From assembly GCA_011773445.1 (NCBI GenBank), contig WVXP01000026.1:19899-55700 (forward strand): a stretch of DNA of 35,802 nucleotides. The letters run 5' to 3'. Below, one piece after another: positions 1-35,802 of the stretch; positions within the stretch are counted from its first letter, which is position 1; every line of letters begins with the position of its first letter. The position numbers and the translations under genes are program-made. The DNA is from Pseudomonadota bacterium (GTDB lineage: Bacteria > Desulfobacterota > BSN033 > WVXP01). The notes under the pieces are model-generated. The model was not told the DNA's origin. It worked only from the letters and a program-made list of their open reading frames with translations, and made no database searches.

Positions 1-2
1 GA

Positions 3-431
3 ACCAACTACTGGGACGACCTTGCAGAGACAGAAAAGGCAAAGGGAGAACGCTACCTTGGTAGAATCGGCCGCACCACATGGCTGACGGCCTATGCCCC
101 CATAGGGGTGGCAGGAGATGTTCTTGCCGTGGTGGATGGCGTTCGGTCTACCATTGAGCTCACTGCCGATGACCTGGTGGATCTATCCACAGGGCTAACC
201 AAAGCCATGGCAGCCTATGACAAGATGGGAATCTATAGTTTCAATATGAACTTTTTCACTGGCGCCAAGGGGGATGACCATGCTCGGGTTCACTTGCTCT
301 TCTCTCCACGAACCTTTTTCAACCAGGCCTTAGGGGCAACTGACGTTGGAGCTATCAGAAACCTCTACAATGAGCCGATTTGCATGGCTTTCCCTGAAGA
401 GATCAATGGAATGTTGATGAAAGAATTCTGA
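3..431 (+). CDS. GalT/HIT-superfamily-like protein, C-terminal part (5' end outside window)
   Basis: The reading frame is open from the first complete codon of the window and ends at TGA 429-431, so only the last 142 residues are present. The fragment contains WLTAYAPIGVAGDVLAVVDG, a basic-aromatic HARVHLLFSPRTFF stretch and an acidic C-terminus (FPEEINGMLMKEF). This style resembles the C-terminal half of galactose-1-phosphate uridylyltransferase-like nucleotidyltransferases of the HIT superfamily, which act on sugar phosphates or nucleotides. The catalytic HxHxH region is not in view, so the assignment rests on overall resemblance from memory and is tentative. The gene is followed after 18 bases by a small inverted-repeat element. 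An internal ATG at 108 is not the true start, because coding sense continues upstream of it. Confidence 0.55.
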   Translation, partial: TNYWDDLAETEKAKGERYLGRIGRTTWLTAYAPIGVAGDVLAVVDGVRSTIELTADDLVDLSTGLTKAMAAYDKMGIYSFNMNFFTGAKGDDHARVHLLFSPRTFFNQALGATDVGAIRNLYNEPICMAFPEEINGMLMKEF

Positions 432-449
432 ACGAGAATGAAAGGGGTT

Positions 450-682
450 AGGGGACGTAGGTAGGTTTTGAAGGTTAATGGTTCTTTCCTTCTTCACTAC
501 AACATGACTTTCCGGTCCTCTTCGTCACGAAAGATATCCTGGCTCTTTATCGTGTAGCCCATCACGTCCCTCCTGTGATACACCGGACAGGCCTAACTTT
601 GCACGTCTCAGCCTTCAGGCACGCTGCGACGCGTTCGCTTAAAGCATGTCAATATAACCTTCAATTCCTACCAACGTCCCCT
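450..682. mobile_element. Small element with terminal inverted repeats (MITE-like)
   Basis: The left end (about 450-479) reads AGGGGACGTAGGTAGG followed by a TTGAAGGTTA motif. The right end (about 653-682), read on the minus strand, gives AGGGGACGTTGGTAGG followed by the same TTGAAGGTTA motif. The two ends form an imperfect inverted repeat of roughly 28 bases enclosing a 233 bp segment. The interior holds a relic of a Y1-type transposase reading frame on the minus strand (separate entry). It lies between the end of the GalT-like gene and the end of the CPBP protease gene. It is probably a non-autonomous derivative of a REP-associated transposon. Confidence 0.6.
497..580 (-). pseudogene. Relic of a REP-associated tyrosine (Y1) transposase
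   Basis: On the minus strand the frame reads YHRRDVMGYTIKSQDIFRDE, then EDRKVML and a stop. Y1 transposases of the RAYT/IS200 type start with a YHV..RG....IFRD.EDR...FL pattern, and this relic keeps the YH and the IFRDEEDRK portions. Only about 28 codons remain. The HUH motif and the catalytic tyrosine are absent, so it cannot encode an active enzyme. Its placement inside a pair of terminal inverted repeats fits a decayed transposon. The match is by motif recognition only. Confidence 0.5.
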
Positions 683-706
683 AGATACGGCACGTTTTCG
701 TTAGAA

Positions 707-1348
707 TCAAATGATTCTTGAAAATAGGATGAAGTTGCCAACGCCATGCAAGACAAAAGGGGCGAAGAGACTGTCTGTATACTCGTATAGGAGGGCGAAT
801 ATGACTCCACCCATCAAAGGGACAAGAACCACAGCGACGGTTCCGGCGCCGAGAAGGTGGCTGGCAGCGAAAATGAGAGCCGAAAGAACTACAGATAACC
901 AGACCCCGCAGTGAACCCTGATCAGGGTATAGCAGAGCCCGCGAAAAAAGATCTCTTCGACAAAAGGCCCGAGGAGACAGAGCACCGCCAAGGGAACAAC
1001 CCCCCGAACCTTCAACCCTGGGTTGACAAAAGCCCGTAGATCCACTCCCCAGAGCACCTGGACGACATAGAGAAGCAAAAAGAAACCCGATCCGAGGACG
1101 AGAGAGACTCCCATACCCATGAGGGAACCCCTCACGAATCTCCTCAGGCCTGCCGTCGAGAAAGGAACGGATAGGATTCTGAAGAGCGTAAAGAACAGAA
1201 TAATATCTGCACACCGGACCGCAGCTATCCAGGTAAGGGGACTGAAGCCTCTCACCAAGGCGAGGCGCTGCAAAAAAGCGACTGCAAGCTCTAGGGCAAC
1301 CAGCGCAGCTGCGGTGGCAAGCAATGCGCTCTCTTTTATCCGCTCCAT
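707..1348 (-). CDS. CPBP-family intramembrane metalloprotease (CAAX protease/Abi type)
   Basis: A 213-residue polytopic membrane protein. It contains the three motifs of the CPBP (CAAX amino-terminal protease) family: VEEIFFRG (EExxxR), IFAASH (FxxxH) and HGVGN near the C-terminus (HxxxN). These residues line the metal-dependent active site within the membrane in type II CAAX proteases. Bacterial members process membrane-bound substrates or confer bacteriocin immunity, and the substrate here is unknown. I chose the ATG at 1348 (MERIKES) because an AGGAG site lies 6 bases upstream. A longer frame to 1570 would run through the upstream gene. The start overlaps the last 13 bases of the HEAT-repeat membrane gene, so the two are probably translationally coupled and may work together. 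Confidence 0.88.
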   Translation of the reverse strand: MERIKESALLATAAALVALELAVAFLQRLALVRGFSPLTWIAAVRCADIILFFTLFRILSVPFSTAGLRRFVRGSLMGMGVSLVLGSGFFLLLYVVQVLWGVDLRAFVNPGLKVRGVVPLAVLCLLGPFVEEIFFRGLCYTLIRVHCGVWLSVVLSALIFAASHLLGAGTVAVVLVPLMGGVIFALLYEYTDSLFAPFVLHGVGNFILFSRII

Positions 1349-2679
1349 CCAAATCTCCTGAGCGCCCGAAGGAGGTAATGTTTGACGTACCAATCCTCTT
1401 TTCCCTTGAGTCGGGATTCGAGAAACGGGACTACCTTTCTGTCTCCCTGAAAGGAAAGAGCAAATATGGCCTTGCACCGGACAATGGTGACGGGGTCCTG
1501 GCGCGCCACGGTAGCCAGTATCTCTACGTTTTCTTTGGATGGGAGATGGGCCAGGGCGGTCGCTGCCCACAAACGAACTGCCGGGTTGGTACTGCCCAGG
1601 TGCGCGATGAAGGTCTCTCTTAGCTTAAGATTCCGTGTCTTGTTCTCAGAGATCACCCATTTGCGGATCTCCTCGGCGTTTTCAGTGGGAAAACCCTCGC
1701 CGGACTTCGAAGCATTTTTTGAAAAAAGGTTGTAAATCAGAAGGGCAGAAAGAGAGGCAACACAAACGATCAAAATGATCCTCGAGTACTTTGAGATCGC
1801 TAGGAGGCGGTCCACAGCGAATAAGGCGAATAGCAGAACGGCCAACGGTGAGGCAATGAGGATGGAATAGAGGATCGTTATCCTCAGCCTTTGCGTATTT
1901 TCCCAACCGGTCCGTTTCTCGACGGCCTTTAGAATCTCAGGACCACTCAGCTCGCTGGAAAGGTCAAAATCGGCCGCATCCCGGGTTGAAACGACGTAGA
2001 TACCCTTCTTGAGAAGCCATGATTTCTCGCTTTGTTTTAGAGGTGTCTCCGTCCAAATCGAGACTTGAGTTCGTTCTCTGGGAGGGGTGATAAGTTCGGC
2101 CGATATCGGGGAATATCGGTAGTAGAAGCTAACCACTTTTCGCCCCAAGGAATTCTGGAGTAAATCATCTCGAACCCCCAAGAAGCCCTCCTGCCGGAAA
2201 AGGAGGAAAACCATGACGAGGGGGACGAGGACGAAAAGCGCTACCTTGTGAAAGGACGGATCGGGCATTTTCACAGCGACTATGGCCACCCCAAAAAAGG
2301 CAACAAAAAGGAGGAACTCTATCGGTGAAAATCCCAGAAGGAGAGAAAACAAGGCTGAGACGAGAACAGTCCATCCCAAACGGATTGGGTTTGGGAGGCG
2401 AAAACGGCTTAAACAGAGGGATCCAGCAAAGGCAACTACACCAAATGTAAAACCGAGGGTGAAAGTGAAAAAAATCCCCGCCTTTAGGAGTGAACTCATC
2501 TGGAGATAATCTGACACCTCACTGGGCAGAGGGATCGGGATATACCCGGATGTGGCCAGGGTCTCCAATTTCGACATGAACTCGAAGCCAAAGGCTCTCA
2601 GTCGAAAGTAAGACCAGATTTGGATGGTCAGAAAGGCGAGGCCCTGAATCAGGAGAAAAGGTCTGAGATACATGGGCAT
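1336..2679 (-). CDS. Polytopic membrane protein with C-terminal HEAT-like repeats
   Basis: A 447-residue protein I do not recognise as a named family. The N-terminal part has several hydrophobic segments (about residues 7-25, 65-90, 103-135, 147-160). A soluble loop of about 100 residues follows (about 165-265), then two more membrane segments (about 270-292 and 300-318). The C-terminal 110 residues read like HEAT/PBS-lyase-type helical repeats (AVRLWAATALAHLPSKENVE and RCKAIFALSFQGDRKVVPFL). HEAT repeats usually mediate protein contacts, here probably at the membrane surface. The gene overlaps the downstream CPBP protease gene by 13 bases and starts 30 bases after the molybdopterin oxidoreductase stop, so all three may share a transcript. 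No Shine-Dalgarno site is obvious before the ATG. Confidence 0.7.
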   Translation of the reverse strand: MPMYLRPFLLIQGLAFLTIQIWSYFRLRAFGFEFMSKLETLATSGYIPIPLPSEVSDYLQMSSLLKAGIFFTFTLGFTFGVVAFAGSLCLSRFRLPNPIRLGWTVLVSALFSLLLGFSPIEFLLFVAFFGVAIVAVKMPDPSFHKVALFVLVPLVMVFLLFRQEGFLGVRDDLLQNSLGRKVVSFYYRYSPISAELITPPRERTQVSIWTETPLKQSEKSWLLKKGIYVVSTRDAADFDLSSELSGPEILKAVEKRTGWENTQRLRITILYSILIASPLAVLLFALFAVDRLLAISKYSRIILIVCVASLSALLIYNLFSKNASKSGEGFPTENAEEIRKWVISENKTRNLKLRETFIAHLGSTNPAVRLWAATALAHLPSKENVEILATVARQDPVTIVRCKAIFALSFQGDRKVVPFLESRLKGKEDWYVKHYLLRALRRFGWSG

Positions 2680-2709
2680 TCAGAATTTGCAAGAGATGTA
2701 CCAGAGAGC

Positions 2710-4629
2710 TCAGCGTCTTTCCACTCTCACACTCTGGCCGTAGAAGGCAACACCATCCGGGCGATCGGTGAACTTTCCCTCGATCAGCCGATTGCTACCC
2801 CAACCAAACTTCAACCATGGCCCGCGACCCACAACGACCACCGAGGGATGGAGTCCTTTTTCAGCTTTAAGTTGAACCGTGATCGCTCCGAGAGGCGAGA
2901 TGATTGCCCCCTGATCTCCCGCCTTGAATCCCAGATTTTCAAGGGCTGATGGGGCCAAGAACGCCTCCGGAATCAGGGATTCATGCTCCTCGGGTAGGAT
3001 CTGGGAATGCAAGAACTCTTTTCTGACGAGGGTCAAGAGGGTCATGGGATAGTTCGCATCCATCGGTTCATCCGGTGAAATCCCATTGAGAAATTGGAAC
3101 TTCCCGTCTCGATGGGCAAAGTGATGCCCCTCAAAGGCGATGATGGGACGGCGCGCCCGCACGGTTCCTTTCATTCGGAGCTCTTCGAGAAGGGTATCGA
3201 GAAGGGGACTTTTGAGACTCCTCTCTAGATAGGCTTCCCGCGTCTCGAGCTCGATCGGCGGGTTCAGGCGGTGCCCCAAATCGGTGAGGATTTCCAGGTC
3301 GCTCCTCACTCCAGGTGGCGGTGGAACCACGGAACGGACGTAGTTGACAAAGTGGTGACCCCATGACCCGACGACATCTTCCTCCTCGAACATCATGGTG
3401 CATGGCAGAACCAAATCAGCGGTCTCAGCCGTATCTGTCATAAACGCGTCAACAACGACAACAAACGGCGTCTTTGCCAGGGCCTCAGAAAGGACCAGGG
3501 ATTCCGGCGTCTGATTAACAGGGTTCCACATGGATATCCAGGCCATGTGAATCGGTGGATCTGATGTGTCGATGATGGACCGACCGATATGAGCCACAGG
3601 AAAGGTTCTCGAATACCCTTCCTCCTCTAGCCACTGGAGATTGAGGTTTTGTCCCGAAAGGACGCTGTAGTAGACTCCTCCTCCTCGGCATCCGATGTTC
3701 CCGGTCATGAAGGCCAAGGCATTAATGGCCCGGACACTTTCTGCTCCATGGGGATATCGTTGAAGGCCCATACCCAGAACCGTGGCACAAGGAGAATGTT
3801 GATGATAGAATTCGGCAAGGGCCTCGATATCCCGGAGGGGAACATCGCAAAATTGTGAGAGCTCTGAGAGAGAATACCCCTCCAAGAGCGCCAGGAAACG
3901 ATCGAGGTTTTGGGAATTTTCCTGAATTTGAGGAGAAAGGCCGTATCTTTGAACCGTTTCCTTTGCCGCTGCAATTGCCAAAAACCGGTCGCTGCCCGGT
4001 TTGATGCAAACGGTGTTATCCGAGAATTTTCCGTTTTCATTACCCCGGGGGGAGATCGAGAACACCGCTGCCCCGCGGTTCCTCGCCTTGCCTACGAGAC
4101 CCCCTGTATGGACCGAGCTGACTCCGAGGCTTTTTCCCCATATCACAATTCCATTGGCGTTCAGGAGATCTAAAGGATCATTCATCTGGAGGGCGCCAAA
4201 ATCCTCAATGCAGGCTTCTATGCCTGTACTGTCGCAGACACCATCGTGAGCAATTCGGCTTGCGCCAAGTTTAGCAAAAAAAACGACCTCAGCAAGCTTA
4301 CTCACACCCTTGGCAGCCCCTCCTCTGAGATGAAGGATCGAGCCGGGTTCTTGACGATATTTCTGAATTTTTTCGGCACAAAGGGAGATTGCTTCCACCC
4401 AATTGATTTCTCGCCACTTTTTCCCCTCTCTGAGAATGGGTTTTTTGACTCTGCTCGGCGAGTTGAGCCTACTGCAGAACCGTTGCGTTTTTGCGCAGCA
4501 GTAGCCATCCGTATAGGGGTGATTTGGATTTCCCCTGATCCTTGTGATTTGACCATCCTCTCTCGTGATCAGAAGGGAACAAGCATCGGGGCAGTCAAGT
4601 GTGCAGGCAGATAGAATCGTTTCTTTCAT
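2710..4629 (-). CDS. Molybdopterin (bis-MGD) oxidoreductase with N-terminal [4Fe-4S] motif
   Basis: A 639-residue member of the DMSO reductase/formate dehydrogenase superfamily. Residues 9-45 carry the CTLDCPDAC...C arrangement (C-x3-C-x3-C-x27-C) that binds a [4Fe-4S] cluster. Further along are GVCDSTG, where such enzymes place a Cys or Sec molybdenum ligand, and a C-terminal molydopterin dinucleotide-binding domain (about 520-635, with NPVNQTPE earlier and a late GDQGAIISPLGAI). There is no Tat-type twin-arginine signal, so a cytoplasmic location is likely. It is shorter than most formate dehydrogenases and no iron-sulfur or membrane partner subunit is adjacent, so neither substrate nor electron acceptor can be named. 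MobB and MoeA genes are encoded 26-28 kb away in this window. Confidence 0.88.
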   Translation of the reverse strand: MKETILSACTLDCPDACSLLITREDGQITRIRGNPNHPYTDGYCCAKTQRFCSRLNSPSRVKKPILREGKKWREINWVEAISLCAEKIQKYRQEPGSILHLRGGAAKGVSKLAEVVFFAKLGASRIAHDGVCDSTGIEACIEDFGALQMNDPLDLLNANGIVIWGKSLGVSSVHTGGLVGKARNRGAAVFSISPRGNENGKFSDNTVCIKPGSDRFLAIAAAKETVQRYGLSPQIQENSQNLDRFLALLEGYSLSELSQFCDVPLRDIEALAEFYHQHSPCATVLGMGLQRYPHGAESVRAINALAFMTGNIGCRGGGVYYSVLSGQNLNLQWLEEEGYSRTFPVAHIGRSIIDTSDPPIHMAWISMWNPVNQTPESLVLSEALAKTPFVVVVDAFMTDTAETADLVLPCTMMFEEEDVVGSWGHHFVNYVRSVVPPPPGVRSDLEILTDLGHRLNPPIELETREAYLERSLKSPLLDTLLEELRMKGTVRARRPIIAFEGHHFAHRDGKFQFLNGISPDEPMDANYPMTLLTLVRKEFLHSQILPEEHESLIPEAFLAPSALENLGFKAGDQGAIISPLGAITVQLKAEKGLHPSVVVVGRGPWLKFGWGSNRLIEGKFTDRPDGVAFYGQSVRVERR

Positions 4630-4663
4630 GGGAATGATCTAAGAGTTGTAGACTCAGAATTGT

Positions 4664-5011
4664 GAAGTTTCCTCAGTTTTGTGGACACTCATGTCCCTGA
4701 GGGACGTTTGCGGGAGCATTTATGTTAATAAGCTCTGGGGTTCTCAGTCTATCTTTGTAGCTCATGGGTGCATCAACATTACGAACACGGCGTTAAAGGC
4801 GAAAGGTCAAAGGATCAGCGATTTGCACTTCTTGGTCTTCTTTCCTTTGTCCTTTGACCTTGATCCTTCTTTTGATTACCCTGTGAGCCCCGCGAGGGTC
4901 AAGGCGAGAGCAAGGGGACGAAGGGATATGAGGGCCCAACCAAAAAATTCAAAATTGTCTTGAAACATCAAAAGCTTACAAACTTATCGTTTTGAAAATT
5001 CAGAAAACTCC
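4664..5011 (+). mobile_element. Modular intergenic element, copy 1 (AAAGG-heptad interior)
   Basis: The left end starts GAAGTTTCCTCAGTTTTGTG and continues through CATGTCCCTGAGGGACGTTT to about 4715. The right end (about 4884-5011) includes the GAGCCCCGCGAGGGTCAAGG motif, then GGGATATGAGGG and an A/T-rich tail ending AAAATTCAGAAAACTCC. The extreme ends are inverted repeats of GGAGTTTCCTGAGTTTT type. Copies with the same arms are at 28399-28660 (direct) and 18651-19203 (reversed). From GGGAT to the terminus the right end is exactly 89 bases in all three. The middle portion differs completely between copies and here holds an inverted heptad array. No open reading frame of note is present. Confidence 0.7.
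4795..4869. repeat. Inverted pair of tandem 7-base repeats (AAAGGNN type)
   Basis: The left arm, 4795-4815, is three in-register heptamers: AAAGGCG, AAAGGTC, AAAGGAT. The right arm, 4842-4869, read on the minus strand, is GAAGGAT, CAAGGTC, AAAGGAC, AAAGGAA. The arms are separated by 26 bases, so the transcript could form an imperfect hairpin. The array sits in the interior of modular element copy 1. It has the same architecture as the GTCNGTT heptad arrays at 12767, 18889 and 34685 but a different heptamer. Confidence 0.7.
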
Positions 5012-5419
5012 GCTGAGAATTTCCTTGCTTTTTTCGGGGTTTTTTTGTTAAATCTAATTCTACTCTCTGGATACTTCGAATCTTTCAGCTGTCATGCAAC
5101 CCCAGAGTCCATGACACTGGGGATCGGCTTCAGCGAAATATGCGCCGAGAAAACTGGCACGGCACTCTGGAATCAGATCCTGCCATGGGCGAATTGCAGC
5201 CGGGATTGTCTGTTGAAAAACGCCTTTGACTACCCACTGGGTAAGTCGGATCACGATCTTCCGACCTTCAAAGACGCCCCCGCCCTGTTTCACGCGGTCC
5301 AGTCATTTTTGCTACAACATTATATCAGCAAGAGGGTGGTTTTGAAATGAGCAATCCTCGCGCCGGTCTATTATCGCAGGGTTGCATTACGATGATACCG
5401 GAAAGGGTTTAATATCAAC
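5012..5419. other. Intergenic region before the AsmA-like gene; unassigned
   Basis: There is no confident gene. A 77-codon minus-strand frame (5060-5293) and an overlapping 101-codon plus-strand frame exist. Neither resembles a family I know and neither has a convincing ribosome site. A purine-rich GGAAAGGG at about 5400-5407 lies 12 bases before the TTG start of the AsmA-like gene and may be its ribosome-binding site. Confidence 0.4.
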
Positions 5420-8400
5420 TTGAAAAGACGCTCTTCCGCACTCTTTCTGACCGGCTTAGTGATTCTCGTCTTTTGCGGGATCGGAGCGGCCTATATCCGC
5501 TTCTATTTAGGGGCCAAGTTGGCAGAGGAGGGCCTCAAAGAGCTGATTCAGTCGGGTTATGGTAATAAGGCGACCATTTCAAAGACCGTCATTCATTGGT
5601 TGGGTCGACCTCGCATTGAATACCGAGGGTTGTCCATTTGGGACGGCGGAGAGGAAGCCGTCTGGCTTCGTGTCAGAAGGGTTATTGTCAGACCCAAAAT
5701 GAGGAGTGTTTTTTCAAAATCCTTCAAGTGGGAAAGCCTCGAACTAGAGGATCCTGTGGTGGAGTTGTCCGGAGAGGGGGGGCAATTTCGCCCTGAGAAT
5801 CTGCTCTCGATGCTCCCGCAGTTCGATCGGTTTGAGATTCGAAGCGGAAGGGTTTCATGGAATGACAGGGAAATCCAGGATTTCTTTGTTTCTCTCGACC
5901 ACCTTTCAACGTCCGGACCCTTTCCGTTTGTGTTAAGGGGCGCACTGAAGCTGGGAAATGAATCGCCTGCTGCGATCTCCGCCCGTGGACTGGCTCAACG
6001 TCTCTCCGACGAATGGGATCTCTCGGATCTTAAACTCTCCGCAGAGATTCGAGCGAAAGGCGTCGATTTCGTTTGTTTCGGAGAACAAGTGGCCCGGTTG
6101 GTTCCACCGCAACTCGTTGGGAGTAAACTGACCGTCGTGGGATCCTTTGACGGTGTGATTAGAGGTCGGTTTAAGTCCTCCGGAACCGTGACCATCACGG
6201 ATGCTCGTTTTTTGGAGGGGATGGAAAGGCTGAGTGCCGATTACACGCTCAGCTGGGATAACCAGGAGCTAGAGTTCCAGAGGATTCGCCTCAAAACTCC
6301 GTCAATACCCCTGGAAGGCCGGGTCCTGATTCGAGGCCACGAACGGGAGAATCCTGTGATCTCCTTTCAGGTCGATTGCCCGTGGGTATCGATCGAGAGG
6401 CTCGAAAGGGCCTTTTCCTTTGTTCCGGAAAATGTTCGTTCCTTTCTCAGATCGGTCAAGGGGGGGGAGATGACCCTCGTGTCAATGGGTTTTACGGGTC
6501 CTCTCGAAAGTGTCGGATTTCCGGGAAATGAAGAGTCTCTGCGTCACTGGAACGGGAGTATTGGGTTCAGGAATATCCTTATTCCCTGGGGGAGAGACAA
6601 TGTTGAGTTCAAAAAAGGTACCGTGAAAATCGACGGGGGCCGTATTTTCGGTGAGGCCGTCGGTCTCCGCCTTGGCCGTTCGGATCTGCAGATCTCTCAC
6701 TTTTCCCTCTCGAATCCGTTCAGCAATCCGTCAATCGACATGTCCCTCAAAGGCGAGTTGAATCTCTCTGAGATTCCAGGATGGATTTCCACGGGTTTGG
6801 TTCCCAAAGACCTGGCCATTCCCCTATCGCGTATGGAACTGGTTTCCGGCAAGGGGGATGTGAATCTGAGATACGAGAAATCTCTCGGACTGTCCGTCCC
6901 AGCTGCCTTCGCCGGTAGACTGGCCCTGGAGGATGCGGCTATTCGGATCCGAAGCCTTCCCGGGACGTTTAGAAGACTGAATGGTGTCGTAGAGTTCTCC
7001 TCTGCAGAGCTTTCTGTTCGCGATGTTCAAGGTAGGTGGCGGAATTCGAGTATGAGGACCAGCGGTTCCATCGTTGCTCCGTTTTCGGAGCGCCCAGAGA
7101 TCGATCTTTCAGTCGAGGGACGCCTCGACCTGAAAAACCTTGGTGAAATGGCCTCATGGGAGGGTTTCCCGACTGACATCCGCATGGTCCTCCGAGAAAT
7201 CCCCTCTCCCTCGGGCGAGGGGAACTACGTTATGGCGATAAAAGGTCGACCCGGTTCAGGCGAGAACCTGGACGTGAGTGGAGAACTGTCGGTGCATGAA
7301 GGATCTTTTCACCTCTGGAATGGGTATCTTGTCAAAGGGGTGAGTGGTAAGATTCTCTTTTCCAAAGGCAGAATTTTGGTTCCCAAATTAGAGGGGGTAT
7401 GGAAAAATTCGGACGTAGCCTTGAGCACAGAGTTGATAAGATCTGGGACGAACTTCCTCACGGATCTGAAGTTCTCGGGCGCTTTCGATCTCAGGGATAT
7501 CGCATCAGAGAGATTCGACCACGGACTCCTCAGAACCTGGAAAAGGTTTTTCAAACCCTTTGATTTTCAAAGGGGAAGGGCGTTTGTGGAAGTGACCCAT
7601 AGGAAGCGTAATGACGAGAACACCGTGGATGGGCAGATTACTTTCGAGGAGGCCACGGCTCGCTATATGCCGGTTTTCCCCTCTCTCACCGGTATGGAAG
7701 GAAGGGTTTCTTTTGGTGGAGGGGGCATCAAGACGATTGATGTGAAAGGAAAATATGATTCGAGTTTCGTGAAAATTCAAGGCGATCTAGCCACAAGGTC
7801 TGGGGATTTCGAGCCCTTTCTCTCTGTCCGGGCCGAGGAGGTCGACTTCGAAAAAGTTCTTTCCTGGCCTTGGCGGAAGGGTTTTCTCTCCAGCCGAAAG
7901 ACCCGATCCCCGTTGACGGTTCAAGTTCGGATCGGAAGAGGGCGCTTCAGAGCGATTCCCTTTTCCGATCTTGAGGCAAGACTGAGGCTTGAAGAAGCGG
8001 TAATGAACTTTGAAAAGGTGATTTTCTTCTCTGCCGAGGGACAGGGTCTAATCATGGGATGGCTCCGTGTTGGGAAAGACGGTGAGGTATCGTTTGAGTT
8101 TCGACCTTATTTTATAAGACTGCAGACGAGTCCGATTGTTGCGAGCCTTCAGAGTGAGGGGAGCAAGCGAGCACTAACCGGGCTAGGGTCTGCACGTGGC
8201 GTCATAAGAGGAAGCGGGAATGGAGTCGAGGAGATTGCCCGGTCACTGAGCGGAGAGATTGGCTTTTCCCTCGAGGAGGGAAAGATCGGACAATCCACCG
8301 TCTTTTCCAGGGTATTGTCCCTCGTGGACTCTTCTTACGGTGAGGGTGGTAATTCTCGGGATCCAGGGAACGAGGGGATAGGCTATAAGACCATCACGGG

Positions 8401-8800
8401 ACAGGTCACACTGAGGAATGGGACGGCCTCGACCAGTGATCTCTTGTTAGACAGTGATTCGATGAAGATATCTGCAGTGGGAGACCTCGAGATCCCCTCT
8501 GGCGGTCTGGATCTCAGGCTTGGGCTCCGCCGTGCGGGTCCTGGGAGGAAGATCGTCAGGGCGGTGCCGATCTTTGGGGAGATCGTCACAGGCGATGGAG
8601 GAAGTTTCATTCATTACTATCTCTACGTGAAAGGGACGATTGCTGAGCCTGCGGTAGAAGGAATTCCCTATGTGTCCCTCTCTGATGGCCTTTCAGGGCT
8701 GATGCGGAGGCTGTTAGAGGCGCCAGGGAAGATGGTTCCCTTTCAGAGACAACCGGATTTAGATAAGTATTTTGAACAGAGAAAGCATCCCCACCCCTAA
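5420..8800 (+). CDS. Large AsmA/YhdP-like (DUF3971 and AsmA_2) envelope protein
   Basis: An 1126-residue protein with one N-terminal signal anchor (about residues 7-27) and a long beta-rich body of repeated patterns such as LELEDPVVEL, RGLSIWDG and GSIVAPFSERPEIDLSVEG. The C-terminal 240 residues contain ARGVIRGSGNGVEEIARSLS, GEIGFSLEEGKIG and a VPIFGEIVTGDGGSFIHYYL segment, typical of the AsmA-like C-terminal domain of YhdP/TamB-related proteins. Such proteins bridge inner and outer membranes and are linked to phospholipid transport. The length fits YhdP-like members (about 1000-1300 residues). The start is a TTG at 5420 with a spaced GGAAAGGG upstream, so the exact N-terminus is uncertain. 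It is transcribed alone, divergent from the oxidoreductase gene and convergent with the radical SAM gene downstream. Confidence 0.85.
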   Translation: MKRRSSALFLTGLVILVFCGIGAAYIRFYLGAKLAEEGLKELIQSGYGNKATISKTVIHWLGRPRIEYRGLSIWDGGEEAVWLRVRRVIVRPKMRSVFSKSFKWESLELEDPVVELSGEGGQFRPENLLSMLPQFDRFEIRSGRVSWNDREIQDFFVSLDHLSTSGPFPFVLRGALKLGNESPAAISARGLAQRLSDEWDLSDLKLSAEIRAKGVDFVCFGEQVARLVPPQLVGSKLTVVGSFDGVIRGRFKSSGTVTITDARFLEGMERLSADYTLSWDNQELEFQRIRLKTPSIPLEGRVLIRGHERENPVISFQVDCPWVSIERLERAFSFVPENVRSFLRSVKGGEMTLVSMGFTGPLESVGFPGNEESLRHWNGSIGFRNILIPWGRDNVEFKKGTVKIDGGRIFGEAVGLRLGRSDLQISHFSLSNPFSNPSIDMSLKGELNLSEIPGWISTGLVPKDLAIPLSRMELVSGKGDVNLRYEKSLGLSVPAAFAGRLALEDAAIRIRSLPGTFRRLNGVVEFSSAELSVRDVQGRWRNSSMRTSGSIVAPFSERPEIDLSVEGRLDLKNLGEMASWEGFPTDIRMVLREIPSPSGEGNYVMAIKGRPGSGENLDVSGELSVHEGSFHLWNGYLVKGVSGKILFSKGRILVPKLEGVWKNSDVALSTELIRSGTNFLTDLKFSGAFDLRDIASERFDHGLLRTWKRFFKPFDFQRGRAFVEVTHRKRNDENTVDGQITFEEATARYMPVFPSLTGMEGRVSFGGGGIKTIDVKGKYDSSFVKIQGDLATRSGDFEPFLSVRAEEVDFEKVLSWPWRKGFLSSRKTRSPLTVQVRIGRGRFRAIPFSDLEARLRLEEAVMNFEKVIFFSAEGQGLIMGWLRVGKDGEVSFEFRPYFIRLQTSPIVASLQSEGSKRALTGLGSARGVIRGSGNGVEEIARSLSGEIGFSLEEGKIGQSTVFSRVLSLVDSSYGEGGNSRDPGNEGIGYKTITGQVTLRNGTASTSDLLLDSDSMKISAVGDLEIPSGGLDLRLGLRRAGPGRKIVRAVPIFGEIVTGDGGSFIHYYLYVKGTIAEPAVEGIPYVSLSDGLSGLMRRLLEAPGKMVPFQRQPDLDKYFEQRKHPHP

Positions 8801-8916
8801 GTCTTCCCATCCGTGCGATTTCCTGTCCCTAGGGAATTGGGGCCATCTACATCGTCCTTGCATCCATCTCTCATGGAAATCTCAATGGGTTTGAGAGCGT
8901 GCCCAGGTGAAAGGAC

Positions 8917-10254
8917 TCAGGTTTGGGTTGCTTCACCGGCCCCAGCGTTTTTTTGGAAAGATTCCTTGGTCCGGTTGAAATAGCCGATGACCAGATGGGG
9001 AAAAGCCCTTCGAAACAGGGTGAGCATATTCGGAATCCCGATACCCGGGGCTCTCGGATCCCTGAGTTCTTTCAGATACCATTCGGGATCGATGTTGAGG
9101 TTCCGCATCTGGATCATATCGACCCCTGTCATGCTGACCATGTTCAATAGAGCCTCGATCTCGTCTTCCTGGTCGGTCAATCCTGGAAATACGAGCAAAT
9201 TGAGGGAGAGGTAAATCCCTTTCTCCTTTGCCTTCCCCATCGATTCCAGAACATCTGCAAACCGGTAACCTTCCGGTTTGTGATACGACTCGTAATACTT
9301 CGGTCTGGCACTGCCCAGGGTGATCCGTATAGCGTCCAAGCCAGCCGCAGCAAGTCGTCCAACGACCTGCGGAAGACTCCCGTTGGTGTTGACATTAATG
9401 GTACCCTCGGAGGTTCTTTCTCGGAGTGTCGCGATCGTCTGCTCCAATAGACGATCCTGCAGGAGTGGCTCGCCCTCGCACCCCTGACCAAAACTGACAA
9501 TCGGATCCTCAGCCTTCATCATATGGGGCAGTGCCACTTCGACGATTTCTTCGACGGTGGGAATGAAAGAGATTCTCTTATGGGACGCCTCGCAGCCCTC
9601 GAAGGGTTGAGAGGATAGGCATCCGAGACACTTCGCATTGCACCCGGGTGAAGTGGGGACCGGGATCTCCCACCGTTGATAGAAGGCATTTTTCGCTGCG
9701 AAGCAACGATAGCCCAGGGCACAGTGAGACAGGTGCTGGACGAGACGATTTCGGGGATATTGCTGCTGAAGGTCCTGAACCCGAGCGTTTAGTTCGTCAT
9801 CGGCCCTGAAAAACCGCGGATGCCAATGGGGGTTGGGATCCACAAAGATCCCGGAAACGCAAAAACCTTCATCCCTGAATCCAACGGCTCCATAGGCCCA
9901 GAGAGGCAGAGTAGGATATTCCGTCTTGAGCTGTGTGGCAGGCAGTAAACATCGCAGATATCCAGGGGCTAGGAAGGCAGCCACCGCGGTGCACTCCAGC
10001 TTGCGGCCATCGATCACGATTTCCTTGATTGTCACGAACCTTTCCGACTCTGGATCCCATCCCACAGGATAACGTCCGGGGAGCGTGAACAGTTGGCTTC
10101 CCTCAGGCATTGGCATTAGTCCATTTGCGTTGCCGAGCCGTTTTTCGATACCAGACTGGGCGGCCATGAGTAGGTTCGGATGATCGAAAATACGACCTTC
10201 CGGGTCTGCCAAGACCATCTTCGGAGGGAGCCTTCTGCTCTGTGAACCCTTCAC
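8917..10254 (-). CDS. Radical SAM domain protein
   Basis: A protein of about 445 residues with the radical SAM cluster motif CNAKCLGC (C-x3-C-x2-C) near residue 205 and further cysteines just after it (CLSSQPFEGCEAS). The barrel continues with FGQGCEGEPLL, a glycine-rich VNTNGSLPQVV strand and ITLGSARPKYY. The N-terminal 200 residues are an uncharacterised domain containing the YPVGWDPES and CALGYRCF segments. The reaction is unknown. I prefer the GTG at 10254 because AAAGGAG lies 8 bases upstream; the frame is open to a GTG at 10278. It is the third gene of a minus-strand group after the PHP and DUF547 genes, starting 41 bases after the DUF547 stop. Confidence 0.87.
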   Translation of the reverse strand: MKGSQSRRLPPKMVLADPEGRIFDHPNLLMAAQSGIEKRLGNANGLMPMPEGSQLFTLPGRYPVGWDPESERFVTIKEIVIDGRKLECTAVAAFLAPGYLRCLLPATQLKTEYPTLPLWAYGAVGFRDEGFCVSGIFVDPNPHWHPRFFRADDELNARVQDLQQQYPRNRLVQHLSHCALGYRCFAAKNAFYQRWEIPVPTSPGCNAKCLGCLSSQPFEGCEASHKRISFIPTVEEIVEVALPHMMKAEDPIVSFGQGCEGEPLLQDRLLEQTIATLRERTSEGTINVNTNGSLPQVVGRLAAAGLDAIRITLGSARPKYYESYHKPEGYRFADVLESMGKAKEKGIYLSLNLLVFPGLTDQEDEIEALLNMVSMTGVDMIQMRNLNIDPEWYLKELRDPRAPGIGIPNMLTLFRRAFPHLVIGYFNRTKESFQKNAGAGEATQT

Positions 10255-10295
10255 GCTTAAGTCTCCTTTGAGGCACACGAGAATCTTGTCGTTCC

Positions 10296-11144
10296 TCAGT
10301 GATTGAGGCTCCAGTCGTAATGATTGTATCGAATCCTGATCCGGTTCGCGTTGTTTTGGAGGAACTCCTTTTTCTCCCCGGCATCGAGGTACCGGATAAG
10401 AAACTGGACGAGATCATCCCTCCTTCCAAAATCGGGTCGATACCATTTGAATATCCTTGAAATTCTGAGAATTTTTCCCTCGGGGATGATCTCAACCTCT
10501 TTGGAGTTGATGAAGGTTTGAGTTGCCAGTTCGAGCTGTTCCTCTATTCCATCGGCAGAGTAGAAACCGATGGGCGGGCATGACTGGGAGCCACAGACAA
10601 GGGTGAAATGGATCCGGACGTCCATAGGCGAGATAATGAAATCACATCGCGGATCGTCACGGTTGAATGCCCTCCAGGGTCGATGAGGGATTCTCCTGTT
10701 TCCTCGGAGAATTCCATGCTCAACGTCGTTGAGAGAAAACAGATAGCCTCCAATATCGTACTTTACGCGATTGAAAAATCCCCGTGTCTCCTTGACTGAT
10801 TGCTTGATGCCCAGTCCCACAACCCCATGGACGACCATGGTGTTGTACAGATTGATCCAGAAAGCCAGACGCTGGTTTCGGTCCCGCAGGGATTTCAGGT
10901 CATATTTCTTCAGGAAGCCGGCCAATCTCACATAGCTGTTGAACTGCGATGTGCCCCGCACGGCACCGTAGTTGATCCTTCCCTCGTCGAGATCGAAAAA
11001 GTTGGCCTGAAGATCAGCGATGGCCTTCCTGAGAGCGATGTCGATGTTTTCGCTAGGCTCCCTTCCTGAAGCAGTCTCCGAATTGAGAATCAGATCTTCT
11101 CGTGCCATCGAAAAATCCAAATCGCCTGGCTTGAAAGGGATCAA
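10296..11144 (-). CDS. DUF547 domain protein
   Basis: A 282-residue protein that is almost entirely a DUF547 domain. Recognisable parts are RLAFWINLYNTMVVHGVV, NDVEHGILRGNRR, HFTLVCGSQSCPPIGFYSAD and a late FKWYRPDFGR. DUF547 proteins occur widely in bacteria and plants. The conserved Cys in CGSQSCPP and the His in NDVEHG suggest a catalytic fold, but no activity is established that I can name. No signal peptide is seen, so it is probably cytoplasmic. The start ATG overlaps the stop of the PHP gene in an ATGA (11141-11144), which implies coupled translation. The next gene on the strand encodes a radical SAM protein. Confidence 0.88.
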   Translation of the reverse strand: MIPFKPGDLDFSMAREDLILNSETASGREPSENIDIALRKAIADLQANFFDLDEGRINYGAVRGTSQFNSYVRLAGFLKKYDLKSLRDRNQRLAFWINLYNTMVVHGVVGLGIKQSVKETRGFFNRVKYDIGGYLFSLNDVEHGILRGNRRIPHRPWRAFNRDDPRCDFIISPMDVRIHFTLVCGSQSCPPIGFYSADGIEEQLELATQTFINSKEVEIIPEGKILRISRIFKWYRPDFGRRDDLVQFLIRYLDAGEKKEFLQNNANRIRIRYNHYDWSLNH

Positions 11145-12001
11145 GAATGCTGGATCATCTCATGTTTTGTTCGCATTAGTTCTTCTGCAATCTTGTAAGG
11201 GAGGCAAATCCCGTTTCCGACGATGCCCAACTCTGCTTTCTCTAACAGTTTGCCGTGGAAATCCGATCCGCCGGTCTTCACCAGTCCAAGTTTGTCGGCC
11301 AGTCTCTGGTACTGGACAGTCTGCTCAGAGGTGTGATCAGGATAGAAAGTCTCAATACCTTTTAGGCCCTCTTTGGCAAGGTCGGCCACCAGTGTTTCCA
11401 GCTCCTCTGGCATGCAATTCAGTGTGAAAGGGTGAGCCAGAACAGGAATTCCCTTAGCCTTCAGGACGACGTCTATGGCGTCCCGCACATCGAACCGGAA
11501 TTTGTCGACATAAGCGGGAGCGCCCTGTGCCAGGTAGCGATGAAACGCCTCGTCGAGAGAACGCACATATCCCTTATCCAGCAATACTTGAGCAAAGTGG
11601 GGTCTCCCGACCTGGCCGCCTCCTGAGGCTGCGACAACCTCCTCGTAGGTGAGATTGACGCCAAGATAATTTAACTTGTCCACGATTCTCGGATTTCTCT
11701 CGGCTCTGGCCTGCTTTAGCCGCTCTAGCTTCTCCTTGAGAATGCCCCGCTCGGTTTCGACGAAATATCCGAGCAGATGGACGCTTCCCGTCCTCGCGTT
11801 AGCACTGATTTCAACACCTGGAATCACTTCGAGTGACACTCTCTGCCCCTCTTCAAGGGCTTCCTTCACCCCATCCACAGTATCATGGTCTGTGATCGCG
11901 ATGGCTTTTAGGCGTCTTTTCTTCGCCAGTTGAACCACCTGTGCAGGAGTTAGCGTTCCATCTGAGGCTGTTGTATGGATATGTAGGTCGACCTCTGCCA
12001 T
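11141..12001 (-). CDS. PHP-domain phosphoesterase (RNase AM/TrpH-like)
   Basis: A 286-residue PHP protein. The metal-binding motifs are visible: DLHIHTTASDG at residues 5-15, ITDHDTVDG near 36-44, GVEISA near 62, HPF near 190 and GSDFHG near 250. The family includes 5'-3' exonuclease RNase AM (YciV/TrpH) and 3',5'-nucleotide bisphosphate phosphatases, which hydrolyse phosphate esters with three metal ions. The length (about 280-290) matches that subgroup. It is the first gene of a three-gene minus-strand operon, overlapping DUF547 by 4 bases. The substrate in this context is not determined. Confidence 0.9.
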   Translation of the reverse strand: MAEVDLHIHTTASDGTLTPAQVVQLAKKRRLKAIAITDHDTVDGVKEALEEGQRVSLEVIPGVEISANARTGSVHLLGYFVETERGILKEKLERLKQARAERNPRIVDKLNYLGVNLTYEEVVAASGGGQVGRPHFAQVLLDKGYVRSLDEAFHRYLAQGAPAYVDKFRFDVRDAIDVVLKAKGIPVLAHPFTLNCMPEELETLVADLAKEGLKGIETFYPDHTSEQTVQYQRLADKLGLVKTGGSDFHGKLLEKAELGIVGNGICLPYKIAEELMRTKHEMIQHS

Positions 12002-12148
12002 TGCCCACTTTCAGTTTTTCTCATTTTTCTCGGCTTAGGACATCAAAACCAGTCCTCCATTCTACAGGCCACCTTAAATTTATCAAAACCAGGGACCGAC
12101 TTCAAAGAAAATAGGCAGAATCAGAGCATTTTGGACGGGCTCGAATCG

Positions 12149-12580
12149 TCACTTGAGGTAGTAACCCGATATTCTCCACTTTCCGTCTTCATCCAACATG
12201 GGGGTTAGGGTTTCTATCGCCAACTTCTTGTTCTCAAATGATGTCTCATACTGGATGACGGCATATTCCCCGTCCGGAGCACCCGGAAGTGTATGGGTGT
12301 ATTGTTTTGATATGACTCTTCTGGAAAGGACTTTCCCAAGTGGACTTCTGAAAGCGTTTAATGTCGCCTCCCATTGCTCCTCCGTGATAGCTCTTTTGAA
12401 CAACTGGGCTGCCTCATTCCAACTGGCTGTATATCTGCCTTCATCGACAAGTGACAGCCAAACCTCAGAAGCTGCAATCGCTAAACCCTCTGGTGTCTGA
12501 CCGGCATGGACAGTAGGATGCAACGGCAGTAGGAGCGGTAGCAAGAAGACGCTGATTAAATTCTCTCTCAGATTCATCAT
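12149..12580 (-). CDS. DUF4019 exported protein
   Basis: A 143-residue protein with a cleavable signal peptide (residues 1-26, ending PTVHAG). The mature part contains WLSLVDEGRYTASWNEAA, RSPLGKVLSRRV and a final WRISGYYLK, the pattern of DUF4019 periplasmic proteins of unknown function. The ATG at 12580 is chosen because AAAGGAG lies 7 bases upstream; a longer frame to 12691 has no signal peptide at its start. It is the first of several small, unrelated genes on the minus strand between 12.1 and 16.1 kb. Confidence 0.8.
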   Translation of the reverse strand: MMNLRENLISVFLLPLLLPLHPTVHAGQTPEGLAIAASEVWLSLVDEGRYTASWNEAAQLFKRAITEEQWEATLNAFRSPLGKVLSRRVISKQYTHTLPGAPDGEYAVIQYETSFENKKLAIETLTPMLDEDGKWRISGYYLK

Positions 12581-12699
12581 GATGATTCTCCTTTGTGAAG
12601 ACCTGTGGCCCATCGCGTTCGTCATGTCCGATTTAGGGCGTAATGGACTGGCGCGGACACAGGGGTCAAAGTTCAACGGACTGGTGCTCAACTCACTTT

Positions 12700-13016
12700 T
12701 TGCGACTTCTCTCTCATGAAAGCGGAAAGGGCGCTCTTCGCTGCCCAGAAATCTTGTCTTGGTGCTGTCACTTGTCGGTTGTCAGTGGTCAGTTGTAACG
12801 ATCAATTCACGTCGTTCGATTGAAAATCAAATTCCCTGGGCCCGTTACTTGAATAGCCGTGGATGCGCAAATCTTGGTCTTTATACAACGAACCACAAGC
12901 ACCGACTTTTGGTTTAGAGCTTTCTTTCCTACTTTGTGGCAAAATGCTCTTGCAAAAGCGTCGCCATATGGTTCCAAAGGAATTTGGGCCGCGGCTCGTC
13001 AATGTGTACCGACGCA
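12700..13016 (+). repeat. Dispersed intergenic repeat, copy A (GTCNGTT heptad element)
   Basis: Closely similar to 18820-19150 in the same orientation. The central 100 bases (from 12781) differ at only about four positions by eye. It carries four tandem heptamers at 12767-12794 (GTCACTT, GTCGGTT, GTCAGTG, GTCAGTT). After 92 bases the degraded inverse array follows (AACGAAC, CACAAGC at 12887-12900). A more diverged copy lies at 34640-34840. Unlike copy B, this copy has no modular-element arms that I can see around it. It fills the gap between the DUF4019 gene and the next small membrane-protein gene. Confidence 0.75.
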
Positions 13017-13028
13017 AAGGATTTTGTC

Positions 13029-13397
13029 CTAGAACAAATAGAGAGTAATTATCGTTTGAAACAGCGAAACAATCAGTACGGTTATCAGTATGAACAGGGA
13101 AATTGGTGTTTTGAACTCACTTCGGCCTTTCCTGATAAGGAACATGTGGATTCCAAAGGCGAACATGCCAGCGAAACCGAGTATCAGGGAAAACATAAGG
13201 CCTGCGAAAGAACGTTCAAAAACGAGGATCAATCCATACATGATGAGAAAGAGGAGCGGGAAATGTAAAATCAAAAAGCCCGCGATACCGCCGGGCAATC
13301 GGAACAGATCCCACTCCTTCCAATAAGCCGAGTCAATCTCGTGGCTTATCAGGAGCACGGAATTGGTCAAGTAAAGCCAAAATAGAATCTCTTCCAT
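13029..13397 (-). CDS. Small integral membrane protein (HEIDSAYW motif)
   Basis: A 122-residue protein with four predicted membrane segments (about residues 4-17, 37-60, 66-87 and 98-120). The conserved-looking HEIDSAYWKEWDLF motif sits at about 19-32, between the first two. It resembles a family of small uncharacterised membrane proteins (possibly DUF6713), but I am not certain of the family name. No partner is apparent. It lies between a repeat and a REP-like hairpin, in the run of small unrelated genes that may be a cassette array. Confidence 0.65.
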   Translation of the reverse strand: MEEILFWLYLTNSVLLISHEIDSAYWKEWDLFRLPGGIAGFLILHFPLLFLIMYGLILVFERSFAGLMFSLILGFAGMFAFGIHMFLIRKGRSEFKTPISLFILITVLIVSLFQTIITLYLF

Positions 13398-13465
13398 GAT
13401 CTGTCTCTATTTTCGCATCTTAGGAAGGTATTCTCCCCAAAATCGAGACCGTCAAGTTGTAAAGT

Positions 13466-13534
13466 TGGGGTCACATCTTAAATATTAACGATTCGGGTTT
13501 CAAAGCCCAATATTTGAGAAACGACCGTCCCCAC
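13466..13534. repeat. REP-like hairpin with TGGGGTCACATC end
   Basis: The left arm starts TGGGGTCACATCTTAAATAT. The right arm, read on the minus strand, starts TGGGGACGG and reaches TCTCAAATATT. The centre holds a small perfect hairpin (GGGTTTcaaAGCCC type). A second hairpin with the same outer sequence is at 15284-15348. These resemble repetitive extragenic palindromes mobilised by Y1 transposases. It lies 3 bases beyond the stop of the DUF5362 gene and could also affect transcript ends. Confidence 0.5.
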
Positions 13535-13537
13535 TCG

Positions 13538-13918
13538 CTAGCTGGGCATCATTTCCTGACGGGACCTTATTAAGGTTGGAATCAAAATGGCAGCAATAAT
13601 GCCGATAACCGCTACCGCCATAAGCACGAGCGTGAAGATCCCGAAGATCTTAAAGTACTTGCCGAGTTTGCCCAGTGAGGTCACCATGTCTTGTTCCTGT
13701 TCAGTCTCGTAGGCTTTTTGGATATGGTTAGACGCGGAATAGAGAACAGCCCCCATCCAAATCGGTAACCATGCGATCACAATACCCCATAGGCTAAGGG
13801 CCTGTAACGCTCCCGTGATAATTGACAAGATCCCAGCAAATTTCATCCATCCTTTAACTCTGTAAAGTGGTTCGCTCAACCGCTTGATCTGTGATATCTC
13901 CGGATAATCTGATAGCAT
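13538..13918 (-). CDS. DUF5362-like small membrane protein
   Basis: A 126-residue protein with two or three membrane segments. An N-terminal amphipathic region (ISQIKRLSEPLYRVKGWMKF) leads into a segment at about 27-55, and a final segment at about 93-117 ends before SRQEMMPS. The layout and the GWMKFAGILSIITGALQAL segment match DUF5362-type integral membrane proteins of unknown function. GGAAGGAGGG upstream of the ATG is a strong ribosome site. An attC-like palindrome ends about 30 bases before the start, as expected for a gene carried in an integron cassette. Confidence 0.72.
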   Translation of the reverse strand: MLSDYPEISQIKRLSEPLYRVKGWMKFAGILSIITGALQALSLWGIVIAWLPIWMGAVLYSASNHIQKAYETEQEQDMVTSLGKLGKYFKIFGIFTLVLMAVAVIGIIAAILIPTLIRSRQEMMPS

Positions 13919-13948
13919 CGTTGCCCTCCTTCCCCTTAAAACTAAAAT

Positions 13949-14069
13949 GTCTGACCCTGGAGCTCAGCGGCGTGGGTTACTGTGTCGCCTCGATCGGTTC
14001 GTTCGATGATCCTGGTTCCATGATTGCAAAGATCGCGGACCCGCATCCGTTTCTATTCAGCGGTCAGGC
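13949..14069 (-). other. attC-like palindrome between the ICMT and DUF5362 genes
   Basis: Read on the minus strand, it begins GCCTGAC just after the ICMT-like stop. It contains GCCGCTGAGCTCCAGG and ends GTCAGAC about 30 bases before the DUF5362 start. The end heptamers are complementary at six of seven positions, and the inner arms are imperfectly complementary around a variable centre. The layout matches integron attC sites (R''-L''...L'-R'), but the usual AAC/GTT triplets are GAC/GTC, so it is a divergent or decayed site at best. Confidence 0.4.
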
Positions 14070-14077
14070 GTTTAATA

Positions 14078-14659
14078 CTAGAATAAATAAGGAATGAACA
14101 TTTTGGTTCTTTTGATATATTCCTTGTAGCGAGAACCAAAGAATGAGATATTTTCCCGCTCTTCCATTTTTGCTGTGGCCACCAAAAACGCTGTCGCAAT
14201 CAAAACAGCCGAAATTCCATAGATCGTTACGTGTTTCAAGAAGGCCCCCCAGGCTAACAATAGCAGGGAACTATACATGGGATGTCTAATATACTTGTAG
14301 ATACCATCTGTGACAAGGTTGCTCGTATCTTCGAAAGCAAGATTTTCCGAGATTATTTCTCTATCTCTAGAACCTCCTAATTTCCTGAGTAAATAGAATC
14401 CCTGAATAACGAATAGGATAGAAAAAAAGAGAAAGGTCCACGAAATCAATTGAAAAGGAGAAAGGGGGTTTCTAACCCAGAATGGGATATTAAGCAGAAC
14501 GAGTATTAAGATTCCTTCAAACGCAAAAAACCGATAAAAACCATGAGATCTTGGATTGTGTAAAGATCGCCAAGAAAAAGCAACCAAAAAAACAGATGAT
14601 AGAATGAAAAGAGTGATACGAATGAAAGCAAACAATCCGAATTCCAAAGCTAACCTCAT
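14078..14659 (-). CDS. Isoprenylcysteine carboxyl methyltransferase-like (ICMT/PEMT) membrane protein
   Basis: A 193-residue polytopic protein with five hydrophobic segments. The C-terminal half has the family signature: LVTDGIYKYIRHPMYSSLLL followed by a membrane hairpin, then KMEERENISFFGSRYKEYIK. In the ICMT/PEMT superfamily the RHPMY and EE...FG..Y.EY elements bind S-adenosylmethionine at the membrane. Bacterial members methylate isoprenoid or lipid substrates, and the substrate here is unknown. I chose the ATG at 14659; the frame runs on to 14725 but through an attC-like half-site. There is an attC-like site on each side, in the same orientation as the gene. Confidence 0.8.
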   Translation of the reverse strand: MRLALEFGLFAFIRITLFILSSVFLVAFSWRSLHNPRSHGFYRFFAFEGILILVLLNIPFWVRNPLSPFQLISWTFLFFSILFVIQGFYLLRKLGGSRDREIISENLAFEDTSNLVTDGIYKYIRHPMYSSLLLLAWGAFLKHVTIYGISAVLIATAFLVATAKMEERENISFFGSRYKEYIKRTKMFIPYLF

Positions 14660-14676
14660 TTTTGCCGCTGACGAAT

Positions 14677-14710
14677 GCCTGACGCTGGAGTTCACGTGCG
14701 GGCCTGATAC
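14677..14710 (-). other. attC-like half-site upstream of the ICMT gene
   Basis: On the minus strand this reads GTGAACTCCAGCGTCAGGC, the same form as the right half of the 13949-14069 palindrome (GAGCTCCAGGGTCAGAC). It lies 17 bases before the ATG of the ICMT-like gene. I do not find a good complementary left half further upstream, so the site would be truncated. Confidence 0.3.
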
Positions 14711-14815
14711 ATGTCGAGCTAGCAAGACCCTATTCGGTAAGTTGAAATACGATAATAAGAGATTTCATAGATAAATAGCAATGTTCAGTGAGTTATAGAA
14801 GAAAGGGTGTGGCAA

Positions 14816-14908
14816 ATGAAGAAACTTTTGTCGTGGATATTTATCGTTATTGTGACATGTTTCCCATTGATTGTATTCGGACTTGAAGTTGGTGAGAAGG
14901 CTCCTTGA
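14816..14908 (+). pseudogene. Truncated N-terminus of an exported thioredoxin/peroxiredoxin-like protein
   Basis: GAAAGGGTGTG precedes an ATG that opens MKKLLSWIFI and a hydrophobic signal segment ending VFGLEVGEKAP, after which a stop occurs. The GxxAP ending right after a signal peptide is the usual entry to TlpA/AhpC-type thioredoxin domains (VGEKAPDF...), but no such domain follows in any frame. It is most likely a remnant of a secreted thiol protein. Only 30 codons remain, so the assignment is weak. Confidence 0.35.
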
Positions 14909-15283
14909 AGGGGTTCCGGAAAATAAATCTCTCCTTAAGAAATTGAAGAAGATCAATAAGGGATCAGATTAGGTTTGGTTCCTTAGACCAATCTCTGCCG
15001 GGAGGATCCTGGTGTGTGATGACAGGAAACCAAACGTCAAAGAGTTCCTAGCAAATCTCTCAACCCCGATGCCGTTTACCAAGAAGATTACCCTGGTTGT
15101 CCAGAACAATATTCGCAAAATTTTGACTCGTAGAAGTTGTTGCGGGAATCACGGTGAACCTGGTTGCTGAAAGCGGTGAGTTGAGAGCATCAGTTGGTGC
15201 TGATTTTTCCCCTGGGATGACGTTAGAGCTAACATTCAGGCTGAAGCGTGGCGGAAGCCTGGCCCGTTGGGCAGCAGTGGAAT
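14909..15283. other. Gene-poor region with decayed coding fragments
   Basis: There is no intact gene. A short plus-strand stretch near 15015-15130 reads like a protein fragment (CDDRKPNVKEFLANLSTPMP), but it has no start and is bounded by stops. A 60-codon plus frame at 15154-15336 runs into a REP-like hairpin and is not convincing. Confidence 0.35.
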
Positions 15284-15348
15284 TGGAGCCACATCTTAAA
15301 TACTCATTATTCGATTTCCAAAGAGTTAGTATTTAGGATGTGACCCCA
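15284..15348. repeat. REP-like hairpin, second copy
   Basis: The left arm (TGGAGCCACATCTTAAATAC) and the right arm read on the minus strand (TGGGGTCACATCCTAAATAC) are near-perfect inverted repeats with a loop of about 20 bases. The outer sequence is shared with the hairpin at 13466-13534. It stands in non-coding sequence. Confidence 0.6.
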
Positions 15349-15500
15349 CTTCAATAGGTTTGTTTGAACTCATTTTGATTTCGCAGCGGGACATGGACAT
15401 CAACGGTGCGCTGTGGCGCATCCATGTTCATGGCGTCGTTCCCTTTTTATCACCACGAGTTCGTCCAGTACATCATTTCTCTAGCCTCCTTATCCCACGC

Positions 15501-16014
15501 CTATCCGTACGCGTTACCGTGGTTCCATGATGGCTCGTCATCGTAGAAAGTTGGACGACAATGCAAGACGCGGACATGGAAACTGAACTTCTCCGCGTCG
15601 TCAATAGTCCTAAACCATTTCTTCGCATAGATCGGCGAGAATTGCTTCCCATCAGAAGTCAAGTGGAACTTCTTCAATCGCACGAATTCGCGACTGTACT
15701 CCTGTAGTCCGGACCGTAATCAGAGCTCCATTTCTGTTGCAGCCTGCAGCGTTCCGGCATTGAAATAGAACCCTATCGCCTTAGCTCCTTTAGGCACCGG
15801 CCTTGGGAAATGGGCAACGGGCTCCGGTTGCCATTGTCGGCGAAGAAGAGAATAAGCGAGTGGACTCCGGACGGTCATGTACGGAATGCCGCCCATCAGT
15901 GATGATTTCCCCAGGCGCCCAGAGTTGGCAGCCAATGAGGGCGACGGTGAGAAAACCCAGACAGACCACTAGAGTTCTCCACGGCGGTTGTGTTAGCTTC
16001 TTTACAATGTTCAT
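15501..16014 (-). pseudogene. Broken lipoprotein-like gene (frameshift and in-frame stop)
   Basis: On the minus strand an ATG at 16014 opens MNIVKKLTQPPWRTLVVCLG and a hydrophobic stretch ending in the lipobox-like VALIGC, so the product would be a lipoprotein of about 170 residues. The first frame stays open to 15790, but the plausible continuation is in another frame (LAYSLLRRQWQPEPVAHFPR, then GAKAIGFYFNAGTLQAATEM). That frame is interrupted by a TGA at 15720 and resumes with EFVRLKKFHLTSDGKQFSPI up to 15501. The gene therefore appears to carry one frameshift and one nonsense change. I do not recognise the family. An attC-like site ends about 28 bases before the start. Confidence 0.4.
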
Positions 16015-16041
16015 ATGCTCGTATTTTTGACATACTGAGGT

Positions 16042-16101
16042 TGCTAACGACCGAAGTTCAGCGGCGCTGTCAGGCGTCCGCTGCAACGACTTGTGATTTG
16101 C
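16042..16101 (-). other. attC-like site (best of three)
   Basis: On the minus strand the core reads AAGTCGTTGCAGCGGACGCC, then a short loop, then GCCGCTGAACTTCGGTCGTT and AGCA. The inner arms are complementary with the offset expected of attC L boxes, and the right box is GTTAGCA. The expected left box (RYYYAAC) is degraded to AAATCAC-like sequence. The form is close to textbook attC sites such as that of aadA1 (remembered, not searched). Its orientation matches the two other attC-like sequences and the minus-strand genes downstream. No integrase gene lies in this window. Confidence 0.5.
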
Positions 16102-16304
16102 CTAACTCGAATATGCCCTAATACGCACATGCTTTGAATTTCAATCGATTATTAGCTCCGCAAACTAGGCGCCCTCGCGAGGCTCGATAGTGTAAGTTGT
16201 TACTCCGTTGCTGGACACGACCGTTGGGTTGAGCAACCTCCATGCCATTTGATGGGCTTTGAGGTCCTGTATAGCACGAAGAGCCATGGAGCTTGTCATT
16301 TCGT

Positions 16305-18071
16305 ATGAACCCCGGCGAGATGTCTAAAATCCTTGACGAGGTGTATATGGAGAAGAGGGTTCAATGTGAGAAAGAGTTCCCAAGGCAGTTCGTTCGCCGG
16401 GATGCAGACCTCGGTCAATGGGCTGACATCGAACCTCTCTTGGCGGCCCTCAATTCGAGACAGATAAAGACCCGGGCTGACATGGAGCAATGGCTTTTGG
16501 ACCTGAGTGAATTGGCTTCTTGCGTTGATGAGGAAGGCAGCCGCCGCTACATTTCCATGACCTGCCACACCGAGGATCCGGTGGCGGAGGAGGCGCATCT
16601 CCATTTTATAGAAGAGATCGAGCCCCGATTCAAGCCGTGGTGGCAGAAGCTATTCAGAAAGTACACTGAACACCCCTGTCGCAGTAATCTCAACGGGGAG
16701 CGATATGCGGTTTTGGATCGCAAGATCGAGAATCAGGTCCGCTTGTTTAGGGAGGAGAATGTTCCTCTTGAGGTGGAAGAGGCAAAACTCTCTCAACAGT
16801 ACCAAAAGATCACTGGAGCGATGACGGGTTGGTTCGAAGGAAAAGAGCAAACCCTTCAGCAACTTGGAAGATATTTGGAACGACCCGATCGGAAGATCAG
16901 GCAGACGGTTTGGGAGACCATCACAACTCGCCGCCTTCAGGATCGGGAGGAGCTGGAAGAGATTTTTGATCAGCTGATCGCGCAGAGGAACCGCATCGCG
17001 AGAAATGCGGGTTTCGAGAACTATCGGGACTATGCTTTTCGGCACCGGGAAAGATTCGACTACGGACCGCACGATTGTCTCCGGTTTCACGAGGCCATTG
17101 AAAACTCTGTCGTCCCCCTGGCTAGGGAAATCATGGAAGAGCGTCAGAATCGACTCGGCATCGATCCTCTCCGCCCGTGGGATCTCAATGTGGACCCGGA
17201 GGGTAGGCCTCCGCTTCGACCGTTTCAGGGGTCACAGGAACTGATTGAAGGGTGCCAAAGGATTTTTGGTCGTATCGATCCAGAGCTTCGAAGACATTTT
17301 GGCTTTCTCAAAGAGAAAGGCCTTCTCGATCTTGAGAGTCGCAAAGGCAAGGCACCAGGAGGCTACCAGAGTAACCTGAGCGAGGTGAGATTACCCTTCA
17401 TTTTTATGAACGCGGTGGGCATCGACCGGGACGTGCGGACCCTGCTCCATGAGAGTGGTCATGCCTTCCATACGCTCGCGTGTCGAGAGGAACCGGTATA
17501 CTTCTATCGAGAAGCCCCGATCGAGTTCTGCGAGGTTGCCTCCATGGGCATGGAGCTGTTAGGGTCGCGGTTCCTGAACGAATTTTACGGTGAAGAGGGC
17601 TCTCGACGTTCCTACAAGGATCTTTTGGAGGAGGTGATCCTGCTGTTTCCCTGGATTGCGACCATCGATGCCTTTCAGCATTGGATCTACACTCATGAGA
17701 ACCACAATGGCGAAGAAAGAAGGAATTTCTGGCTCGATCTCAGGCGGCGATTCGGTGGTATCGAGGACTGGCGAGGTTTTGAGGATGGCCTCTCATATCT
17801 ATGGCAGAAACAGCCCCATATTTTCCTCCACCCCTTTTACTACATCGAATATGGAATCGCCCAACTGGGAGCCCTCCAGCTGTGGCGGTTGGCGACGAAA
17901 GACCTCCCGCGGACCGTTGAACTATATCGATACTCTCTTTCTCTTGGCGGCTCGAAGCCATTGCCCGCGCTATTTCAGACCTGCGGCATCCGTTTCGATT
18001 TCAGCCGGAATACGGTAGAGACACTCATAGACGAGGTCGCAGAGGAGCTCCGTTCGATACAAGGGAGCTAA
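16305..18071 (+). CDS. M3-family oligoendopeptidase (PepF-like)
   Basis: A metallopeptidase of about 588 residues. The zinc site HESGH lies at about residues 382-386 in LLHESGHAFHTLACRE, followed by the helix bearing the third ligand (IEFCEVASMGMELL). The C-terminal part has YYIEYGIAQLGALQLWRLAT, typical of M3B oligopeptidases and carrying the tyrosines that help bind substrate. These enzymes are cytoplasmic and cut short peptides. The length is normal for the family. I chose the ATG at 16305; a TTG at 16293 and an ATG at 16320 are alternatives, and the nearest GGAG (16288-16291) is rather far upstream. The gene converges with the GNAT gene, overlapping it by 4 bases. Confidence 0.9.
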   Translation: MNPGEMSKILDEVYMEKRVQCEKEFPRQFVRRDADLGQWADIEPLLAALNSRQIKTRADMEQWLLDLSELASCVDEEGSRRYISMTCHTEDPVAEEAHLHFIEEIEPRFKPWWQKLFRKYTEHPCRSNLNGERYAVLDRKIENQVRLFREENVPLEVEEAKLSQQYQKITGAMTGWFEGKEQTLQQLGRYLERPDRKIRQTVWETITTRRLQDREELEEIFDQLIAQRNRIARNAGFENYRDYAFRHRERFDYGPHDCLRFHEAIENSVVPLAREIMEERQNRLGIDPLRPWDLNVDPEGRPPLRPFQGSQELIEGCQRIFGRIDPELRRHFGFLKEKGLLDLESRKGKAPGGYQSNLSEVRLPFIFMNAVGIDRDVRTLLHESGHAFHTLACREEPVYFYREAPIEFCEVASMGMELLGSRFLNEFYGEEGSRRSYKDLLEEVILLFPWIATIDAFQHWIYTHENHNGEERRNFWLDLRRRFGGIEDWRGFEDGLSYLWQKQPHIFLHPFYYIEYGIAQLGALQLWRLATKDLPRTVELYRYSLSLGGSKPLPALFQTCGIRFDFSRNTVETLIDEVAEELRSIQGS

Positions 18072-18586
18072 TCCCCGTCTTTCAGGATGTACTGCATTCT
18101 GAGGGCCTTCTGGCCTGCGGGGTACGTCCACGGCTCCTTTCGCAGGAATACAAAGCCGAGTCGTTCAAAAAAGGAGCGGCCCCGGAGGTTCGGCTCGGCG
18201 ACAGAGAGCTGGATTTCTGCAATGGAGATCTCTTCCGATAGAGCGACCGGCCATTGCTTGGCGAAATCGATCATCTGAGATCCAATCCCCTGTTTGCGAT
18301 GGTCTTGGTCCACCGCGATGGCCACAATTTCGACAAAATAGGGCCCCCTTCTTTTCGTATTTCCGATCACCATCATGAGGATGCCCACTGGAGTGGCCAC
18401 ATCCTCGCAGAGCTCCTCAGCCACATAGGTGTAGACGCCTTGTGACAGAAAAAAGCCTGTCAGAATGGTCTCGTAATCTCCGTATGTGGAGAAAGCTTCC
18501 AAGGCAAGCGAACGAAGAAAGGGGAGATCGTCGGGGAAGGCCTTTCGAATCCGTATTGACGGTTTAGAATCTTTCACAGCCTGCAT
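18068..18586 (-). CDS. GNAT-family N-acetyltransferase
   Basis: A 172-residue acetyltransferase. The acetyl-CoA-binding region is clear: IVAIAVDQDHRKQGIGSQMI matches motif A (V.p..rg.GiG..Li), followed by QLSVAEPNLRGRSFFERLGF (motif B). GNAT proteins transfer acetyl groups to amines of small molecules or proteins. Nothing here shows the substrate. I take the ATG at 18586 (MQAVKDSKPS); the frame is open to 18811, but that part lies in a repeat element and is not protein-like. No good ribosome site is visible. The 3' end overlaps the convergent M3 peptidase gene. Confidence 0.85.
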   Translation of the reverse strand: MQAVKDSKPSIRIRKAFPDDLPFLRSLALEAFSTYGDYETILTGFFLSQGVYTYVAEELCEDVATPVGILMMVIGNTKRRGPYFVEIVAIAVDQDHRKQGIGSQMIDFAKQWPVALSEEISIAEIQLSVAEPNLRGRSFFERLGFVFLRKEPWTYPAGQKALRMQYILKDGD

Positions 18587-18650
18587 AGTACTGTGATATT
18601 TCAAAATCGGGCAAGAATTATGATGGAGCAGGCAGATTATACCATAAAGA

Positions 18651-19203
18651 GGAGTTCCCTCATTTGCCAAGGGATAGGTCTCACGAGTTACCGATCTCTC
18701 TGAATATTTCCGAGTTCTCGAATGGGAAGCGGCTATCCCTTCGCTCCCTTGCTCTCGCGTTGACCCTCTTCCCGCCGTCGGCGGAACAGACGGGGACGGG
18801 CTGATGCCCAAATCCCTTTTCTCGACTTTTGTCTGATGAAAGTGGAAAAGGAGCGCTCTTCGCTGCTCCGAAAACTTTTCTTGGTGCTGTCAGTTGTCAA
18901 TTGTCAGTGGTCAGTTGTAACGATCCATTCACGTCATTCGATTGAAAATCAAATTCCCTGGGCCCGTTACTTGAATAGCCGTGGATGCGCAAATCTTAGT
19001 CTTCATACAACGAACGACGGACGACGGACCACGAGCAAAGACTTTTGGTTCAGAGCCTCCCTTCCCACTTTCTGGCGAAGTACGCTTGCAAAGCCGTGAC
19101 CTGAGTGTTCTAAAGGTTTTTCGGAACGGCCCGAGGAATACTGACACCCTTCCACCGCAAACGTCCCTCAGGGACATGAGCGTCCTCAACGCTGAGGAAA
19201 CTC
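18651..19203 (-). mobile_element. Modular intergenic element, copy 3 (reversed; contains repeat B)
   Basis: Reading on the minus strand from 19203, the left arm is GAGTTTCCTCAGCGTTGAGG, then ACGCTCATGTCCCTGAGGGA and CGTTTGCGG, as in the copies at 4664 and 28399. The right arm begins with the shared GAGGGTCAACGCGAGAGCAA motif (18748-18767). From GGGAT to the terminal GGAACTCC it is 89 bases, the same length as in the other copies although much diverged. The interior (about 18768-19140) is a complete copy of dispersed repeat B. The element occupies the gap between the GNAT gene and the ACT-domain gene. Confidence 0.6.
18820..19150 (+). repeat. Dispersed intergenic repeat, copy B (GTCNGTT heptad element)
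   Basis: The left array at 18889-18916 is four perfect 7-base units: GTCAGTT, GTCAATT, GTCAGTG, GTCAGTT. The right array at 19009-19036 is AACGAAC, GACGGAC, GACGGAC, CACGAGC, which on the other strand is again GTCNGTN-type. The 92 bases between the arrays are nearly identical to copy A (12795-12886). The arms could pair imperfectly into a long stem. It lies within the arms of modular element copy 3. Confidence 0.75.
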
Positions 19204-19372
19204 ATCAGTATAAGGCCTTGAACCCGGGATTTTTTCATGGTAAGAATGCGAGCGAATGATTCAGTGAAGGGACCTTCATCGCCCTTTGGTTTTCTCACCC
19301 CGGAAAAGGGGGGTCTCACAGTAGGCGAACAATTGGCTGGACTTACCTTGACCCGGTGTGGAGGAGTTTGCT

Positions 19373-19858
19373 ATGGCCAAGACAAACCAAATCTCGGTGT
19401 TTCTTCCTAATACCCCTGGGGAACTCTTAAAGCTCTGTGATCAGCTGAACGGCGAGAACATCAATATCTTGGCCATCAGCATTCAGAATGCGAAAGACTA
19501 TGTGGAAGAGCTATATCGAGCGAGGGAGAGAAGTGGACGACGGATTGTGCTTGCAGAGAGCTATCGAGGTGTCCTCCGAGAGTCGTCTGACTATTCAGTG
19601 ATCAGACTGGTTGTCGACGAGCCCAAAAAAGCTGAACAACTTCTCCACCGGGCTGCGTACGCTGTCGATATTGAGCCGGTCATCTGCCTGAGCCTGACCA
19701 ACAAACCCGGAGTTCTCGGGGAAGTCGCCGGAAAATTCGCTCAGGCCAATATCAACATCGACTATGTCTATGGATCGGTCATGGAAGATGCCAAAGAGTC
19801 TCTCTTTGTCGTCCACATCCCGGATATCGATAAGGGATTACGACTCCTCGAGGGCTGA
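19373..19858 (+). CDS. Tandem ACT-domain protein
   Basis: A 161-residue protein made of two ACT domains. The first (about residues 4-75) begins TNQISVFLPNTPGELLKLCD. The second (about 95-160) has CLSLTNKPGVLGEVAGKFAQ and ANINIDYVYGS. ACT domains bind amino acids and regulate enzymes or transporters. Stand-alone tandem-ACT proteins of this size are common near aromatic or branched-chain amino acid genes and near phenylacetate-CoA ligase genes. Neither context is seen here, so the ligand is unknown. The ATG at 19373 follows GGAGG by about 8 bases and is preferred over the GTG at 19358. Just downstream (19878-19891) are two stray heptamers, GCCAGTT and GTCCGTT, like those of the dispersed repeats. 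Confidence 0.87.
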   Translation: MAKTNQISVFLPNTPGELLKLCDQLNGENINILAISIQNAKDYVEELYRARERSGRRIVLAESYRGVLRESSDYSVIRLVVDEPKKAEQLLHRAAYAVDIEPVICLSLTNKPGVLGEVAGKFAQANINIDYVYGSVMEDAKESLFVVHIPDIDKGLRLLEG

Positions 19859-19906
19859 AGCCAGGTTTTGTGGGGTTGCCAGTTGTCCGTTGGCAGGACT
19901 CAGGGG

Positions 19907-20167
19907 TCATAGAAGCGGGCTGAGCTGTTCAGGATAAGAGGTCAGCCTTGGGTCATAACACAACGGGGAGGTCTCCTTGACAGTCACGCACGTGCAATCG
20001 GCCAGATGGCAGACTTTGGTGGAGACACTTCCGAGAAAAAGCCCCTTGACAGGACCGAGACCGCGACTTCCAATGACAATCATATCAACGCTTTTTTCCC
20101 TGGCAAACTCGATGATTCTCTCAGCCGGATCTCCCTGCAACGCCACCATGGGAATATGTTCCCCCAT
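19907..20167 (-). pseudogene. Universal stress protein (UspA), C-terminal fragment
   Basis: Eighty-six codons corresponding to the second half of a UspA domain: GDPAERIIEFAREKSVDMIV, then IGSRGLGPVKGLFLGSVS, which is the nucleotide-binding G-2x-G-9x-G(S) motif. UspA proteins are normally 140-150 residues, and the N-terminal strand-helix half is missing. The frame is closed by a TAA about 40 bases upstream, inside the end of the thiY-like gene. No ribosome site precedes the first ATG. It is probably a 5'-truncated relic rather than a working gene, although a short expressed form cannot be excluded. Confidence 0.65.
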
Positions 20168-20210
20168 TCCGTTGAAAATCGGAAAAATACTCCTGGGGAA
20201 TATCCTGAAT

Positions 20211-21194
20211 TCACTTTATCAAATTGTCATAGAGTGTTTCAGGAATTGGTTTTTTCTGAATCAGCCCTCTTTCGAAGGCAAATTCCATGAAGTCTTTCCA
20301 CTTTTTTGGCGACTGCGTCTGAGATGGTGCGAAAACCGACAAGGTATCTCGAAAAGCCATTGCATCCAAGTCCTTCCGGACATTTGGGTTTGCACGAAAA
20401 TAGATTTCAAGGGCCCTTTCGGGATATTGCTTTGTGAACTGGATGGCCTCGTCAATCGCGATTATAAACTTCTTGGCTACTTGTCTCCTCTTTTCTAACA
20501 TCTCATCGCTTGTAATAAACACCAACTCATAATAGTCGGGAACACCATGGTTTTCGATCGGGAAGAATCCGGCTTCCACTCCCTCCAAGGCAAGTTCATT
20601 GATTTCGTAATTTCTGAAGGCCCCCACAACAGCATCGACTTTTCCGGTGAGAAGCGAAGGGGTGAGATTGAAGCTGACATTGATCAATTCGTAGTCATCC
20701 TTGGTAAGACCGGCCGATTGGGCCACAGCTTCAAAGAGAATCACCTCGGTGGGAGCGGTGGAATAGCCGATTCGCTTTCCCTTCAAATCAGGTGGGGTTC
20801 GAATCCCAGAGGCTTTCAAGAAGGTGATCGTACTTAGAGGATGTTCAATGAGGACGCCAATGGCTCTTATGGGGAGTCCTTGAGATCGTGCGACCGTGAC
20901 ACTGGGCTGGTAGCTGATTCCAAAGTCGACCTTACGGACGGCCACGAGCTTGGGCGGATCGTTGGGATTGGCTGGGATGAGGAGCTCAACGTCCAGGTTC
21001 ATTCCTTTGAAGAATCCCTTATCCCGGGCCACATATATGGGGACGTGATCGGCATTGGGGAACCAGTCTAACATCAGTGTTAACTGGGTCGGACTGGACG
21101 GCTGACAGAATCCCTGGGAACTGAAGGAAAATGTGAGACAAAACCCAATCAGCAAACAGACGCTTATCACCTGACTTCGGAGAATTTTCTCCAT
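20211..21194 (-). CDS. thiY: ABC transporter substrate-binding protein, thiamin pyrimidine type (ThiY-like)
   Basis: A 327-residue exported binding protein of the NMT1/THI5-like superfamily. It has a signal peptide (about residues 1-30, ending QGFCQ), then QLTLMLDWFPNADHVPIYVA, which is typical of ThiY/SsuA-like proteins. Further on come KGKRIGYSTAPTE, and VDAVVGAFRNYE. ThiY proteins bind a formylaminopyrimidine precursor of thiamin, and control by a TPP riboswitch upstream of the operon supports that ligand here. I chose the ATG at 21194 (MEKILRS), which has AAAGGTGG 8 bases upstream, rather than the GTG at 21206. It overlaps the end of the permease gene by 28 bases and is the last gene of the operon. 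Confidence 0.85.
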   Translation of the reverse strand: MEKILRSQVISVCLLIGFCLTFSFSSQGFCQPSSPTQLTLMLDWFPNADHVPIYVARDKGFFKGMNLDVELLIPANPNDPPKLVAVRKVDFGISYQPSVTVARSQGLPIRAIGVLIEHPLSTITFLKASGIRTPPDLKGKRIGYSTAPTEVILFEAVAQSAGLTKDDYELINVSFNLTPSLLTGKVDAVVGAFRNYEINELALEGVEAGFFPIENHGVPDYYELVFITSDEMLEKRRQVAKKFIIAIDEAIQFTKQYPERALEIYFRANPNVRKDLDAMAFRDTLSVFAPSQTQSPKKWKDFMEFAFERGLIQKKPIPETLYDNLIK

Positions 21195-21922
21195 GGCATT
21201 GACCACCTTTCAATCAAAACAACGAGGTAAAAGAGACCAACCCCGAGAATGGTCAGGTACGTGAGGGAGGCGAAGATCAGAGACACCTGGAGCTGAGCGT
21301 TGGCGTGGAGCATCAGATACCCAAGTCCTTCCTTTGATCCCACCCATTCTCCAATGATGGCGCCGATTGTTGAGACAGAGACCCCAATCTTGCATCCAGA
21401 AAAAACAAAGGGCAGGGCCGAGGGAACCCGGACTTTCCAGAGAATCTGCCACTGACTCGCCTCAAGGATTCTCAGCAGGTTTACCGCATCAGAATCGGCC
21501 CGTTTCAATCCGTCCAGAGTATTGACGACGATCGGAAAGAAGACGATCAGAGCGGCCATGACGACCTTTGATGGAAGGCCGTAGCCGAGCCAGAGAACGA
21601 GGAGAGGAGCGATGGCAAAGACGGGTATGGTCTGGGATCCGATAACAATGGGGTAGAATGTCTGCTCTAGAATCGGGAAATGGAACATCAGAAAAGCCAG
21701 AGTCACGCCGACTCCAAAGGCCAAAAGGAATCCAGCGATAATCTCCTTGAGAGTGACGAGGGTGTGGTGGATGAGGAGGGGCTGTTGCGAGGTCAGCGCC
21801 TTCACGATCTGACTTGGAGCGGGTAGAATATAGCGGGGGATCTGCACGTACCAGACGATCAACTCCCAGAGCAGGACGAAAAGCAACAATAGGATACCGG
21901 GATAAAGGATTCTCCTCGTCAT
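21167..21922 (-). CDS. thiX: ABC transporter permease (ThiX-like)
   Basis: A 251-residue inner-membrane permease of the BPD_transp_1 (SsuC/ThiX-like) type with about six membrane segments. The cytoplasmic coupling loop is visible as NLLRILEASQWQILWKVRVP, the EAA-type sequence that docks on the ATPase, followed by SALPFVFSGCKIGVSVSTIG. The start ATG overlaps the ATPase stop in an ATGA (21919-21922), and the end overlaps the binding-protein gene, so the three genes are tightly coupled. The product would form the channel for thiamin-precursor uptake. Confidence 0.87.
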   Translation of the reverse strand: MTRRILYPGILLLLFVLLWELIVWYVQIPRYILPAPSQIVKALTSQQPLLIHHTLVTLKEIIAGFLLAFGVGVTLAFLMFHFPILEQTFYPIVIGSQTIPVFAIAPLLVLWLGYGLPSKVVMAALIVFFPIVVNTLDGLKRADSDAVNLLRILEASQWQILWKVRVPSALPFVFSGCKIGVSVSTIGAIIGEWVGSKEGLGYLMLHANAQLQVSLIFASLTYLTILGVGLFYLVVLIERWSMPWRKFSEVR

Positions 21923-22734
21923 GCGAATGCCCTCTCAATTTCTCCCTCCAACGAGTCGAGGAGAGTTGCCTTGAAATGGACAAACCTTGAATCGATTACT
22001 TTCCTGGGGCGTGGAATATTCACGGCGATTTGCCCCTTGACGCTTGCAGGACGAGCCGTCAATATATAAATCCGATCGGATAGGAGTAGAGCCTCTTCAA
22101 CATCATGGGTGACCAATAGGACCGTTTTGCGGTAATCCGCCCACAGCTCGAGCAGAAGGCGTTGCATGACCGATCGCGTCATGGCGTCAAGAGCGCCGAA
22201 GGGTTCATCCAGAAGAAGAATATCCTTGTGGGAGAGGAGGGTCCTTACCAAGGCAGCCCTTTGGCGCATTCCAACAGATAACTCGGCAGGATAGTTCTTT
22301 TCAAAGTCCTTTAAGCCCACCCGAACCATGAGCTGTTCTGCCTCACGCTCCGCAGCCTCCTGGTAGTCGCCGGAAATCTCGGGTCCCAAGAGTATATTTC
22401 TTTTCAACGTCCTCCACGGAAAGAGGAGATCCTTCTGCTGCATGTAGGCAACTTCGCCCAATCCGCTATCAACAGTCCTGTCGTCGATCGAGATGATTCC
22501 ACCATCCCTTTTAATCAGGCCGGCCAGCACGTTGAATAAAGTGCTCTTGCCGCATCCTGACGGGCCGAGGATAGAAATGAATTCTCCATGGCGCGCGAAA
22601 AGAGAGACATTGCGGAGGATCAGAATGGAGGAGTTTCCCTTGGGAAAGCTTTTCGTGATCTCCCGTAAGGAAAACTTATGCCCCTTCGACAAATTGGGTT
22701 CTCTCTTAATGAACTCTTCTGATTTTTCAAGCAC
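21919..22734 (-). CDS. thiZ: ABC transporter ATP-binding protein (ThiZ-like)
   Basis: A 271-residue ATPase with all standard motifs: Walker A GPSGCGKST (about residues 58-66), Q-loop MQQKDLLFPW, signature LSVGMRQRA, Walker B ILLLDEPFGALD and switch His in VTHDVEEAL. This is the nitrate/sulfonate/taurine-type subgroup that includes ThiZ. It is the first gene of the operon. A GTG start at 22734 is only weakly supported by G-rich sequence upstream. The TPP riboswitch and its terminator lie directly before it. The cellular role is to energise import of a thiamin precursor. Confidence 0.87.
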   Translation of the reverse strand: MLEKSEEFIKREPNLSKGHKFSLREITKSFPKGNSSILILRNVSLFARHGEFISILGPSGCGKSTLFNVLAGLIKRDGGIISIDDRTVDSGLGEVAYMQQKDLLFPWRTLKRNILLGPEISGDYQEAAEREAEQLMVRVGLKDFEKNYPAELSVGMRQRAALVRTLLSHKDILLLDEPFGALDAMTRSVMQRLLLELWADYRKTVLLVTHDVEEALLLSDRIYILTARPASVKGQIAVNIPRPRKVIDSRFVHFKATLLDSLEGEIERAFA

Positions 22735-22764
22735 GGATTAGAACGCCCCGTCCGGAGACCAAAC

Positions 22765-22799
22765 AAAAGAGGCCGTAATTCCATTTAGGTATTACGGCC
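22765..22799 (-). terminator. Intrinsic terminator downstream of the TPP riboswitch
   Basis: On the minus strand GGCCGTAAT and ATTACGGCC form a 9-base-pair perfect stem (22771-22779 with 22791-22799) with an 11-base loop. It is followed by TCTTTTGTTT. It sits between the riboswitch and the thiZ start, where a transcription-attenuation hairpin is expected. Confidence 0.75.
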
Positions 22800-22819
22800 A
22801 TTATCTCTCTATCATTTCC

Positions 22820-22908
22820 GCTTCCCTACGTTGGAATTACCCACACAGGTTCAGAGGGTCATCCCGCCCTTGCAGCAGGACGGATTTCTCAGCCCTTTGA
22901 GCTCCCCT
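22820..22908 (-). promoter_or_regulatory. TPP riboswitch (THI element)
   Basis: On the minus strand the conserved blocks are present in order: GGGGAGCTC at the 5' end, GGGCTGAGAAA, GACCCTCTGAACCTG, and TAATTCCAACGTAGGGAAG at the 3' end. These are the P1, pyrimidine-sensor and pyrophosphate-sensor segments of the thiamin pyrophosphate aptamer. A variable GC-rich P3 stem (GTCCTGCTGCAAGGGCGGGA) lies between the second and third blocks. With the terminator that follows, TPP binding is expected to switch off the thiZXY operon. Confidence 0.95.
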
Positions 22909-22922
22909 AGCGAATCTACACG

Positions 22923-22951
22923 AATTTAGCTCCAACCAGGCCAAAAGTCAA
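22923..22951 (-). promoter_or_regulatory. Candidate sigma-70 promoter of the thi operon
   Basis: On the minus strand TTGACT (22946-22951) and TAAATT (22923-22928) are separated by 17 bases. The site lies about 15 bases upstream of the riboswitch, which places the transcription start just before the aptamer. The match is by consensus only. Confidence 0.6.
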
Positions 22952-23070
22952 GATCCGCCGGCCATCGATGAGGGCCAGCGGAGAAAGGGGGAAATACTCA
23001 GATCAGAAACCGGTTGTGCATGACAGTCTTCTCTCCTTTTGCAGATATTTTCCGTCCCCGAGCTCGAGAT

Positions 23071-24525
23071 TTATTGAACGATTTGACTCAGGAATTCATA
23101 GAGTGAATTGGGTAAGGTGGACGCGATACTTCGAACCGGCCGACTTCCCAAACCACGGAGAACAGACTTCGGCATCCACTTCCATCGTCGCGCCCGCCCC
23201 CTCAGGGATCTAACCAAGAGAATCAGAAAAGTCTCGTAGTTCTTCTGGTATCTGAGACGGCCCCTGTTAATAAATCGAAACTCACTCTCACTGAAGGGCT
23301 TGATGATACCGTCCTCGAGAGCCCTTTCATAGATCGGAGTGCCTGGGAAGAATGCCAGAAAGAACAGATTGAGTCTGACACGCAGCGGCAAATCGAGGAG
23401 GTATTGGTAAGTCTGAATGATATCGTCTCGACTCTCATATGGATTATCAATGATGAAATCGAGAAGAAAATCCAGACCATGAGTCCTCATATATGGCTCG
23501 ATCCCATGAACGACATCCCGCGTCTTTGATACTTTGATCTTACGGTTGTACACCTCATCGAGGGTTCTCTGACTTCCCGACTGTACACCCATTTGGATGA
23601 CCTTCAACCCTGAATCTAAGAGTATGCCCATCTTTTCCCGGGTATACGCCCGGGCGCTCAAAGCAATTCCGAAGGGCAGTCCCACCCGTTTTTTGTACTT
23701 CTTGGCGAAATCCTCCAACTCTTTTCTGGGTCGCATCAAAAAGTCGTCATCCCCGAAACCTACAAACTTGAAGAAATCGAGATGTTGCAGGGTGTATTCC
23801 AGCTCGTCGATGATACGGTCGACACTATGGAACCGCAAGGTGTTACCGCCGAACATCGCAACGTACCTGCAATTGTTGCAGTAAGAGCAGCGATAAGGAC
23901 AGCCCCGGGTGGTCACAAAATACAGGATCGGTATGTGATACGGATAGCCTGCCAGGTGTTCCTTGAGGGTCTCCTTTGTAATCTGGGAAAGTGTCCCGTC
24001 CAGGAGGAATTGATCGTCGAGGCTGTAGTCATAAAAAGGAAGGCTGTCGAGATCAGAAAAGGGTGGTAAGACGTCATTGACCAAGTAAGTTCCATTCGCA
24101 TTGAAAGCCATATTCGGTGTGTCCAGATAATCGGCCTGAGCCTCCATCTTGTTTACCAAATCAACGATGACCTCGTCCCCCTCAGCGAAACAGACCCCGT
24201 CGGCATGGCGAAGGCTGAGTTCCGGCGCTGAGACGCAGTGCGGTCCCCCCCAAATGACTTTCATTCCTGGAAATCTCTTGCGCACAAATTGGGTGACCTG
24301 GACTGCCCGAATAGCATAACTACTGTACACGGCGACCATAACCAAGTCGGTCTCTTTCAGTACATCCTCGAGCTGCTCGAGCTCATTCGGTTCGTATTCC
24401 ACGGGTTCTCGTCTGACCAGGAAAATGCTCTTGACATGGTGCCCCCCTCGTTTCAGCAAGGCCGAAATGAGGCGGGAGCCATCAGAAGAAAGTGGACCGG
24501 AGACGTTAATCAGGGCTGTTTTCAA
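23071..24525 (-). CDS. B12-binding-type radical SAM protein
   Basis: A 484-residue protein. Residues 1-140 resemble a Rossmann-like cobalamin-binding domain without the base-off DxHxxG motif (VMVAVYSSYAIRAVQVTQFV, then KVIWGGPHC). The radical SAM domain has its cluster motif in TTRGCPYRCSYCNNC near residue 207, then FVGFGDDDFLM and LKVIQMGVQSGSQRTLDEVY. The C-terminal 100 residues contain FPGTPIYERALEDGIIKP and a basic tail. This architecture is found in the class B methylase and lipid or hopanoid-modifying radical SAM families. The substrate cannot be read from the sequence and no operon partner exists. It is transcribed toward the thi operon, with its stop about 120 bases upstream of the thi promoter, and divergently from the HD-GYP gene. 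Confidence 0.87.
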   Translation of the reverse strand: MKTALINVSGPLSSDGSRLISALLKRGGHHVKSIFLVRREPVEYEPNELEQLEDVLKETDLVMVAVYSSYAIRAVQVTQFVRKRFPGMKVIWGGPHCVSAPELSLRHADGVCFAEGDEVIVDLVNKMEAQADYLDTPNMAFNANGTYLVNDVLPPFSDLDSLPFYDYSLDDQFLLDGTLSQITKETLKEHLAGYPYHIPILYFVTTRGCPYRCSYCNNCRYVAMFGGNTLRFHSVDRIIDELEYTLQHLDFFKFVGFGDDDFLMRPRKELEDFAKKYKKRVGLPFGIALSARAYTREKMGILLDSGLKVIQMGVQSGSQRTLDEVYNRKIKVSKTRDVVHGIEPYMRTHGLDFLLDFIIDNPYESRDDIIQTYQYLLDLPLRVRLNLFFLAFFPGTPIYERALEDGIIKPFSESEFRFINRGRLRYQKNYETFLILLVRSLRGRARRWKWMPKSVLRGLGSRPVRSIASTLPNSLYEFLSQIVQ

Positions 24526-24856
24526 TACGATTTGATCCCTTTGGTGGTTTTAGACCTGTTACCCGAGGGATACTCAGCTTGGACATGCATCCTCTCGAAT
24601 GTGCATTGTCGATTTCGATCGCATGATGTTGCCTGCCCAAAAATTTTGGAATCTCTGGAGCTGCGAGATCAAGATCAAGTCCTGGACTATCCCTAACAGC
24701 CATCCGAGGGAAAGCGTTTTAGATATTGAGTTTGGGCATTCCCCCTCCCCGCTCAAGACGCCGTTCTGCCCTATTTTACTTGCTTTTGACAGGAATTGCA
24801 TGTATTATTACAGCCCGCGAGATCAAAAATTAAACGCTCCGACGTGAGGCTTTTCA
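24526..24856. other. Divergent intergenic region between radical SAM and HD-GYP genes
   Basis: The region separates two divergent genes. Apart from a candidate promoter for the plus-strand gene (separate entry), I see no RNA motif, repeat or coding region. Small frames in it overlap each other on both strands and have no ribosome sites. Confidence 0.4.
24780..24808 (+). promoter_or_regulatory. Candidate promoter of the HD-GYP gene
   Basis: TTGCTT (24780-24785) and TATTAT (24803-24808) are separated by 17 bases, about 50 bases before the TTG start. The nearby TTGACA at 24786-24791 lacks a well-spaced -10 partner. Consensus resemblance only. Confidence 0.4.
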
Positions 24857-26659
24857 TTGGAAAAGATCCATAGCTGCCTTATCACCCGTGCGATTCTGGA
24901 CTACGTCGGCTTTCGGTGCCCCGGGAGCGTCGATGAACTCGTCGAAAAACTCCATCCAGAACTCGACGTCCTCCCTGACCCTCGGGCCTACCTGATGGAT
25001 AGCAACAACTGGGTGTCGAGTCAGGTCTGTGCGGAAATGTTCCAAAGGGCTCAAAATATTCTTGGCGACCCCTACACCGCTTTCCATATCGGCCACGATT
25101 CGGTTGTCAAAATGCGGATGAGTGACATCCAGTGGGTCCTGATACGATTTTTCGGCTCACCCAAGACCATTCTTACGAGACTCCAGAAGATAAATGACAA
25201 ATTCAATCGAAACAAGAGGGTAGAACTGGTTGAGCGGGGGAGAAGCCATGCCACCATCCGTCTGCACTGGTTTGAGGGGACCAAGCCGGTAAAGAATTTC
25301 TGTGACTACATGCAGGGTATCATTCAGGCCATTCCAATTATATGGAAAATGGATCCGGCAGAGCTGGCGGAGGTGGCTTGCTTTTTCGAAGGAGCTGACT
25401 ATTGCGAGTATCGGATCAGATGGCGCAACAGACCCTACTTTTTCCAGTTCGCTTCCGGTCTTGTAAGCAGAAGAAAGCTCTTGGAAGATAGTATCGATGA
25501 ATTGGAGCGGGACAAGCAACTTCTCCAGAGTAAGTACGATGAGATACACGAGCTGAACCTCAAGCTTCAGAAAAAGGTCCGACAGCTCTCCTCGATCCAG
25601 GAGGCCAGCCAGGCCGTTGTCTCGGTGCTCGATTTGAAGAATATTCTGGAAGTAGCTTCCAACCTCTTGGCAAGTCTATTCGGTTTCGACCGCCTTGTCA
25701 TTTTTGACATTCATGAAGAGGAAAGAGCTTTGAAGATTCTTCATGCCATTGCACCGGAAAAGGAGTTGATCGAAAAGATCGAGAATTATCAAGTGCCTTT
25801 GACCCGATTGAGCAATATTCTGGCAAGAGTGGCCAGTACGGGTGTGCCAGCCATCATCGAGGATGTGCGGAAATCATCCCTCAATGTAAGGAATCCGATT
25901 ATCAAGCTATTTCAGCCAAAAGCTTTTGTCGTGGTTCCGCTCATTGCCAAGAACAAGATCATCGGGGTTCTTGCGGCCGATAAGAAGGCTGAGAAAATGG
26001 CGTTTAGCCAGGAAGACAGAGACTATCTGGTGAGCTTTGCGAATAACATTGCAATAGCCATCGAGAACTCAAGACTTTATCAGGATCTCAGGAAGAATTT
26101 TTTCAATTCAATTCAAGCACTCGCATACGCACTGGAGGCGAAGGACCCATACACGAGAGGCCATTCCGAAGTCGTCGCTCAGTACTCGGTAAAGATCGCC
26201 CGAGAATTCGGACTTTCAAAAGAGCGAATTGAACACCTCCGCCAGATGTGCCTCCTTCATGATATCGGTAAGATCGGAGTGATACCTGATGTCCTCGAAA
26301 AGGAGGGGATGCCGAACAAGGACGAGTGGCAGATGATGCGAAAACATCCCCTCATTGGAGACAATATCGTGAGGCCCCTCAATCTGCCCTTGGAGATCCG
26401 GTCTATCATTCGGAACCATCACGAACGCTTTGATGGGAGGGGATATCCTGATGGCCTCACGGGGGGTCAGATTCCTCTGGAGGCACGGATTATCGCCGTT
26501 GCCGATGCCTATGACGCAATGGTCTCCACCCGACCCTACCGCAAATCCCTGTCATCGAAAAGAGCCTTGACGGAATTAGAAGAAAATGCTGGCTCTCAAT
26601 TTGACCCTGAGGTGGTGAGAGTTTTCAAAACTGTGGTCCACAAGGAATCGATTCATTGA
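24857..26659 (+). CDS. Sensor-GAF-HD-GYP protein (putative c-di-GMP phosphodiesterase)
   Basis: A 600-residue soluble protein in three parts. Residues 1-215 form an uncharacterised sensor-like region ending AEVACFFEGADYCEYRIRWR, a pattern seen in V4R-like or heme/ligand-binding sensor domains; the assignment is uncertain. A coiled coil (about 218-262, LEDSIDELERDKQLLQSKYD) leads to a GAF domain (about 265-400). The C-terminal HD-GYP domain has CLLHDIGKIG near 465, NHHERFDGRGYPDG near 520 and ARIIAVADAYDAM. HD-GYP enzymes hydrolyse cyclic di-GMP, and all signature residues are present. The start is a TTG with GTGAGG 7 bases upstream. It stands alone, so input and target pathway are unknown. 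Confidence 0.88.
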   Translation: MEKIHSCLITRAILDYVGFRCPGSVDELVEKLHPELDVLPDPRAYLMDSNNWVSSQVCAEMFQRAQNILGDPYTAFHIGHDSVVKMRMSDIQWVLIRFFGSPKTILTRLQKINDKFNRNKRVELVERGRSHATIRLHWFEGTKPVKNFCDYMQGIIQAIPIIWKMDPAELAEVACFFEGADYCEYRIRWRNRPYFFQFASGLVSRRKLLEDSIDELERDKQLLQSKYDEIHELNLKLQKKVRQLSSIQEASQAVVSVLDLKNILEVASNLLASLFGFDRLVIFDIHEEERALKILHAIAPEKELIEKIENYQVPLTRLSNILARVASTGVPAIIEDVRKSSLNVRNPIIKLFQPKAFVVVPLIAKNKIIGVLAADKKAEKMAFSQEDRDYLVSFANNIAIAIENSRLYQDLRKNFFNSIQALAYALEAKDPYTRGHSEVVAQYSVKIAREFGLSKERIEHLRQMCLLHDIGKIGVIPDVLEKEGMPNKDEWQMMRKHPLIGDNIVRPLNLPLEIRSIIRNHHERFDGRGYPDGLTGGQIPLEARIIAVADAYDAMVSTRPYRKSLSSKRALTELEENAGSQFDPEVVRVFKTVVHKESIH

Positions 26660-27047
26660 GATCTTGGCCCGGCACCGTACCTGGGAGTTTCGGGCCCACA
26701 TGAGATTGCTCGCAAGCCTTTTGTTTTGGCGAAACCGCTCAGCGGAGCTCCTGAATGGCATTGTCAGTTTTCTGAATGCCGGGTGAGCGCCCCCTTCCGT
26801 ATCTTCAGTTCTTGGACGATTTTCGCTCCAAATTCTCCGGCCGATGGCGGCCCGTTGTTTGTCTTGATTCTCCTGATGAGTGATTGCTCATTGGTGAGGG
26901 TCTGTAATTCCCCGCCGGCGAATCCCGATAGGGTCACCGCTTGAGCTCAGGAGTGAAGGGACAGGAGGCTTCCACTTGAGAAATTGTAAATTTCCAAAGA
27001 AATCTGTAACTTGTGAGACATATCCCTTAGAAAATGGGGGAACTCTT
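26660..27047. other. Intergenic region after the HD-GYP gene
   Basis: The space lies between convergent genes. It holds a possible small minus-strand gene (26764-26937, separate entry). Otherwise I see no repeats, hairpin terminators or RNA motifs that I can support. Confidence 0.35.
26764..26937 (-). CDS. Possible small protein of 57 residues
   Basis: The minus-strand frame from a GTG at 26937 to a TGA at 26764 reads in a protein-like way (GELQTLTNEQSLIRRIKTNN, then GPPSAGEFGAKIVQELKIRK). Its amino acid composition is balanced, charged and soluble. No Shine-Dalgarno site precedes the GTG. I recognise no family. It could be a real small protein or the relic of a longer gene; the overlapping plus-strand frame looks less protein-like. 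Confidence 0.3.
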   Translation of the reverse strand: MTLSGFAGGELQTLTNEQSLIRRIKTNNGPPSAGEFGAKIVQELKIRKGALTRHSEN

Positions 27048-27791
27048 CTAATTCCTATAAAGTCGGCTTCTTTCTAGGTAAGACTTAATTTGCGAGGGAA
27101 CGAATTCATCAATTTCAGATCTTTGGCGTATCGCGTTTCGAATCTGAGTTGACGAAAGCCGCCTGTGTGGCAGGGGAATTTCAAGGGGGATGATTTTCTC
27201 GGCAAAAGGTCTGTTCTCCCTCTGAAGAGCTAGTCTTCGGATTTCATCGACCCTTGCATTTCCCCGGGTTGCCACCAAGAATTCAGAACCAGCAAACAGG
27301 CGGGTTAGGGAAGCATTCCGGTTTTCGTAGTATTTGGCATCGAGGACCCGGACCATTGTATCGTATCCTACAATGAATCGGATTAGGGTGTCCTTGGGGT
27401 AGGCGTCCATGATGAGTTCGAGTTTCTCAACGAAGCGTCCCCTATTGGTAAAAGCTAGGGACACGGCGGAATCCTTCTGAAAACAGAGCAGGATCATCAA
27501 GAGTCGTTCTTCCAGAGATGCTCCGAATATCTCTTTGTCGAGAGGCCTCTTGTCGAGAATCAAGAGAACCTCATCGATGGGCCTCAAGTCCCTGGCTTTC
27601 TCGATGAGTATCCTGTGGGCTTTGGTTGGGGGGTTGAATGATGAGGGTAGAACTCCGAGTGCCCTGCCCGGTTTTTTGATACCCTGAGGCGCCCTTTTTA
27701 TCCACCGGAAAATAGGAGGCCCCTCAAGGGGAACAGCTCTAATGATCCTCCTGAACCGGTCCAGCCTCAGTTTCTCATGCCTTGGTTCCAT
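27048..27791 (-). CDS. NadD/NMNAT-like nucleotidyltransferase
   Basis: A 247-residue protein of the nucleotidylyltransferase alpha/beta phosphodiesterase superfamily. The nucleotide-binding loop is LPSSFNPPTKAH (about residues 46-57, the family's GxFxPxHxGH with TKAH at the end). The C-terminal ISSTxIR-type motif appears as RRLSSTQIRNAIR near 215. NadD adenylylates nicotinate mononucleotide during NAD synthesis. An extra 40-residue N-terminal segment precedes the fold and makes it longer than typical NadD (about 200-220). The gene overlaps the upstream pncC by 17 bases. PncC makes nicotinate mononucleotide, the NadD substrate, which supports this call. The degenerate HxGH motif leaves room for another nucleotide substrate. 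Confidence 0.78.
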   Translation of the reverse strand: MEPRHEKLRLDRFRRIIRAVPLEGPPIFRWIKRAPQGIKKPGRALGVLPSSFNPPTKAHRILIEKARDLRPIDEVLLILDKRPLDKEIFGASLEERLLMILLCFQKDSAVSLAFTNRGRFVEKLELIMDAYPKDTLIRFIVGYDTMVRVLDAKYYENRNASLTRLFAGSEFLVATRGNARVDEIRRLALQRENRPFAEKIIPLEIPLPHRRLSSTQIRNAIRQRSEIDEFVPSQIKSYLERSRLYRN

Positions 27792-28263
27792 GACTTTCTG
27801 AATACTCCAGGACCATTTCCAGCGCCTTTTCTGCGGCGAGCCTCTTGATCTCTATTCTTTTCCCTGTGAAATGGAATCGTCTCACCACCGTCTCAACGGG
27901 ACTCGCAAGGGCAATAAAGACTGTGCCCACGGGAGTCTCCGGTGTTCCACCCGAAGGCCCCGCAACACCCGTTGTTGCCAGACCGAGGGTGGTTTTTCTT
28001 TTGTCGCGAATTCCTTCTGCCATTTTTCCCACAACGGGCTCACTAACAGCGCCGTGCTGATCGATTAGAAGCCGCGCAATTCCTAGGAGTTCGGCTTTTG
28101 CGTTGTCGCTATAAGTGACGATTCCCGATTCAAAATAGTCCGAACTCCCAGAGACATTGGTGATTCGATGGGCTACGAAGCCGCCTGTGCAGGATTCTGC
28201 GACGGAAATCGTTATGCCGGCTCTTCTGAGCAAATTACCAATCTTTTCCTCAATCCTGGTCAT
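27775..28263 (-). CDS. pncC: Nicotinamide-nucleotide amidohydrolase (PncC/CinA C-terminal type)
   Basis: A 162-residue stand-alone CinA-C domain protein. It has the conserved TISVAESCTGGFVAHRITNV, then SGIVTYSDNAKAELLGI and TTGVAGPSGGTPETPVGTVF. The enzyme deamidates NMN to nicotinate mononucleotide, recycling the NMN produced by NAD-dependent DNA ligase and other NAD-consuming reactions. The serine in AESCTGG and the GVAGPSGG loop are in place, and the length is typical. I chose the ATG at 28263, with ACGGAG 6 bases upstream; the TTG at 28287 gives a longer, less likely N-terminus. It is transcribed with the overlapping NadD-like gene. Confidence 0.9.
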   Translation of the reverse strand: MTRIEEKIGNLLRRAGITISVAESCTGGFVAHRITNVSGSSDYFESGIVTYSDNAKAELLGIARLLIDQHGAVSEPVVGKMAEGIRDKRKTTLGLATTGVAGPSGGTPETPVGTVFIALASPVETVVRRFHFTGKRIEIKRLAAEKALEMVLEYSESHGTKA

Positions 28264-28398
28264 GGGAAACTCCGTGAGAGATCCCAACTTTATTGATCAG
28301 CCTGCATTCACCTTTGACGCCTCCTCCAGATCATATGGTTATCGGGTTTTCCGTGAGCTGTCAATTGAAAGAGGCGGTTCAAAAGGTAACACTCGAGT

Positions 28399-28660
28399 GA
28401 AGTCTCCTGAGTTTTGTGGACGCTCATGTCCCTGAGGGATGTTTGCGGAAGCGTTGGGGTACCCATCGAGGGCGAGCAGGAGGGGGAAAGCCCCGCCTTC
28501 AGAGCGGGGAAGGGGCAAGAATTCCCCACCTGTGAGCCCCGAGAGGGTCAACGCGAGAGCAAGGGAGCGAAGGGATATGAGGGTCCAATCAAAACATTCA
28601 AAATTGTCGTCAAACATCAGAAGGTTACAAACTTCTTGTTATGAAAACTCAGGAAACTCC
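28399..28660 (+). mobile_element. Modular intergenic element, copy 2 (short interior)
   Basis: The left arm is GAAGTCTCCTGAGTTTTGTG, then GACGCTCATGTCCCTGAGGG and ATGTTTGCGG, closely matching copy 1. The right arm starts GAGCCCCGAGAGGGTCAACG, continues through GGGATATGAGGGTCC and ends AAAACTCAGGAAACTCC; from GGGAT to the end it is 89 bases. The termini are inverted repeats of about 16 bases. The interior (about 28452-28530) is unrelated to those of copies 1 and 3 and holds a GC-rich hairpin (GCCCCGC...GCGGGG). It lies between the pncC and tlpA-like genes. Confidence 0.72.
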
Positions 28661-28752
28661 ACATACTCGAATCTTGACAGACCGGGGTGAGAATTGGAAC
28701 ATATAGCATCCAGAATGAATGATCCCGTTTGTTGTTATCGTTTCCATTTATC

Positions 28753-29322
28753 ATGAAACCTCTCCCTGACAGATTGCGACGAAAAAGCGCATTTGCCATC
28801 TTTACCTCTCTAATCTCTCTCTTTCTTATCTATCATTCCTCATTTGGCCAGGAGACCCTCTTTTTCCGGATGCGAGTACTGAAGTATAAGGAGCCACAGC
28901 CGGCAAAAAATTTTGAGGTCCTTAGCCTGAAGGGAAATCCCTTCCAATTGAGACAGTTCCGAAAACGCCTGGTACTGCTCAATTTCTGGGCCACATGGTG
29001 TGGTCCCTGTAAGAGAGAGATGGTGCCCATGGAAACCCTTTATCAGCGATTCAGAGAAGCGGGTCTCGTGATTCTAGCTGTGTCACTCGACCAGGGAGGG
29101 GCGAAAGTTGTCCAATCATTCGTCGACAAAAAGGGCCTCACCTTTCCTATCGGGATCGATCCTACCGGCAAGGCCAAATCCCTTTATCACGTCACATCGC
29201 TTCCAACGACTTTTCTTATCGACCGGGATGGTAGAATCGTCGGGAAATGTGTGGGACCGAGGGATTGGGCTAGCGAGGAGGCTTTTGCCCTCGTTGAATC
29301 ATTGCTGGGTGGAAATCATTGA
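28753..29322 (+). CDS. TlpA/ResA-like thioredoxin-fold protein
   Basis: A 189-residue exported thiol-disulfide protein. An N-terminal hydrophobic segment (about residues 10-27, FAIFTSLISLFLIYHSSFGQ) acts as signal or anchor. The thioredoxin domain has LLNFWATWCGPCKREMVPME with the redox-active WCGPC near residue 85, and the cis-proline region VTSLPTTFLIDRDGRIVGKC. TlpA/ResA proteins reduce disulfides in periplasmic proteins, often during cytochrome c maturation; no cytochrome genes are near. The ATG at 28753 is preferred over a TTG at 28729. The 3' end overlaps the convergent DUF1684 gene by 24 bases. Confidence 0.9.
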   Translation: MKPLPDRLRRKSAFAIFTSLISLFLIYHSSFGQETLFFRMRVLKYKEPQPAKNFEVLSLKGNPFQLRQFRKRLVLLNFWATWCGPCKREMVPMETLYQRFREAGLVILAVSLDQGGAKVVQSFVDKKGLTFPIGIDPTGKAKSLYHVTSLPTTFLIDRDGRIVGKCVGPRDWASEEAFALVESLLGGNH

Positions 29323-29952
29323 GAGACCTTTCTTAGCCTCATACTTTTTCTCGCCAGCCAAGATCCGCGTGGGCAAGAAGTTCTCCTCCGGTGGTATCGG
29401 GCATGTGGCGTTCTCATTGAACATACAATTTGGACTGTAGGCCATATTGAAATCGATGATGGTGTGGTATCCGGGCAGTATCTCCGCATCGATGTATCGT
29501 CCCATTTCGTAAGTCTCCCGGCCATTGGTTTCGTCTCTGAAGGGGACGAAGAGAGAGTCGCTCAATATCGATTTGTAGAGCTCGAGTGTGTAGGCTTTTC
29601 CATCGAGCTCGAAATTGAATTTACCGTACCGAACATAGCGCTTGTTTGTCCCCTTGTTGGTCGGGAAGGTCGCATAGTAGTTTGGATTGTGGATGTTCAG
29701 GTGGTACCGGTCGATTTTTCCGACAAAAAAGTACTTCAAATCGATGGGGAATGCATCGATACCGTGGAATTCTTTCCGATCTTCTTTTCTCAGAGGTGAC
29801 CGTGGATGTTTTTTCAAAAACTCGTTTCTTACTTTTCGAAACTCTTCAATCCTTGCGATCTCGACCTCGGTGGGAATCTCCGGGAGATCCTCTGGAAACC
29901 CGTGTCGCACGGGTAGCAGTAAGGATAAGAAGATCAGGAGTCCCGCATTCAT
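29299..29952 (-). CDS. DUF1684 exported protein
   Basis: A 217-residue protein with a signal peptide (residues 1-20, MNAGLLIFLSLLLPVRHGFP). The DUF1684 domain is recognisable from SLFVPFRDETNGRETYEMGR, FNMAYSPNCMFNENATCPIP and PPEENFLPTRILAGEKKYE. The family is widespread and uncharacterised. The conserved Cys pair and the DxNxAYxP motif suggest a structured binding site. The ATG at 29952 gives a proper signal peptide and has GGAAG about 6 bases upstream; a longer frame to 30030 is less likely. Confidence 0.88.
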   Translation of the reverse strand: MNAGLLIFLSLLLPVRHGFPEDLPEIPTEVEIARIEEFRKVRNEFLKKHPRSPLRKEDRKEFHGIDAFPIDLKYFFVGKIDRYHLNIHNPNYYATFPTNKGTNKRYVRYGKFNFELDGKAYTLELYKSILSDSLFVPFRDETNGRETYEMGRYIDAEILPGYHTIIDFNMAYSPNCMFNENATCPIPPEENFLPTRILAGEKKYEAKKGLSMISTQQ

Positions 29953-30084
29953 AGAGATCTTCCACTTTCCGACACGACTGGGAAGCCCTTGTTCCACCCA
30001 ATGTGCTCTTCTCTTGAGACAAGATTCCATGGCGAAAACCGTTAAACCTCCCTCTGGCTGACAGTCGCGGCCGATTGCCTCTCC

Positions 30085-30729
30085 TCAGCCTATTGAAATT
30101 CTGATTGTCTTTGGATCCTCGCAGCCCTTTAGTGTCGATACCATGGCCCGGATCGTTTTCATCAGGAAATTCTTAACGAAAAAGGTTAACATAACTGGCT
30201 TTCCATTGACCACAAGAGAGAGCCCTTCGTCCTCCTTTTTTTGAAGGAAGTTCTTTTCGATCAGATCCGCAACGCCTTTCCCATCATCTAGCTTAAGGCA
30301 TGGGACGGAAATGTCAAATCTCTGATCGGCTACGACGGCTACAAGACGCTCATCCGCGGCGCAGAGGAGTTCGCGGTGTCTCTCTCTTCGGAAGACCTCA
30401 ATCTTTGGGTGAACATCCTTCACGAATCCCTCGGAGATAATGATATCGACGTCGTCAACAAAGCGGTCTCGTAGCTCCGCGAGGGTCTGATCTCGGTCTA
30501 CAGTCTTGATCAAGGCCATCTGCTCCGGTGAGGAGATGATAACCGCTTCAGCCCCGGCCCTTCGGTGGCGCCAGCTGTCCTTGCCCTCTTTGTCTACTTC
30601 AAAGCCGTGGATATCGTGTTTTACAGTGGCTACCCGATAGCCTCTCTGGACAAGCTCAGGAACGATTTTTTCGATGAGAGTCGTTTTTCCACTGTCAGAT
30701 TTGCCAACAATCGAAACGATGGGAATCAT
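30085..30729 (-). CDS. mobB: Molybdopterin-guanine dinucleotide biosynthesis adaptor MobB
   Basis: A 214-residue GTPase-like protein. Walker A is GKSDSGKTTL at residues 9-18, followed by ATVKHDIHGFEVDKEGKDSW, typical of MobB (the H.DxHxxD region), and DIIISEGFVKDVHPKIEVFR. MobB assists insertion or delivery of guanylylated molybdenum cofactor. It has a C-terminal extension of about 45 residues (EGLSLVVNGKPVMLTFFVKN and on) beyond the usual 165-175-residue core, apparently a small extra domain. It is transcribed in the same direction as moeA, after a 221-base gap. Confidence 0.9.
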   Translation of the reverse strand: MIPIVSIVGKSDSGKTTLIEKIVPELVQRGYRVATVKHDIHGFEVDKEGKDSWRHRRAGAEAVIISSPEQMALIKTVDRDQTLAELRDRFVDDVDIIISEGFVKDVHPKIEVFRRERHRELLCAADERLVAVVADQRFDISVPCLKLDDGKGVADLIEKNFLQKKEDEGLSLVVNGKPVMLTFFVKNFLMKTIRAMVSTLKGCEDPKTIRISIG

Positions 30730-30950
30730 TGCCGAAACCTCTTTGAGTTGTCGCCGATGGCGTGAATCTCTATAAATAGCAGAAAGATGCCAAAAGAACC
30801 GTTAACGGAAGCTCTGAGCGCGAGGGCACGTTTTGACACGACGGGGCCCTTGTGAGTAAACCTAGAGCGAAGGGAGTTCCGGAACTGTCGCATAAAGGCT
30901 TTTTAGCAGAGAAGAGCTAGGTGTTGAGTGACGTCTTGCACCCCTCGCCG

Positions 30951-32180
30951 CTAGGGGCCACCATCAAAAAACCTAACGTTGACTTCATTTCCTGATCGCA
31001 TCTCGAGGCTGTCTTCGGGAAGGATAATGGCACCGTTGGCCTTGGCGATTGGCATCAGCGACCCCCGGTGTCCTCTGTTGATGGGAATGGCCGTGAGTCT
31101 CCCATCCCGAAGAACCACCATGGCGAGAACGTATTTACGGAGCTTAGGCTTTCCGCGGACTTTTCCGTCCAGAATCATCTTGATTGTCGAGCCTGCGGGG
31201 TTCTGATATCCGATCTCCCCTTTCATCTTCATCAGGGCGGGTCTCACCAATTCCTCGAAGACGACAATGCAGGCCGTCGGGCTTCCTGGGAGGCTGAAAA
31301 TAGGCTTCTCTTCCAAAAGACCGAAGGTAAACGATTTCCCGGGGCTCATGGCGACCCCATCGATTTTTGTATGGATTTTCATCTGGCGAAACACATCTCG
31401 GACCCAGTCTGAATCTCCTCGCTGGGTACCTCCAACCGTGATGATGGCATCCGCAACGAGTCCGGATCGAATCTGTTTCCTAATATGAGCGGCGTCGTCT
31501 CTGATGACGCCAAGAGAAACAGGGACGCACCCGGATGCTTTGAGTTTGGCGAGAAGGACATAGAGGGAACTCGCGAAAATCTTGCCCGATTCGAGGCGAT
31601 CCTCGAGTCCGACGAGCTCATTGCCCGTAGAAAAAACCGCGACTGCAGGCTGTTGGAACACCTCAACTTCGTGAATACCGAAAGAGGCCAAGATCCCAAT
31701 GTTACGAGGACGCAACTTCGTTCCCCTTTGCAAGATGAGCTCCCCACGATGCACACTCTCCCCGGCGGAAGCCAGATTTTCATAGGGAGCGATGGATCTT
31801 TCGATCTGAATGAGCGTTCTCGATCCTCTCAGAGTCGTGTCTTCCTCTTTGATCACCGCGTCTGCCCCGGGTGGCAGCGGCGCGCCAGTCATGACCCGAA
31901 TGGCAAGCCCTGGTTTCACAAGGCTCCTGGCTACCGATCCAGCACGAACATTTTCGATCACCCTGAAGCGTGATCCCTTGGGTATTGATGCTCCTTTGGC
32001 CCCCTGACGGCCAATCGCGAATCCGTCGACGGTAGCGTGGGTAAAGCGAGGCAAGTCCATCGGGGCCACAACATCGTCCGCCAGTATGCGATTTAGTCCA
32101 TCAACAAGGGCGACATTTTCAGTGCCCTTCGTCTTCACAGATTGGATAATGCGATGAACGGCCTCTTCCACCGGGAGCAT
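30951..32180 (-). CDS. moeA: Molybdopterin molybdenumtransferase MoeA
   Basis: A 409-residue MoeA. The N-terminal part has ILADDVVAPMDLPRFTHATV followed by DGFAI, the central domain GTKLRPRNIGILASFGIHEV and FSTGNELVG, and the catalytic MPT-binding region IITVGGTQRGDSDWV and VAMSPGKSFTFGLLEEKPIF with LPGSPTACIVVFE. MoeA inserts molybdate into adenylylated molybdopterin, and the length is normal. It belongs functionally with mobB and the bis-MGD oxidoreductase at 2710-4629. The gene is divergent from amrS, with about 270 bases between them. Confidence 0.93.
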   Translation of the reverse strand: MLPVEEAVHRIIQSVKTKGTENVALVDGLNRILADDVVAPMDLPRFTHATVDGFAIGRQGAKGASIPKGSRFRVIENVRAGSVARSLVKPGLAIRVMTGAPLPPGADAVIKEEDTTLRGSRTLIQIERSIAPYENLASAGESVHRGELILQRGTKLRPRNIGILASFGIHEVEVFQQPAVAVFSTGNELVGLEDRLESGKIFASSLYVLLAKLKASGCVPVSLGVIRDDAAHIRKQIRSGLVADAIITVGGTQRGDSDWVRDVFRQMKIHTKIDGVAMSPGKSFTFGLLEEKPIFSLPGSPTACIVVFEELVRPALMKMKGEIGYQNPAGSTIKMILDGKVRGKPKLRKYVLAMVVLRDGRLTAIPINRGHRGSLMPIAKANGAIILPEDSLEMRSGNEVNVRFFDGGP

Positions 32181-32454
32181 TGTTCTTTCCCGTCTCTGTG
32201 ACGACCAAAGTATTGGGTCGCGAATACCCCCTTACTTCCTCTTCCTATTTTAAGAAAAACCGAGGCGTGAAGCAAACCTGAAATCTGTCATCTCCATTCT
32301 GTCCTTTAATTGGAAGGTAGAGGTTTGGGTCTTTTGAAGCCGCGAAGATTGTTGGGTCCGATCGGGTCGGAATAGATGCGCAACTCTCTAATTTCAGTGG
32401 GGAACCTTTTCGTCGGGACGTGCTTCGTTGATAATCAGGAGGAGCCAAGCTATA

Positions 32455-33483
32455 ATGGTGTCGAGGAATCCCATGAATGAGGCGAGGTTCTACGAAAGGC
32501 AAGAGAGCAAACGAGTTAAGTGTCATCTATGCTTCCATGAGTGTCTGATAAAAGATGGCCGTCGTGGGATTTGCGGCGTCAGAGAGAACCGTGATGGGAC
32601 CCTTTTCAGCCTAGTCTATGGTAAGTCGATCTCCGAGGCCGTCGATCCCATCGAAAAGAAACCCCTCTTTCATTTCTTGCCGGGCACCCAAATATTCAGC
32701 ATCGCCACGGTGGGATGCAACTTCAAGTGCCTACACTGTCAAAACTACAGTATTTCTCAGGCACCCGAGGGTCACGGTGAAATTCCTGGTGAAAACCTGC
32801 CGCCGGAGAGAATCGTATTCCTAGCCCAGCAGACGGGTTGCCAAAGCATCGCCTACACGTACACAGAGCCAACAATATTTCTCGAATATGCCATGGATAC
32901 GGCCAAGCTCGCGAGCCTGGCAGGTCTGAAGAACGTCTTTGTGACCAATGGGTATATCACCCCTGAAGCCCTCCGGGCGATAAAGCCCTATCTGGATGGA
33001 GCGAATATCGATCTGAAATCCTTCAGCGACGACTTCTACCGAAGGGTTTGCGGTGCGAGACTTCAACCGGTCCTCGACTCCATCAGGCTTTACAAGGAGC
33101 TAGGCATCTGGATTGAGGTCACGACCCTTGTGATCCCAGGCTACAATGACTCCGAGGAAGAACTCAGGAAGATCGCCCGGTTCATTGCCGATACGGATCG
33201 AAGCGTACCATGGCATGTGACACAATTCTATCCGACTTACAAGATTCAGGATCAACCGAGGACGCCCCTAAGTATCCTGGAGCGAGCGAGGCAGATCGGC
33301 ACGGAGGAGGGGCTGAAATACGTCTACCAGGGAAACGTTCCCGGAGCTGGGGGAGAAAACACGTATTGTCCTGGCTGCGGTAAACTCTTGATCGAGAGAT
33401 ACGGTTACACGAATCAAACCTACGCCATCGCGGGAGGGAACTGTCCGGCCTGTGGGGAGGAAATCAGCGGGGTCGGCCTGTGA
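32455..33483 (+). CDS. amrS: AmmeMemoRadiSam-system radical SAM protein (AmrS)
   Basis: A 342-residue radical SAM enzyme. The cluster motif CNFKCLHC lies near residue 88 in TVGCNFKCLHCQNYSISQ. An N-terminal cysteine-rich part (VKCHLCFHECLIKDGRRGIC) and a C-terminal zinc-ribbon-like pair (YCPGCGKLL and NCPACGEE) frame the barrel. This is the AmrS/PflA-like family found beside Memo and AMMECR1 genes; those partners are not in this window. The exact reaction is not established. I chose the ATG at 32455, which has AGGAGGAG about 10 bases upstream. The stop overlaps the next gene by 4 bases (GTGA). Confidence 0.9.
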   Translation: MVSRNPMNEARFYERQESKRVKCHLCFHECLIKDGRRGICGVRENRDGTLFSLVYGKSISEAVDPIEKKPLFHFLPGTQIFSIATVGCNFKCLHCQNYSISQAPEGHGEIPGENLPPERIVFLAQQTGCQSIAYTYTEPTIFLEYAMDTAKLASLAGLKNVFVTNGYITPEALRAIKPYLDGANIDLKSFSDDFYRRVCGARLQPVLDSIRLYKELGIWIEVTTLVIPGYNDSEEELRKIARFIADTDRSVPWHVTQFYPTYKIQDQPRTPLSILERARQIGTEEGLKYVYQGNVPGAGGENTYCPGCGKLLIERYGYTNQTYAIAGGNCPACGEEISGVGL

Positions 33484-34625
33484 ATTCCTCATCTCCTGAA
33501 GAGAATCAGCAACTCAAACACATCATTCTCAATCGAATCCGTCAAAAGGGCAGAATTCCTTTTTCAGAGTTTATGGAACTCTGCCTCTATCATTCCATTC
33601 ATGGTTACTACATGACCAAGAAAGACAAGATCGGGAAGCAGGGAGATTACTATACGAGTCCGAGTGTTCACCCTGTTTTTGGCCGCCTCCTCGCGAGGCA
33701 ACTGAGGGAAATGGATGAACTTCTGGGGGAGATGACGTTTTGGGTTGTCGAGGCAGGAGGCGGAAGAGGCGATTTAGCAAGGGATATTCTCGATCTTTTG
33801 GCTCGGGAGTTTCCCGCCTTTTTCGAGAGGGTAGAGTACGGTGTCCTTGAGACCAGTCCTCGTTTTGTTGAAGAGCAGAGGATAAGGTTGGCCCCCTACG
33901 CAGGGAAGGTGGCCTGGCTCGACCTAGAGGAGATTCAGCATGGCCCTCTCCAGGGTTGTATTATAGCCAACGAATTTGTCGATGCCCTTCCTGTCCATCG
34001 CGTTGTGTTTCGGAAAGGACAACTTCAGGAGATCTACGTGACTGAGGATAATGGGGGGTTCTGCGAAGTTTTGGGAGAACTCACCACCGATGAGATTTCC
34101 CGTTACCTCGATGAAATGGACGTTCGGTTGGAAGAAGGACAGGAGGCTGAGGTCAATCTGGAGGTCCTCGAATGGTATGACCGAATCGGAAGGGTATTGG
34201 ACCGTGGATTCCTCATGATCATTGACTACGGGTATCTCGCCCCGGATCTATACAGCTCTCAGAGACGAACCGGGACCCTACTGTGCTACTACCAGCATAC
34301 CTGCTCAGACGATCCCTATTCTCACATCGGTCTCCAAGACATGACCACCCACGTGAACTTCACGGGGCTAGTAAAAAAAGGGGCGTCTCTGGGATTCTCT
34401 TTGACAGCTTTGGTGCCTCAATATCAGTTTCTGCTCTCCCTCGGTTTTCTCGATGAATTGGAGCGAACGGCGAGAGAAGCTCAGTGCCCTGAGGCGTCCC
34501 TCAGAGAGAGCCTGACAATGAAAAACCTGGTCCTTCCGAACGGCGGTATGGGAGACACCTTCAAAGTCTTGATTCAACATAAAGGAATCCACGGGGTCCA
34601 ATTGAGAGGTCTTCGCCCTCTATGA
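33480..34625 (+). CDS. MidA/NDUFAF7-family SAM-dependent methyltransferase
   Basis: A 381-residue methyltransferase of the MidA (DUF185) family. Hallmarks are FSEFMELCLYHSIHGYYMTK near residue 30, GDYYTSPSVHPVFGRLLARQ near 57, the SAM-binding VVEAGGGRGDLARDIL near 90-105 and CIIANEFVDALPVHRVVF near 160-178. In mitochondria NDUFAF7 methylates an arginine of the complex I subunit NDUFS2. The bacterial target is unproven but may be the NuoD homologue. The GTG start overlaps the amrS stop, indicating translational coupling. Confidence 0.92.
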   Translation: MNSSSPEENQQLKHIILNRIRQKGRIPFSEFMELCLYHSIHGYYMTKKDKIGKQGDYYTSPSVHPVFGRLLARQLREMDELLGEMTFWVVEAGGGRGDLARDILDLLAREFPAFFERVEYGVLETSPRFVEEQRIRLAPYAGKVAWLDLEEIQHGPLQGCIIANEFVDALPVHRVVFRKGQLQEIYVTEDNGGFCEVLGELTTDEISRYLDEMDVRLEEGQEAEVNLEVLEWYDRIGRVLDRGFLMIIDYGYLAPDLYSSQRRTGTLLCYYQHTCSDDPYSHIGLQDMTTHVNFTGLVKKGASLGFSLTALVPQYQFLLSLGFLDELERTAREAQCPEASLRESLTMKNLVLPNGGMGDTFKVLIQHKGIHGVQLRGLRPL

Positions 34626-34639
34626 AGTCTGTGCAGGTC

Positions 34640-34840
34640 GCCGAAAAAGGAAGCCTTTCGCTCGTCGGAAGGCTTTCGGGGAATGTGAGTTGCCGGTTGT
34701 CCGTGGTCAGTTGCAATAAGCCCAGCGAATCAGCCAATTCGAAATAAAATCTCGCCATCCCCATCATGAATGTGCGGGTTCCAATCCATGAACAACGAAC
34801 GACGGACAACGGACCACGAGCAGTGACCTTCGCTCCGGTG
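34640..34840 (+). repeat. Dispersed intergenic repeat, copy C (GTCNGTT heptad element)
   Basis: The left array at 34685-34712 is GTGAGTT, GCCGGTT, GTCCGTG, GTCAGTT. The right array at 34794-34821 is AACGAAC, GACGGAC, AACGGAC, CACGAGC. The 81 bases between them are only loosely similar to copies A and B. A hairpin (AGCCTT...AAGGCT) at about 34652-34674 precedes the array and could end the MidA transcript. The element lies between the convergent MidA and etfA genes. Confidence 0.65.
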
Positions 34841-34900
34841 TTGCCCACGTCGGTTCGAATCGAATCTCAAATGTCGATCATCCGATGATAGGGCGCTCGT

Positions 34901-35802
34901 TCATGCCTCTCCGAGCTTCTTCTTGAACTCCTCGGTCAGTTTGGGGAGGATCTGAAAAATATCTCCCACAATGCCATAAGTGGCGATCTTGAAAATGGGT
35001 GCCTCAGGGTCCTTGTTGATGGCAACGATGATATCGGAAGTCTTCATGCCAGCCTGATGCTGGATGGCACCGCTGATACCACACGCGAAATAGATCTTGG
35101 GGCGGACGGTTTTTCCAGTTTGTCCCACCTGATGCTCGTAGGGAATCCACCCCGAATCGACTGCGGCCCTGGACGCTCCAACAGCCGCTCCAATCGTATC
35201 GGCAAACTCCCGAATCACCTTAAATTGGTCCGTACCTCCTAGGCCTCGCCCCCCGGATACAATGACCTCAGCATCCATCAGATTGACCGTTTCTGCCCCT
35301 TTGACGAATTCCAATACCTTTGTATGGACGTGTTCTTCACTCATGTCCAAGGACTCTCGGATAATCTCGCCCATTCGCGATTCGTCCCTTGGAGGCATGG
35401 GGAAGACCTTGGGCCGGACCGTAGACATCTGAGGCCGATGGCTCTCGCAAAGAATGGTGGCCATAATGTTTCCACCAAATGCTGGCCGGGTCTGTTTAAG
35501 GAGTTTCTTTTCGGTATCGATTTCGAGGCCGGTGCAGTCGGCAGTGAGCCCTGTCTCCAAAGTTGTCGCTACACGTCCCGCAAAATCACGGCCTTGGGTC
35601 GTGGCACCGAAGAGAACCACTTCAGGTTTGTGCTTTTGAATCAGGCTGACAGCCGCGGCCGCATAAGGCTCCGTTCGATAGACTTCCAAAACAGGACTTT
35701 CGGTGAGGTAGACCCTTTCAGCTCCGTAGGCGATCGCTTGCTTAGCAAATGGTTCGGCCTCATTTCCGATAAGCATCCCACAGAGACTGCACTCAAGGCT
35801 GT
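34901..35802 (-). CDS. etfA: Electron transfer flavoprotein alpha subunit (5' end outside window)
   Basis: Three hundred codons of EtfA are present, open to the window edge, so the N-terminus is missing. The C-terminal FAD-binding domain is clear: IVSGGRGLGG, then SRAAVDSGWIPYEHQVGQTG, KTVRPKIYFACGISGAIQHQ and DIIVAINKDPEAPIF. The N-terminal domain contains LFGATTQGRDFAGRVATTLE and TGLTADCTGL. EtfA pairs with EtfB to carry electrons from acyl-CoA dehydrogenases or in electron-bifurcating complexes. The partner gene would lie beyond the window, so the type of complex cannot be told. Confidence 0.95.
   Translation of the reverse strand, partial: SLECSLCGMLIGNEAEPFAKQAIAYGAERVYLTESPVLEVYRTEPYAAAAVSLIQKHKPEVVLFGATTQGRDFAGRVATTLETGLTADCTGLEIDTEKKLLKQTRPAFGGNIMATILCESHRPQMSTVRPKVFPMPPRDESRMGEIIRESLDMSEEHVHTKVLEFVKGAETVNLMDAEVIVSGGRGLGGTDQFKVIREFADTIGAAVGASRAAVDSGWIPYEHQVGQTGKTVRPKIYFACGISGAIQHQAGMKTSDIIVAINKDPEAPIFKIATYGIVGDIFQILPKLTEEFKKKLGEA

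Follow-up and report, generated by a model that had tools for sequence, protein, structure and literature searches.

A family of MITE-like elements with mosaic interiors that lie at a fixed distance from promoter -35 boxes in a Desulfobacterota genome

The window analyzed here is a stretch of 35,802 nucleotides (C59:19899-55700) from an assembly of 3.73 Mb in 292 contigs, which is 82% complete. It holds three copies of one repeat family (copy A, copy B and the 18651 copy), a separate copy of the D repeat that also fills the third of these, half of an element from a sister family, and a riboswitch. Positions below are those of the window.

4654-4661, plus strand: target duplication of copy A, TCAGAATT
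4664-5011, plus strand: copy A, type A, 348 bp
5014-5021, plus strand: target duplication of copy A, TGAGAATT
5025-5030, plus strand: degenerate hexamer TTGCTT, 13 nt outside the end of copy A
12700-13016, plus strand: copy of the D repeat without arms
18651-19204, minus strand: the 18651 copy, type C, a chimera whose left arm is of family 1 and whose right arm is of family 2
18651-18733, minus strand: outer right arm, of the R2 type that belongs to sister family 2; it matches C267 and 26930-27049 but does not match copies A and B
18734-18769, minus strand: shared right core AGGGTCAACGCGAGAGCAAGGGAGCGAAGGGATA, 100% identical to copy B over 36 bp
18797-19124, minus strand: nested interior D, 'opposite' orientation class (19 of 39 copies)
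19155-19204, minus strand: left arm, with inverted terminus and the conserved motif CATGTCCCTGAGGGACGTTTGCGG
19218-19223, plus strand: TTGAAC, a degenerate -35-like hexamer (two mismatches to TTGACA), 13 nt beyond the left end of the 18651 copy and reading toward an ACT-domain gene at 19358
22806-22918, minus strand: TPP riboswitch, the sole Rfam match in the window
26907-27049, plus strand: right half of a family-2 element (right core and R2 outer arm), 75-80% identical to C267 and the 18651 copy
28389-28396, plus strand: left target duplication of copy B, ACACTCGA, with one mismatch to the right one
28399-28660, plus strand: copy B, type B, 262 bp, the canonical form
28663-28670, plus strand: right target duplication of copy B, ATACTCGA, followed by 3 nt
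28674-28679, plus strand: TTGACA, lying 13 nt beyond the right end of copy B and reading toward a thioredoxin-like gene at 28729

The first-pass annotation of this DNA had described three elements with a common left arm of about 50 bp and inverted-repeat termini. Both are seen in the alignment, where the left arms pair over 48-59 bp at 87-92% identity. It had also given all three a common right arm, and here the picture is mixed. The stretch from GGGAT to the terminus is indeed 89 nt in each, but the sequence of the 18651 copy differs: only a core of about 36 bp is common, and the last 89 bases are those of the sister-family arm. Since this R2 ending is otherwise found at 26907-27049 and in C267, the 18651 copy is a two-family chimera. 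It has no clear target duplication. Its interior recurs at a second site in the window, as had been noted (81% identity over 329 bp to 12676-12988).

The family reaches far beyond the window. A left-arm 26-mer, CTCATGTCCCTGAGGGACGTTTGCGG, has 131 matches in the genome at up to three mismatches, against none for a reversed control, and a 34-mer from the right core has 79, again against none. In blastn searches that scored 40 candidates each, about 40 or more copies of each element or its parts were found, and the arms occur together elsewhere in dozens of copies. Around the matches, about 436 kb (some 12% of the assembly) was read, giving 121 left arms and 81 two-ended elements; these flank and copy counts represent one fragmented assembly, taken from the searches plus the stretches read. 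The three window repeats are copies of a transposase-less mobile element with well over 100 copies in the genome. Many copies stand at contig ends (C25, C100, C148, C166, C205, C207, C244), so these repeats are a probable cause of breaks in the assembly, and the genome would hold more copies than we counted.

Across the 81 copies read end to end, the termini take the form (GT, CT or GA)GGAGTTTCCTCAGTTTT at one end and its inverse at the other, with terminal inverted repeats of 17-19 bp. The copies have transposed and duplicated their targets: exact direct repeats of 7-11 bp flank 46 of the 81, compared with 0.7 expected from shuffled pairs of left and right flanks. The duplications are mostly 8-9 bp and start most often 2 nt outside GGAG/CTCC. 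Within a copy, the outer dinucleotides of the two ends match more often than expected (37/81 vs 17) and are therefore part of the element. Three kinds of outermost dinucleotide occur (GT/AC, CT/AG, GA/TC), which seem to be inherited with sub-branches of type B.

Most elements are 260-560 bp long, the size classes span about 190-606 bp, and no transposase gene lies within the element. Inverted termini together with duplicated targets thus identify a MITE-like, non-autonomous transposon: the family has terminal inverted repeats, target-site duplication, and many small copies that carry no transposase gene. The first-pass annotation knew of no described bacterial element that matches, but the kind is already known: this is a MITE with target duplications, in which the arms themselves are mosaic (witness the sister-family right arm of the 18651 copy). 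What is unusual is the target rule and a possible new RNA, neither of which had been noticed at first. An IS200/IS605-type palindromic element, which makes no target duplication, was ruled out by the clear duplications.

Each element is built of a left arm, an interior, the right core and an outer right arm, which is R1 or, in fewer copies, R2 (alignment by size class and table of parts). The interior defines four classes: B (262 bp), G (about 294 bp), A (about 348 bp) and C (about 490-600 bp). Types G, A and C retain the ends and have the interior replaced. Type B is the widespread and probably old form; it is present in the same-family relative G001 and in G002-G005 of the same order, with fragments in another class (G026). 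The interiors had been called unrelated in the first-pass annotation, and the same arms do hold different interiors in dozens of copies, which bears out part of its suggestion of a family that exchanges its cargo. The type-C interior is not entirely unrelated, as it keeps type-B stretches (GGAAGGG..ATTCCCC and TCCCCACCTG) on both sides of D. Heptanucleotide repeats that form hairpins are frequent in the interiors (12700-13016, 18797-19124, types A and G, L242); their kinds are TTGTCAG-like and AAAGGTT-like and, in the relative G001, GTGATTC-like. Separate lineages seem to have filled their interiors with such repeats independently.

Type C follows the type-B sequence up to ATTCCCC and resumes at TCCCCACCTG, with D in between. 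Judging from the type-C consensus, this class probably arose by nested insertion of D with a short duplication of 4-5 bp. The armless D copy of C213 has TTGAA on both sides, and the target duplication of D itself is short, about 4-5 bp. Nested insertion, the other option put forward at the outset, thus agrees in part with the alignments: type C looks like D inserted into a type-B interior, with the inner part of D inverted afterwards. D is not mainly an independent repeat, as had been supposed, because 39 of the 44 D segments adjoin arms; the five that have no recognized arms include 12700-13016.

D stands one way in 20 copies and the other way in 19. Its right outermost end is the same whichever way D stands, and the reversal affects the inner part alone, so the inner part was inverted between the inverted ends of D. 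On the D tree there are about four changes of orientation, compared with 13 expected when labels are shuffled, and at least two are forced by well-supported branches. Inversions were therefore rare and followed by multiplication, and frequent flipping of the D interior was ruled out by the same tree. One further rearrangement was seen at C103:6110 (L224), where the left arm is deleted except for its terminus, which is joined straight to D.

The flanks of many elements follow a rule. In 41 flanks, TTGAC starts at a distance of 13-14 nt from an element end, compared with 0-2 at most other positions, and it points away from the element. In the range of 9-24 nt, TTGAC lies outside the left end of 27 copies and the right end of 20 (47/81 in all), and never outside both ends of one copy. 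With one mismatch to TTGACA allowed, a hexamer 12-16 nt outside is found for 51 of the 81 copies, against 3-8 of 81 in other windows of the flank; 32 of the 81 have an exact TTGACA at the target position. Thirty have no such hexamer in place and may be old copies or have used other targets. Where the duplication is exact, the gap from it to TTGAC is 3 nt in 21 of 27 copies. All three copies in the window have a hexamer at 13 nt: TTGACA for copy B (28674), TTGCTT for copy A and TTGAAC for the 18651 copy.

These hexamers are often part of recognizable promoters. A -10 box (up to two mismatches, spacing 16-18 nt) follows 26 of 46 target TTGAC sites, compared with 27 of 195 intergenic TTGAC sites away from elements (P = 7e-9); when only exact TTGACA is counted, the figures are 17/32 and 15/77 (P = 0.001). 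A crude test of gene starts did not separate the two flanks (22/45 vs 43/101). In relatives, TTGAC starts 12-15 nt outside 21 of the 53 ends read, with textbook promoters, and at L227 the targeted promoter is that of a tRNA operon. Eight copies have a second element as neighbor, spaced at exactly 12 nt in six of them, the spacing expected if the later element used the same promoter. At L243 in G001, two copies share the duplicated CTACGCGT, which is followed by TTGACA. Two loci of G026, from another class (L229 and L235), have a type-B interior, a GGAGTTTCC-type end and TTGACT 14 nt outside; this occurrence suggests old age or horizontal spread. Our literature searches turned up no account of insertion in register with the -35 box, although such an account may exist.

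The type-B consensus is predicted to fold end to end (-127 kcal/mol, z = -8.3), and the type-A fold has a z-score of -4.9. To score covariation, we used 33 type-B sequences, 22 from this genome (one of family 2) and 11 from G001, G003 and G004. Changes on both sides occur in 20 of the 48 consensus pairs. G-U cells outnumber A-C cells by 114 to 14, and more weakly when counted by columns (28 vs 13), an excess that is partly built in since the alignment that was scored had also served to predict the structure. The left-to-right strand is the more stable in all 22 own copies and in 10 of the 11 related copies; this strand bias favors RNA because a DNA hairpin would show none. Covariation and G-U bias together suggest that the type-B hairpin has been maintained as a one-strand RNA. 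The window copies have no match in Rfam 15 at the gathering threshold, nor at E ≤ 1. A hairpin with compensatory changes, conserved across genera, makes this a candidate new structured RNA outside Rfam.

We also looked for the enzyme that moves the elements. Among the matches listed for G001, G003 and G004, no pair of terminal inverted repeats encloses a transposase. In G003 and G004, the pairs at a spacing of 2 kb turned out to consist of two MITEs with ordinary genes between them, and the same holds for a pair in C267. Element-type ends were not found around members of four DDE families (PF01609, PF12762, PF00872 and PF01610) in six genomes; the own genome is incomplete. Viral contigs gave one chance match to the terminal repeat, with the left arm absent, and the exact left-arm pattern was found in none of the named genomes. 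The elements may be relics, or they may be served by an enzyme encoded elsewhere.

The explanation that we favor, and which we consider highly probable as a whole, combines promoter-registered MITE-like transposons, mosaic interiors, an old type-B RNA hairpin and a chimeric 18651 copy. Non-autonomous DNA transposons would be moved by a transposase that acts on the inverted ends described above, with the transposition complex registered on a sigma70-type promoter. Counted from the -35 hexamer, the first strand would be cut 3 nt upstream and the second after another 8-9 nt in that direction; such staggered cuts would leave the element, turned either way, with the upstream DNA on one side and an intact promoter on the other. 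The flanks show this placement as a pattern. Renewed insertion at the same promoter would yield tandems with a spacing of about 12 nt. Replacement of the interior would have given types G, A and C, type C being best read as a nested D insertion; the inner part of D would later have been inverted between its own inverted ends and multiplied with the element, and the 18651 copy is a further chimera with the sister-family right arm. Landing upstream of the -35 box would allow the family to spread without breaking genes.

Several other explanations were weighed against this one. The main rival differs from it only in how the promoter is found: the transposase would read the DNA word TTGAC(A) directly, and promoters would be targeted merely for containing it. 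We give this a chance not far below even. The tight 3-nt register fits, as does the share of exact TTGACA, which looks stronger than is typical of -35 boxes, yet -10 boxes are 2.7-4 times commoner at the targets than at other intergenic non-element TTGAC(A) sites, an excess not expected from a rule based on the hexamer alone, unless flanking A+T plays a role too. The -10 enrichment thus speaks, though not decisively, for the promoter as such, and we infer that the transposition complex recognizes promoters. It might dock beside promoter-bound RNA polymerase or sigma region 4 and make its cut at 3 nt from the -35 box, on the upstream side, with help from the conserved one-strand hairpin RNA of the element, which might for instance bind the transposase or the polymerase; this more specific proposal is tentative and rather doubtful.

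If the arms were recombination sites between which interiors are swapped as cassettes, one would understand why at least four interior types stand between the same arms and why one interior is found with either right-arm type. This cargo exchange is unlikely, as interior types are few and each is amplified, the small number of orientation changes in D (about four, against 13 with shuffling) points to rearrangement that is rare rather than ongoing, the breakpoints vary between types, and no recombinase site or gene was identified. Random intergenic insertion followed by selection, with survivors just upstream of promoters perhaps serving as insulators or upstream activators, would accord with intergenic copies that have strong hairpins and adjoin promoters; we think it quite improbable, since it could hardly yield the 3-nt register (21/27), both orientations and the same rule in other genera. 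A strong, covarying fold would also suit an immobile structured RNA gene, or a REP-like family of extragenic palindromes spread by recombination. The inverted termini and 8-9 bp target duplications of most copies, and the lack of an Rfam match, make this extremely unlikely, and in its pure form it is refuted by the target duplications.

Because bacterial genomes are gene-dense, most new insertions are harmful, and a site just upstream of an intact -35 box would be a general safe site, of which there are hundreds per genome. The elements would mark real promoters in uncultured bacteria. If recognition by way of RNA polymerase were true, it would be a new mode of target choice by a transposon and could make it possible, in laboratory strains, to place DNA upstream of promoters of choice.

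Among known systems, bacterial MITEs are the closest. MITEAba12 is 113 bp long with 16-bp ends and 9-bp duplications, is moved by ISAba12, and shows no identifiable sequence trend in its duplications (PMC6382973). Our elements are likewise small and non-coding, with inverted ends, 8-9 bp duplications and many copies. They differ from MITEAba12, with its known IS and no target motif, in their -35-registered target and in being longer and folded; no IS partner was found for them among the listed terminal-repeat pairs of three relatives and the four DDE families. TIMEs are miniature elements derived from Tn3 that form mosaic transposons (PMC4133298). They too are mosaic, non-autonomous elements around conserved ends. 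Tn3-type elements have 38-bp ends and 5-bp duplications; the elements here, in contrast, have ends of 17-19 bp, duplications of 8-9 bp and an interior that is replaced within a single element, and a Tn3-derived TIME was rejected on the ends and duplications.

REP/BIME and other extragenic palindromes consist of units of 20-40 bp (PMC2817692, PMC3733652). Our elements resemble them in being intergenic, palindromic and of high copy number, and differ in their length of 260-560 bp, proper termini and long target duplications. The target rule has a likeness in yeast. Ty1 and Ty3 are retrotransposons that integrate upstream of Pol III genes using Pol III factors. In both cases, insertion takes place in a safe haven at a fixed distance upstream of a promoter, which is left undamaged; here, however, a bacterial DNA element is involved, the promoters are of the sigma70 type, and the tethering factor is putative. 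The family would thus be a bacterial counterpart of the promoter-upstream integration by yeast Ty elements.
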